A stretch of DNA of 49,617 nucleotides from Planctomycetaceae bacterium (lineage in GTDB: Bacteria; Planctomycetota; SZUA-567), in assembly GCA_021205245.1 (NCBI GenBank), contig JAJPXZ010000135.1, positions 1-49,617 on the forward strand. The letters run 5' to 3'. Position numbers and translations under genes: made by a program. Below are positions 1-49,617 of this stretch, piece after piece. Below the pieces are notes generated by a model. That model saw only the letters and a list, made by a program, of their open reading frames with translations, was not told the DNA's origin and did not search any database. The stretch's first letter is position 1; the number at the start of each line of letters is the position of its first letter.

Positions 1-66
1 CATCGAGAAGGGGATGACGTACATGGTCCGGCCCTTCATGGAGCCGGTGTAGCGCCGCGCATGGTG
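1..66 (-). pseudogene. GTP-type PEP carboxykinase fragment, 5'-truncated, runs off left edge
   Basis: Read on the minus strand this gives YTGSMKGRTMYVIPFSM, which matches the signature of GTP-dependent phosphoenolpyruvate carboxykinase (family consensus around GRTMYVIPFSMGP). In the intact enzyme well over a hundred residues precede this motif. Here the frame meets a TAG stop at 79-81, there is no start codon upstream of the motif, and the binding-protein gene begins to read at 85. So the 5' part of the gene is missing at this point. It is either a real deletion scar or a join made during assembly. The rest of the gene, if present, lies left of the window. The motif match is strong; the reason for the truncation is inference. 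Confidence 0.6.
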
Positions 67-84
67 TTGTCGTGCACTCTACGC

Positions 85-1332
85 TTACTTCTCGCGGTCG
101 AGCAGATCCTGGAAGCGCTGGTTGGCGCGGGCGGCGGCTTCCTTAAAGTCTTTGCCGTCGATGGACAGGGTGACGGGTTCGGAGAGGATATCCCGGGCCT
201 GCGCCACGGCGGTCAACTGCGGACGGTCATGACCGACGCCGAGGGGACCGGTGTCGGATACCGCTTTGACCCAGTCGGCGGGAAGCTTCTTGATGCCTTC
301 CGGGTTATTGTAAACTGACATACGGGCGCACTGGTTGGCGTATTCGCCCTGGAGAATGAGGGTGCGATCCTTGTCGGTCATGTAGCGGATAAACTGCCAG
401 GCCGCGTCCTGGTTCTGGCTGTTCGAATAGATGCCGATGGCCCAGGCGGTGATGTCGTATACGGCGTGGGCCTTGGGGCCGGCCGGGAAGATGGCGACGC
501 CGGTATTCTCGGCCACCGACGACTTGGTGGGGTCGAGCATGCTCGGGTACTGCGACGACGCGTCGATATACATCGCGCCCTTGCCCTGCTGGAAGATGGC
601 GGCGGCCTGGGGCCACGACATGTTGTGTACGCCTTCTGGTCCGTAGAGACGGAGCATCCGGCCGTAGTAGTCGATAGCGGCGTGAGCTTCGGGAGTGTCC
701 ATGGTGGCGGTGCCGTCCTTGGAGAAATCGCCGCCAAAGCCGTAGAGGTAACTCGAGAATTGGGTGATAAGCGCGTTACGGGCGCCACGGGAAACAAAGC
801 CGTACATTTCGTTATCGCGGTCGTTCACGGCGGCGGCGACCTTCTCCAATTCCTCGAAGGTCGTGGGCGGCTGGACGCCGGCTTTTTCAAACACGTCCTT
901 GCGGTAATAAATGACCTGGCATTCGTTGATGAGCGGGATGGAGGTCTGGAAGCCGTCGACGTTGGTGCACTGAATCGAACCTTCTGAATAATCGGCGAAA
1001 TCGTATTTGGCGTCGTCCTTTACCCACTTGTTCAGGTCGACGGCCCAGTTGTTCCGCTTGAGCATGCGGGCTTCGTCGAGGGGACGAATCATGAAGACGT
1101 CGATGCCGGAACCGCCGGAGGCGAATTCGACCGTGAGCTTCTGCGACAACTGCTCGTTGCCAAGCTGTTCCATCTCGACCTTGATGCCGGTCTCCTTCTC
1201 GAAGTCGGGGAGCAGCGCACGGATGGCGTCGGCGACCGGGCTGACCGAGGCGACAAAGCGGATGGACTGTCCGGCCGTTGCCATTCCCGCCATCAGGCAG
1301 AAGGCGAGGACGGGAGCGAGGAATTTCTTCAT
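85..1332 (-). CDS. ABC transporter sugar-type substrate-binding protein
   Basis: A 415-residue periplasmic solute-binding protein of extracellular family 1 (MalE/UgpB-like). Residues 1 to about 21 form a classical signal peptide (MKKF, a hydrophobic core, then ATAGQ). The mature part shows the family pattern: an early DFEKETGIKVEMEQLG segment, the VFEKAGVQPPTTFEEL segment, and a late IYSNSQNQDAAWQFIRYM segment. It has no lipobox cysteine. AAGGAGA precedes the ATG. It is the last gene of a five-gene minus-strand operon, 58 bases after the second permease, whereas such genes usually come first. The neighbours (aldolase, hydroxyacid dehydrogenase) suggest a sugar acid or related organic acid as ligand, but the ligand cannot be read from the sequence. 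Confidence 0.9.
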   Translation of the reverse strand: MKKFLAPVLAFCLMAGMATAGQSIRFVASVSPVADAIRALLPDFEKETGIKVEMEQLGNEQLSQKLTVEFASGGSGIDVFMIRPLDEARMLKRNNWAVDLNKWVKDDAKYDFADYSEGSIQCTNVDGFQTSIPLINECQVIYYRKDVFEKAGVQPPTTFEELEKVAAAVNDRDNEMYGFVSRGARNALITQFSSYLYGFGGDFSKDGTATMDTPEAHAAIDYYGRMLRLYGPEGVHNMSWPQAAAIFQQGKGAMYIDASSQYPSMLDPTKSSVAENTGVAIFPAGPKAHAVYDITAWAIGIYSNSQNQDAAWQFIRYMTDKDRTLILQGEYANQCARMSVYNNPEGIKKLPADWVKAVSDTGPLGVGHDRPQLTAVAQARDILSEPVTLSIDGKDFKEAAARANQRFQDLLDREK

Positions 1333-1390
1333 ACTGTCTCCTTATATTTGACGGATTCGTGACGAAAGCGATTCTCTCAAATTCTATACA

Positions 1391-2245
1391 TTATCCTTTG
1401 ACCGCGCCGGCGGTCAGGCCGCGAATGACGTATTTCTGGGTGAGGATGGTGATGACCAGGACCGGCAGGGTGATCACCACCGCCGCCGCCATCAACCCGC
1501 CCCAGTCGATCTGGGCGTAGGAGATGAAATTGAAGATGGCGACCGGCACGGTCTTGGTCCGGTTTGACGCCAGCACCACCGAGAACATGAAGTTGTTCCA
1601 CGAGAAAATGAATGAAAGGATGCCGCCCGTCACCACGCCGGGCAGGGAGATCGGCAGGATAATCCTGATAAAGGTGACGAAAATGGAGCAGCCGTCGACG
1701 CGCGCGGCTTCGATAAGATCGTTCGGGATGGATTCGAAAAACGGCACCATCACCCAAACGATGAACGGCAGCCCAACCAGCAAATGGGCGAGGATGAGGG
1801 ACGTGTAGGTGTCGACCATGCTGAAGGTGCGGAACATGATGAACAACGGCAACAGGAAAGTAATGCCAGGCACCATACGCGATATCAGGATAAACACGGC
1901 CAGCTTTTTCTGTTTATATCGGGCGATGGAAAAGGCGGCAGGCAACCCGAGCACCAGGCCGAGAATGGTGGACCCGGCGGCGATGACCAGCGAGTTCCAG
2001 ATATAGCGGATAAAGTTCTGCTGATTGAAGACATTGCGGAAGTTGTCGAGGGTTGGCTCGAAAATAAGCTTCGGCGGCAACTGCACAATCTGCAGCGGCG
2101 TCTTCAGCGCGTTCAGGAGCATCCACAACAGCGGCAGCAGAAAAAAGAACATACACACGATAATGGTAAAGTAATACAGCGCGCTCATCAGCTTGCGGCC
2201 GGTCCGGGACGACCGTTCCTGCTGCGGCAGCGGGGCGGTTGACAT
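1391..2245 (-). CDS. ABC transporter permease, MalG-type
   Basis: A 284-residue inner-membrane permease with about six hydrophobic segments, the first near residues 20-45. The cytoplasmic EAA loop is clear: LIEAARVDGCSIFVTF followed by a proline-rich IRIILPISLPG, the site that docks on the ATPase. Length and layout fit the MalG/UgpE half of a carbohydrate-type importer. It starts 11 bases after the partner permease stops and is followed by the binding-protein gene, so it is co-transcribed. Substrate specificity is not visible. Confidence 0.92.
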   Translation of the reverse strand: MSTAPLPQQERSSRTGRKLMSALYYFTIIVCMFFFLLPLLWMLLNALKTPLQIVQLPPKLIFEPTLDNFRNVFNQQNFIRYIWNSLVIAAGSTILGLVLGLPAAFSIARYKQKKLAVFILISRMVPGITFLLPLFIMFRTFSMVDTYTSLILAHLLVGLPFIVWVMVPFFESIPNDLIEAARVDGCSIFVTFIRIILPISLPGVVTGGILSFIFSWNNFMFSVVLASNRTKTVPVAIFNFISYAQIDWGGLMAAAVVITLPVLVITILTQKYVIRGLTAGAVKG

Positions 2246-2256
2246 GGTTGTTCTCC

Positions 2257-3168
2257 TCAGTTCTCAAGGCCGCGGCGGAGATAGGTGACGATAAGGCTCA
2301 CCCCCAAAACCAGCGCGAAAAACACCACCAGCAGCGCTGACGCATAGCCGAAATTGAAATATTGGAACGACGTCTGGTAGGTGTATATGTTCAAGGTTTC
2401 GGATGAATAGCCCGGCCCCCCCATGGTCATGGTGTAGATGATGTCGAACGTCTTCAAACAATCGACCAGTCGCAGCAACGCCGCGACGCCGATGGTGGGC
2501 GCGATCATCGGCAGGGTGATGCGGAAGAAGATTTGGAACGAATTCGCGCCGTCCACCATCGCCGATTCGTAGGGTTCGCGTGAAAGGGTCGCCAGGCCGG
2601 CGATGACGATGAGGGAAATCAGCGGCGTCCACTCCCAGATATCCACAAGGACGAGGGAGGGGATGACGGTCGCGCCGTCTGTTATCCAGAGGATCTTGCC
2701 GATGCCGACCGCGTCGAGAATGCTCTGCATGCCGGTGGCGCGGATCATGTAATTGAGGATGCCGGCGGTGGGTTCGAAAATCAGCATCCACACCATGGCG
2801 ATGGCGACGGGGGTGGCCATCATGGCCATGAGGAAAATGGAGCGCACCACGCGTTTGCCGCGAAAATCCTTGGCGTCGAAGAGGACGGCGATCAACACGC
2901 CCAGCACCACTTCAAATATCATGGCGAGGACGGTGAAGTAGAAGGTGCGCCAAACCGAGCCCCAGAAGCGCTCGTCGTTCGTAAAGATTTCAATATAGTT
3001 CCTGAAGCCTATCCACGATGCGCCATAGCCGGAGGTCAGGCTCCAGTCGGTAAAGGAATTGTAGATGGTGTAAATGAGGGGGAAAACCATCATGAGCAAG
3101 ATAACAAACACCGCCGCCGACGGAAACAGCCAATAGGCGTTGCGGTCGTTCCAGCTTCCGGTTCTCAT
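2257..3168 (-). CDS. ABC transporter permease, MalF-type
   Basis: A 303-residue inner-membrane permease of the MalF/UgpA type. It has a hydrophobic first segment (residues about 13-35), the family FTDWSLTS-like periplasmic stretch and an EAA loop reading YESAMVDGANSFQIFF before ITLPMIAPT. It lies 23 bases after the ATPase gene and 11 bases before the second permease, which implies one heterodimeric membrane unit. A strong AAAGGAG precedes the ATG. Confidence 0.92.
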   Translation of the reverse strand: MRTGSWNDRNAYWLFPSAAVFVILLMMVFPLIYTIYNSFTDWSLTSGYGASWIGFRNYIEIFTNDERFWGSVWRTFYFTVLAMIFEVVLGVLIAVLFDAKDFRGKRVVRSIFLMAMMATPVAIAMVWMLIFEPTAGILNYMIRATGMQSILDAVGIGKILWITDGATVIPSLVLVDIWEWTPLISLIVIAGLATLSREPYESAMVDGANSFQIFFRITLPMIAPTIGVAALLRLVDCLKTFDIIYTMTMGGPGYSSETLNIYTYQTSFQYFNFGYASALLVVFFALVLGVSLIVTYLRRGLEN

Positions 3169-3191
3169 GTCGATACTCCTTTGCTCAAGGC

Positions 3192-4337
3192 CTATTCGGC
3201 CTGCCGGCGGCTGGACATGCGGATCGGCCCGATGACGCCCAAAAGCGCCTTACCGGTTTCGCCGTCGAAGTAGCGGACGGCCGACGCTTCGGGCGTTATC
3301 TTGACCGCGTCGTCCATCTTGTAGCCATGGCGCTGGTCGACCCTGGCGATAAGGTTCTCGGTGTCGTCTATCGCACGGGACATATAAATGTGCGCCTCGG
3401 CTCCGAGTTCCTCGATAACGGTGATGTGGGCGTTGATGACGTTGTCCTGCTGGTCCCGTGGCGCGATAAGCATGTGCTCGGGCCGGATGCCGATGGAAAT
3501 CTTCTTCCCGACATGGGGTAAAAGCGCCTCGCGGTGCTCTGGCGCGGCGGCAAAGGAGAAGCCTTCGCCGCTGACGCGGAGCGGCGTCCCGGCGTCGATG
3601 ACGCCTTCAAGGAAATTCATCGGCGGCGAGCCGATAAAGCCGGCCACGAACTTGTTCGCCGGGTGATCGTAGAGAAGCAGGGGCGAGCCGATCTGATGGA
3701 TAAGCCCGTCCTTCATCACGACAATCTTGTCGCCCATGGTCATGGCTTCGACCTGGTCGTGGGTGACGTAGATCATGGTCGCCTTGAGGCGATGGTGCAG
3801 CTTGGCGATCTCGGTGCGCATCTGGACGCGGAGCTTGGCGTCGAGGTTGGACAGCGGTTCGTCGAAGAGGAACACCTTCGGGTTGCGGACGATGGCGCGG
3901 CCGACAGCGACGCGCTGGCGCTGACCGCCGGAGAGCGCTTTCGGCTTCCGGTCGAGCAGCATTTCGATCGAGAGGATTTTGGCTGCGGCACGGACGCGGC
4001 TATCAATTTCAGCGTCGGGCAGCTTGCGGATACGCAGGCCGAAGGCCATATTTTCGTACACGGTCATGTGGGGATAAAGCGCGTAGTTCTGGAACACCAT
4101 GGCGATGTTCCGGTCCTTCGGCGGGAGATCGTTGACGCGCTCGCCGTCGATGTAGAGGTCGCCGGAACTGATGTCCTCAAGGCCGGCAACCATCCTGAGC
4201 GTTGTCGATTTGCCGCAGCCGGACGGGCCGACAAAGACCACAAACTCCTGGTCCTCGATGGTGACGTTGGCCCCGTGCACAGCCTTGACGCCGCCCTCGT
4301 ATACCTTCTCGATATTCTTTAGTTCCACTCGTGCCAT
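3192..4337 (-). CDS. ABC transporter ATP-binding protein, MalK/UgpC-type
   Basis: A 381-residue cytoplasmic ATPase energising the two permeases. Walker A GPSGCGKST is at residues 37-45, the Q-loop is VFQNYALYPH, the signature LSGGQ is at 135-139, Walker B VFLFDE is at 155-160 and the H-loop histidine is at 193. The C-terminal third is a TOBE-type regulatory extension (segments around SIGIRPEHM), as in CUT1-class ATPases. All catalytic residues are intact. AAGAAGGAG precedes the ATG. Unlike many MalK-type ATPases that serve several importers, this one sits between the dehydrogenase and the permeases in the same operon, which suggests it is dedicated. Confidence 0.95.
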   Translation of the reverse strand: MARVELKNIEKVYEGGVKAVHGANVTIEDQEFVVFVGPSGCGKSTTLRMVAGLEDISSGDLYIDGERVNDLPPKDRNIAMVFQNYALYPHMTVYENMAFGLRIRKLPDAEIDSRVRAAAKILSIEMLLDRKPKALSGGQRQRVAVGRAIVRNPKVFLFDEPLSNLDAKLRVQMRTEIAKLHHRLKATMIYVTHDQVEAMTMGDKIVVMKDGLIHQIGSPLLLYDHPANKFVAGFIGSPPMNFLEGVIDAGTPLRVSGEGFSFAAAPEHREALLPHVGKKISIGIRPEHMLIAPRDQQDNVINAHITVIEELGAEAHIYMSRAIDDTENLIARVDQRHGYKMDDAVKITPEASAVRYFDGETGKALLGVIGPIRMSSRRQAE

Positions 4338-4380
4338 GCCTGACTCCTTCTTCTTTCGCTAACGAATGCGTCCGCCGTCG

Positions 4381-5376
4381 TTACCACGTGCGGGGCACGA
4401 AACCCTGCTGGTTGACCCAGGCCTTGGGCCTGCCTTCCAGGAAGGTGCGGGCAATCTCCTCCGCCCCCTTGATGCGAAGCGCCCTGTCGGACGCGGTGGA
4501 ATAATAAGCGGTGTGCGGGGTGAGGACGATGTTCGGCAATTCATTGAACGGGGACGGCTGGTGCGGCGGCTCGTTGACCTGCACGTCGAGCCCGGCCCCG
4601 GCGATAACCCCCTCTTTCAACGCTGTATAGAGATCGGCCTCATTGACGACCGCGCCCCTGGCGGTGTTGATAAGGAGGGCTGACCGTTTCATCTTCTTGA
4701 GCGTTTCCATATTGATAAGGCCCCGGTTTTCCGCCGTGGCGGGAATGTGCAGGGAGATAAAATCGGCCTGGCCCAGGAACTCGTCAAGATCGTCGATCTT
4801 GCGGATGGAAAAGTTGGCCAGGTAATCGGCGGTGAGGAACGGGTCGTAGCCGATTGTCTCCATGCCGAAGGCTCGGGCGCGCTCGGCGGTGGCGCGGGCG
4901 ATAAAACCGCACCCGAGCAGGCCGAAGACGCATTCGGACAAACGCGGCGTGTCGGGGTGGAGGATGGTGTCATTCCACACGCCGGACCGCACCTGGCGGT
5001 CGGCCTCGACGATGCGGCGATTGAGGGCGAGGAACAGGGCCATGGCGTGATCGGCGACTTCGCCCTGGCAATAGTCCGGGATGTTGGCGACGCAGATGCC
5101 GCGCTTCGCCGCCGCGTCCGCGTCGATGTTGTCATAGCCGATGCCCATCTTGACGATGATGCGGCAACGCTTCATGGTGGCGAGGAGGTCGTCGTTAATG
5201 ACCACCAGCGGATTGAGTATGCCGTCCGCGTCCACGATTGCTTTCGCTATCGCGGCCGAATCTTCCTGATCGACACGGGTGATATCGACGTCGCCGTCGA
5301 GAAGTTCGCGGATGGTGGCGTCGAAATCAGCCATATCCTTTACGTCGTCGAGAATAAGGATGTTCCAGCTTGCCAT
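4381..5376 (-). CDS. D-2-hydroxyacid dehydrogenase (PGDH/CtBP-like)
   Basis: A 331-residue NAD-dependent dehydrogenase of the D-isomer-specific 2-hydroxyacid family. The Rossmann loop GLLGCGFIA is at residues 152-160. The catalytic triad is present: Arg240 in NTARGAVV, Glu269 in VNEPP and His288 in LTPHTA. There is no ACT domain at the C-terminus, so it is not a regulated serine-pathway PGDH. It is the first gene of the importer operon, with GAGGAG before the ATG and 43 bases before the ATPase. It probably reduces or oxidises an intermediate of the imported compound, for example a glyoxylate- or hydroxypyruvate-like acid. The exact substrate is inference. Confidence 0.88.
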   Translation of the reverse strand: MASWNILILDDVKDMADFDATIRELLDGDVDITRVDQEDSAAIAKAIVDADGILNPLVVINDDLLATMKRCRIIVKMGIGYDNIDADAAAKRGICVANIPDYCQGEVADHAMALFLALNRRIVEADRQVRSGVWNDTILHPDTPRLSECVFGLLGCGFIARATAERARAFGMETIGYDPFLTADYLANFSIRKIDDLDEFLGQADFISLHIPATAENRGLINMETLKKMKRSALLINTARGAVVNEADLYTALKEGVIAGAGLDVQVNEPPHQPSPFNELPNIVLTPHTAYYSTASDRALRIKGAEEIARTFLEGRPKAWVNQQGFVPRTW

Positions 5377-5734
5377 GGTTGTCTCCTCGGGCCGTCATGG
5401 GCTGTTGAAATCGGCTGTTTTCCACAGGAGTGGCGATCACGGCTCCTCGTGGATATTTGGCAGACCAGCAGGGGATGGGCAATTGACCCCGCGATGGTGA
5501 ACAACAGGCGCTTCATGGGAGTAGAGTCGGTAGCGAGCGGCAAAGGTGGCGTCAGACGACGGGTGGAGAATGATTCATCAATAATGAACTGAATTTGACA
5601 ATATGATAATAACCGTGATCTTCCACTAAGTCAACCAACAAAAACGCGTCTTGCTGGAAAAATGGTGTATCCATACGTGAATAACGGTAGGGTCCGTGAA
5701 TAAGCCATATCCCGATTATTACTGGTGCGGCAAT
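5377..5734. other. Intergenic region ahead of the importer operon
   Basis: This 358-base gap holds the probable operon promoter, an operator-like dyad near 5580 and a leader of about 200 bases running to the dehydrogenase start at 5376. The part nearest IclR (5590-5640) is clearly AT-rich. I see no gene and no terminator for iclR in it. Confidence 0.5.
5574..5609 (-). promoter_or_regulatory. Candidate promoter with IclR-type operator for the importer operon
   Basis: A perfect dyad TTCAT-caata-ATGAA occupies 5574-5588. Read on the minus strand it begins TTCATTATT, the same nine bases as the two direct repeats in front of iclR. A minus-strand promoter can be drawn through it: TTATCA (5604-5609), 17 bases, CATTAT (5581-5586), each four of six to consensus. 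The -10 would lie inside the dyad, so a bound regulator would block it. The shared motif is seen; the promoter placement is inference. Confidence 0.45.
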
Positions 5735-6493
5735 CTAACGCAACTGTGGTTGCAATTCCTCTGTCGCTTGGCGCAGCTTGTCGGCGAAAAAGGTAACCCG
5801 ATCGTCCATCACCCTGAGGGACGGCCCGCTGATGCTCAGGCCGGCGACGACGTCGCCATGGTAGTTGCGGATAGGCACGCCGACGCAGCGGATGCCGTAT
5901 TCGTGCTCCATATTGTCGATGGCATAGCCGCGTTGGCGCGTTTCCTCGAGATCGTCGCGGAGCGCGTCCGGGTTGGTGATGGTATAGGGTGTGGCGCGGG
6001 GCAGTCCGGCCTCGATAACCGTGACGAGGGTGGCCTCGTCCATGAAGGCGAGCATGGCTTTGCCCAGCCCGGTGCAGAACATTTCGGCTTTGAGGCCGGA
6101 GATGACCCGCGCAAACATGGCGCCGGGTGGATGGGAGCTGTCCAGATAGGTGATGTATGGTGCATCGGGCCTGGCTAAATAGACGACCTCGCCACACTCC
6201 TTTGCCAGCGTATCCATATAGGGCTTGGTGAACTGACGCAGTTGGTCGGTGTTCAGGAGGGTGTTGGCGAGCTGGAGAATCTTATTGCTGAGACGATACT
6301 TTCCGGTCTGGCGGTTTTTTTCGATAAAGCCGCACTGACGAAAGGTGCTCATAATGTTATAGGCGGAACTTTTGAGCATGCCCGAGGCCTCGGCCAATTC
6401 GTTAATGCCGCGTTCGGGATGCGCGGCATCGAACAGGTCGAGTAGTTTTAACGCTTTGTAGAGTGATTTTACCTTGGGCGTCTGTTCGTCCAC
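5735..6493 (-). CDS. IclR-family transcriptional regulator
   Basis: A 252-residue regulator. The N-terminal winged helix-turn-helix covers residues about 10-70 (ALKLLDLFDAAHPERGINEL, then LKSSAYNIMSTFRQCGFIEK). The IclR effector-binding domain covers about 80-250, ending with a typical VVAGLSISGPSLRV segment. The start is GTG at 6493, chosen because AAAAAAGGAA lies just upstream and homology begins immediately. It sits between the importer operon and the divergent aldolase and shares an operator-like motif with both promoter regions. It is the likely local regulator, responding to the imported acid or an intermediate. Whether it represses or activates is not visible. Confidence 0.9.
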   Translation of the reverse strand: MDEQTPKVKSLYKALKLLDLFDAAHPERGINELAEASGMLKSSAYNIMSTFRQCGFIEKNRQTGKYRLSNKILQLANTLLNTDQLRQFTKPYMDTLAKECGEVVYLARPDAPYITYLDSSHPPGAMFARVISGLKAEMFCTGLGKAMLAFMDEATLVTVIEAGLPRATPYTITNPDALRDDLEETRQRGYAIDNMEHEYGIRCVGVPIRNYHGDVVAGLSISGPSLRVMDDRVTFFADKLRQATEELQPQLR

Positions 6494-6524
6494 ACTGTTC
6501 CTTTTTTAGGTCTGGCGCTTGATT

Positions 6525-6559
6525 TTCATTATTATACACCTCGATTCATTATTATGCAA
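6525..6559 (-). promoter_or_regulatory. iclR promoter overlapping two direct operator repeats
   Basis: On the minus strand, TTGCAT (6554-6559), 17 bases and a perfect TATAAT (6531-6536) form a good sigma-70 promoter about 30 bases before the iclR start. Two exact copies of TTCATTATTAT lie at 6525-6535 and 6545-6555 on the plus strand, spaced 20 bases apart, so they face the same side of the helix. They overlap the -10 and the spacer. This suggests autoregulation. Confidence 0.6.
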
Positions 6560-6590
6560 ATTTTCCATGGCGGAATTGCTGGGCGAAGAG

Positions 6591-6596
6591 TATAGT
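6591..6596 (+). promoter_or_regulatory. Candidate -10 element for the aldolase gene
   Basis: TATAGT at 6591-6596 lies 57 bases before the aldolase start. At 17 bases upstream there is only TGGCGG, a poor -35, so activation by a bound regulator is plausible. The preceding CTGGGCGAAG also stands before the TATAGT of the FHA gene promoter at 11884. Confidence 0.35.
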
Positions 6597-6652
6597 GGAC
6601 GTATCCACGATGTGAACGGGTTTGCCAATCCTTTTTCTTTGGAGGAACGTGA

Positions 6653-7417
6653 ATGGTTACCGATACGCTAGTTAAACGCTTTAAGGCCGGAGAGACGCTG
6701 TTCGGCACCTTTGCCGATTTCGATTCGCCTGACATTGTCGAAATTTTCGGCCTGGCCGGGTTTGATTTTACCGTTGTCGATTGCGAGCACAGCGCCCTCG
6801 GGCCCGACCGGGCTCTCGAGATGGTCCGCGCCGGCTCCCTTGCCAAAATGCCGACCATGGTTCGCGTCCCGAACGCGCTTCCCAGCACCATCCTGAAGCA
6901 CCTCGATATCGGTTCGGCCGGCATTATGGTGCCGCTGGTCCACACCCCCGATACCGCCAAAACGGTTGCCGAAGCAGCCCGCTATTATCCGCGTGGTCGG
7001 CGCGGCTATGCCGGCATGCGCTCCGGCAACTGGGGATTCATCACCGTTGAGGAACATATCGAACGCTGCAACGCCAACACCTTTGTCCAGGTCCAGGCGG
7101 AGAGCGTCGAGGCGGTCAAAAACATCGACGCCATCGCCGCCACCGACGGCATCGATTCGATCTTTATCGGCACCTTCGACCTGTCGCAGAGCATGGGCAT
7201 CCCCGGCCAGGTGAACGACCCGAAGATGGTCGAGGCCATCGGCACGGTCTTGAAGGCGGTCAAGGGCGCGGGCAAGGTGGCGGGCATCTTCGCCGGCACT
7301 ATTGAGAACGCCAAGCGCTATGCCGACATGGGCTTCCAGTTCATTATTTACGCTGGTGACGTTATCATGATTAACCAGGCCGCCACCGCCGCCGTAAAAG
7401 CCCTGAAGGGCAAGTAA
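6653..7417 (+). CDS. HpcH/HpaI-family class II aldolase
   Basis: A 254-residue metal-dependent aldolase related to 4-hydroxy-2-oxoheptanedioate, 2-keto-3-deoxy-L-rhamnonate (YfaU) and 5-keto-4-deoxyglucarate (GarL) aldolases, which split a 2-keto-3-deoxy acid to pyruvate and an aldehyde. Expected residues are present: the base His46 in DCEHSALGPD, Arg71 in VRVPN, and the metal ligands Glu150 (VQAES) and Asp176 (GTFDLSQSMG). The length is normal for the family. GGAGGA sits seven bases before the ATG. It is transcribed away from iclR and is probably in the same regulon as the importer. Together with the dehydrogenase this points to sugar-acid breakdown; the exact substrate is not readable. Confidence 0.9.
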   Translation: MVTDTLVKRFKAGETLFGTFADFDSPDIVEIFGLAGFDFTVVDCEHSALGPDRALEMVRAGSLAKMPTMVRVPNALPSTILKHLDIGSAGIMVPLVHTPDTAKTVAEAARYYPRGRRGYAGMRSGNWGFITVEEHIERCNANTFVQVQAESVEAVKNIDAIAATDGIDSIFIGTFDLSQSMGIPGQVNDPKMVEAIGTVLKAVKGAGKVAGIFAGTIENAKRYADMGFQFIIYAGDVIMINQAATAAVKALKGK

Positions 7418-7436
7418 GAGCCGTTCAAATTCACGC

Positions 7437-7467
7437 CGCCTCCGCCCTCCATAGGCGGAGGCGTTTT
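7437..7467 (+). terminator. Rho-independent terminator after the aldolase gene
   Basis: The stem CGCCTCCGCC / GGCGGAGGCG (7437-7446 with 7454-7463, ten perfect pairs) is followed by TTTT at 7464-7467. It ends only 14 bases before the Shine-Dalgarno of the next gene, so that gene is reached by read-through or by a promoter not seen. Confidence 0.8.
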
Positions 7468-7492
7468 CATGTCGCACCACAAGGGGAGTCCC

Positions 7493-8386
7493 ATGTTTTT
7501 CGACAACCTGCGCTTCAATCCGGACACGCGCCTTTTCCCCATCATCGGCTACCCGATGGGCCAAAGCAGCGCTTCGCACGCCTATAACCCGCTCTTCGTC
7601 GCCAACAGCCTGAACGAGATCATGTGGCCGGTGGAGATTCGGCCCGAGCAACTGGGCGATTTTATGGCCGCCGCCAAGACTCTTGGCATTCGCCATTTCA
7701 CCCTCACCATGCCCTTGAAATCGGCCATCATCCCCCATCTCGACGTGGTGGACGAGGACTCGCGTTTTTTCAATTCGGTCAACATCGTCCGCTTCGACGG
7801 CGAGGGCCGGTCGCACGGTGCGGGGATGGACGGGAAGGGGAACCTCGCCGCCATCCAGTCGGCCGGGGTCGACCTGCGGGGTATGCGGGTGGTTATGCTT
7901 GGGGCGGGGGCGATAGTGGGCGCGATTACCACGCGGATCGACGATGCGGGCGTGGCTTCGGTTCATATCCTCAACCGATCGGCGGACAAGGCGGCGGCGC
8001 TGGTCCAACGGTTACGGCCCCGCGTCGGCCAGATGAAGCTGGAAGCGGGTGAGTTTACGGCTGCGTCCCTCAACCAGGCGGCGGAGACCTGCGATTTCTT
8101 CATGCAGTCGACCCCGCTCGGGATGTACGGCTACGACCGCGATTTCGACGACCTGTCGTTTGTCGACCGGCTGCCTGCCCACGCTGTGGTGATGGAGAAC
8201 ATTGTCAACCCGCCCGAAACGCGGCTGGTCAAGGCTGCCACGGCGCGAGGGCTAAAGACAATCGCCGGTATCGATATGTTGCTGGGGCAGCTAGGGGAGA
8301 TATTCAATTTTTGCTATGGGTTCACGCCGCCACCGGAACAGCTCACGCTGGCCAAGGCGGGCATTTATGGGTACTTCGGGATTTAG
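7493..8386 (+). CDS. AroE-like shikimate dehydrogenase-family protein
   Basis: A 297-residue protein with the shikimate/quinate dehydrogenase fold. The catalytic lysine (Lys76 in LTMPLK) and aspartate (Asp113 in GAGMDGKG) are present, and GIDMLLGQ near the C-terminus matches the family GxxMLxxQ motif. However, the substrate loop is GYPMGQSSASHAYNP instead of the usual SxSPxxHN form, and the nucleotide loop is GAGAIVG rather than GAGGA. It is therefore a divergent paralogue, not an ordinary aroE. The ATG at 7493 is chosen over 7469 because AAGGGGAG lies right before it. Its place behind a catabolic aldolase suggests it oxidises or reduces a cyclic or hydroxy acid in the same pathway; this is inference. 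Confidence 0.8.
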   Translation: MFFDNLRFNPDTRLFPIIGYPMGQSSASHAYNPLFVANSLNEIMWPVEIRPEQLGDFMAAAKTLGIRHFTLTMPLKSAIIPHLDVVDEDSRFFNSVNIVRFDGEGRSHGAGMDGKGNLAAIQSAGVDLRGMRVVMLGAGAIVGAITTRIDDAGVASVHILNRSADKAAALVQRLRPRVGQMKLEAGEFTAASLNQAAETCDFFMQSTPLGMYGYDRDFDDLSFVDRLPAHAVVMENIVNPPETRLVKAATARGLKTIAGIDMLLGQLGEIFNFCYGFTPPPEQLTLAKAGIYGYFGI

Positions 8387-8435
8387 CTATTCTTGAGAAT
8401 GCTGGAGCAAACATTCGTGGCGTGGATTCCGGCTT

Positions 8436-9254
8436 CTACCGTTTTCGCGCCCACAAGGCCCAACCGGCTGGCAATTCCCGTCCTGATTCAGTTGCGGACA
8501 GCCGCAGTGCTTCGACCTCGGTCTCGTGCCATTCCGGAAATTCGGCCAGGATTCCGAGAAGACGGTTGCCGTCCCAGCCTTCGCTATGGAGGGTGAGGCA
8601 GAACAGCCCGCCGGGAGCGGTAAGCGGGATGGCATCGGCGAACAGCAGGGGCAGATCCCGCTCCAGCTTCCATTCGCGTTTGCCGGCGCGGCCATAGGCG
8701 GGCGGATCGGCGAGGATGGCATCGTAAACCCGCCCGCGCCGGGCATCGCGGAGCATAAAGCCGCGTGCGTCGTCGACCAGCCAGCGCACCGGGGCTGCGT
8801 CCAAGCCGGAGAGGACGGCGTTTTCCTTGGCGGTGCGGACCGCCGCCGGAGCGGCATCGACGTGGACGATGGACGACGCGCCGGCGGCGGCAAGCCGCAG
8901 CGTGGCCAGTCCGGTATGGGCAAAGAGATTGAGGATATTTGCTCGCGGCAGCGCTTCACCCAACCGGGTAATCACCCCATCTGCGACAGCATCATGTTCG
9001 GGAAAGACCCCTACCTGACCGCCATTAGCGGGACGGAGACGCATGGTAATTGCCCCGATGCCGACCTGCCAGTCCTCCGGTGCGTCCCCCTGCCAGCCGC
9101 CATCCCGCGAAAATACAAGATCCGCCTTATCCCATTCGTTCCGGTCGAGGCCGGGAGCGAAACGGGCGGCAGGAGCGGGACGGTCGACAACGACGTCGCC
9201 AAACCGTTCGAGTCGACGCTCATTGCCGCAGTCGAGCAGGGCATAGCCGGTCAT
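8436..9254 (-). CDS. Class I SAM-dependent methyltransferase (RlmI-like)
   Basis: A 272-residue methyltransferase. The SAM-binding motif I is ILNLFAHTGLATL, followed by an acidic strand end VHVDAAP, then a DARGFM segment and the catalytic DPPAYGR motif typical of enzymes that methylate bases in RNA. It resembles the catalytic domain of RlmI-type 23S rRNA cytosine methyltransferases but lacks an N-terminal PUA domain. Its ATG overlaps the plsC stop (9251-9254), so translation is coupled to the lipid genes upstream. The target is unknown. Confidence 0.8.
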   Translation of the reverse strand: MTGYALLDCGNERRLERFGDVVVDRPAPAARFAPGLDRNEWDKADLVFSRDGGWQGDAPEDWQVGIGAITMRLRPANGGQVGVFPEHDAVADGVITRLGEALPRANILNLFAHTGLATLRLAAAGASSIVHVDAAPAAVRTAKENAVLSGLDAAPVRWLVDDARGFMLRDARRGRVYDAILADPPAYGRAGKREWKLERDLPLLFADAIPLTAPGGLFCLTLHSEGWDGNRLLGILAEFPEWHETEVEALRLSATESGRELPAGWALWARKR

Positions 9255-9913
9255 TCCTTTGCCTCGCGGCCAGATAGGAGGCCGATGGCGCGGACAATGC
9301 GGAAGCCGAGGTTCTTGATCATCTGGGCGCGTTCGTCCTTCGGGAGGCGGCGATAGAGGTATTCCTTGTCCATGAGCGGCACCGGACGGCCGAAATGCAC
9401 TTTGACCCGTGGCCCGAGGCGCGGCAGGGTCTTGCCGGGCGGCATAACCTCGGACGAGCCGATAATGGCGGTGGGGATAATGGGGAGGCGCGTCTCGAGT
9501 GCCAGAAGCGCCGCGCCGGGACGGGCGCGGTTCATGCGCGGGCGCGGGTTGATGTGGCCCTCGGGGAAGATGCCGACCGCTTCGCCCGCCTTGAGCCAGC
9601 CGAGGGCGGTTTGAAGCATCTGCGCCTGCGAGGCGCGGTCGCCACGTCGGAAGGGGATGGCTCCGCCGGAACGGAGTATCCAGCCCATGACCGGGTGGTG
9701 GAACGGCTCTTCGTAGGCAATCATGTGGAGCGGTTTCAACCGCACCTTGCAGTAGGCGAGGGCGAGAAGGGGACCGTCCAGAAAACTGGAATGGTTGGCT
9801 GCGACAATGCAGGGGCCGTCCGGGAGGTTGCCCGCGTTTTCGACCCCTTCGAACAAGGGCAGGGCGACGGTGGAGATGACACCCGCCGCGAGGTAGTAAC
9901 TTTTCCAGGCCAT
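9251..9913 (-). CDS. 1-acylglycerol-3-phosphate acyltransferase (PlsC-like)
   Basis: A 220-residue membrane-associated acyltransferase that adds the second acyl chain to lysophosphatidic acid in phospholipid synthesis. The catalytic HX4D motif is NHSSFLDG (His41, Asp46). FRRGD near 88-92 is the substrate-binding block and FPEGH at 116-120 is the third family block. The start at 9913 is preferred over an in-frame upstream ATG at 9955 because GGAAG precedes it and the upstream choice would overlap lpxL. It is followed by the methyltransferase with a four-base overlap. Confidence 0.87.
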   Translation of the reverse strand: MAWKSYYLAAGVISTVALPLFEGVENAGNLPDGPCIVAANHSSFLDGPLLALAYCKVRLKPLHMIAYEEPFHHPVMGWILRSGGAIPFRRGDRASQAQMLQTALGWLKAGEAVGIFPEGHINPRPRMNRARPGAALLALETRLPIIPTAIIGSSEVMPPGKTLPRLGPRVKVHFGRPVPLMDKEYLYRRLPKDERAQMIKNLGFRIVRAIGLLSGREAKE

Positions 9914-9945
9914 AATGCTTCCATTGCTGCCCGTTTTACGGGCTT

Positions 9946-10857
9946 TTACTGCCACTCACCCACACTTTTCCACCTGCGGTGAATCCACATCCATTGTTCC
10001 GGAGCACGCATAATCATATCGGACACGTCACTGTTCACGGCATCGACCAGCCGCTTGACTTCGGCGCGCTCGTCGGCATTCGGGTCGGGCCGGTGAATAG
10101 CGGGCTGGACGACGATGCGAAGAATCCGCTCGCCCTCGTCCACCCGCATCGCCCCCATCACGCACATCGGACAGCCGAACCGCACCGCCAGTTCCACCGG
10201 CGCGGTAATGGTGCTGGCCGGCTTGCCGAGAAAGGGGGACATAAGTCCTTGCCGGCCGCCGTCCTGATCGGGCAGGACGCCGACCGCGCCCTTTTTCCGT
10301 AATATCGACGCCGCCCGGCGAATCGCCCCCTTTTTATCCAGGATTGGCCCGCCCAGCCGCTCACGGATGCCCCTTACCATGTCGTCGATGCGGGGGTTGT
10401 CGAGGGGACGGGCAAGCGAGCCGCTGTCCACGCCGATGACGCGGATGGCGGTGTTGCACCACTCCCAATTGCCGAAGTGGGCGGTAAACAGCACCATACC
10501 CGTGTTCTCCGCTTTGAGGGTATAGACCCTTTCACGGAACGCATCGACATCGACCCGGCGGAGGAATTCCTCGTTCGTCATCCGGCTGAGGCGGCAGAAT
10601 TCGGCCAGGGTCATGCCGTAATTATGGAAATTGGCCTTGACGAAATCGTCGAGGGCGGTTCCGTCCAGTCCCAGCCGTTCGTGGACCTGGTCGCGGGCGC
10701 GCTGGCGGTGGCGCTTATCCAGCACCCGAGCCAGATCGCCAAGCCGCCGACCGACCCAGTGGGCGGCCGGCAGGGGCAGAGCGGACAAGGAGAACATGGC
10801 CGCCCTGGCGGCTGCGTACTCGGCCGCGTGCCGAAGCGGCCTGGCTTCTTTCGCCAT
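9946..10857 (-). CDS. Lipid A acyltransferase (LpxL/LpxM family)
   Basis: A 303-residue inner-membrane acyltransferase of the lauroyl/myristoyl (HtrB) family, which adds secondary acyl chains to lipid A. The catalytic HX4E motif is HFGNWE at residues 127-132, and the downstream GVLPDQDGGRQG segment is typical of the family. The start overlaps the purC stop by one base (TAATG at 10855-10859), a translational-coupling arrangement. A longer in-frame start at 10971 would lie inside purC and is rejected. Its presence implies a lipid A-containing outer membrane. Confidence 0.87.
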   Translation of the reverse strand: MAKEARPLRHAAEYAAARAAMFSLSALPLPAAHWVGRRLGDLARVLDKRHRQRARDQVHERLGLDGTALDDFVKANFHNYGMTLAEFCRLSRMTNEEFLRRVDVDAFRERVYTLKAENTGMVLFTAHFGNWEWCNTAIRVIGVDSGSLARPLDNPRIDDMVRGIRERLGGPILDKKGAIRRAASILRKKGAVGVLPDQDGGRQGLMSPFLGKPASTITAPVELAVRFGCPMCVMGAMRVDEGERILRIVVQPAIHRPDPNADERAEVKRLVDAVNSDVSDMIMRAPEQWMWIHRRWKSVGEWQ

Positions 10858-11753
10858 TAGTCCAGGTTTTTCCCGGTGAGGATGCGGTAAGCCTCGAGGT
10901 AGCGGTCCCGGGTGGCGGCGACGACGCCTTCGGGCAGGCCGGGGGCTGGCGGTTCCTTGTTCCAGGCGCATTCGCGCTCGAGCCAGTCACGGAGATACTG
11001 CTTATCGAACGACGGCGGGTTATGCCCGGGCTGCCAGGCGTCGGCGGGCCAGAAGCGGGATGAATCGGGCGTCAGCACCTCGTCGATAAGGATGGGTTTG
11101 CCGTCGTAGATACCGAATTCGAATTTGGTGTCGGCGATGATGATGCCTTTGCCCCGGGCGTATTCCGCCGCCTTGGCATAGAGCCGCAGGGCTGCGTCGC
11201 GGACCGTGCCGGCGAGCCCTTCCCCGAGCTGCTTGGCCATTACGTCGAAGGAGACGTTTTCGTCATGGCCGACGTCCGCCTTGGTCGAAGGGGTAAACAG
11301 CGGCTCGGGCAAGCGGTCCGCCATCTTGAGGCCTGCCGGCAGCTTAATGCCGCAGATGCCGCCGCTGGCGTTATACTCCTTCCAGCCGGAACCGATGATA
11401 TATCCCCTGACGATGCACTCGAAGGGGATGACTTCGGCCTTCTTGACCAGGAGCGAACGGCCGGAAAGTTGTTTATGGACATCGGTGGGGAGCTTTAACT
11501 CATCCAGGGATGTCGAAAGGAGATGGTTCGGAATGACGTCGGAAAGCAGGTCCAGCCAGAACAGCGTCAACTGGGTCAGGATGCGGCCCTTGTCCGGGAT
11601 CGGGGTGGGGAAAACCACGTCGAAGGCGCTGATGCGGTCGGTCGCGACCAGAAGGATGCGGTCGCCCAGGTCGTAGACATCCCGCACCTTGCCCCGCTTG
11701 GGTGCGGGCAGGCCAGGTATGGAACTTTCAAAAACGGCGTCGTTCATGTTCAT
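10857..11753 (-). CDS. purC: Phosphoribosylaminoimidazole-succinocarboxamide synthase
   Basis: A 298-residue SAICAR synthase, which joins aspartate to CAIR with ATP in purine synthesis. It shows the family segments RGKVRDVYDLGDRILLVATDR near the N-terminus, FECIVRGYIIGSGWKEY in the middle, and FEFGIYDG with LIDEVLTPDSSRFW in the C-terminal half. The length fits the longer (about 300 residue) PurC form. The start at 11753 is chosen because GGGGGAAA precedes it; an upstream in-frame ATG at 11831 adds a non-conserved tail. It is the first gene of the operon purC-lpxL-plsC-methyltransferase. Confidence 0.95.
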   Translation of the reverse strand: MNMNDAVFESSIPGLPAPKRGKVRDVYDLGDRILLVATDRISAFDVVFPTPIPDKGRILTQLTLFWLDLLSDVIPNHLLSTSLDELKLPTDVHKQLSGRSLLVKKAEVIPFECIVRGYIIGSGWKEYNASGGICGIKLPAGLKMADRLPEPLFTPSTKADVGHDENVSFDVMAKQLGEGLAGTVRDAALRLYAKAAEYARGKGIIIADTKFEFGIYDGKPILIDEVLTPDSSRFWPADAWQPGHNPPSFDKQYLRDWLERECAWNKEPPAPGLPEGVVAATRDRYLEAYRILTGKNLD

Positions 11754-11803
11754 GTATTTCCCCCGTGGGCAAACGGCCGCCGTAAGGGCGGTCCGGCTCT
11801 CAC

Positions 11804-11831
11804 TTTTTATCGGAAATGGGCGTATTGTCAA
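11804..11831 (-). promoter_or_regulatory. Candidate purC operon promoter
   Basis: On the minus strand a perfect TTGACA (11826-11831) stands 16 bases before TAAAAA (11804-11809), placing transcription start about 45 bases ahead of the purC ATG. Confidence 0.5.
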
Positions 11832-11860
11832 CCATTATCAGATATACGCGGGGTAAAACC

Positions 11861-11889
11861 TTGCCGTTTTGTCTGGGCGAAGGTATAGT
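11861..11889 (+). promoter_or_regulatory. Candidate promoter of the FHA-protein gene
   Basis: TTGCCG (11861-11866), a 17-base spacer and TATAGT (11884-11889) lie 46 bases before the ATG and face away from the purC promoter. Confidence 0.55.
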
Positions 11890-11935
11890 TACATAGTCTC
11901 AACCACGGAACGGCAGACGCTAATGGATTGGCGTT

Positions 11936-14900
11936 ATGATTACCGCAGAGCTTACCCTAAAAACTGGCGCCGGCGACAAGGTCGTCGAGGTGCGGGAGGG
12001 CATGCCCCTCTTCGCAGGCCGTAGTGTTGAATGCGACGTCTACCTGCCGTCACTGGCCGTGAGCCGCCGCCATGCCGTCTTCCTTACCCTGAGGGGCCAA
12101 TGCGGCCTTAAAGACCTGGAGTCGGCGAACGGCACCTACCTGAACGGCAAACGCATATCCCGTCCGATGCGGCTCAAGGACGGCGACACCATCCAGATCG
12201 CCAATTTCATCATCGAATATAAAAAACTCTCCGGCGAGCGCTTAAAAAACGCCAGCCGCACCGCTATCGTCGGCGAGGACGATTCCGAACGGCTGCGTGA
12301 AACAGTCGCGGCCGCCTTTGGCCTGTCGGTCACCGAGACAGACGCTCCCTCGCCCGAAATGGAACGCGAACTCGAGGCGGTTCAAAGAGAACATAAACCG
12401 CTGGTGGGCGCTGACTCCGAATCCACCGAATCCATCGATGCAAACGCATTTCACGAGGACGACACCGACTTCACCCCCGACAGCGCCGACGACTTTTCGG
12501 CCCTGCTGGGACCAGCCATCGACGCCGCCCTCGAACCCAGTTTTGCGGCGGATTCGGAACCCGAATCGCCACGTATACATATTGACGAAGACACGGTGCG
12601 ACGCACCCGCGAGTCGGTCAGACTCATGCCAAAGCCGCCGCCACTTCCCCGGCCGGCGGAAATCGAGGACATCGAAGTCGGCGACGGTGACGGCTATACC
12701 GACTCGGTCGAAGCCGAGGACGAGGGGGACGAGGTCGATCCGGAACTGGCCCTATCCAAAGCCGCCGCCGAAGCGGGCCTGGTGGGCGAATTCAACCCCG
12801 AACCCGAGGCCGAGACGGCGCCGGTGTCGGCGTCCGCTGTGCCGGTTACAATCCCCGGTATGACTGAAGTTCCGGGCGAACGTGAAAAAGACCCGAACGC
12901 CATCCCCATCTCGGACGAGTTCCGCGCCGCCATCGAATCGCGGCTGTTTGTCTATTCCTTCCTCGCCGATCTCAAGGTGGAACGGGACGAACTGCGCGCC
13001 TCCAAGCCGTCTATGTTGGATGCGGTGAAGGCGGAATTGTCGCGCATGGACCGGGAAATGGAACGGATGCCGACCCCGGAAAAAGCCGAGGAGATGATCG
13101 AGAAACGCACGCAGAAGCGGCGCGACTTGAAGGCGAAGGTTAAAGAGGCCAAGAAAAAAGGGACAGCCCTGCCGCCCCTGCCGTCCAAGGAAATGCGCGC
13201 GGCCGAGGATATCGCCATTAACCAGTGGACCATCATCGCCCAATCCGGCCGCGAAGCGCTCCCCGCCGCCTATGCATTCGGCTACAAGCTGATGGAGTCG
13301 GAACTCCTGGCCGGTGAGTTGGAAAAAGCCGGCATTGACGCCAAGACTCTGCTGGGTGGCGCTGCTTATGTTCTCGCCCTCCATGAATTGCTGGAAGAAA
13401 CCAAATTCAACCGTTCCGTCACCAAGGCGCGCCTTGCCAGCCTCCAGAATCCGGGCGACAAAAAGGGCGGAAAAAGGCTGCTCGGCTTCCTTGGGAGAAA
13501 AGACGACGACGAGGACGAAGATGACGGTGACGTCGTTGAGGAGAGCTACGAGGAACTCGCGGAACTCGATTCGCTCCTTGGCAGTCGGGTGACGTGGATT
13601 AACCAGGAGCTGGCAGCCATCGAATTGGCGCTTATCAAGGAGTTCTGGGTTGTCTATACCAAGGTGGCCAAGCATTACCTGGTCAAAAAGCTGGAAATTC
13701 CCATGGCGGTTCGCGCCTTCCTCCGCTACGGCGCGGTGGGCTTCAACCGGTGGTGGATGAATGACCAAGTGCGCCAGCACGTTGTGGATGAATGCACCAA
13801 GGACGTGCAGGACCATATGGAAATATCCCTTAAGACCACCAACGTGGTCTACGCGGACGAATACCTGGCGGCGGTGATGAACCTGGAATGCACCCCGTCC
13901 ATGGATGAAAACTTGGAGATGAACGGCCGCAACTCGCCGGAATGGAAAGCGGACAAGGCGCTCCGCAAGCTTATCCACTCGCGCTCGCAGAAGATTCGCC
14001 TTATCGAATTGTGCGACAGCCTCAAGTCCAGAGTGGAGGTGCTGGAACAACAGGTAGCCACCCTCGACAAACGCCTCAAGAACCTCCTCCCCGGCAGCCG
14101 CAACTATAAGGCGCTGAAGTCGGAACTGTCGATGGAACGGCAGACGCAGAAGGTGGAGATATCCAAACTCACCAAGCTGCAGGAAAAAATCAAGACAACC
14201 ACCCTGGGCGAATTGCAGGAAGCGATCGACGAAACGGAGGAACGCTTCACCTCGAACGAACTGCCGAGGCCGACCCCCGAGTTCCTGGTGGAACGCGAAT
14301 GCGAGGCGGTGCGCCGACTCGGCCGCTTGCTGGCCAACCTGAAAGAACGCTTCCTCCCGCTGGTTTTGAAGGATAACTTCATGCCCGATACCGACGCCTG
14401 CAACGACAGGGCGTCGATCATCGGGGAAATCTGCGATATCGAGCGCCGCGACCCCTCTATTTTCCTGGAGACGCTTATCCCTTCCAAAAAGCGGGCCAAC
14501 CGGGTGGATCTGCGCCTAAGCCCGGTCATCCCCCTGCTGCCGTCGGCGGGGCTCCTGGCCTTTAGTTGGAACCCGAGGCAAAAACCGGAAGACGGACGCC
14601 TTGCCATCCCCACCTGCTTTATCCGTCCGCGCCTCCGGGAGCGGCAACTCATCTACCTGATGTCGGACTTCCGCTGGGATACGTCCAAAGCGTCGGCCGG
14701 GATGGATGTCATGAACTCCGAGACCATCGTCGCCGCCTTTATGGGCGTGCGCTGGGACTGGCGCAAACGCTCCAAGGAAGGCAGGGAAAAAGGCCTTATC
14801 TATACCGAACAGAACGACCGAACCAACTGGCGGCGCGTTTACGAAGCCTATATGACCACCGCCTACGATGCCGGTAAAAAGCTGTATAACCGCAATTACG

Positions 14901-14968
14901 ACTTCTACGAACGCATCATCGGCAAGTACTTCGACCTTCCCGAAGGGCTGGAATTACTCCGCAAATAA
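11936..14968 (+). CDS. Large FHA-domain protein of unknown function
   Basis: A 1010-residue protein. Residues 1-95 are a forkhead-associated (phosphothreonine-binding) domain with all marker residues: GRS at 28-30, SRRH at 43-46 and NGTYLNG at 65-71. Residues about 100-330 are acidic, proline-rich and probably disordered. From about 330 there is a long, mostly helical part with charged stretches, including a lysine-rich segment near 395-410, an acidic DDDEDEDDGD run near 525, and likely coiled coil near 690-770. The last 200 residues look globular (ending in YERIIGKYFDLPEGLELLRK) but I do not recognise them. No signal peptide or membrane segment is seen, so it is probably cytoplasmic. The FHA domain implies a phosphorylated partner, yet no Ser/Thr kinase or phosphatase lies in the window. 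Confidence 0.85.
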   Translation: MITAELTLKTGAGDKVVEVREGMPLFAGRSVECDVYLPSLAVSRRHAVFLTLRGQCGLKDLESANGTYLNGKRISRPMRLKDGDTIQIANFIIEYKKLSGERLKNASRTAIVGEDDSERLRETVAAAFGLSVTETDAPSPEMERELEAVQREHKPLVGADSESTESIDANAFHEDDTDFTPDSADDFSALLGPAIDAALEPSFAADSEPESPRIHIDEDTVRRTRESVRLMPKPPPLPRPAEIEDIEVGDGDGYTDSVEAEDEGDEVDPELALSKAAAEAGLVGEFNPEPEAETAPVSASAVPVTIPGMTEVPGEREKDPNAIPISDEFRAAIESRLFVYSFLADLKVERDELRASKPSMLDAVKAELSRMDREMERMPTPEKAEEMIEKRTQKRRDLKAKVKEAKKKGTALPPLPSKEMRAAEDIAINQWTIIAQSGREALPAAYAFGYKLMESELLAGELEKAGIDAKTLLGGAAYVLALHELLEETKFNRSVTKARLASLQNPGDKKGGKRLLGFLGRKDDDEDEDDGDVVEESYEELAELDSLLGSRVTWINQELAAIELALIKEFWVVYTKVAKHYLVKKLEIPMAVRAFLRYGAVGFNRWWMNDQVRQHVVDECTKDVQDHMEISLKTTNVVYADEYLAAVMNLECTPSMDENLEMNGRNSPEWKADKALRKLIHSRSQKIRLIELCDSLKSRVEVLEQQVATLDKRLKNLLPGSRNYKALKSELSMERQTQKVEISKLTKLQEKIKTTTLGELQEAIDETEERFTSNELPRPTPEFLVERECEAVRRLGRLLANLKERFLPLVLKDNFMPDTDACNDRASIIGEICDIERRDPSIFLETLIPSKKRANRVDLRLSPVIPLLPSAGLLAFSWNPRQKPEDGRLAIPTCFIRPRLRERQLIYLMSDFRWDTSKASAGMDVMNSETIVAAFMGVRWDWRKRSKEGREKGLIYTEQNDRTNWRRVYEAYMTTAYDAGKKLYNRNYDFYERIIGKYFDLPEGLELLRK

Positions 14969-14990
14969 TCGCCACCCGTCGACGCAAAGC

Positions 14991-15019
14991 TTGACTCCTG
15001 TGTAAGGACACGGTAAAAA
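14991..15019 (+). promoter_or_regulatory. Candidate promoter of the thioredoxin-like gene
   Basis: TTGACT (14991-14996), 17 bases, then TAAAAA (15014-15019). GACTCC at 14993 and GGAGTC at 15028-15033 form a six-base inverted repeat spanning the promoter, a possible operator. Confidence 0.4.
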
Positions 15020-15094
15020 TGATGTCTGGAGTCGTTGTCGTTAACGGTCCTGTCCGTTCGTCGGACCTGACCATACTCATAGAATGGAGACCTT

Positions 15095-16126
15095 GTGAAA
15101 AGATCCCTTGCGCTGCTGCTGGCCTGCGTTTTTGCGGCCCTCCCCGCCATCGCCCTTGATCTGGGCGATCCCGCACCGGCCCTTTCGGTTGATAAGTGGA
15201 TTACCGGCGACCCGGCCGACCCGACCCAGACCGACGGCAAGACGTTCTACCTGGTGGAGGTGTGGTCCGTCACCTGCCCGCCCTGCGTCCAGTCCATTCC
15301 GATCATGAACGATATCCAGAAGCGCTACGCCGACGAAGGGCTGAAAATCGTGTCCTTCACCACCGACACCGAGGAAGAGGTCACGCCGTTCCTGGAACTG
15401 CACCCGATGGAATATTCCTCCTTCCTGGACAAGGAAGGCGGGTCGATGGTCAGCTATATGGCTGCCGACAACCGCAACACCATCCCCCACGCATTCCTGT
15501 TCGACCGGGAAGGCTCGCTGGTGTGGATTGGCAATCCGCTCGATAATCTCGAAAATCGGGTCAAGGATGTGCTCTCCGGCCGCCTGAACCGTGAACACGC
15601 CATCGCCGTCCGCGACGCCCGCGAAGACCTGCAGGACGCCTTCAGCGCGCAGAACATCGCCGGCATGATTACCACCCTCACCACCCTTGAGGGTCTTGAA
15701 CCCGACAACGGCCAGTATTACCAGGTCCACTACCGTCTCCTCACCGAGTTGGGCGCGGGCGATGAAAAGGATGTTCAGGACCTCCTGGGCCGCTGGTTCG
15801 CCGGGTCGGAGAATAGCCCCGAAGGCTTGATGATCCTCTCCGTGCTGGCAATGGACCAAGGCCATCCGTCCATGCGTAACCCCGGGCTGGCTGTCGCCTC
15901 GGCACGGCGCGCCTACGCTCTCGAATCAGACCTCAAGGTCCAGGCCGGTCTCAACCTGGCCGAGACCTACAAGTCGATCGGCCGCTTTGATCTGGCCAAG
16001 GAAGTGCTGGCCGAAATCTCCGGCATGACCACCAATGATGACGAACGGGGCATGATTGAAGCGGTGCAGGAATTCTTCACCCGCATCGAGGAAGTAGCCA
16101 AGGATCCTGCGGCGGCTCAACCATAA
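15095..16126 (+). CDS. Secreted thioredoxin-fold (TlpA/AlkHP-like) protein
   Basis: A 343-residue exported protein. A signal peptide occupies residues 1-20 (MKRSLALLLACVFAALPAIA). A thioredoxin-like domain runs to about residue 170, with the redox motif CPPC at 61-64 after YLVEVWSVT, and a cis-proline context in NTIPHAFLFDREG. The remaining 170 residues are helical and repeat-like (a TPR-type extension is possible) and are absent from short TlpA proteins. The start is GTG at 15095, supported by GGAGA five bases upstream and by the signal peptide beginning there. Likely role: a thiol oxidoreductase in the periplasm. A substrate partner is not visible nearby. Confidence 0.82.
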   Translation: MKRSLALLLACVFAALPAIALDLGDPAPALSVDKWITGDPADPTQTDGKTFYLVEVWSVTCPPCVQSIPIMNDIQKRYADEGLKIVSFTTDTEEEVTPFLELHPMEYSSFLDKEGGSMVSYMAADNRNTIPHAFLFDREGSLVWIGNPLDNLENRVKDVLSGRLNREHAIAVRDAREDLQDAFSAQNIAGMITTLTTLEGLEPDNGQYYQVHYRLLTELGAGDEKDVQDLLGRWFAGSENSPEGLMILSVLAMDQGHPSMRNPGLAVASARRAYALESDLKVQAGLNLAETYKSIGRFDLAKEVLAEISGMTTNDDERGMIEAVQEFFTRIEEVAKDPAAAQP

Positions 16127-16154
16127 GCTCAGTCGACCGCTTATGCATCACAAT

Positions 16155-16195
16155 GAAGAAGCCGTCTGCCGAGGGGCGGGCGGCTTCTTCTTATT
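16155..16195 (+). terminator. Terminator after the thioredoxin-like gene
   Basis: A 16-base stem (16155-16170 with 16175-16190, two G-T pairs) closes on the loop GAGG and is followed by TTATT. It lies about 30 bases after the stop codon. Confidence 0.7.
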
Positions 16196-16376
16196 GGTTC
16201 ATCGCGTAGTCGCGCAGTGCGCCGTCGCTGCCAAACGTCTGGGCAGACAATTTCAGGTGCGGATACTGTTGTTGCAAATCGCGCGCGTGACCGATTTGGC
16301 CGTGGCAGGGCCGGAAGTTGCTCGGGCAGGGGTAGTGATGTCGGGGTTGAATTCCATCGAAGTCATCCTTTACCAT
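16191..16376 (-). CDS. Possible small protein, unrecognised
   Basis: A 61-residue open frame with a rather protein-like composition: a Cys/His-containing N-terminal half (HHYPCPSNFRPCHGQ) and a polar C-terminal half (QQYPHLKLSAQTFGSDG). It lies alone between two terminators. No convincing Shine-Dalgarno precedes the ATG, and an overlapping frame starting 18 bases later has the better-placed AAAGGA. I do not recognise a family. It may be chance or a gene remnant. Confidence 0.2.
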   Translation of the reverse strand: MVKDDFDGIQPRHHYPCPSNFRPCHGQIGHARDLQQQYPHLKLSAQTFGSDGALRDYAMNQ

Positions 16377-16444
16377 TACACTTTTGTGCGCGCTGGCTGC
16401 TCTCGTTATTATCGGTCGTCGCCGCCTCGGGTTGAGGCATGCCG

Positions 16445-16475
16445 AAAAAAAACGCCCCCGCTCTGAGGCGGGGGC
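16445..16475 (-). terminator. Terminator of the chemoreceptor gene
   Basis: On the minus strand the stem GCCCCCGC / GCGGGGGC (16468-16475 with 16454-16461) is followed by a run of eight T (A at 16445-16452). Confidence 0.9.
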
Positions 16476-16502
16476 TCTGATTTGTCGAGGCGTTTCAAGC
16501 GG

Positions 16503-18548
16503 TTAGTCTTCGTCGAATTCGAGCACCATGTCGGGCCGCATGATGCGTTCGCCGCCCGGGCCGGAGACGGGCCTGGAGACGTTGCCGGATACGCCGTTAT
16601 AGCCCAGGCGGTTTTTGCCGTTACCGTTGCCGCTGCCGGTGAGGGCGGCACGGACCGCTGACGCGCCCTTGCCGTGGACGACCCGCAGCAGCTCGCCGAT
16701 GTCGTTCCGTAGCCCGTTGACCTGACCTTCAAGGCTGGATGAAGCGCCGGCGGTGGCAGAGGCCGCCGAGGCGTTGGCCTGGGTCACCCTGTCCATCATC
16801 GCCACCGAATTGTTGACCTGGTCGACGCCCTGAGCCGCTTCCTCGGCGGCGCTGGCGATGCCCTTGATGGTGTCGCCGATGCGGCTGGTGCCGTCCTGGA
16901 TGGCGCGGAAGCTTTGCTCCAGGCGCTCGGTGATGGCATTGCCGTGGCGGACGCTCTCCACCGTGTTCTGGATAAGCGACTCGGTGTCGCGGACCGCCTG
17001 GGCGGAACGTTGCGACAGATTACGGACTTCGTCGGCGACGACGGCAAAGCCCTTGCCTGCCTCGCCGGCGCGGGCCGCTTCGACCGCGGCGTTGAGGGCA
17101 AGGAGGTTGGTCTGGAAGGCGATGTCGGAAATCGTCTTGATAACGTTCTGGACCTTGTCGGAACTTTCCGAAATCTCCACCATGGCCTTGCCCATCTCTT
17201 CCATGGCGGCGGAGCCGGTGTCGACCGCCACGGTGGTTTGCTCGGTCAGCCCCTTGGTGTGATCGGCGTGGTCGGCGCTCTGGCGGGTCATGGAGGCCAT
17301 TTCCTCCATGGCGGCGGAGGTTTCTTCAAGAGACGACGCCTGCTCGGTCACACCGGCGGCCAGGGTCTGCGACGCTTCGGCTATTTCAGTGGTCGCCTGG
17401 GCGATGTCAATCTCGGCCCCGGTGAGATTTTCGATTACCTTGTTGATGGGCCTGGTAACCGAGTTCGTGATAAGGACGGCACAGGCGACACCCAGAAGGA
17501 TGGCGGCGGCGACAACCACCCAGCAGATCATCGCGCAGCGGTCGACCAGTGCGTCGATACCGACGGTGGTATCGGCGAGGTGGGCGGTTGCGTCGATCAT
17601 GTTGCCGGAGTTGTAATCGGCAAGGCCGCTCGTGAGGGCGAGAAGCTGTCCAGTCGTGTCGGTGATGTTGATGCTGATGCCGTCTGTCGTCTTGGCCGCC
17701 TGGGAGAAGGTATTGATGCTGTCGACGTAGTCGTTGATTTCAGCGGCGAGGCTGAGGTAAGCGGCCTTCGTTTCGGCGCGGCGGCCGATACGGGCCGGAT
17801 CGTTCGCATAGCCGGTGACGTCGGCCGAGACATCCTTCAGGATGGTGATGGCGCGCTGGTACTGGGCTTCGGCGTCGGCGCCGAACAAGCTTTGCCCGGT
17901 GCGGAACGCCATCTGGCCGCTCGTCATCTTGTCGGAGACGTTATCGAGATAATCGGCGCGGGCGAGACGACGCTGGGCGAGGGGGGTGATTTCGGTCATG
18001 CCGGTCTCGGCGTCGGAAATCATGACATCACGAATTGACCCCATGGCTTCGGCAAGGAGTTCGTTCATGATATTGTTCATGTTTGCGACCTGCTGCTCGA
18101 CCCGTTCCCTATGCACGTCGAGGCCGCGTACCGATTTTTGCAATTCGCCCGTTTTGCTCCGGATGTCCACTAACATCTGCTTGACTGTGGGCAAATCACG
18201 GCGGGTATTGAGGAGGCGGTCTGAATTGGTGATGGCGAGAATGGCCTCCAATTCTTTTACCGCTTTGTCGCAATCGGCAAGGCGGGCAAGACCGGCTTCA
18301 AGATCCGTGTCGCGGTTATTGAAGGTGTAGGTATAAAAATTACCGGCCGCCGCGGTGGTGTCGGTGGCGAGCGTGGCGAGGGAGACGCTGGTCGGCACCA
18401 GCGAGGCGGATATGTAGCCGACCTGCTGTTTAGCCCCCTCAATCATGGTTTGGGTGCGGGTAAAGGCAAACAGCGAAACGCCGCCGATGATGAGCGCGAG
18501 CGCGATCATTATGACAAAGGCGGAGTAAAGTTTGGCTTTGATAGACAT
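16503..18548 (-). CDS. Methyl-accepting chemotaxis protein
   Basis: A 681-residue transmembrane chemoreceptor. TM1 is at residues about 9-30, a helical periplasmic sensor of about 300 residues follows, and TM2 is CWVVVAAAILLGVACAVLI. The cytoplasmic signalling tip has the invariant core (FQTNLLALNAAVEAARAGE, then GFAVVADEVRNL) that contacts CheA and CheW. Only about 30 residues separate TM2 (ending VTRPINKV) from the methylation helix beginning near LAAGVTEQASSLEE, so a full HAMP domain with its second helix is missing. The C-terminus is a Gly/Asn-rich tail ending EFDED, without an NWETF-type CheR tether. The start at 18548 is set by GGGAGAAAA and by TM1. No other chemotaxis gene is in the window. 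Confidence 0.93.
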   Translation of the reverse strand: MSIKAKLYSAFVIMIALALIIGGVSLFAFTRTQTMIEGAKQQVGYISASLVPTSVSLATLATDTTAAAGNFYTYTFNNRDTDLEAGLARLADCDKAVKELEAILAITNSDRLLNTRRDLPTVKQMLVDIRSKTGELQKSVRGLDVHRERVEQQVANMNNIMNELLAEAMGSIRDVMISDAETGMTEITPLAQRRLARADYLDNVSDKMTSGQMAFRTGQSLFGADAEAQYQRAITILKDVSADVTGYANDPARIGRRAETKAAYLSLAAEINDYVDSINTFSQAAKTTDGISINITDTTGQLLALTSGLADYNSGNMIDATAHLADTTVGIDALVDRCAMICWVVVAAAILLGVACAVLITNSVTRPINKVIENLTGAEIDIAQATTEIAEASQTLAAGVTEQASSLEETSAAMEEMASMTRQSADHADHTKGLTEQTTVAVDTGSAAMEEMGKAMVEISESSDKVQNVIKTISDIAFQTNLLALNAAVEAARAGEAGKGFAVVADEVRNLSQRSAQAVRDTESLIQNTVESVRHGNAITERLEQSFRAIQDGTSRIGDTIKGIASAAEEAAQGVDQVNNSVAMMDRVTQANASAASATAGASSSLEGQVNGLRNDIGELLRVVHGKGASAVRAALTGSGNGNGKNRLGYNGVSGNVSRPVSGPGGERIMRPDMVLEFDED

Positions 18549-19073
18549 GGTTTTCTCCCATATATGGACCACAGTCGCAAAACGGTAGCGACGCCATGAC
18601 GCTACTGATATATCCGTGCTGGTAGCCGCATTGGCTACCGCACAGATGAGGTACAAGCGGATGGTTGTTAGTTTTGACGAAGTAACAATGCTGGCGGCAT
18701 GGCGGAAGCCCGCGTATGCCATCGGACCATACGAGGTAAATATACACGATAAGATAATAGTTATAAATGAAATAATCGGAAATGTTTGCTGTTCTATAGT
18801 GTCCTAGACAATTTTAGTCCTATTTAAACAGAGAGTAATAGCGCAGCATGAAATTTATGGATATTATCTCCAGTGGACTTGCATAAGTGGGTTGTGTAAA
18901 TTTTACGCGTAGCGCACCCAAGTAAACGAGAATGGACGACTCTTCGGTACGTTAAGTGGCTTAACTGACATATAAGCAATTAATGAGTATTACTGATACA
19001 ATGAGTCGGGGCATTTGTTCCGTGGCGTGGCTGTTTAAAAATATCTGACATTGCGCTTGGTTCACCATTAGAG
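18549..19073. other. AT-rich intergenic region upstream of the chemoreceptor
   Basis: No gene is seen in this stretch of about 525 bases. The chemoreceptor leader holds two inverted repeats: GTAGCG / CGCTAC (18585-18590 with 18600-18605) and GGTAGCC / GGCTACC (18621-18627 with 18633-18639). Farther out, GTTAAG-tgg-CTTAAC lies at 18951-18965. The stretch 18720-19030 is visibly AT-rich, and no promoter could be placed with confidence. Confidence 0.4.
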
Positions 19074-19098
19074 AAAAACCCCGGCACAAAGGCCGGGG
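19074..19098 (-). terminator. Terminator of the CdaR-like gene
   Basis: On the minus strand CCCCGGC (19092-19098 complement) pairs with GCCGGGG (19079-19085 complement) and TTTTT follows (A at 19074-19078). It lies about 50 bases after the regulator's stop codon. Confidence 0.85.
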
Positions 19099-19150
19099 AT
19101 GGAACGATGAGCCTGCGAGAACTCACCCGTATGATTTTCCGTATCGACAG

Positions 19151-20302
19151 TTATTTGCGGTAGGAATGATTGAGGAGAAGCAGCCGAAGGAAGAACTCCC
19201 TGACAAAGGCGTTCTGCGTCTCCAGGCCAAGCAGGGCCAGGATCTTGTTCATCCGGTAATTCATGGTATTCTTGTGTATACCGAGGTCCGCCGCCGCTTT
19301 GCCACCGCTGCAATCGGCCCTGCAATAAGCGTGGATGGTTTCCAGGATGCGGGCCATATGCCCGGCCCCGAATCCGCGCCGCAATTTTTCCTCGAGAATG
19401 CGCAGATGACCTGCGGAGTGGGCCAGGCACTCTTGTAAAAGGCAGGTCACCTCGGCTTCCGGCGTATCGATGCACAAACATTTGCCGTCGGCAAGGCGGG
19501 CCAGGGCAATGGCTTCCCGCTTCGCCCGCGCCGCAATGCGCCACTCGGCGCACTCGCTCCCCAAGCCTATCGATACCGGCTGGTTTAGTTCCCGGCACAA
19601 GATTTCATGAATTTCCGACGAAGTGGACACCGGATCAGTCCCGGGCTGGACATGATGGCACACCATCACCATGTCGTCGAACACTTCGGCAATGTCGTGG
19701 CGCTCGTTGACGGGGGTGCGGCTGACGAGGAGGTTCCTGAGCCGAGTAAGCTGCTCAAACCAGTGCTTGCGGCCCTCGCCGTTGACGGCAGGCATTATGG
19801 CCATGACCCGGACGGGAAGGCGTGGCTCGACCCCGGCCTCGCGGGCGGCGACTGCTACGTCCTCGACTTCGGCGGCATCGCTCAGAAGACGGCGTAGCAG
19901 GTCGACTCGAAGGTGGCGGACGAGCTGGCTTTGCCGGAAAGACAGGGTCTGCTCAAGATACAGTTCGACGCAGGCGTCGACCAGCCTGACGTATTGCTCG
20001 AGATCCTCCGGCCTGCCGTGGATACCGACCACACCCAACACCAAACCGTTCTTGACCACCGGCAGGCTGATGCCTTCGCGTTTTTCCGAATCGGGCGGCA
20101 GGTCGTCCTGGCGTATTCGAATAACACGGCGACTGGCGGCCGCCTCCGCAGCCCCACTATGGTAAGTGCCGATCCAGGCCGGGTCGGAAGAAGCCACGAT
20201 CGTACCGCCAGTCTCCATAAAGTTTACTGTATGGTCGCCAACTAATGGGCGTAGTACAGTCACCATCTCCTTACCCAAGGTTTGCGGCGTCATGGTATTC
20301 AT
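19151..20302 (-). CDS. CdaR-type sugar diacid regulator
   Basis: A 383-residue transcription factor of the CdaR/PucR family. The N-terminal part matches the sugar-diacid recognition domain (Diacid_rec), with segments such as GTYHSGAAEAAASRR and GISLPVVKNGLVLGVVGIHG. The C-terminus carries the PucR-type helix-turn-helix (AAADLGIHKNTMNYRMNKI). In E. coli, CdaR activates glucarate and galactarate genes. None of the immediate neighbours is an obvious target here, but the aldolase at 6653 belongs to a family that includes the glucarate-pathway aldolase; that link is inference. The gene ends at a strong terminator. Confidence 0.85.
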   Translation of the reverse strand: MNTMTPQTLGKEMVTVLRPLVGDHTVNFMETGGTIVASSDPAWIGTYHSGAAEAAASRRVIRIRQDDLPPDSEKREGISLPVVKNGLVLGVVGIHGRPEDLEQYVRLVDACVELYLEQTLSFRQSQLVRHLRVDLLRRLLSDAAEVEDVAVAAREAGVEPRLPVRVMAIMPAVNGEGRKHWFEQLTRLRNLLVSRTPVNERHDIAEVFDDMVMVCHHVQPGTDPVSTSSEIHEILCRELNQPVSIGLGSECAEWRIAARAKREAIALARLADGKCLCIDTPEAEVTCLLQECLAHSAGHLRILEEKLRRGFGAGHMARILETIHAYCRADCSGGKAAADLGIHKNTMNYRMNKILALLGLETQNAFVREFFLRLLLLNHSYRK

Positions 20303-20798
20303 AATGGCTTGTCCCCGGTAACGGCGCCTCCCACGAGGGGGAGTCGGCAGGAGGAACCCTTCCCTCCAAAGCGTAGATACATTCGATAATCAGAAACCTG
20401 GGCGTCATAGCGACGCCGCAACACCCAGCCTACCACAGCATTAATCGGTTTGGTTTGAGTGAAGTTCTTATACGATGGCTACACGATTGTCATTATTTGT
20501 AAACATGAAAAAAAAGAAGAAAGGGAATACGATATCTTAACGTAACTCTGATACGTATCTGTATCGTGTGTTTAAATGCTTATGGGATCGGAAATTCGTG
20601 GATTTTGCCGGGTGGTTAAATTCCGACTGGTCGGTCCAATACTTTTTGCTTTTATTTTGTCCAGAGCCCGGTTGCGACGATCACCCGGTAATGGTCGACC
20701 CACCCAATTTCCCTTGATCGCGGATGACTCCTTGGGGTACAATAGCATCTCCGCGTTCCACAACGCGGCTGGCGAGGGATAGAATGAGAGGAGTCCGC
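20303..20798. other. Intergenic region between cdaR-like and peroxiredoxin genes
   Basis: In these 496 bases I see no gene. GGCGTC-atagc-GACGCC (20401-20417) is a small dyad. Between 20530 and 20570 there is a cluster of GATAC/GTATC half-sites including the perfect palindrome GATACGTATC (20550-20559). The latter may be an operator for one of the flanking divergent genes. Confidence 0.35.
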
Positions 20799-21233
20799 AT
20801 GTCGGTATCCGAGTTTGTCCTGAAGGACCAGTATGACAAGGAAGTCAGCTTTGCCGATTTCAAGGGAAAGCGGTTTCTCTTGTCGTTCCACCCCATGGCG
20901 TGGACCTCTATTTGCTCCGTGCAGATGCAGGACTTAGAGAAACGTTACGATCAATTCACCGCCAAGGGCATCACCCCGTTCGGCCTGTCGATCGACCATC
21001 AGCCGTGCAAGAAGGCCTGGTCAGATTCGCTCGGGCTGAAAAAGCTCCTCCTTCTCTGTGATTTCTGGCCCCACGGTGCGCTCGCACAGAAGCTTGGCTG
21101 CTTTATTGAAAAGGCGGGGGTCTCGGGTCGGCAGAACTACCTCATCGGACCCGACGGCGAGGTGCTGTGGACAAAGCGCCACGAGATCAAGGAACAGCCC
21201 GACTTCGACGCCATCCTGCGGGAACTTCCCTAA
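20799..21233 (+). CDS. Peroxiredoxin (AhpC/TSA-like)
   Basis: A 144-residue thioredoxin-fold peroxidase. The active-site segment HPMAWTSICSVQM corresponds to the family PxxxTxxC motif, with peroxidatic Cys39 and Thr36; the proline is shifted by one position relative to the usual spacing. The supporting arginine is in GRQNYLIGPDGEV. Other cysteines at about 70, 87 and 101 could resolve the disulphide. The start at 20799 is set by AGAGGAG six bases upstream; longer in-frame starts lack homology. It probably reduces hydrogen peroxide or organic peroxides in the cytoplasm. Confidence 0.85.
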   Translation: MSVSEFVLKDQYDKEVSFADFKGKRFLLSFHPMAWTSICSVQMQDLEKRYDQFTAKGITPFGLSIDHQPCKKAWSDSLGLKKLLLLCDFWPHGALAQKLGCFIEKAGVSGRQNYLIGPDGEVLWTKRHEIKEQPDFDAILRELP

Positions 21234-21253
21234 CCCGGGGACACTGACTTGTG

Positions 21254-21273
21254 CATACCATTCTCTTGGTATG
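21254..21273 (+). promoter_or_regulatory. Small hairpin ahead of the 82-residue protein gene
   Basis: CATACCA-ttctct-TGGTATG is a perfect seven-pair inverted repeat 20 bases after the peroxiredoxin stop. No T-run follows, so it is an mRNA stabiliser or an operator rather than a terminator. Confidence 0.3.
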
Positions 21274-21329
21274 GAGCATGACTTCGCATGGGTGACGGGG
21301 AGAAATGCGGTTGATATGGAGGTTCTCCC

Positions 21330-21578
21330 ATGAGTGAAGGCAAGCAGGATCCGCGCGGCGAACGAGTGGACTACTCCGACGTGACCCCGGCGACGGGGAC
21401 ACATCCTGATAACAAGGACATCACCAAGACGCTGGCCAACAATATGCCAACGGCGGACATGCCGGCTAACGGCGGCAACCAGCGCGCCGACCCGGACAAG
21501 GTGATTCCCGGTCCGGAAGCGGCGACGGGGATAGACCTGATCGAAGAGGATCAGACAAAGAAGGAAACGCGCGGGTAG
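21330..21578 (+). CDS. Small disordered protein, unrecognised
   Basis: An 82-residue, very polar protein rich in Asp, Pro, Thr and Gly, with no cysteine and no hydrophobic core. It is probably intrinsically disordered. TATGGAGG stands a good distance before the ATG and a clear terminator follows 30 bases after the stop, so it is likely a real gene, perhaps co-transcribed with the peroxiredoxin. I do not recognise a family. Confidence 0.6.
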   Translation: MSEGKQDPRGERVDYSDVTPATGTHPDNKDITKTLANNMPTADMPANGGNQRADPDKVIPGPEAATGIDLIEEDQTKKETRG

Positions 21579-21606
21579 GCGCGGGATATATGACGAATAT
21601 TGTGAG

Positions 21607-21632
21607 CGCCCGGAGATTGCCGGGCGTTTTTT
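21607..21632 (+). terminator. Terminator after the small disordered protein gene
   Basis: CGCCCGG (21607-21613) pairs with CCGGGCG (21620-21626) and six T follow. It also marks the boundary to the convergent xylulokinase gene ending at 21639. Confidence 0.9.
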
Positions 21633-21638
21633 ATATGA

Positions 21639-23147
21639 CTACTCCGCGCTCTCCAGTGCCGCCAGCCTCGCAAAGGTTTTTTTGTTGTCGCGGTAGCAGT
21701 CGTGGAAGACGGCGAAGAGATCGTCGTATACGCGTGCATTGGTCGTGGACGGAACATAGGTCCGGGGATCGAATTGCACCAGTGCGTCGCAGGCCTCGGG
21801 AAATCCAGTGTACACGGCTGCGCCGACCCCGGCGGTGATGGCGGCGCCAAGGCAGGCCTGCTCATCGTTCAGGCTGCGGACAACCTCGCGGTTGAAAATG
21901 TTGGCTTGAATCTGCAGCCACAGCGGCGAATTCGCGCCGCCGCCCGAGGCTATCATCCTGGTGCAGGGAATGCCCATCTGCAGGATGATTTCCAGGCTGT
22001 CCCGGAGCGCGAACGCGACGCCTTCCATGACCGCCCTCAGCATGTTGGCCCTGCCGTGGCCCAGGGTGAGGCCGCAGAACATGCCTCTGGCGTCCGGGTC
22101 GAGATGCGGCGTGCGCTCGCCCACGAGATAGGGGAGGAAAACAAGGCTGCCGCTCCCGGCCGGGACTGCGCCAGCCATCCTGTCAACGTCGCCAAAGCCG
22201 TCCATCGCCAAAATTCGCTGCGACAGCCATTTCATTGCCGCACCGGCCGAGAGGGTCGCGCCCATCAGGGTCCAACGGCCGGGGATGACATGGGCGATGG
22301 TGTTGGTTCTGAACGCCTGGTCATAGAGCGGTTTGTCGGCTATGGCCGAGACCTGACCGCCGGTGCCGATGTTGGATGAAAAAACGCCGGGACGAACGAT
22401 GCCGTTCCCTACCCCCTGCATGCACTGGTCGGCCCCGCCGTTGACAACGATGGTGCTTGTCGATAACCCTGAGCGGGCCGATGCTTCGGGCGTGACCGTT
22501 CCCATCCGCTCGGTGGCGGGCAGACAGGGCGGAAACAGGTCGGGGTCGAGGTCGAGGGCGGATAGAAGTTCGCCCGACCACGACAGGGAGGTGTTGTCGA
22601 AGGCGGCGCTTCCGGCGGCGTCGGAGTAATCGGTGGCAATAACTCCGGAAAGACGGAACTTGAGGTAGTCTTTCGGCAGCATGACCTTGTCGATGCGCGA
22701 GTACAGTTCCGCTTCGTTATCCTTGAGCCAGACGAGCGAGGCGACCAGAAATCCGGCGGCGATGGAGTTCTGCACCCAGCCGCCGACGCGTTCCCGCCCG
22801 AAGCGTTCATAGATGGATTCTATGCTCTTTTTCGATCGCTGATCCTGCCAAATGATGGCGGGTCGCAGCGGCCGGCCGTTTTTGTCCACGCATACCAGGC
22901 CGTGCATCTGGCCGGAAAAGCTCAGGGCCGCGATATCGTTTGCCCGGACACCCGGAGCGGCGAGGACTTCGCGTATCGCTTCCTCCGCCCGCGCCACCCA
23001 CATATCCGGATCCTGTTCAGCCCGGCCGGGGGCGGGGATATCGACGTCATAGCTTCTGGCCGCAAGACCGAGACGTTGGCCGTCCGCCTGCATGAGCATG
23101 GCCCTGACGCTGGATGTCCCGAGATCGATGCCGAGCAGGCTGGTCAT
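21639..23147 (-). CDS. xylB: Xylulokinase (FGGY carbohydrate kinase)
   Basis: A 502-residue kinase that phosphorylates D-xylulose with ATP. The N-terminal phosphate loop is GIDLGTSSVRAML, the sugar-binding region has SFSGQMHGLVCVD and IIWQDQRS, and the second domain shows GGADQCMQGVGNG, SNIGTGGQV and ASGGGANSPLWLQI. The MHGLV and WQDQR segments favour xylulokinase over glycerol kinase. The start at 23147 follows GGAGGAAGAG; an upstream in-frame start at 23237 is rejected. No xylose isomerase or xylose transporter is nearby, so other ketoses are possible substrates. Confidence 0.88.
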   Translation of the reverse strand: MTSLLGIDLGTSSVRAMLMQADGQRLGLAARSYDVDIPAPGRAEQDPDMWVARAEEAIREVLAAPGVRANDIAALSFSGQMHGLVCVDKNGRPLRPAIIWQDQRSKKSIESIYERFGRERVGGWVQNSIAAGFLVASLVWLKDNEAELYSRIDKVMLPKDYLKFRLSGVIATDYSDAAGSAAFDNTSLSWSGELLSALDLDPDLFPPCLPATERMGTVTPEASARSGLSTSTIVVNGGADQCMQGVGNGIVRPGVFSSNIGTGGQVSAIADKPLYDQAFRTNTIAHVIPGRWTLMGATLSAGAAMKWLSQRILAMDGFGDVDRMAGAVPAGSGSLVFLPYLVGERTPHLDPDARGMFCGLTLGHGRANMLRAVMEGVAFALRDSLEIILQMGIPCTRMIASGGGANSPLWLQIQANIFNREVVRSLNDEQACLGAAITAGVGAAVYTGFPEACDALVQFDPRTYVPSTTNARVYDDLFAVFHDCYRDNKKTFARLAALESAE

Positions 23148-23172
23148 GGTCTCTTCCTCCCCCATCAAGAAT

Positions 23173-23205
23173 AAAAAATGGAGCGTCCGCAACGGCGACC
23201 GCCCC
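23173..23205 (-). terminator. Terminator after the RND pump gene
   Basis: On the minus strand GGGGCGGTC pairs with GGACGCTCC (23197-23205 and 23180-23188, one mismatch and G-T pairs), and six T follow (A at 23173-23178). It ends 26 bases before the xylB start, just ahead of its Shine-Dalgarno. Confidence 0.65.
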
Positions 23206-23242
23206 ACATACCTATCGTAAACTGCACGTTTTGACAAGGCGC

Positions 23243-26200
23243 TTATTTGGGTTTGTCGCCACTGTCAAGGAAGCGTCGGGACGAGAAGCGGCGGGTAATG
23301 CTTGCCGCCGCCTGTTGTGTCCAGCGGAGCTTTGCCTTGACCCACTCGCGCCAGCGCTGGCACGCCGCATACAGGGCGGGCGTGAAGATGATGCCCACCA
23401 ACGTTGCCATAAGCATGCCGGAGAAAGTGGTGACGCCAATCGCCACCCGGCTGGCCGCGCCCGCTCCGGTCGCCACCGCCAGGGGCAGCACGCCGAAGAG
23501 GAAGGACAGGGCGGTCATGAGAACCGCGCGGAAGCGGAGATCGGCGCCGTTCAGCGCCGCCTGGACGATCGATTCGCCGTTCTCCCGCTCGGTTTTTGAG
23601 AATTCCACCATGAGGATGGCATTCTTGGCCGCGAGGCCGATTAGCATCACCATGCCGAGCTGGGCATAAATACTCAGGCTCATGCCTGTGATCCACAGCC
23701 CGAGCGAAGCGCCCAGAAGGGCGAAAAGAACCGACATCATCACCGGTACCGGCACCCACCAGCTTTCATATTGCGCCACCAGGAACAGGTAGGCGAAGGC
23801 GATGGCCATGGCCATAAGGGCGACGATGCGGCCGGCGTTCTCCTTTTCCTGGTAGGACAGGCCGGTCCATTCCACATGATAGGCCGGGGGCAGGTCCATA
23901 TTTTCAACAATGTCCATCAACTGGCCGCTTGTGGCGGCGGGCGATGTCTGGGCCGTCATTTCGGCGGCGACCATCTTGTTGAAGCGCTGAATCTGTTTCG
24001 GACCAACGAAAAAGCGCAGCGTTCCGATTGAACTCAGCGGCACCATACCGCCGTGGTTGTTGGCGATCATGATTTCGTTGATGTCCCGGAGCATGGCCCG
24101 GTGTTCCGCCGTCGACTGCATCTTGACCTTGAAGGTGTCGCCGAGGAGGTTGAAGTCGTTGATGTAGTACGAGGCCAGGTTGCTTTGCAAGGTCGCATAA
24201 ATCCGTGACGTCGGCACACCCAACATCTCCGCCTTGTCTCTGTCGATATCGAGGAACAATTGCGGCGTATCGGCGTTATACATCGACATTGCGTACAATG
24301 ATTCAGGTTTGCCGCTCAGCTCGAGGGCGAACTTCTTCGCGGTAAGGGACAACTCCTGCGAGTCGATATCGCCCTCGCCCGCAATCATGAACGACAGTCC
24401 GCCGGTGGTCCCCAGCCCCATAATCGCGGGCGGGGTGAAGGCCATGATCTTGGCCGACGATATGCGGCTGGTCCTCGCCTGGACTTCGCTCAGGATGGAT
24501 GCGAGATCAAGTCCGTCGCCTTCCCGCAGATCCCAATTGTCGAGAGAGACGATGCCCATGGCGACATTCTCGCCGGTACCGCTCATCATGCTCCAGCCGG
24601 AGATGGTAAGGAGACCGTCGACGCCGTCCATTTCCTCAAGCATGGGGCGCAGGCGGCCGAGCGCGTCCTCGGTCCGCGACAGGGTGGCTCCGGGAGGCAG
24701 CTCGATATTCAGGAAGATGGTACCCTTGTCCTCGTCCGGCAGGAATGAGCCGGGAATACGCGTATTCGTTATATACAAGGCCGCGCCGGCAAGACAGAAC
24801 AGGACGAGTGTGAGTCCGACACGGCGCACCAGCAGCCCCACCGTCCGCAGATAGACGGCGCGGGATTTGTCGAGGACGAAATTGAAGGGCCGGAAGTGCC
24901 AGGGCGATTTCTCCGGCGGTTTCTTGAGGATGAGCGCGCACAGCGCGGGGCTTAGCGTCAGGGCCACGACGGTGGAGAAGCAGAGCGCGACGCACATCGT
25001 CACCGAGAACTGGATGTAAATCGTTCCCACCATGCCGCCGTAGAAGGCGAGCGGCACGTAACAGGCCAGGGTGACGAGGGTGGTGGCGATGACCGCGCCG
25101 GTGATCTGCGACATCGACTTTATCGCCGCCTCGCGGGCCGGAAGGCCCTCCCGTTCCATGATGGCCATGGTGTTTTCAACCACCACGATGGCGTCGTCGA
25201 CCAGCGATCCGATAACCAGAATCAGGCCGAACATGGTCAGCACATTGATGCTGAAGCCGAGGGCGAACATGACCGGGAAGGTGGCCAGGAGCGAGACCGG
25301 AATCGCCACTGTCGGAACCAGAGTGGCGCGCCAGTCCTGCAGGAAGACGTAGGTAATGGCGACGACCAGCACCAGCGCGATCACCAGGGTGACGATGATT
25401 TCCCGCATGGTGATCATGATGTATTCCGACGGATCGTAGACGATTTGGAAGTCGACCCCGTCGGGGAAGCGCTCGGCCTGGTCGGCAAGCAGGGTTTTGA
25501 CCGAGTCGAGGGTGGCGATGGCGTTGGCGTCGGAGTTACGGTAGATAGCCATGGCGACTGTCTCTTTGTCGCCATAGGTCGCCTTGCCGGCGTAGTTCTC
25601 GGCGCCCAATTCGATGGTGGCGACGTCCTTCAGGCGGAGCACATATTCGTCGCCGTCGGTGCGGAGGACGATGTCGCCAAACTCCTCGACCGTCTTCAGG
25701 CGGCCGGTGACATTGAGCTTATACTCGATGTAATTGTTACTGGTCTCGGACCCCACCGAGCCAGCCGCGGCCTGAATGTTCTGGTTGCGGACGGCGGAGG
25801 CGATGTCCTCGCTGGTCAGGCCGAGCGCCGCGACGCGCATCGGGTCGAGCCAGATGCGCATGGAATATTCCTGCGCCGCCAGAACCTCGACCGACGCGAC
25901 GCCGTCGACGCGGGCCACCGCATCCTTGACCACGGTGGATATGTAGTTATTCAATTCGATAACCGGCATCGAACCGTCGGTCGTGAAAGCGTAGACGCCC
26001 AGCATGTCGCTGTTACGTTTCTCGACATTGATACCGGTACGGACCACGTCGTCAGGCAGGACCGCTTCGGCCCGCTTGACCGCGTTCTGCACATTCACCA
26101 TCGCCATATCGGAATTGACGCCCGACTTGAAGGTGATGGTGCAGATATACATGCCGTTATTGTCGGAGGAAGAGGAGAAATAGAGGAGATCCTCGACCCC

Positions 26201-26413
26201 GTTGAATTCGGACTCGAGCGGCACCGCGACCGTGTCTGCCACGACCTGCCCGCTCGCGCCGGTATAATTGGTATAGACATATACCTGCGGCGGCGCGATG
26301 TCTGGATATTCCGCAATCGGAAGCCGCCCCAGGCTGATCAGCCCCGCCAACATCAGCGTCAGGCTGATGACCATGGCGAAACGGGGGCGGAGGATAAAGA
26401 ATTTTGACAGCAT
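23243..26413 (-). CDS. RND efflux transporter, AcrB/MexB-type
   Basis: A 1056-residue inner-membrane proton-driven pump of the hydrophobe/amphiphile efflux (HAE1) class. The N-terminus [18 protein letters not shown], the periplasmic [20 protein letters not shown] segment and the proton-relay pair in [11 protein letters not shown] (TM4 aspartates) are all intact; the length matches AcrB. The start at 26413 has GGAG before it; the open frame continues upstream but only as antisense of the adaptor gene. It follows the adaptor by 25 bases. No TolC-like outer-membrane channel gene accompanies it, so it probably uses one encoded elsewhere. Confidence 0.95.
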
Positions 26414-26438
26414 GTGTTTTCTCCAGGGATGACCGGGG

Positions 26439-27578
26439 CTATTCGCCCCGGCCGTCCGCAAGGGCGGCGTCGACGTAATCGGGTTCAATCGGGCTGCCCG
26501 GAACGACCTTGTGGGTGCCGTCGACGACGACAAATTCGCCCGGCTCGAGACCGGAGACGATTGTCTGCAGACCGCCGGTGGCGAAGCCAAGGGTGACTTC
26601 CCGGCGCTGGGCCTGGTTGTCCTCGCCCATGACATAGACGTAGGCCGAACCGGCGTCGTGCATAACCGCCGAAGGCATGACCGCTGTGTTTGTGCCGCCG
26701 TTCCGGCGGGCCAGAAGCACCGTGACGGCACTGCCCGGCACCAGCTTGCCGTCCGGGTTGTCGAACTCGGCGAAGACGCGGATGGCGTCTGTCTTCTGGC
26801 TGGCTTGGTTGTCGAGGAACTTGACCCTGCCTTCGTACTCGTAGACGCTGTCGTCCGCCAACCTGAGCTGGATACGCGAGCGCGCCTTGAGTTCCTCCTC
26901 CGACCCGAACAGGGAGAGGTAATCCTTGTTCGACATGGCGAAGGAAACACGCAGCGGATCCACCTGGACGATGGTGGCGATGATGCCGGAGTTGGGGGTC
27001 AGATAATTGCCGCGCGTATAATTGGTGACGCCGATTTTGCCCGTGAGAGGGGCGATGATGCGGGTATTCTCGAGATCGTCACGCACGGCGATAAGCTGCG
27101 CTTCCGCCGCCAACAATGCCGCCTGGGACGCCTTGAATTCGCTTTCGGCGCTATCATAGGCCTCGCGGGTGTCGGCTCGGCTGTCGAAGAGATTTTTGGC
27201 TCGATCGTGGCGCTGGCGGGCATAGGTGAGTTTTGCCTCGCTTTCGGCAATGCGCGCCTCGACGTTCTTGACTTCGGCCTGATAGCGGGTGTCGTCGAGT
27301 TCGTACAGGATCTGGCCCTCGGTGACGATATCCCCTTCTTCGAAGCCGACGCGAAGCAACTCACCCGATACGCGGGCGACGAGATCGACTGACGAGGTGG
27401 TGGAGATGTGGCCGGTGTAGCGCTTCACGTCCACCGCGTCCGTCACGGTGGCCCGTGCCACAGCGACAAACGGTGCGGGCATCGACATACCATCCATCTC
27501 TGCCGCGTGGGCGGCATAGGCCGAGATACCCATGCAGGCAATGAGAATGGGGATGAAGCGGAAAAAGCGGTTGGGCAT
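26439..27578 (-). CDS. RND efflux periplasmic adaptor (AcrA-like)
   Basis: A 379-residue membrane-fusion protein linking the pump to an outer-membrane channel. It has a signal peptide at residues 1-24 ([17 protein letters not shown]...) without a lipobox. The lipoyl half-motif [19 protein letters not shown], a helical hairpin near 100-165, then [16 protein letters not shown] and a beta-barrel region follow in the expected order. The start at 27578 has GGAGG seven bases upstream. It lies 36 bases after marR and 25 before the pump gene. Confidence 0.92.
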
Positions 27579-27614
27579 TTCGTATTCCTCCAATAAACGG
27601 CACAGTGGCCGGCG

Positions 27615-28064
27615 TCAGGCTATTTCGAAAAATTCCCGCATGCACTCCTGGAAATACGTGCCGTACTGGCGGGAACTCTCAATAAGCCCGGTTCGTTGCT
27701 TTTCGGTCAGCCTCTCCATGGCCCGGTGTTCGGCCTGGTGAATTTTTGGAACAATTTTGTCGGCATACTCCCGACCCTTTTGGGTTAGGCGTATACACTT
27801 GTTGCGCCGGTCGGTGTCAATTTCCGCCAAGGTAATGTGGCCGTCCCGCATCAACCCCGCGACGATGGAATTAACCGACTGCTTGGGCAAAAAGGTCTGT
27901 GTGCAAACAGACTTCTGGGTACAGGCGCCATCGTTGTCGGCGATGGCCGTCAGGACCAGGAGGCCGCTTAACGACAGCCCGACCGATTTGGCGCATTCCT
28001 CGTAAACAACAGCAGTTGTACGCCAGACACGGTCCAATTCCTCGCTTTGTTGTTTAATACTCAT
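27615..28064 (-). CDS. MarR-family transcriptional regulator
   Basis: A 149-residue winged-helix regulator. The recognition region is FLPKQSVNSIVAGLMRDGHI followed by the wing DTDRRNKCIRLTQKG, the MarR hallmark. It has three cysteines in the first half (about residues 24, 48 and 54), which might sense oxidation or electrophiles. It is the first gene of the efflux operon and is preceded by a strong promoter with dyads across it, so it probably represses its own operon. Confidence 0.9.
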   Translation of the reverse strand: MSIKQQSEELDRVWRTTAVVYEECAKSVGLSLSGLLVLTAIADNDGACTQKSVCTQTFLPKQSVNSIVAGLMRDGHITLAEIDTDRRNKCIRLTQKGREYADKIVPKIHQAEHRAMERLTEKQRTGLIESSRQYGTYFQECMREFFEIA

Positions 28065-28388
28065 TGCATGGTGTCCTCGGCCGGGATTCCCTTATGGTCC
28101 CTGGCGATAATAGTCTGCAAACATGACAGTCTCACTATGGACTATTATGGGCATATCTGTAGTCATGTCAACTATCGTCGGGGTTCCTTCGCTACAACCC
28201 AGAAAAAGTGTTGTTCCGTTTCGCGTCTGCCACTGTTGTCGTCACTCTAATGATCGGACCTTCATGAGCGCGATAATGGTCGGTTTGGCCTGGGTCCATG
28301 GGGGAAAGATAGTGAAGCACAACACATGCGGTGGCGTGATAGCAGGTAGAAGTCCCGGTTTTTACAACGACTCTCAAAAATGAGGAAA
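28065..28388. other. Intergenic region upstream of the marR operon
   Basis: These bases carry the marR promoter and its dyads at 28107-28171. From about 28175 to 28385 I see nothing that looks like a gene or signal. Confidence 0.4.
28107..28171 (-). promoter_or_regulatory. marR operon promoter with two nested inverted repeats
   Basis: On the minus strand a perfect TTGACA (28166-28171) stands 16 bases before CATAAT (28144-28149), a near-consensus promoter about 75 bases before marR. Two perfect inverted repeats cover it: ATAATAGTC (28107-28115) with GACTATTAT (28140-28148), and ACATGAC (28121-28127) with GTCATGT (28162-28168). One arm of the first covers the -10, and one arm of the second overlaps the -35. 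These are good candidate MarR operators. Confidence 0.65.
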
Positions 28389-28465
28389 AAAGTTTTGGCG
28401 GCAAAACTTTAATCTTGACATAGTGCGATTATGCGGTATAGTTCCTCTTGTTTTAAAGGCAAAAC
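28389..28465 (+). promoter_or_regulatory. Promoter bracketed by twin GTTTT-N6-AAAAC dyads
   Basis: TTGACA (28415-28420), 16 bases and TATAGT (28437-28442) form a strong plus-strand promoter. A perfect nine-pair dyad, AAAGTTTTG / CAAAACTTT with loop GCGG (28389-28410), lies five bases upstream of the -35. A second GTTTT-N6-AAAAC lies at 28450-28465, right at the expected start of transcription. The two centres are 58 bases apart. Confidence 0.65.
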
Positions 28466-28606
28466 ATTATCGCGGTTGGTGGATGTTGGTACGAATAAAA
28501 AAATAGCGCCGGGGCGGTGGTTCGGCCTCCTGCGAAGGTCTCTTCTTGCGTGCCGCCGGAACGGGTGGTGAAAGCGTGTGCTTTCTCCCGTTCCGGGGCT
28601 TTTTTT
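28449..28606 (+). ncRNA. Candidate small RNA or orphan leader
   Basis: The interval between the promoter and the terminator would give a transcript of about 158 nucleotides with no good protein frame. The 3' half is G+C-rich and can fold (GGCGG near 28514 with CCGCC near 28553). A seven-codon frame MLVRIKK (28483-28506) could be a leader peptide, in which case this is a transcription attenuator that has lost its gene. I recognise no known RNA family (not SRP RNA, 6S, tmRNA or RNase P by eye). Confidence 0.4.
28556..28606 (+). terminator. Strong terminator of the candidate small RNA
   Basis: CCGGAACGGG (28556-28565) pairs perfectly with CCCGTTCCGG (28587-28596). An inner stem GAAAGC / GCTTTC extends it, and seven T follow (28600-28606). 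Confidence 0.9.
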
Positions 28607-28659
28607 ATGGAATGACGGAACGGCGCGCAGCCTCTAAAACGCACCACCTACCCATATCA

Positions 28660-28950
28660 TTACGGTTTGAAATAGTGTGGATTGATCAGATTTTCGAAAC
28701 AGAAGAGTTCGTCCCATTTCTCCTGCGGCAGCAGCTTTTCCTCCACTACCACCACCTCGTGCAGCGATTTCCCTTCTTCATAGGCTTTTTTGGCCACTCC
28801 AGAGCACTTTTTATACCCGAGTATGGGCGACATTTGCGTGACGATGCCGATTGAATTCATCACCATGGCTTCGTTGTGGGCGGCATTGGCGGTGATGCCG
28901 CCGACGAACTTCTCCGCCAGCGCCTTGACCGCGTTCTGCAATGTGTGATG
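28660..28950 (-). pseudogene. aspA: Aspartate ammonia-lyase remnant (C-terminal about 95 residues)
   Basis: The frame reads LQNAVKALAEKFVGGITANA, NSIGIVTQMSPILGYKKC and AYEEGKSLHEVVV, the typical C-terminus of aspartase/fumarase-superfamily enzymes, closest to aspartate ammonia-lyases. A complete enzyme has about 470 residues. Here the match begins abruptly near 28950 and the upstream codons lose similarity, so the first four fifths of the gene, including the signature SS loop, are missing. The reading frame that remains is open and ends in a normal stop. It lies between the candidate small RNA and a yddG-type gene. Confidence 0.75.
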
Positions 28951-29043
28951 GATGTCGCGGTAAGATTCACCCCTATGCGATTGTAGCGGCTGGCCCGGTC
29001 CGGTCCGAAGGAAAAATCGCCTTTTTCTCCCGGCAAATGCGAA

Positions 29044-29071
29044 TTGACATGCGACCCCGGCTCGCTATTAT
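29044..29071 (+). promoter_or_regulatory. Promoter of the yddG-like gene
   Basis: TTGACA (29044-29049), 16 bases and TATTAT (29066-29071). Transcription would start near 29078, leaving a long leader of about 185 bases. Confidence 0.6.
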
Positions 29072-29077
29072 GGTGGG

Positions 29078-29261
29078 CGACCCGCGAGCCGGGAGGTCCG
29101 GCAGTTTGCATTTGGATAGTGGTAGGTAATACCAGCTACAGGACGAAATTGTGACAGCGCTTAACGCCGCTCCCGGGTCTCCCGCCGGTCCGAGATGATT
29201 GGACCGCACCTCGTGTTCCATACACAATCCCAGAAACCTTCCGCAAGAACAGTGGTGAACC
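29078..29261 (+). promoter_or_regulatory. Structured leader of the yddG-like gene
   Basis: The leader contains CGGTCC / GGACCG (29186-29191 with 29201-29206) as a hairpin, and CCGGGAG near 29089 that can pair with CTCCCGG near 29170. No terminator-like T-run follows. Recognised riboswitch cores are not apparent. Confidence 0.3.
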
Positions 29262-30167
29262 ATGCTCTCTTCAAAAGCAAATGCAATCGGCTTGATCGCG
29301 GTCGTGTTATGGAGTCTTAACGTCGGGATGATCCGTTCTGTTGCCGGGCATTTCGGCGCGGTTGCCGGGGCGACGCTTCTCTATACCGCCAGCGCGGTGA
29401 TTCTCCTGCTTCTTCTCGGCTTCCCCAAGTTGTCGACTTTCCCGAAGCGCTATCTTTATGCCGGGAGCGCGTTGTTCTGTATATACGAACTCTGTTTCTC
29501 CCTCTCGCTTGGCTTTACCCGGGACGGGCAGCAACTGCTGGAAGTGGGCATGGTGAATTATCTGTGGCCGAGCCTGACCATCCTCATGGCCATTCTTTTC
29601 AACGGCCAGAAGACAAGCTGGCTCATCGTCCCCGGCATGGTGTTGGCGTTTGTCGGCCTTGGATTGGTGCTGGGTGGCGACCAGGGCCTGGATCTGGCGC
29701 GAATGTGGGAGAACGTCAACGAAAACCCGCTCAGCTACGGTCTGGCCTTTACCGGCGCGGTGTTGTGGTCGGTGTATTGCACAATAACCAGCCGTATGGC
29801 GGATGGCAAGAATGGCGTCGTCCTCTTCTTTATGGTAACCGCGCTGGCGTTGTGGATTAACTTGCTGCGGAGCGGCGAGTCAATATCCCTGACCCCCACC
29901 GCCGGCTTCTACGTGGTGATAGCCGCTGCGGCGCTGGGCCTGGGCTATGCGGCATGGAACTACGGCGTGCTGCACGGCAACGTAACCCTGCTGGCGACAG
30001 CGTCGTACTTTATCCCGGTGGTTTCGTCTCTCCTCACCTCGCTCATTTTCGCCACGCCCCTGACCGGCTCTTTCTGGCGCGGCTGTTTGCTGACGACAGC
30101 GGGGTCGCTCATCTGCTGGCTGGCGACGCGGGGCAGGCCGGCGAAGTATGGGGGCGGAGGGCATTAA
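29262..30167 (+). CDS. yddG: Aromatic amino acid exporter, YddG-like (EamA/DMT family)
   Basis: A 301-residue inner-membrane transporter with about ten hydrophobic helices. It follows E. coli YddG closely in recalled segments: GLIAVVLWSLNVGMIR at the N-terminus, VGMVNYLWPSLTILMAIL with FNGQKTSWLIVPG in the middle, and AAWNYGVLHGNVTLLA near the C-terminus. YddG exports aromatic amino acids and related compounds such as paraquat. The gene has its own promoter and a long leader. The substrate assignment follows the family. Confidence 0.85.
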   Translation: MLSSKANAIGLIAVVLWSLNVGMIRSVAGHFGAVAGATLLYTASAVILLLLLGFPKLSTFPKRYLYAGSALFCIYELCFSLSLGFTRDGQQLLEVGMVNYLWPSLTILMAILFNGQKTSWLIVPGMVLAFVGLGLVLGGDQGLDLARMWENVNENPLSYGLAFTGAVLWSVYCTITSRMADGKNGVVLFFMVTALALWINLLRSGESISLTPTAGFYVVIAAAALGLGYAAWNYGVLHGNVTLLATASYFIPVVSSLLTSLIFATPLTGSFWRGCLLTTAGSLICWLATRGRPAKYGGGGH

Positions 30168-30181
30168 GAAGAAGTATTTGG

Positions 30182-31021
30182 TTAAGAATTGTGCTTAACA
30201 GGAGACACTGTTTTTTTGATTACACAAGTGTCAATAAACTTCCATCCGAAATCGGTGATCAATACTACTTTCCGAATAATTTTTGCCTTCATATTTGGAT
30301 TAGCAGCTTCGACCTTTTCTATAGTGGACTTCACCATTAGGTCATCGCTAAGGGGTACATAAACATTCTTGTCCGTATAGCTCTTTCCATATGGAATTTC
30401 AAGGATACCTAAGCGGCATAGATTGTTGAGGTAGGCTGGAGTTAATTCAGGATAGGTGCACTGTGAGGCAACACCAAAATGCGAGTAATTCGTCAAAATT
30501 GTTTGTGCTCCGCCCTCTTCATTTTGCACCTCTAAGTCTATTAGAGGGCGGACCTGAGATTTTACAAGATTATCGAGAAGCTTAGCTTCATCGGGTGTCA
30601 TTTGTTTGATAATTTCAACAAAGCTTGGGAAAGCTTCCTTTGATGAATCGGAATTCATAGAGGATGTCAGGAGGTTTAGGAAAAGCTCTCGTAATTCTAT
30701 CTGATGTCCCGTATACCGCAATGCCTCCAATGTCGGAACCGCGACGTTGGGGCTTGGGGTAATAATTTTATCGGGGGCTACGCTTTTTAGACGGTTAGGA
30801 AGTTCGTCTAACACGTGCTCTTTTATTTTGTCATATCCCCAAACAAGGCCACGGATTGGTTCAAGTGCTACATTGATAGCCTTGGCCACTACTTCGAGGC
30901 CCTTACCGATTTCTTTTGCTGCTGGTTGAATAGCATCTTGGTAAATAGGAACGGCTTTTACCAGATCTGTCACGGCGTTGATTGTGTCATCCACCTTATT
31001 GTTACATTCTTCATCCGGCAT
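30182..31021 (-). CDS. Abi-alpha / DUF4393 abortive-infection protein
   Basis: A 279-residue protein of the DUF4393 family, also called Abi-alpha. The family start is clear: IYQDAIQPAAKEIGKGLEVV then IRGLVWGYDKIKEHV, followed by a helical middle (LRELFLNLLTSSMNSD) and a C-terminal winged-helix-like part. Members are linked to phage exclusion, but the mechanism is not established. Its G+C content (35-45% in lines counted) is far below the neighbours, and it lies next to a tRNA gene, so it was probably acquired. AGGAAA precedes the ATG. It is a single gene; no toxin or partner gene is seen on either side. Confidence 0.8.
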   Translation of the reverse strand: MPDEECNNKVDDTINAVTDLVKAVPIYQDAIQPAAKEIGKGLEVVAKAINVALEPIRGLVWGYDKIKEHVLDELPNRLKSVAPDKIITPSPNVAVPTLEALRYTGHQIELRELFLNLLTSSMNSDSSKEAFPSFVEIIKQMTPDEAKLLDNLVKSQVRPLIDLEVQNEEGGAQTILTNYSHFGVASQCTYPELTPAYLNNLCRLGILEIPYGKSYTDKNVYVPLSDDLMVKSTIEKVEAANPNMKAKIIRKVVLITDFGWKFIDTCVIKKTVSPVKHNS

Positions 31022-31040
31022 TCTATTTCCTATCTCTTGT

Positions 31041-31046
31041 ATTATA
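31041..31046 (-). promoter_or_regulatory. Candidate -10 element of the Abi-alpha gene
   Basis: A perfect TATAAT on the minus strand, 20 bases before the start codon. No good -35 stands at the usual distance. Confidence 0.35.
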
Positions 31047-31189
31047 GGTTATTCGTGGACTATATTGGATTTAGTCGCAAAGGACATAATAAAGATATCG
31101 TAGAATTGTCCATTCATTGGAGTACCTTGCTTACTATTCTATATCGGTTTCACTTATTGCAAAACGAAATTCGACGTGCTCAAGACGAA

Positions 31190-31216
31190 ACCCCGCTCCT
31201 ATGAAGGAAGCGGGGT
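31190..31216 (-). terminator. Terminator after tRNA-Arg
   Basis: ACCCCGCT / AGCGGGGT (31190-31197 with 31209-31216) is a perfect eight-pair stem followed on the minus strand by TTCGTCTT, a weak T-tract. It lies nine bases past the tRNA. Confidence 0.5.
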
Positions 31217-31224
31217 CCTTTATA

Positions 31225-31301
31225 TGGCACGCCAGAAGGGATTCGAACCCCTGACCGCCGGATTAGAAATCCGGTGCTCTATCCAACTGAGCTACTGGCG
31301 T
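31225..31301 (-). tRNA. tRNA-Arg (anticodon UCU)
   Basis: The complete cloverleaf can be drawn on the minus strand. The acceptor stem is ACGCCAG / CTGGCGT with all seven pairs, the D-arm starts GCTC, and the anticodon stem CCGGA / TCCGG holds the loop TTTCTAA, giving anticodon UCU (Arg, AGA/AGG). The T-loop is TTCGAAT and the 3' CCA is encoded. AGA/AGG codons are rare in such G+C-rich genes. The adjacent AT-rich gene suggests the locus has been an insertion site. Confidence 0.96.
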
Positions 31302-31398
31302 TTTTAATTTTTGCCGGAGCGGCTTAGTGCACCGGAATCTTAACAAAATGTGCCGCAAAAGTGGAGCGAAAACGGGCTCCCTTGGCCATTTTTTCGGC

Positions 31399-34071
31399 CT
31401 ATTTCACCGCTATGTTGACCATGCGGTTCGGGACCACCACCACGCGCGCAATAGTCTTGCCTTCCGTGTATATCTGTACCTTCGGGTCGGCCAGAGCCAT
31501 TTTCTCCAGTTCCGCCTTGTCGGTGTCAGGGGCAACCAGCAGCTTGGCGCGGACCTTGCCGTTGACCTGAACCGGGATCTCCACCACATCCTCTTTCGCC
31601 GCTTCGGCGTCGTACTCGGGCCAGGACGATTCGAACACGCTCTCGCTGTTGCCCATCCGCGACCACGCTTCGTCGGCGAAATGGGGGATAATCGGCGACA
31701 GGCAGACGATGATGACCTCCAGCGTCTCACGGAGCACCGCCGGATGGGCCTGATCGCGGCTCTGGCGCAGCTGGTTCAGGAGCTCGTTGGTGCGGGCGAT
31801 GGCGGTGTTGAACTGGTAGCCGCCCTCGATGGAATCGGTGATCTTTTTGACGCACTGGTGCGTTTTGCGGCGGAGCGCCCGGTTGACGTCGTCCAGGTCG
31901 GCCGGGAGCGGCGTCCCACGGGGCGCAATGCGGGGCAGGCTCTCCTGCACCAGTCGCCACAGACGGTTCAGGGTACGCCAGGCGCCGTTGATGCCGTCCT
32001 CGGTCCAAATCTGCATCCGGTCCGGCGGCGAGTCGGACAGCATATACAGCCGCACCGTATCGGAGCCGAAGCGGTCCATCATCGCGTCGGGGTCGACGAT
32101 GTTCAATTTCGACTTGGAAATTTTGGTCATCTCGAAATGGACTTCTTCGCCGCCGCACTTGCGGCATATCAGTTTGAAGCCCTCATTCTTCAGACCCTCT
32201 TCGTCCAGGCTCTGGTTTTCGATACGCTTCGAGACCGACGCCGCCACCTCTTCCGGCACGTCGGAGCCGTCCAGGCGCACCACCTTCACGTCAGCGGCCG
32301 GAATCCATTTGCAGGTCTCGCAGCGGTAAGCGACCTTACAAACCATGCCCTGGCAGAACAGCCTGGTGAACGGTTCCTCGAAATCGATTAACCCGAGATC
32401 ATGCAGGACCATGGTAAAGAAGCGCGCATACATGAGGTGCATGGTTGCGTGCTCAATGCCGCCGATGTACTGCGACACCGGCAACCATTTCTTTACCTTG
32501 TCCGCATCCCAACAGCGCTCGTCGTTGTGCGGGTCGGCGAAACGAATCTGGTACCAGGACGAATCGACGAAGGTGTCCATGGTGTCTGTTTCGCGGCGAG
32601 CCGGCTTGCCGCAGGTGGGGCAGGTCGTTTCGACGAACGACTTCGACCGCGCCAGCGGATTGCCCTGGCCGTGGGTGAAGTCGATATCGGTCGGCAGCAG
32701 CACCGGGAGATCCTTTTCCGGAACCGGCACGATGCCGCATTCGTCGCAGTAGATAATGGGAATGGGCGCGCCCCAATAGCGCTGCCGCGACAACAGCCAG
32801 TCGCGGAGGCGGTAGTTGATCTGGCGCTTGCCTTTCTTTTCGGCATCCAGCCACTCAACGATGCGCGGGATGGCGTCAAAGTTATTCGGTTCTCCGGTAA
32901 ACTTACCTGAATTGACAATGCGTCCGGCTTCGACGTATGCCTCTTTCCAATCCGCCGGGCCGGAGCCGTCCTCGGGCTGGATGACCTGGATGATGGGCAG
33001 GTCGTATTTCTTGGCGAACTCCCAGTCGCGCTGGTCGTGGGCGGGGACCGACATCACCGCGCCGGTGCCGTAGGTCATGAGGGCGAAATTGGCCACCCAC
33101 AACGGCACTTCCGCGCCATTGACCGGGTTGATGACATTGAAGCCGGTGAAAATGCCTTCTTTTTCCTGCTCGGCCAGTTCTTTTGCGGACGTGCCGGTGG
33201 AGCGCATTTTCTTGATCGCCGCCAGCACCTCGGCTTCCTGAGGCGTGCCTTTAATCAGCTTGTGAACAAGCGGATGCTCCGGCGCGACCGACATAAAGGT
33301 GACGCCCCACAGCGTGTCGGGGCGGGTGGTGAACACCGGAACCGGGTCGCCTGTCTCCTTGACGGTGAACTCGACCTCCGCGCCGATGGATTTGCCGATC
33401 CACTCCTCCTGCATGGCGAGGACCGCGTCGGGCCAATGGCCGCGCAGCTTTTCGTGTCCCTGCAGCAGGCGTTCGGCGTATTTGGACAAGCGGTAGAACC
33501 ATTGGTTCATGTCCTTCTGCTCGACCTGGGAGCCGCAACGTTCGCACTCGCCTTCCTTCACCTGTTCGTTGGCGAGCACGGTGCCGCAGGAGTCGCACCA
33601 GTTGACCGGTGCGGTCTTCTTGACCACCATGTCGGCTTCGTAGAACTTGAGGAAGAACCACTGCGTCCATTTGTAATAATCGACGTGGGAGGTGGCGAAT
33701 TCGCGCGACCAGTCATAGCCCCAGCCGGCGCGCTTCATCTGCTCGCGCATGCGGGTGATGTTCTTTTCGGTGAATTCGTGCGGCGGCACGCCGGTGCGGA
33801 TGGCCGCGTTCTCGGCCGGCAGGCCGAAGGAGTCCCAGCCCATGGGCGAAAGGACGTTGTAGCCGCGCAGGAGCTTGTAGCGCACCATGACGTCGCCGAG
33901 GGTATAGGCGAGGACATGGCCCATGTGCAGCACCCCCGAGGGATAGGGGTACATGTTGAGGACGTAGAAGGGGGGGCGCTCGTCGTGCCGGTTGCAAAAC
34001 AGGCCGTCCTCTTCCCAGCGCTTCTGCCACTTTTTCTCAATTGCCTGAAAGTCGTACTCTTCGTCCGCCAT
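31399..34071 (-). CDS. leuS: Leucyl-tRNA synthetase
   Basis: An 890-residue class I synthetase that charges tRNA-Leu and edits mischarged products. HMGH (residues 49-52, in YPYPSGVLHMGHVLAYT) and the KMSKS loop KISKSK are both present. The editing domain lies between them. There are cysteine pairs WCDSCG / CERCG and YCDECG / CPTCG, which probably bind zinc. Just before KISKS there is an extra segment of about 70 residues with CETC and CRKCGGEE, a possible additional zinc ribbon in the leucine-specific region. The start has AGGAG some distance upstream. It lies downstream of the CAT-like gene in the same direction. Confidence 0.97.
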   Translation of the reverse strand: MADEEYDFQAIEKKWQKRWEEDGLFCNRHDERPPFYVLNMYPYPSGVLHMGHVLAYTLGDVMVRYKLLRGYNVLSPMGWDSFGLPAENAAIRTGVPPHEFTEKNITRMREQMKRAGWGYDWSREFATSHVDYYKWTQWFFLKFYEADMVVKKTAPVNWCDSCGTVLANEQVKEGECERCGSQVEQKDMNQWFYRLSKYAERLLQGHEKLRGHWPDAVLAMQEEWIGKSIGAEVEFTVKETGDPVPVFTTRPDTLWGVTFMSVAPEHPLVHKLIKGTPQEAEVLAAIKKMRSTGTSAKELAEQEKEGIFTGFNVINPVNGAEVPLWVANFALMTYGTGAVMSVPAHDQRDWEFAKKYDLPIIQVIQPEDGSGPADWKEAYVEAGRIVNSGKFTGEPNNFDAIPRIVEWLDAEKKGKRQINYRLRDWLLSRQRYWGAPIPIIYCDECGIVPVPEKDLPVLLPTDIDFTHGQGNPLARSKSFVETTCPTCGKPARRETDTMDTFVDSSWYQIRFADPHNDERCWDADKVKKWLPVSQYIGGIEHATMHLMYARFFTMVLHDLGLIDFEEPFTRLFCQGMVCKVAYRCETCKWIPAADVKVVRLDGSDVPEEVAASVSKRIENQSLDEEGLKNEGFKLICRKCGGEEVHFEMTKISKSKLNIVDPDAMMDRFGSDTVRLYMLSDSPPDRMQIWTEDGINGAWRTLNRLWRLVQESLPRIAPRGTPLPADLDDVNRALRRKTHQCVKKITDSIEGGYQFNTAIARTNELLNQLRQSRDQAHPAVLRETLEVIIVCLSPIIPHFADEAWSRMGNSESVFESSWPEYDAEAAKEDVVEIPVQVNGKVRAKLLVAPDTDKAELEKMALADPKVQIYTEGKTIARVVVVPNRMVNIAVK

Positions 34072-34214
34072 TGTTCCGCATGCTCCTGTTGCAGCAAAAG
34101 ACGCGCCGACGCCGGCGCGTTCTTGGGGTAAACATATAATACTATCGCCCCGCCGGGGGAAAGCAAGTCACGTTCGCAAAATGGAGCGTTCCGGTGAATT
34201 GGTTCGCCGCCTCT

Positions 34215-34883
34215 TTACTTTTTGGCAACCATTTCAGTCCACCGTTCAGGCCGCTCCAACAGCTCTTCTATTTTTTCGAGCAGCCTGGCGATATGCAGGC
34301 CGTCGACAAATCCGTGGTGGCTGGTGACGGAGAAGGGCATGACCATCCGTCCTGCCTCCTCCTTATAGCGGCCCCAAACGATGCGGGGAATGGAGTCGTT
34401 GGCCGACAGGCCCATGGGTTGGATGATGTCGGAGAAGCCGAACCAGGGCAGGCAGGAGACATAAAAGACGTCGAGCCGGTTGCTGCCGAGGTGCTTGTTC
34501 TCAATTGCCACCGCCTTTGCCGCTTCGACGTCCTTGTCAAAACGCGGGAAATCCGGTGTATACTCCGCATAGGCGAAATAGAAGAGTTCCGACGGCTCAT
34601 CCATGACGTTAAAGCTGGGGTCGGTCTGGTCGCACAGGATGACCTCATCCTCGTACATCCGGTAGCGGAAGTTTTCCACCCCGTTCATGGCGCGGGTCAC
34701 GACATAGAGGAACGCGTTAAAACCACGAATCCCTTTGTCGCGACACACCTCCAAGAGTCTCGACACATCGACGGTGGTGGTCACGCCATCGTAGGGATAG
34801 TCGCCCCGCCCAAACACCTCGAAGTGTCCGCGCCGCTTCCAGGTCGAGAGTTCGATGCGGCGATACTTGTGGCGGAGTTCCAT
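34215..34883 (-). CDS. Chloramphenicol acetyltransferase-like protein (type A)
   Basis: A 222-residue protein of the trimeric CatA family, at the family's normal length. The catalytic block SVTSHHGFVDGLHIARLL carries the active-site His (189-190) and the structural Asp (194). The middle part (DPSFNVMDEPSELFYFAYAEYTPDF) also follows the family. Such proteins acetylate chloramphenicol in true resistance genes, but many chromosomal members have other or unknown acceptors. It starts 21 bases after the binding-protein gene with GAGGGG before the ATG, so it is probably co-transcribed with it. Confidence 0.85.
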   Translation of the reverse strand: MELRHKYRRIELSTWKRRGHFEVFGRGDYPYDGVTTTVDVSRLLEVCRDKGIRGFNAFLYVVTRAMNGVENFRYRMYEDEVILCDQTDPSFNVMDEPSELFYFAYAEYTPDFPRFDKDVEAAKAVAIENKHLGSNRLDVFYVSCLPWFGFSDIIQPMGLSANDSIPRIVWGRYKEEAGRMVMPFSVTSHHGFVDGLHIARLLEKIEELLERPERWTEMVAKK

Positions 34884-34904
34884 TGCAATCCCCTCTCAAT
34901 TTCC

Positions 34905-36902
34905 TTACCGAACCTGCTGCATGCTGCGTGGCACCCATTGCAGGAGCGAGTTCATCTGCCCGCCCTTATAGACGATGGCGTTGCGGTACCGCTTCGATTG
35001 GGCGACGGTGGCGGTGCCGGCGATCATGAAGGTATAGGGCTGATCGTGGGCGATGACTTCGTGCAGTTGCCTGTAAATTTCGTAGCGCTTCTGCTTGTCG
35101 ACGGTGCGGCGGCCCAGTTCGATAAGCCGGTCGGCTTCGGGCGACGAATAGCCGACGTGATTGGAGCTGCCTTCGCGGTTCGCGCCCGACCCGTGCCATA
35201 TCTGGTAGGGATCGCCTTCGACGCCCCCGGACCAGGCGAGGAAGCAGACGTCGAACTCGCGTTTCTCGAGGAGCTGGGTATAGACCGACCACTCGATAGG
35301 CTTGATGTCGACCTTGATTCGAGCCTTGAGCATATCCTGCTCGACGATGGCGGCGATTTTGCGGCTCGACGCCGAACTCGACGGAATAATGAAGGTAAAC
35401 TGAAACGGCTTCCGTACGCCCGACCCGTCGTAATCCTTGTCGAGAAGGCCGTCGCCGTCGGTGTCTTCCCAGCCCGCATCGGCGAGGAGCTGCCGCGCCG
35501 TCTCGATGTCGAAGGGCAGTGGCTTAACGTCGTGGTTATAATACGGACTCGTGGGGATGAACGGTCCGGAGATGATGGAGCCGAGGCCGAGGTTGACCTC
35601 GTCCAGGATGCGCTGCCGGTCGACAAGGTGAGTGAGGGCAACGCGGACCTCGCGATTCTGGAACAGCGGCCGGTTCATGTTATAACCGACGTACGACCAG
35701 GAGGTGGAATTGTATTGGAATTTCTCAAACCGATAATCCTCGGGCAATTCGTCCGCCTTTTTGCGCCTGTCCCACTCCATCGAATCTTCGTAGGCGGTGT
35801 CGATGTCCGGCGTGACCAAACGGTAGTTCGGCTCCGGCGTTTCCTCATGCCATTGACCGGGGGTGAGGCCGTAGACGTCAATCGCGCCTTTTTCGAATTC
35901 AAGGAACGAGACGCTGTTGTCCGGCACGACCCAGATGCGCCGGGTGCGGATGGGCGGCTTGCGGCCGTAATAGTTTTCGTCACGCTCGAATACCACCTCG
36001 ATGTTCTTATCCCACTTCGCGAGCTTATACGGGCCTGTGCCGACAATCCATTGGTTGCGGGGCGAGGAGACGAACTCGTCGGCGAAGCGTTCGTCCGTCC
36101 AGGTCTCGTCGGGACGGTAATAGTGCCGGGGCAGGGGCTGGAGACCGAGGGTGAACGATTCCGACATGCTGTAGGGCTGTTTCCAAATCACCTTGAACGT
36201 GTGGTCGTCGACAATTTCAAGCCCTTCAAGATCGACGTAATAGGTACGCAAGGCCTCGGCCGGGATGTTCTCGTTTTGCAGCACTTCCCAGAAGAAAAGG
36301 AAGTCGCTGGAGGTCACCGGGCGGGCAGGCATTTCGGCCTTGGTGACCGGGTCGACATAGGGCTGCCACATGGCGTTTTTACGCAGATGGATAGTGTAAA
36401 CAAGCCCGTCATCCGACACCTCCCAGCTCTCGGCCATGAGCGGCTGGTATTCGGTCAGGTCGTTCGGGTTGCGCTCGGCCAGGGTATCGACAACCAATCC
36501 CCAGATGGTGGAGACGGTGGCTTCGTTATTGACGAGATAGTTAAGGTTGCCTGGCAGGCTGATGGTGCGGGTGACCAGCGAGCCGCCGTCTTCGGCGTTC
36601 GGATCACGGATATCGTCATAGGCAAAGACGCCGTTCGCAGTGGATGAAGGGTTCGCGCCGCTGCCGACGGTCTGCGGCTGGGCGGCGGCGGGCGAATCGC
36701 CGGAGGTCAGGACGACGGGTCGCGACGCAAGGTTCTCGCCCAGCCGGTCGAGCGACTCGGCGAGACGGTTCATGGATTGTTCAGTGCGGGCGTTCTGCCG
36801 GCGGGATTGATCGAGGGCGTCGATTGCCAGATATGCGGCGAAGGCCACCACGGCAAGATTGACTATGACCAGTAAGGCGCTAACGATTGGATTGTGGCGC
36901 AT
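34905..36902 (-). CDS. ABC transporter substrate-binding protein, family 5 (peptide-type)
   Basis: A 665-residue binding protein of the DppA/OppA family. The hallmark PLMAESWEVSDDGLVYTIHLR segment is followed by the long two-lobed body. The N-terminus is unusual: residues about 6-28 are one hydrophobic helix and the next 35 residues look like a short coiled coil (ARTEQSMNRLAESLDRLGEN), with no lipobox. It may therefore be anchored by an uncleaved signal. The start at 36902 has AAAAGGGG upstream. No permease or ATPase genes are adjacent; the CAT-like gene follows instead. Confidence 0.88.
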   Translation of the reverse strand: MRHNPIVSALLVIVNLAVVAFAAYLAIDALDQSRRQNARTEQSMNRLAESLDRLGENLASRPVVLTSGDSPAAAQPQTVGSGANPSSTANGVFAYDDIRDPNAEDGGSLVTRTISLPGNLNYLVNNEATVSTIWGLVVDTLAERNPNDLTEYQPLMAESWEVSDDGLVYTIHLRKNAMWQPYVDPVTKAEMPARPVTSSDFLFFWEVLQNENIPAEALRTYYVDLEGLEIVDDHTFKVIWKQPYSMSESFTLGLQPLPRHYYRPDETWTDERFADEFVSSPRNQWIVGTGPYKLAKWDKNIEVVFERDENYYGRKPPIRTRRIWVVPDNSVSFLEFEKGAIDVYGLTPGQWHEETPEPNYRLVTPDIDTAYEDSMEWDRRKKADELPEDYRFEKFQYNSTSWSYVGYNMNRPLFQNREVRVALTHLVDRQRILDEVNLGLGSIISGPFIPTSPYYNHDVKPLPFDIETARQLLADAGWEDTDGDGLLDKDYDGSGVRKPFQFTFIIPSSSASSRKIAAIVEQDMLKARIKVDIKPIEWSVYTQLLEKREFDVCFLAWSGGVEGDPYQIWHGSGANREGSSNHVGYSSPEADRLIELGRRTVDKQKRYEIYRQLHEVIAHDQPYTFMIAGTATVAQSKRYRNAIVYKGGQMNSLLQWVPRSMQQVR

Positions 36903-36985
36903 GATTCCCCTTTTATGTCGATGCCGCCGATTTTCCCCCATCACGGCGGGTTGCGAGGCGCGGTAGGTCTGGTTGGGTAAAACCC

Positions 36986-37013
36986 TTGCTTCCGCACCCC
37001 GGAATTATATGAT
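36986..37013 (+). promoter_or_regulatory. Candidate tatA promoter
   Basis: TTGCTT (36986-36991), 16 bases, TATGAT (37008-37013), about 65 bases before the tatA start. Confidence 0.5.
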
Positions 37014-37077
37014 TATCATGATTGCCAACTCAAGGCGAAAATCGTCCGGTTGTTCCCGCACTCTGAGGAGTACACAT

Positions 37078-37305
37078 ATGCAAGGTCTTCTTCCGCTGGC
37101 CTTTTTCAGTATGCCCGGCGGCTATGAGTGGATAATAATTGGCCTTATCGCGCTTTTACTCTTTGGCAAGCGCCTTCCCGGCGTGGCGAAATCCCTTGGC
37201 CAGGCGATGCACGAGTTCAAGTCAGGCCTGAGCGGCACAGCGGCCGCCGAGGACGAAAAAGAGACAAAAGTGAAAAAGGACGACGGCGACACGCCGGCTC
37301 CGTAA
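37078..37305 (+). CDS. tatA: Twin-arginine translocase subunit TatA/E
   Basis: A 75-residue protein with the TatA layout: a short periplasmic N-terminus, one membrane helix (about residues 15-29, WIIIGLIALLLF), the hinge FGKRLP at 29-34, an amphipathic helix with the conserved Phe-Lys at 47-48, and a charged tail. The start at 37078 follows CTGAGGAG; longer in-frame starts are rejected. tatB and tatC are not in the window. A strong terminator closes the unit. Confidence 0.93.
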   Translation: MQGLLPLAFFSMPGGYEWIIIGLIALLLFGKRLPGVAKSLGQAMHEFKSGLSGTAAAEDEKETKVKKDDGDTPAP

Positions 37306-37342
37306 GGCAATTTGCCGACTATCCATATATGTTACCCATACC

Positions 37343-37372
37343 GGGCGCTCCCTTGCGGAGCGCCCTTTTTTT
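37343..37372 (+). terminator. Terminator after tatA
   Basis: GGGCGCTCC (37343-37351) pairs perfectly with GGAGCGCCC (37357-37365), and seven T follow. It separates host genes from the phage block. Confidence 0.93.
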
Positions 37373-37509
37373 GATCCATACCCCGCTCATTAAACTTTCC
37401 ACCCCTCCATATATTTTTCTCCCGAGCGCGTGAACGGCGTTAGATTCAAAAAGCATGAAGGACGGCGATGGCGATGCCTGTCCATAACCCACGAAGAGGA
37501 GAAAACCAC

Positions 37510-37896
37510 ATGTCGATGGAACTGCGTCTGGAAGCGAGAAAACGCGAGCGGGAACGCGAACTGCTGCGAAAACGCGAAGCAGAGTTCGCGGGCGACCTCC
37601 GTGCCGTGGCGGCGCACGCGGAGGGAAAACGGTTGCTGCGTTGGTTGCTGGCCCAGGGCGAACTGTTCAGCCTCGACTATCTGCCCGGTACCGCCGGCGC
37701 GTACCAGGCGGGCAAAAAGGCGACAGCCCTTAGACTGTGGCATCTTCTTCGTGATCTCCTCGCCCCGAACGCCTTCGCCGAAATCGCCCTGGCGGCCGGC
37801 AGAGGGGACTCCGACCCCGAACCGGTACCGGACGAGCGGGACGAGGATTTTTATCAGTCGAATCACCATGGAGAAAACGATGCAAGACAATGCTGA
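37510..37896 (+). CDS. Podovirus Bbp19-like protein
   Basis: A 128-residue protein. The first third is a charged helix (RKRERERELLRKREAEF); the rest (LLRWLLAQGELFSLDYLPGT then AYQAGKKATALRLWHLL) resembles the small Bbp19-type proteins that podoviruses encode just before the scaffold gene. Their function is unknown to me. The start at 37510 is supported by GAGGAG upstream. The 3' end overlaps the scaffold gene by 17 bases. It is the first gene of the phage block; the portal gene usually upstream is absent. Confidence 0.55.
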   Translation: MSMELRLEARKRERERELLRKREAEFAGDLRAVAAHAEGKRLLRWLLAQGELFSLDYLPGTAGAYQAGKKATALRLWHLLRDLLAPNAFAEIALAAGRGDSDPEPVPDERDEDFYQSNHHGENDARQC

Positions 37897-38539
37897 ACCG
37901 GAAGAAGCGCTTCTTTCGGACAAGGGGGCGGAGAGCGATGCGGCAGGACGCGATCCCCTCGACGCCGTCCTGGCCGTAGAGGAACCCAGGCGCGAAGCCG
38001 AAGCCAATACCAATGCCAATGACGGTACTGAAGCAGATCAAAAAGACAACGCTGCGGCTACGAAAAGCGAAGACGCCGACGATGGGTACGGCGAGTTCGA
38101 ATGGCCGGACGGGTATGTGGCCGATCCGGCCGCTTTGGCCAAGTTCGTGCCGCTGGCCCGCCGTCTCGGCCTTCCCAAGGAAGGCGCGCAGGAACTGGCC
38201 AAACTCTACGCCGAACTCGACCATGAGCGGCAGGACAACCAGGCCCGCTTTATCGCCAAAAACAACGCCGAATGGCTGCGGGAAATCCATTCCCACCCCG
38301 AGTTCGGCGGCGGGAACCTGCAGCGGACAGGCGAAGCGGTGGCGTCGATGCTGCGCCGCTACGGCACGCCGCTCCTCACGGCGCAGATCCGTCAAATGAA
38401 CGTACAGAACTGGCCGGAGATGTTCTATTTTCTCGCCCGGGTTTCCCAGGCGGTTTCGGAAGACTGTTCACCCTCCGGCAGCGGCGGCGACCGTCCGGCC
38501 AAATCGACGGCGGAACTTCTTTTCCCCGGCCTGAAGTAA
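37880..38539 (+). CDS. Phage scaffold-like protein
   Basis: A 219-residue acidic protein. Residues 1-75 are highly charged and low-complexity (Asn/Asp/Glu/Ala), and the middle is helical (LAKLYAELDHERQDNQARF). Position directly before the major capsid gene, composition and length are all typical of capsid scaffolding proteins, which guide shell assembly and leave. GGAG seven bases before the ATG at 37880 supports this start over 37868. Identity rests on context more than on motif. Confidence 0.6.
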   Translation: MQDNAEPEEALLSDKGAESDAAGRDPLDAVLAVEEPRREAEANTNANDGTEADQKDNAAATKSEDADDGYGEFEWPDGYVADPAALAKFVPLARRLGLPKEGAQELAKLYAELDHERQDNQARFIAKNNAEWLREIHSHPEFGGGNLQRTGEAVASMLRRYGTPLLTAQIRQMNVQNWPEMFYFLARVSQAVSEDCSPSGSGGDRPAKSTAELLFPGLK

Positions 38540-38572
38540 CGACAACCATCATTCACGATTGAAGGAGAATGT

Positions 38573-39589
38573 ATGTCCACAGTAGGAATGCGCAGCCTCA
38601 CCCTGGCGGATTATGCCAAACGCCTCGGCCCCGACAAGCAGATCGGCAAAGTCATGGAGATCCTCGAGCAGTCGAACGAGGTGCTGGACGATGCCATGTT
38701 CCTCGAGGCCAACAACGTCACCACCCACCGCACCGTCATCCGCACCGGTTTGCCGGAAAGCTACTGGCGCACCCTCAATCGGGGCGTGCCGAAATCGAAG
38801 AGCAACACCACGCAGATAGACGATCAGATCGGCATGCTCGAAACCTGGTCGGTGGTCGACTCCGCCCTGGCGGAACTGAACGGCCAGCAGGCCGATTTCC
38901 TCCTTTCGGAAGAACGGGCCTTCCTGGAGTCAATGAACCAGGAGGTGGCGAAGACCATCTTTTATGGCGATCTGGCCAGCAATGCCGCCGCCTTCTCGGG
39001 GCTTTCCTCGCGGTTCTGCACCCTCGATCCCACGATCGGCAGTTCCGCCAACATCATTGATGCCGGCGGCACCGGTCCCAACTGCACCTCTGCCTGGCTG
39101 TGCGTCTGGGGCGACTTGTCCCTGCACATGATTTACCCCAAAGGCACCACTTCGGGCCTGCGCCGCGAGTTCCTCGGCCGCTGCCCGGTGGTGGACGAGA
39201 ACGCCAACGAGTTTATGGGCTACAAGACCAATTATTCCTGGTCCCTCGGCCTGTGCCTGCGTGACTGGCGCTATGTGGTGCGCATCGCCAACATCGACAC
39301 GGCGCAGTTGGATGCGCTCATGAACGGCGGCGCGGCCGAAGCGAGCGGCAACGCGCTCATCCGCTGCATGATCAAGGCGCACAACCTTATCCCCAACATC
39401 CGTCTCGGCCGTCCCGCCTGGTACATGAACCGGAGCGTCAAGACGCTTCTGGACCTGATGGCGGCGGAAAAATCCAACGTCAACCTGACCATGGCCAATT
39501 TCGCCGGCGAGTCGGTCACCGCCTTCAAAGGCGTGCCGATCCGTCAAGTCGACGCGCTCGTCAACAACGAGTCCGCTATCGTCAAGTAA
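38573..39589 (+). CDS. Phage major capsid protein (BPP-1/epsilon15-type)
   Basis: A 338-residue capsid protein, close to the length known for the epsilon15 shell protein. Recognisable segments are MRSLTLADYAKRLGPDKQIG at the start, LEANNVTTHRTVIRTGLPE, then LAELNGQQADFLLSEE with YGDLASNAAAFSGLSSRF, shared by HK97-fold capsids of BPP-1-like and epsilon15-like podoviruses. The frame is complete and undamaged. AAGGAGAA precedes the ATG. It would form the icosahedral shell. Confidence 0.85.
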   Translation: MSTVGMRSLTLADYAKRLGPDKQIGKVMEILEQSNEVLDDAMFLEANNVTTHRTVIRTGLPESYWRTLNRGVPKSKSNTTQIDDQIGMLETWSVVDSALAELNGQQADFLLSEERAFLESMNQEVAKTIFYGDLASNAAAFSGLSSRFCTLDPTIGSSANIIDAGGTGPNCTSAWLCVWGDLSLHMIYPKGTTSGLRREFLGRCPVVDENANEFMGYKTNYSWSLGLCLRDWRYVVRIANIDTAQLDALMNGGAAEASGNALIRCMIKAHNLIPNIRLGRPAWYMNRSVKTLLDLMAAEKSNVNLTMANFAGESVTAFKGVPIRQVDALVNNESAIVK

Positions 39590-39627
39590 CGAAACGGCCC
39601 ATTCCCTACTCAAAAAGGAGCAATGTA

Positions 39628-40002
39628 ATGTGGGACAACGAAACCACCTTTTCCAATCGCCAGACCCTGGCGGACGGCCCTTCCGAAACAGCCGTCGATG
39701 TCGGCCCCGACGACATCGGCCTGGGCGAGCCCGTCTACCTGCAGGTGTCTTTGTCGAACGGCGCAAGCGGCGCGCTTGAAGTAACGGTCGAGACCGGCGA
39801 CGCACCTGATCTCAGTGACGCGGTCACCCTGGTCACCTACCATGTCGCCGAATCCGTTCTCAAGCATGGCGGCACCGTCCTCGCCGCGCCTGTGCCGACC
39901 GGTTGCCGCCGCTATCTGCGGCTGCAGTACGACGGGGCAAGCGGCGGCACCGTTACCGCCGGTCTGGTCCAGGGCGCGCAGACGTCCGGCATGAATAGGT
40001 AA
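39628..40002 (+). CDS. Capsid cement protein (Bbp16-like)
   Basis: A 124-residue, beta-rich protein with segments VDVGPDDIGLGEPVYLQVSLS and ALEVTVETGDAPDLSDAVTL, matching the Bbp16 family of cement proteins that lock capsid protein of BPP-1-type phages. It lies directly after the capsid gene as in those phages. AAGGAG precedes the ATG. A strong terminator follows. Confidence 0.75.
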   Translation: MWDNETTFSNRQTLADGPSETAVDVGPDDIGLGEPVYLQVSLSNGASGALEVTVETGDAPDLSDAVTLVTYHVAESVLKHGGTVLAAPVPTGCRRYLRLQYDGASGGTVTAGLVQGAQTSGMNR

Positions 40003-40034
40003 TTGGCGGGACTTCTCTTCAACTCCTTCTCCTG

Positions 40035-40075
40035 CGGCCGCTCCGAGCCACGCTCCATTCGGGGCGGCCGTTTTT
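40035..40075 (+). terminator. Terminator between head and tail genes
   Basis: A 12-pair stem (40035-40046 with 40059-40070, one G-T pair) is followed by TTTTT. It sits 33 bases after the cement gene, a place where phage T7 also has its terminator (behind the capsid gene), so capsid genes would be expressed above the tail genes. Confidence 0.85.
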
Positions 40076-40091
40076 CAAAAAGGAAAATCAC

Positions 40092-40691
40092 GTGGCTTCA
40101 AAAATGGAAATCATCAATCTGGCCCTGGCCAATCTGTCGCGGGAACCGATTCAAAGCCTGTCCGAACCCAACCCCGAGGCGTTCCAACTGCGGGTGCATT
40201 GGGAGACGGCACTGGCGTCGGTGCTCCGCGATCACCCGTGGGGCTTTGCCATGCGCCGAAAACCACTGGCCCCGTTTCAGGAATCGCCCATCGGCTTCGC
40301 CTATGCCTACGGCTATCCCGGCGACTGCATCCAGGCGCGGCGGGTGCTGCCGTGCCGGGGCGGATCGGCGCGGAACGGCCCCGCCTACCCGTTCGAAATC
40401 GGCCGCAGTCTGGACGGTCGGCACCGCGCCATCCTGACCGACCTCCCCGATGCGGCGCTCGAATACACAACCATTCAGGTGCCGTGCGAGGAGTTCGATC
40501 CGCAATTCGTCGGCGCGCTGGCGTGGCGGCTGGCGGCGGAGATCAGCCTGGCTGTCCACGCCGACCCGCAGTCCCACGCCGCAGCCATCAGCACCTATTC
40601 GATGCAGTTGCAACAGGCCAAGGCACTGGACATGCGCGAATCATCGTCGCCGCGCTTGCCTGACGGCGATTTTCTCCGCTCCCGATATTGA
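40092..40691 (+). CDS. Tail tubular protein A-like (T7 gp11 type)
   Basis: A 199-residue protein, very near the 196 of T7 gp11. The N-terminus KMEIINLALANLSREPIQSL and HWETALASVLRDHPWGFAMRR are characteristic of this adaptor family, which forms the ring between portal and nozzle. The start is GTG at 40092 with AAAGGA upstream; an ATG four codons later is possible. In a complete virion it needs a portal, which is not encoded here. Confidence 0.75.
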   Translation: MASKMEIINLALANLSREPIQSLSEPNPEAFQLRVHWETALASVLRDHPWGFAMRRKPLAPFQESPIGFAYAYGYPGDCIQARRVLPCRGGSARNGPAYPFEIGRSLDGRHRAILTDLPDAALEYTTIQVPCEEFDPQFVGALAWRLAAEISLAVHADPQSHAAAISTYSMQLQQAKALDMRESSSPRLPDGDFLRSRY

Positions 40692-40715
40692 TGCGATTTG
40701 TGAAGGATTACATCC

Positions 40716-43148
40716 ATGAGCAAGGTTACCCTTACCCAGTTCAGCTTCAATCGGGGCGAACTCGACCCCGCCCTGCACGGCAGGAGCGACTGGAAATACT
40801 ATTACTCCGGCGCGCAAAAGCTCCGTAACCTCATCGCGCGGCCACAGGGCGGGGCGACGAAACGAGGCGGATTGCGCCTGATCGCACCGGCACTGGACGA
40901 TAGCCGCGCCTCCCACCTCATCCCTTTCCGTTTTTCGGTGGAGCAATCATATATGCTCGAGTTCGCCGACCGGCGGATGCGGGTCATCCATAACGGTGGC
41001 GTGGTCGTTTTCCCGGAAGGGCACGAGCGGGCGGGGCAGGAGGTGGTGGTCGAGACGCCGTACCCGGCCGACGTTCTGCCGCTTCTCAATCACACCCAGA
41101 CAGCGGACGTGATGGTCTTTACCCATCCCGGCCATCCGCCCCGACGGCTGACCAGGCACGACCATCACGACTGGCGCTTTTCCCGCCTGCTAGACAACGC
41201 CCGCACCGCCACGCCGGAAAACCTCCGCATCACCAAATCGGGCGGCGACGGGTCGCGGTATGTCGTCACCGCTTTTGCTGAAATGGTAGGCGAATCATCG
41301 CCGTCCGATGCGGTCGTCGCCGACAACTCGGATCTGATATCAGCCCCGCCATCGAGCCTCTCGTACGAAGAACTCTACGCATGGTTGCGGGAACGCGACT
41401 ATTCGTACATGCCGGAAACATCGGCTTTCCATACGATGAGCACGGCCGAACTGCTGCAATTTCTGATCGATTGCGGCTATACCGGTGGCGGCGGCTACAC
41501 CACCCCGGACGGCAGCTATTGGCCCTGTTCGCGGCCGGGCGAAGCCCGAACCTTCGAACTGTGGTGGTGGGACAACAATAACTCAAACCTGATCAGCGAA
41601 TGCCTCTACGCCTGCGATCAGGGCTGGGCCGGGTCAGTCCGGGCCGAACTCGAGAGCAAGATCGACGAGTATGTCGCCGCCTACAACGCCGGACTCAGGG
41701 GCGACAAAATCACCGATCTTGCATGGGACGCGGTGGACGGCGCGAGCGGCTACCGCGTCTACCGAAAAGGGACGTTTGACGATGCCTACCGCCTGATTGG
41801 CGACACCACCGCAACCGCTTTCCGGGACGATACCTTCCCGACCGGGTCGACCAGCCTGCCGGAAGAGGCCGACGCCTTCGAAGGCGTCGACGATTATCCG
41901 GGCGTGTGCGCTTTTTTCGAACAACGTCTCATCCTCGCCCGCACCAACAATAAGCCCACCACCTTCTGGGGGTCGGACACGGGCGCGTACAACGCCTTCA
42001 CCAAGCACTCGCCCATCCAGGATACAGATTGCTACGAGTTCACCCTGGCCAGCGGCGAGATGAACGAGATCCATTGGATTGTTCCCCTCAACGATCTCCT
42101 CCTCGGCACCGCAGGCGGCGAGTGGAAGGCCGGGGGCGGCGGCTACGCCATCACCCCGTCCAATATCAACGCCCGGGTGCAAAGCTGGTACGGCTGCTCG
42201 GCATTGTCGCCGGTGGTGTCGGGGCGGACGGTGATTTTTGCGGGGCGGGGCAGGCGGACGATTCGCTCGTTCTCCTATTCGCTCGAAGCCGACGGCTATT
42301 CGGGCAAGGACCTCACCCTCTTCGCCAGCCACCTGTTTTCGGGCCGGCGCATCGCCGCCATGTGCCACCAGCGCGAGCCCGACGGCATCGTTTGGGTGGT
42401 GATGTCGGATGGGGCATTGTTGTCGTGCACCTACGCGCCCGAGGAAGAGGTGGTGGCGTGGTCGCGGCACGAGACGGCAGGCCGATTCGAAGCCTGCGCC
42501 GCCTTGCCTGATCACGAGGGCGGGGACGAAGTCTATTTCTGCGTCGAGCGCGTGGTCGGCGGCACGCCGCGCCGTTTTATCGAACGGCTGGAAGACGCCG
42601 CCGACCGGTTTAGCAATGAGACGGATGGTCTGTTCCTGGACTGCGGCCTTAGTTACCGAGGCGCGCCGGTCGGCAGGGTCACCGGGCTGCAGCACCTCGA
42701 AGGCGAGCAGGTCGCGTGCCTGGCTGACGGCAGCGTGTTCCCCGGCTTGACGGTGGCGAATGGTGCGGTCGAGCTGCCGGACGGGTTTACCGCCGGAATT
42801 GTCCACGTCGGTCTGCCCTATGCGGCCGAACTGGTCACGATGGAGTTGGAGCCGGAGGCGAAGGAGACAATCCGCAACCGCGCCCGCTTCGCCGTCGCCG
42901 CCACAGTGCGCTTCGCTGGCAGCCGCGATTGTCTGTACAGCCATTCCGACGGTGGGCTGTCGGAAATGAAGTTCAGGACATCGGAGTTGCCCGGCCGTCC
43001 GGTGCGGTTGTTTTCCGGCGACAAGCATGTGGCGTTTTCATCGCCGCCGGGCGCACGGACGACGCGGCTGCGGTTCGTCTCCGAAACACCCACCCCCTTC
43101 ACCCTCTTGGGCATAGTCGCGGAGGCAAGCTGTGGACAACCCGCCTGA
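40716..43148 (+). CDS. Tail nozzle protein (T7 gp12-like)
   Basis: An 810-residue protein, close to T7 gp12 (794). The start LTQFSFNRGELDPALHGRSD followed by YYYSGAQKLRNLIARPQGG is typical of the nozzle/stabilisation proteins in prophages of this type. Residues about 330-375 contain a fibronectin III-like segment (ITDLAWDAVDGASGYRVYRK). The frame is fully open. GAAGGA precedes the ATG. It would form the short tail nozzle under the adaptor ring. Confidence 0.75.
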   Translation: MSKVTLTQFSFNRGELDPALHGRSDWKYYYSGAQKLRNLIARPQGGATKRGGLRLIAPALDDSRASHLIPFRFSVEQSYMLEFADRRMRVIHNGGVVVFPEGHERAGQEVVVETPYPADVLPLLNHTQTADVMVFTHPGHPPRRLTRHDHHDWRFSRLLDNARTATPENLRITKSGGDGSRYVVTAFAEMVGESSPSDAVVADNSDLISAPPSSLSYEELYAWLRERDYSYMPETSAFHTMSTAELLQFLIDCGYTGGGGYTTPDGSYWPCSRPGEARTFELWWWDNNNSNLISECLYACDQGWAGSVRAELESKIDEYVAAYNAGLRGDKITDLAWDAVDGASGYRVYRKGTFDDAYRLIGDTTATAFRDDTFPTGSTSLPEEADAFEGVDDYPGVCAFFEQRLILARTNNKPTTFWGSDTGAYNAFTKHSPIQDTDCYEFTLASGEMNEIHWIVPLNDLLLGTAGGEWKAGGGGYAITPSNINARVQSWYGCSALSPVVSGRTVIFAGRGRRTIRSFSYSLEADGYSGKDLTLFASHLFSGRRIAAMCHQREPDGIVWVVMSDGALLSCTYAPEEEVVAWSRHETAGRFEACAALPDHEGGDEVYFCVERVVGGTPRRFIERLEDAADRFSNETDGLFLDCGLSYRGAPVGRVTGLQHLEGEQVACLADGSVFPGLTVANGAVELPDGFTAGIVHVGLPYAAELVTMELEPEAKETIRNRARFAVAATVRFAGSRDCLYSHSDGGLSEMKFRTSELPGRPVRLFSGDKHVAFSSPPGARTTRLRFVSETPTPFTLLGIVAEASCGQPA

Positions 43149-43623
43149 CCGCCTCATTCCCGCCACTCCAGAACACGCCCGAATCCTGGCGGCGGCCCTC
43201 TCAGACGACCACCGGCGCGAATTGACCGCTACAGGCGGTATGTCGCCCCGGGTGGCACTCGAAGTGTCGCTGGCGAGTTCAGTTGAAGCGTACACCTACG
43301 TGGACCCGGACGGCGAGCCGCTGTTCATGATGGGGGTGGAGGCGGCGAGTCCGCTGACCGGCGCGGCGCTGGTGTGGATGCTTGCGACCGGCGCGGCCGG
43401 AGGCCACCCCCGGGGCATCCTCCGCGCGGCCCGCTGGGGACTGGAACGTGCCTTCGCCGTCACCGGTGCGGCGTCGGTGGAGCAGTACATTCCGGTCTGG
43501 TACCGGACCGGCCTTCAATTTGTCCACCGTCTAAGTTTTTACATCCTGCCGGATCAGGCGAGCGGACGCGACGGCGCGCGCCTTTGCCGCGCCATACGGT
43601 ATGCACGAAAGGAAACACCATAA
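43132..43623 (+). CDS. Internal virion protein, T7 gp13-like (GNAT-like fold)
   Basis: A 163-residue protein of the gp13/DUF2833 type. The pattern IPATPEHARILAAALSDDHRRE, an ALEVSLASS helix, DGEPLFMMGVE, and TGAALVWMLAT gives the family's acetyltransferase-like outline. The start is GTG at 43132, overlapping the previous gene by 17 bases, with GGAGG upstream. The stop overlaps the next ATG by one base (TAATG). In T7, gp13 is needed for particle maturation. Confidence 0.7.
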   Translation: MDNPPDRLIPATPEHARILAAALSDDHRRELTATGGMSPRVALEVSLASSVEAYTYVDPDGEPLFMMGVEAASPLTGAALVWMLATGAAGGHPRGILRAARWGLERAFAVTGAASVEQYIPVWYRTGLQFVHRLSFYILPDQASGRDGARLCRAIRYARKETP

Positions 43624-44108
43624 TGGGAGCATTGACCACTGTCATGAACGCCGCGTCGATCACCATGGGCGCGGCGCAAAATTACCAGAACGCGCAATAC
43701 CAGAGCGCGGCGGCGAAGTTGAACGCCGACGTGCTGGAGACCCAGGCGGCACGCAAGGAGCTTGAGGCGGAGGAGGCCTTGGCAATCGGCCGCCTTAATC
43801 AGGCCGAGCATGTCGTCGAGGGGCGTTTGGATATCGCCAGCCAGACCGCGACCTATGCCGCCTCCGGCGTCAAGGTGAATGAAGGCTCGGCTGTGGACGT
43901 CGCCGCCGACAAGGCTGCCTGGAATGAGTACGGGCGGCAAAAGCTCCAATACGGGGCCGAACTCGAAAGCTGGGGCCTCCGTTATGACGCCGCCCTGCTT
44001 CGGCAGGAGGCGTCCAACGTCCGCGCCGGTGCGGGGAGCGGTTCCAATCTCGCCGCCGTTATCGGTACGGGAACAAAGCTCGCCGGCCTTTTGGAAACAG
44101 GGGATTGA
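43623..44108 (+). CDS. Internal virion protein, T7 gp14-like
   Basis: A 161-residue, alanine-rich helical protein with the family's YAASGVKVNEGSAVDVAADK segment and flanking hydrophobic, Gly-rich ends (AASITMGAAQNYQN; LAAVIGTGTKLAGLL). In T7, gp14 is ejected and inserts in the outer membrane. The larger ejection proteins gp15 and gp16 do not follow; the fibre gene does. The start overlaps the previous stop by one base. Confidence 0.65.
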   Translation: MGALTTVMNAASITMGAAQNYQNAQYQSAAAKLNADVLETQAARKELEAEEALAIGRLNQAEHVVEGRLDIASQTATYAASGVKVNEGSAVDVAADKAAWNEYGRQKLQYGAELESWGLRYDAALLRQEASNVRAGAGSGSNLAAVIGTGTKLAGLLETGD

Positions 44109-44111
44109 TTC

Positions 44112-46505
44112 ATGATAAACAAGACAGCATGCGTCGCCAGTTACAGCGGCGGCGAAAACCGATCGGTCTTTCCGATACCGTTCCAGTTCCAGGAACCGGG
44201 CCATATCCACGCACGTATCCGCGACGGCGCGGGTCGTGACACCGTCCTCACCGTCGGCATCGATTACGCCGTCGTCAAGCTGACAGACGCGAGCGGCGAA
44301 CTCACCCTGCTGGGCCGGGTCCTGCCGTCGGGCTGCAGCCTCACCATTAGCCGTCGGTTGCCGCTCACGCAGGAGATCCTGTTCCATAACCAGGGGCCGA
44401 ACTCGCCCCAGGCGATGGAGGAGGCGGTGGACAAACTCACCATGATCACCCAGCAATTGCAGGCTGACATGGAAGAGGCGGCGGCAGAGACCATGGCCAC
44501 GACGGCGGCGGAAATCGCCCAGATACGGGGCGAGACAGCCGCTGTCCAGCAAGCTCTCAACGCCACCGCGCCAAAGCTCCACCAGCACCAGTCCGCCGAT
44601 GTCACCGATTTCGCGGTCCGGCTTGCCGGCAAGGCTGAACAGGGCCACGAGCACGCGATGAGCGACGTGACCGGCCTGGTGGGGCAATTGTCAACAAAGG
44701 CGGAGAAGGGCCATCGCCATTCCGCCTCGGAGGTCGACTCCCTACCCTCACTGTTGTCGGCAAAGGCCGATGTTGCCCACAGCCACCACATCGGCACTAT
44801 CGCCGGATTGGAAGACGGCCTGTCAGCAAAGGCGAACCGCTTCCACACCCACGCGTGGGACGACGTCGACGGCCTCGACGCAGGCCTGGCGGGGAAGGCG
44901 GCTGTCAGTCACCGCCACGCCCCAACCGAGGTGGAGGGCCTAGCGTCGCTCCTCGACGCCAAGCTGGATGCCGACGACCCTCGACTGAACAACGCCACCG
45001 CCGGCCCGCACGCTGCGTCGCACGCGAAAGATGGAGAGGATCCGCTCACGCCCGAAGCCATCGGCGCGCTGCCGGCTCCTCCAGGCAACGGCAAGACCTA
45101 CCTCGCCTCCGGCGGCGGCTGGGTCGAGTATCTGCCGCCCAGCGGGGGTGAGGAGCCGGGCGAAGGGGTCGGCACCATGGACCACGCCCAGCTCCTCAAC
45201 CGGGACGCAGCCGACCAGCACCCACAGGCCGCTATCCAGAATTTGACCCGCGACCTCGGCGCAATTCAGGCATCACTGAATGCGCTGGCTGACGTCGATA
45301 CCGCCTTGTCGTCGTCCATCGCGGACAAGGCGGACCGCGCCTCCCTGCCCGGACTCGCCAACGCCACAGCAGACGGTCTCCTCGCCAAGGAGGACAAAAC
45401 CAAGCTGGACTCGCTCCCGACCAGGATAGCCGCCCTCCCGGCTGGAGGCGACGACGGCGACGCCCTTGTCAAAGGCGGCAACGGGCTGGCGTGGCGCGGC
45501 GTGGCCGAGCGGGCCAATACCCTGCCGCTGATGGCTCCCTACCAGAAAGGTGTGGCGCGGTTGTCCGAGGGGATGGGGCTGGAATTGGACGGCGGCGGCG
45601 CGCTCCGCGTCAGCGACGATAACCTGGTGAGCAAGGCCAACCTCGAAGGCAGATTTTCCGCACTCGACGGGAAGGTGGTGTCGGCCGAACACCGGCTCGA
45701 TGGTCTCGACACCACGGTCGGCGGCTACGACACCCGACTGGGTAATCATGAATCCCGAATCGGCGCGGCCGAGACCGGTTTGTCCGGCCACGAATCGCGC
45801 CTCGGCGGCCACGACACCCGCTTGGGCAGCCTCGATACGGCGGTAGGGGCACTCAACGGCGTGGTATCGGGATTGGGTGCACTGTCGCGAACTGCCGACG
45901 CGCCCCGGGACGGCAAGCCGTATCTGCGGCGTGACGAGGGCTGGCACGAGTATGTCGCCCCCTCGGGTGGCGGCGGCGCGAGCGCTATCGTCGGGGAGAT
46001 TCGTTTCCTCCCCTTCAGGAAAACCGAACTGCCGACGGGCTGGTATTTCTGCAACGGCGACCGCTACTCCGTCGCAGGCGCTCAGGGTGCCGTCCTGAAC
46101 AGTTTGTCAGCCACGATGAAGGCGGATTGGGGCATCGCCGCTTCCGGCGGGACCATCAACCTGCCCAGCCTTATTGCCAACGGCGGCTATTTTATGCGCG
46201 CCGCCAACAATGCCGACCGCTTTCCCGGCAGCGCCCAAGGCGACGCTATCCGCAACATCGTCGGGTCGTTCGCCTTTTCCGAGCAGATCGGTATGGTTCC
46301 GCAAGGAACGAGCATCGGCACCGGCATCCTCTCCGGTGCGCTATGGACCGGCGAAGCGACCAAATCCTACGGGCTGTACCGGGCCAGCCTGAGTGGCGGC
46401 AAAGGCTCCGACCTGCATTTCGACGCCTCCCGCTGCGTCCCCGTGGCTGATGAAGTGCGCCCGCATAACATCGGCATGACCCCTGCCATCTACCTGGGAG
46501 TATAA
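44112..46505 (+). CDS. Tail fibre protein with T7-type anchor and repeats
   Basis: A 797-residue fibre. Residues 1-120 match the T7 gp17 N-terminal anchor (RSVFPIPFQFQEPGHIH..., then GCSLTISRRLPLTQEILFHNQ). Residues about 155-300 hold five to six imperfect repeats of about 22 residues of the form GHxH-x4-DV-x-GL-x3-L-x-KA. A second repeat zone near 515-590 has a heptad-like pattern (YDTRLGNHESRIG, GHDTRLGSLD), probably a trimeric coil. The C-terminus (GEIRFLPF, ELPTGWYFCNGD, TINLPSLIANGGYFMRA) is tail-collar-like and probably binds a receptor. The frame is intact. Confidence 0.85.
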   Translation: MINKTACVASYSGGENRSVFPIPFQFQEPGHIHARIRDGAGRDTVLTVGIDYAVVKLTDASGELTLLGRVLPSGCSLTISRRLPLTQEILFHNQGPNSPQAMEEAVDKLTMITQQLQADMEEAAAETMATTAAEIAQIRGETAAVQQALNATAPKLHQHQSADVTDFAVRLAGKAEQGHEHAMSDVTGLVGQLSTKAEKGHRHSASEVDSLPSLLSAKADVAHSHHIGTIAGLEDGLSAKANRFHTHAWDDVDGLDAGLAGKAAVSHRHAPTEVEGLASLLDAKLDADDPRLNNATAGPHAASHAKDGEDPLTPEAIGALPAPPGNGKTYLASGGGWVEYLPPSGGEEPGEGVGTMDHAQLLNRDAADQHPQAAIQNLTRDLGAIQASLNALADVDTALSSSIADKADRASLPGLANATADGLLAKEDKTKLDSLPTRIAALPAGGDDGDALVKGGNGLAWRGVAERANTLPLMAPYQKGVARLSEGMGLELDGGGALRVSDDNLVSKANLEGRFSALDGKVVSAEHRLDGLDTTVGGYDTRLGNHESRIGAAETGLSGHESRLGGHDTRLGSLDTAVGALNGVVSGLGALSRTADAPRDGKPYLRRDEGWHEYVAPSGGGGASAIVGEIRFLPFRKTELPTGWYFCNGDRYSVAGAQGAVLNSLSATMKADWGIAASGGTINLPSLIANGGYFMRAANNADRFPGSAQGDAIRNIVGSFAFSEQIGMVPQGTSIGTGILSGALWTGEATKSYGLYRASLSGGKGSDLHFDASRCVPVADEVRPHNIGMTPAIYLGV

Positions 46506-46507
46506 CC

Positions 46508-47209
46508 ATGGATAATCATTATTATGACGACAACGGCATCTACACCTGCTCCGCCCCGGCCAACGAGGGATCGCTCCCTCCGGCCGGAGCGGTCCGCGAA
46601 TCGCCTCCGTCCCGGCCGGGCTACTGGCCCAAACGGACAGCCGCCAACGACGGCTGGGAACTGGTGGAGGATCACCGGGGAGAACGCGGCTGGCTCGCGG
46701 GCGTCCCGGCGGTGGTACGCGAACTCGGGCCACTGCCCGAGGGCTGGTCCTCCACCCCGCCTCCCCAGGCGAATGAGGACGCCTGCCGCGACAAGCGCCA
46801 AGCCGCCTTTATAGAACAGACCGACCCCATCCGCGACCAAGCGCTGACCTATTGGGCCGAGGCCCAGGGCTGGCGGTTGGCAGGGGACGAGGCTAAATCG
46901 CAGATCGCCCTGGATAAATGCACTCGCCTCCTCACCGATTACGTCACCGCAAAGGAGGCAATCCGCGCCGCCATACGGAAGGAGGCGGCAGAAGAATCGG
47001 TCCAGGCTGATGCAGGTGGAGAAAGCGAAAAGGGCGGTGATGTGGTCAACCCCGCCCCCGCGTCCCTCTACCTCACGGCATCCGGCACCTACCATGCGCC
47101 GGGTTGCCGTTATACCGCCGGGGCGGGCGAGTGGCTCCAGCCATCGGCGGTACGTAGCCGCCGGCCCACTGCCAAGGCGTGCGGGCTGTGCCGTCCCGGG
47201 GCGGTGTAG
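46508..47209 (+). CDS. Fibre-associated protein with C-terminal Cys/His motif
   Basis: A 233-residue protein directly behind the fibre gene (two bases after its stop, GGAG before the ATG). The first half resembles tail-fibre assembly proteins (NDGWELVEDHRGERGWLAG). Residues about 185-233 (YLTASGTYHAPGCRY, then TAKACGLCRPG) have the HxxxC...CxxC pattern of Ada-like zinc-binding modules. I infer a fibre chaperone or decoration protein. It is the last gene of the phage block; no lysis gene follows. Confidence 0.55.
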   Translation: MDNHYYDDNGIYTCSAPANEGSLPPAGAVRESPPSRPGYWPKRTAANDGWELVEDHRGERGWLAGVPAVVRELGPLPEGWSSTPPPQANEDACRDKRQAAFIEQTDPIRDQALTYWAEAQGWRLAGDEAKSQIALDKCTRLLTDYVTAKEAIRAAIRKEAAEESVQADAGGESEKGGDVVNPAPASLYLTASGTYHAPGCRYTAGAGEWLQPSAVRSRRPTAKACGLCRPGAV

Positions 47210-47496
47210 GCGTTCCGATAACCGTCAGGTCTGTAACAGGTTGGACGGGTTGGTCGCGGCAGGGCGGGTTGGAAAAAAACGCCGGCGTCGGCTTCAACGG
47301 CTGTCGGACGGCCATGTCCTGATGGATTCACGCATTGGCTGAAGAAATCACCACTTCGCTCATGCCGCGCCACACCGTTCGCCACAATACGGGTGAAGAA
47401 TCGGGACGTGTTCGACCGATAACAGTCTTGAGTGCTCTCCGCGCGAGTTGTCGCGGATGGCCTATGGATCTGAAGCCTCCAGACGAGGAGACGCCT

Positions 47497-48960
47497 GTGT
47501 CAAAACATTTACCCGCCCTTATAGCCGCCGCGGCCCTGCTGGTGCTGCCCCATGGTATCATCGGGTGCATGCCGTTCGGCAGCCGGTCGGACACCGTCAC
47601 CACCGGCGATGCGCCGGGCGGAGGCAGTTGGCCCAAAATGGGCTGGACCTCCTCGGACAAACGCTCCCGCCCAGTCGGGTCGTCGTCGGCGGACAACCCC
47701 CTCTATCCCCCGCCCATGCCGGTCTACGGCAGGGATTATAACCCCTTCTCGAGCGGCGACAGCGCCCTGGACGGCGGCGACAGCTGGCAACACGGCGAAC
47801 GCTATCCCGAAATGGACCCGGCCAACCCCATCCAGAAGGAACAGATGGGCATCGAGTACCAGCCCTACCAATGGGCGCAGGGGATGTACAACCCGAACAC
47901 CATGGGCGCTCGCACCCACGGCGCGGGGTTGATCAACGGCCTGACGCAAAACACCTTCGCGCCATCGGGCGGTGATCATAACATCAGCCTCGACCCGTCC
48001 GGCAAGACGATGTACTACTCGACGACCCGCATGTCGAAGAATCCGAAGCTGGCCATGCAGGACGTGGACTCGAAGGCCTGGACGCTCCTGACAGACGACA
48101 GCATGGCTGACATGATGCCGTCCGTGTCGACCCGTGGCGACCGTATCGCCTGGTGCTCCAACCGCTACGGCAACTGGAGCCTGCTCCTGCGCGACCTGAA
48201 CGCCCCGTCGTCCTCGGGCGCGCGCCAGGTCACCCGTACCACCGACGACGACATCCACCCCACTTGGTCGCCGGACGATAAATATCTGGCCTTCAGCCGG
48301 TATAATTCGATGGATGGCCAGTGGCAGATTTGGGTGATGGATCTCGAGCGGAACACCTTTACCGCCATCACCGAAGGGTTGTTCCCCAGCTTTAATCCGG
48401 TCATGAACCGGGTCACGGCTGACGGGCGGACCATGTACACAATCGCCTACCAGCGCCACCGCCAGCGCGATGTGCCCTGGTACTCAATCTGGACCCTGGA
48501 TCTGGCGGTACAGCCGAACGGCCGTCTCGAGGCTGTCGGCAGCCCGCGGGAAATCGTCTCGTCGAACGAGTGGGCGGCTATCACGCCGGCCTGGGCGCCG
48601 ACCGGCGACTACCTCGCCTTTGCCTCGGTGCGGAAATCGCCCCTGTCGGAAATGCAGGCCCGTATCTACCGTGCCGACGACATCTGGGCGGTGCGTATCG
48701 ACGGCACCGATTTGACCCAGATTACCGACCACCCCGCGCCCGACTGGTACCCCTTCTGGGCGCGCGAGGAAGGGAATCCGGTGGGCCGTATCTACTTTAC
48801 CTCCAGCCGTAAGGGCAACCCGACCATCTGGAGTGTGCGGCCGCTACTCCCTGGCATGCTGAACGATCTCCAGAACCGCGCCGAAAGCCAGTCGCTTCGG
48901 CAGGAGGGACTCCCGGCGGCACCGGTGCAGACGCCAGCCCCGGGCGGTGCGGGCCTCTAG
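47497..48960 (+). CDS. TolB-like beta-propeller lipoprotein
   Basis: A 487-residue exported protein. The start is GTG at 47497 with GACGAGGAG seven bases upstream; it gives a lipoprotein signal ending IIGC (Cys about 24). From residue about 150 the sequence consists of WD40-like/TolB repeats: NISLDPSGKTMYYSTTRM, PSVSTRGDRIAWCSNRYG, HPTWSPDDKYLAFSRYN, PAWAPTGDYLAFASVRK and RIYFTSSRKGNPTIW. It lacks the TolB N-terminal domain and is longer than a bare propeller. It is probably a surface or periplasmic scaffold. The lipoprotein gene at 49024 follows. Confidence 0.85.
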   Translation: MSKHLPALIAAAALLVLPHGIIGCMPFGSRSDTVTTGDAPGGGSWPKMGWTSSDKRSRPVGSSSADNPLYPPPMPVYGRDYNPFSSGDSALDGGDSWQHGERYPEMDPANPIQKEQMGIEYQPYQWAQGMYNPNTMGARTHGAGLINGLTQNTFAPSGGDHNISLDPSGKTMYYSTTRMSKNPKLAMQDVDSKAWTLLTDDSMADMMPSVSTRGDRIAWCSNRYGNWSLLLRDLNAPSSSGARQVTRTTDDDIHPTWSPDDKYLAFSRYNSMDGQWQIWVMDLERNTFTAITEGLFPSFNPVMNRVTADGRTMYTIAYQRHRQRDVPWYSIWTLDLAVQPNGRLEAVGSPREIVSSNEWAAITPAWAPTGDYLAFASVRKSPLSEMQARIYRADDIWAVRIDGTDLTQITDHPAPDWYPFWAREEGNPVGRIYFTSSRKGNPTIWSVRPLLPGMLNDLQNRAESQSLRQEGLPAAPVQTPAPGGAGL

Positions 48961-49023
48961 AGCGGTAGGGCGGTTATTCATTCACTCAGTGTCGTATTCT
49001 TTTTGAACCCTCGGGATGGACCA

Positions 49024-49572
49024 ATGACCAACCCAAGCCGCTACCGCTTTATCCTCGCTCTTGTACTGTGCGCCCTGGTCTCGGGCTGTGACGAGGCCAG
49101 GCATGTGACAGCGGCGCTCGGGTCGTCGTCGAAACCGTATCACGAATATCTCGAAGACCCGGTCACCCTCACCACCATCAAGACGGTGGCGGTCCTGCCG
49201 TTCGCCGACAAAGCGCCGCAGCCGGGGTTCGACTCCACCGCTTTCGCGAACAAGCTGGCCAACGAACTGGCTGCCTACGGCAAGGTGCGGGTGCTGTATC
49301 CCCGCGACATCCTCGCCGCAGTTGAGAAGGACAACCGTAACGCCCGCCGCCACAATGCCCAGTTGCGGGAACGCATCGCCCTTGGCCTTGCCACGCCGGA
49401 CGCCGAGGGTATAGACGATGGCGAGAACTCGCCCCGGAGCTACTACAACCCAATCGAGAATTACGATGAGGCGGTCAAGCTGGCGCGGCGCGCCAAGGCG
49501 GACGCCGTCATCGTCGGCGAAGTGTCGGACTACGACCCCTATATGCGGCCGCGCCTCTCCATCGTGGTGTAG
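49024..49572 (+). CDS. Small lipoprotein, CsgG/LpoB-like fold possible
   Basis: A 182-residue lipoprotein with lipobox LVSGC at residues about 18-22. The mature part begins with IKTVAVLPFAD and FANKLANELAAYGKVRVLYP, a pattern shared by outer-membrane lipoproteins of the CsgG, LpoB and GNA1162 types. The middle is Asn/Arg-rich; the end AKADAVIVGEVSDYDPYMRPRLSIVV matches the same fold. It follows the propeller lipoprotein by 63 bases in the same direction. The function is unknown; envelope assembly is inference. Confidence 0.7.
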   Translation: MTNPSRYRFILALVLCALVSGCDEARHVTAALGSSSKPYHEYLEDPVTLTTIKTVAVLPFADKAPQPGFDSTAFANKLANELAAYGKVRVLYPRDILAAVEKDNRNARRHNAQLRERIALGLATPDAEGIDDGENSPRSYYNPIENYDEAVKLARRAKADAVIVGEVSDYDPYMRPRLSIVV

Positions 49573-49617
49573 GGCCGGCATTACAGCCAGCCCCCAACCC
49601 CAAACCGGACGTGCAAC

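Follow-up and report, generated by a model that had tools for sequence, protein, structure and literature searches.

Well-studied gene transfer agents (GTAs) are few. The one of Rhodobacter capsulatus (RcGTA, Rhodogtaviriformidae) is derived from a tailed phage and vertically inherited; its genes occupy five or more loci, those for tail fibres, head spikes and lysis being outside the main cluster, and the direct regulator GafA acts at several promoters (PMC7947584; PMC9638019). Its head morphogenesis and packaging genes are held by one head-tail cluster (PMC7947584). FpGTA of Faecalibacterium prausnitzii, which a 2026 description presents as the first podovirus-like GTA-like element, is a candidate podovirus-type GTA whose structural genes and lysis genes occupy different operons; there are two operons in total, TerS, TerL, portal, scaffold and capsid being encoded in one of them, and particles have been seen (PMC12946183).

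The window (the whole stretch of 49,617 nucleotides analysed here) is contig C153 of G000, a draft genome of 4.32 Mb in 203 contigs. The comparison set comprises seven species of the genus (G000-G006), all of them drafts, 76-88% complete, so that ejection proteins, small terminase and endolysin can be called absent only provisionally. The system identified in four of these species resembles RcGTA in its tailed-phage origin, vertical inheritance and multiple loci. It differs in having terminase-portal and capsid genes on different contigs, in its podovirus type (epsilon15/BPP-1, with a GP7 capsid) and in its host lineage, which is labelled Planctomycetota; its best families are of the GP7 and Bbp types. 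A text search of open-access literature returned no account of a GTA from Planctomycetota. With FpGTA it shares the podovirus type and the location of structural and putative lysis genes in separate operons, but its loci number three or more and have a motif in common, its TerL, portal, scaffold and capsid genes are not in one operon, and its particle is a predicted one. Homology to tailed-phage genes, as used to recognize GTAs (PMC9662315), is observed in the profile matches, particle formation being a prediction.

The head-tail block and its setting

The block at 37510-47209 comprises ten open frames, which the profile matches confirm as particle genes of an epsilon15/BPP-1 type podovirus. 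Their order is that of Escherichia phage phiV10 p08-p17 plus fibre, in agreement with the podovirus order proposed in the initial annotation. The start of the scaffold gene was corrected to about 37880. The features are:

37343..37365, + strand, terminator-like hairpin closing the tatA transcript (9-pair stem and T run)
37428..37444, + strand, shared motif GCGTGAACGGCGTTAGA (putative regulatory) upstream of the block, found ahead of terL and the lysis-type cassette as well
37510..37896, + strand, Bbp19-like protein, first operon gene (phrog_528 2.7e-6; PF25181 weak; RBS aagaggag)
37880..38539, + strand, scaffold/protease (phrog_458 8e-29)
38573..39589, + strand, major capsid protein, GP7 type (PF20911 4.5e-120; dN/dS 0.05)
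39628..40002, + strand, Bbp16-like capsid cement/decoration protein (PF21190 1.3e-9)
40092..40691, + strand, tail adaptor (phrog_394 1.4e-46; dN/dS 0.009)
40716..43148, + strand, tail nozzle (phrog_376 2e-171; dN/dS 0.09)
43132..43623, + strand, internal virion protein 1 (phrog_308 9e-17)
43623..44108, + strand, internal virion protein 2, IVP2 (phrog_418 1e-16)
44112..46505, + strand, tail fibre (PF12789 repeats; phage fibre N-terminus)
46508..47209, + strand, tail-fibre assembly-like protein (phrog_105 5e-10)

The order bbp19-scaffold-capsid-bbp16-adaptor-nozzle-internal proteins is shared with phiV10 and Bordetella phage BPP-1 (Uetakevirus / Rauchvirus). The capsid is 48% identical to that of phiV10 (49% for the best phage hit), and BPP-1 genes align in trees with those of the present system. 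In these phages, however, terminase and portal genes are contiguous with those for ejection, lysis, replication and integration, whereas in the present system such genes are dispersed or absent: profile matches identified no portal, terminase, integrase or lysis gene within the block, as initially annotated, and the loci of G000 and G006 hold head-tail genes only. The supposed retention of all shell and tail genes did not hold, since the block lacks the large ejection proteins. In phiV10 these are p18-p20, located after the small internal proteins; in complete relatives such genes separate the small internal proteins from the fibre, and counterparts were identified in prophages C150, C63 and C94. 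The fibre partner (46508-47209) ends in a YHxxxCxY...CxxC domain that is also the C-terminus of a short fibre protein of G003 (L023, 4563-5297).

One flank of the block is formed by the host genes leuS, a CAT family gene, SBP_bac_5 (oppA-like) and tatA, the latter closed by the hairpin, and the other by a PD40/TolB-like host gene, in line with the host genes on both sides given in the initial annotation. The absence of flanking direct repeats, first noted by eye, stands: the flanks share no exact direct repeat of at least 10 bp. Elsewhere in the window, an Abi_alpha gene (PF14337, abortive infection) was identified at 30182-31021, near a tRNA-Arg (tct) at 31225-31301.

The head-tail block is present in four of the seven species (G000, G006, G001 and G003). 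In G006 the ten genes lie between the same host genes as in G000, with 77-99% identity for the block and 88-96% for the flanking proteins. In G001 and G003 a homologous block is found at a different site, adjoining an apparent blaI-blaR1 pair; it starts with bbp19, with no portal or terminase ahead, and in G003 it spans two contigs that overlap by 55 identical bases. A misjoined contig and a recent deletion of a prophage at this site were both rejected: the sister species G006 has identical junctions and no complete prophage at the locus, and a second site without portal or terminase exists in G001 and G003. The tatA-capsid-tolB synteny proposed initially as a check thus leaves the reading standing.

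Broken frames were identified in three of the four blocks: a single-base deletion in the nozzle of G006, a C-run insertion in the scaffold of G003, and an indel in the nozzle of G001, after which the contig continues into an ABC-transporter gene, either a truncation or a chimeric assembly. Coverage of the contigs bearing the broken nozzle and scaffold frames is low (5-9x), at which real decay in single species is possible. A comparable indel is found in a host gene, the tolB-like gene of G003.

The packaging locus and its co-inheritance

Portal and terminase profiles built from complete prophages were used to search the genomes. The relevant portal family is PF12236; no P22-type portal (PF16510) was identified in G000. 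Contig C38 of G000 carries terL, the gene of a 114-aa protein and the portal, and no other phage gene; on one side of this trio a host gene encodes a protein of about 1400 residues, and on the other lies a host transporter gene. The trio follows the same large host gene in G006, G003 and G001, and in G002, G004 and G005 this host gene is present with terL and portal absent at that site. The orphan terL-portal locus is therefore found in exactly the four block-bearing species out of seven, on a contig separate from the capsid in all four. The initial annotation had proposed that the portal and terminase of a GTA-like or container system could lie elsewhere; this dedicated locus, together with the shared upstream motif and further loci described below, supports it.

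G000 contains four capsids (C150, C63, C94 and C153) and four portals (C150, C160, C17 and C38). C63 with C160 and C94 with C17 pair as prophages split at contig ends, one part ending at the scaffold and the other at bbp19, a pairing also backed by matching gene similarity to relatives. With the other three capsids thus matched to portals, the block (C153) and C38 are the pair left without partners. In all four species TerL retains its Walker A and Walker B motifs and its nuclease aspartates. No small terminase gene was identified beside terL or elsewhere for the split system in these drafts. An apparent frameshift in the portal of G001 is a scaffold gap of N.

In the capsid, nozzle and portal trees the sequences of the split system form one clade at 100%, apart from the prophages, with the topology ((G000,G006),(G001,G003)). 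Two host-protein trees show the identical split, the three species lacking the system falling outside, and key nodes in all of these trees have 99-100% support. The TerL tree did not resolve the split system as one clade. The match of the capsid, nozzle and portal trees to the host trees corresponds to the mostly vertical inheritance, or co-diversification, expected of GTAs (PMC9662315).

Selection on the block, suggested initially from its clean gene content, is supported by dN/dS values far below 1 (Nei-Gojobori, G000-G006 pair). These were 0.009 for the adaptor, 0.026 for the portal, 0.05 for the capsid, 0.07 for IVP2, 0.09 for the nozzle, 0.14 for the fibre, 0.16 for the scaffold, 0.20 for TerL, 0.27 for the Bbp19-like protein, 0.29 for the fibre partner and 0.32 for internal protein 1; the genes of the lysis-type cassette gave 0.13-0.14. 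Values for host genes were 0.049 (leuS), 0.047 (oppA) and 0.059 (tolB-like), so that constraint on capsid, adaptor and portal (0.01-0.05) is on a par with that on leucyl-tRNA synthetase. The dS is about 0.5 and mostly host-like, being lower for the capsid (0.35) and the Bbp19-like gene (0.23).

At least three distinct prophages of the same podovirus group (C150, C63+C160 and C94+C17) are found in G000 besides the dispersed system. The complete podoviral prophages of the genus (G000:C150 and G003:C323) share with it the virion gene families and the order terL-small-portal-bbp19-scaffold-capsid; they differ in falling in separate clades, in having large ejection proteins and in lacking the motif ahead of packaging and head genes. 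The search for large ejection proteins yielded none for the split system, all profile hits in G000 being located in prophages. Stray relatives of giant ejection proteins, with no capsid or portal nearby, are found in G006 (C118), G005 (C204) and G004 (C313); a third locus for large ejection proteins was rejected, G000 having prophage copies only and these stray contigs neither block nor motif, and contig C351 of G003 is the tail end of a C150-type prophage. A scan of IMG/VR with capsid or portal as query, which detects close relatives only, returned no intact phage relatives.

The shared motif and the loci behind it

Alignment of the regions upstream of the head-tail and terL operons identified a 17-bp motif, GCGTGAACGSSGNTANA, which precedes the first gene of each operon by about 50-100 bp in all four species; the only mismatch, a single one, is at the G006 block. 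The motif can also be written GCGTGAACG..TA, with the central part CGTGAACG. The 4.3 Mb of G000 contain three exact sites where base composition predicts 0.05, and searching with the reversed pattern gave no exact site in any of the seven genomes. Allowing one mismatch raised the number to 6-10 sites per genome, the reversed pattern then giving 0-1. In the complete prophages neither packaging nor head genes are preceded by the motif; an ancestral phage promoter was rejected as its origin, the matches in C63 and C323 being located at the end of a giant gene. No regulator of the motif was identified.

The third exact site of G000 (C12, with an ortholog in G006) lies ahead of three genes homologous to consecutive post-fibre genes of prophages. 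No profile match names any of the three; their membrane-protein-like N-termini, their position and their homology to unannotated prophage genes suggest a cassette of holin-type lysis genes. The head-tail, packaging and lysis-cassette loci thus lie apart, each between host genes, which is the arrangement of fully endogenized GTAs, often in multiple loci (PMC9662315).

Further motif-linked loci were identified beyond these three. IVP2 is missing from the block of G003 and was found intact at a separate locus behind the motif (153 aa, 55% identical to the block copy of G000 and 36-45% to prophage copies); G001 has it at the corresponding separate place, with a dN/dS of 0.11 between the two copies. 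Long tail fibres are motif-led in G003 and G001, and so is a gene of about 500 codons in G000 and G001 (28-30% identical), which as a guess could be a candidate replacement for the ejection proteins. A site next to hisA holds the lysis-type cassette in G000 (C12, L147) and in G006, and in G001 a motif-led 523-aa gene lies near hisA (C404, L172); the system's modules may have relocated among the same host sites. An orthologous motif-led gene in G001 (C444, L151) and G003 (C17, L149) encodes a protein with the pattern MAET(L/I).SGP.YPSW..PPMVYGVPYS and no phage profile match, possibly an extra virion or fibre-tip protein. Two motif-led short proteins of G006 (C131 and C10; L177, L178) look related (MRYKRQKEYY.., MHFKRTRHY..). 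Finally, a multi-copy element of about 500 bp starts with the motif in G000 (C1:23408 and C195:10447) and in G006 (C120, C240 and C247; L179-L183 for the five copies); it contains the palindrome GGTTCGGCCGAACC, and two contigs end inside it.

Readings of the scattered genes

The block is probably the head-tail locus of a domesticated, scattered and co-expressed particle system, most likely a GTA derived from an epsilon15/BPP-1-type podovirus. The shared motif GCGTGAACG..TA would be a promoter or operator at which one host regulator would act, turning on the head-tail locus, the packaging locus (C38), the putative lysis cassette (C12) and the further single-gene loci. Their products would assemble into a short-tailed particle, which TerL, with no small terminase gene adjoining, would fill with chromosomal DNA without site preference or pac site; the cell would then lyse, by means of the putative cassette of the third locus, and the particle would carry the DNA to kin. 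That terL has no small terminase gene next to it is no more than a hint of random packaging, and self-packaging of the system as one molecule is implausible with its genes on different contigs.

These genes could instead be the scattered remains of one old prophage, rearranged and slowly decaying with no present function. Genomes rich in related intact prophages, the loss of the large ejection genes and the frame-breaking indels in three of the four species speak for this, but dN/dS as low as that of leuS over a dS of about 0.5, ten intact frames in G000, one motif preceding separate loci and an IVP2 that was relocated yet kept, intact and motif-led in G003, make it unlikely. The block by itself has no packaging gene and the large DNA-ejection proteins are missing, as in a container or protein-delivery system whose shell and tail would carry protein and not DNA; such a system is quite improbable with terminase and portal at a dedicated co-inherited locus, under strong constraint, with catalytic motifs intact and the same motif upstream.

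The missing large proteins are encoded by at least three related prophages in G000, and the parts could then be a phage-interference or satellite-like device, poisoning or hitching on resident podoviral prophages that supply ejection proteins and a replicated genome. This is very unlikely, the loci having no replication or integration gene but their own portal, TerL and putative lysis genes, and G001 keeping the system though no related complete prophage was found in it. Very little probability is also given to a polydnavirus-like arrangement, with dispersed virion genes acting in trans under one regulator and with directed packaging, where the motif-led element of about 500 bp would be preferred cargo, a packaging signal or a regulatory RNA.

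The favoured reading is that of a candidate GTA, which would work like the known ones and be independently derived. If true, a podovirus has here been domesticated independently, with its packaging motor split off from the head genes and its scattered parts marked by a sequence tag. Such a tag, by which the missing IVP2 of G003 was recovered, turns the question 'dead prophage or GTA?' into a genome-wide search, and a head-tail block that lacks terminase and portal may be a working system and not debris.
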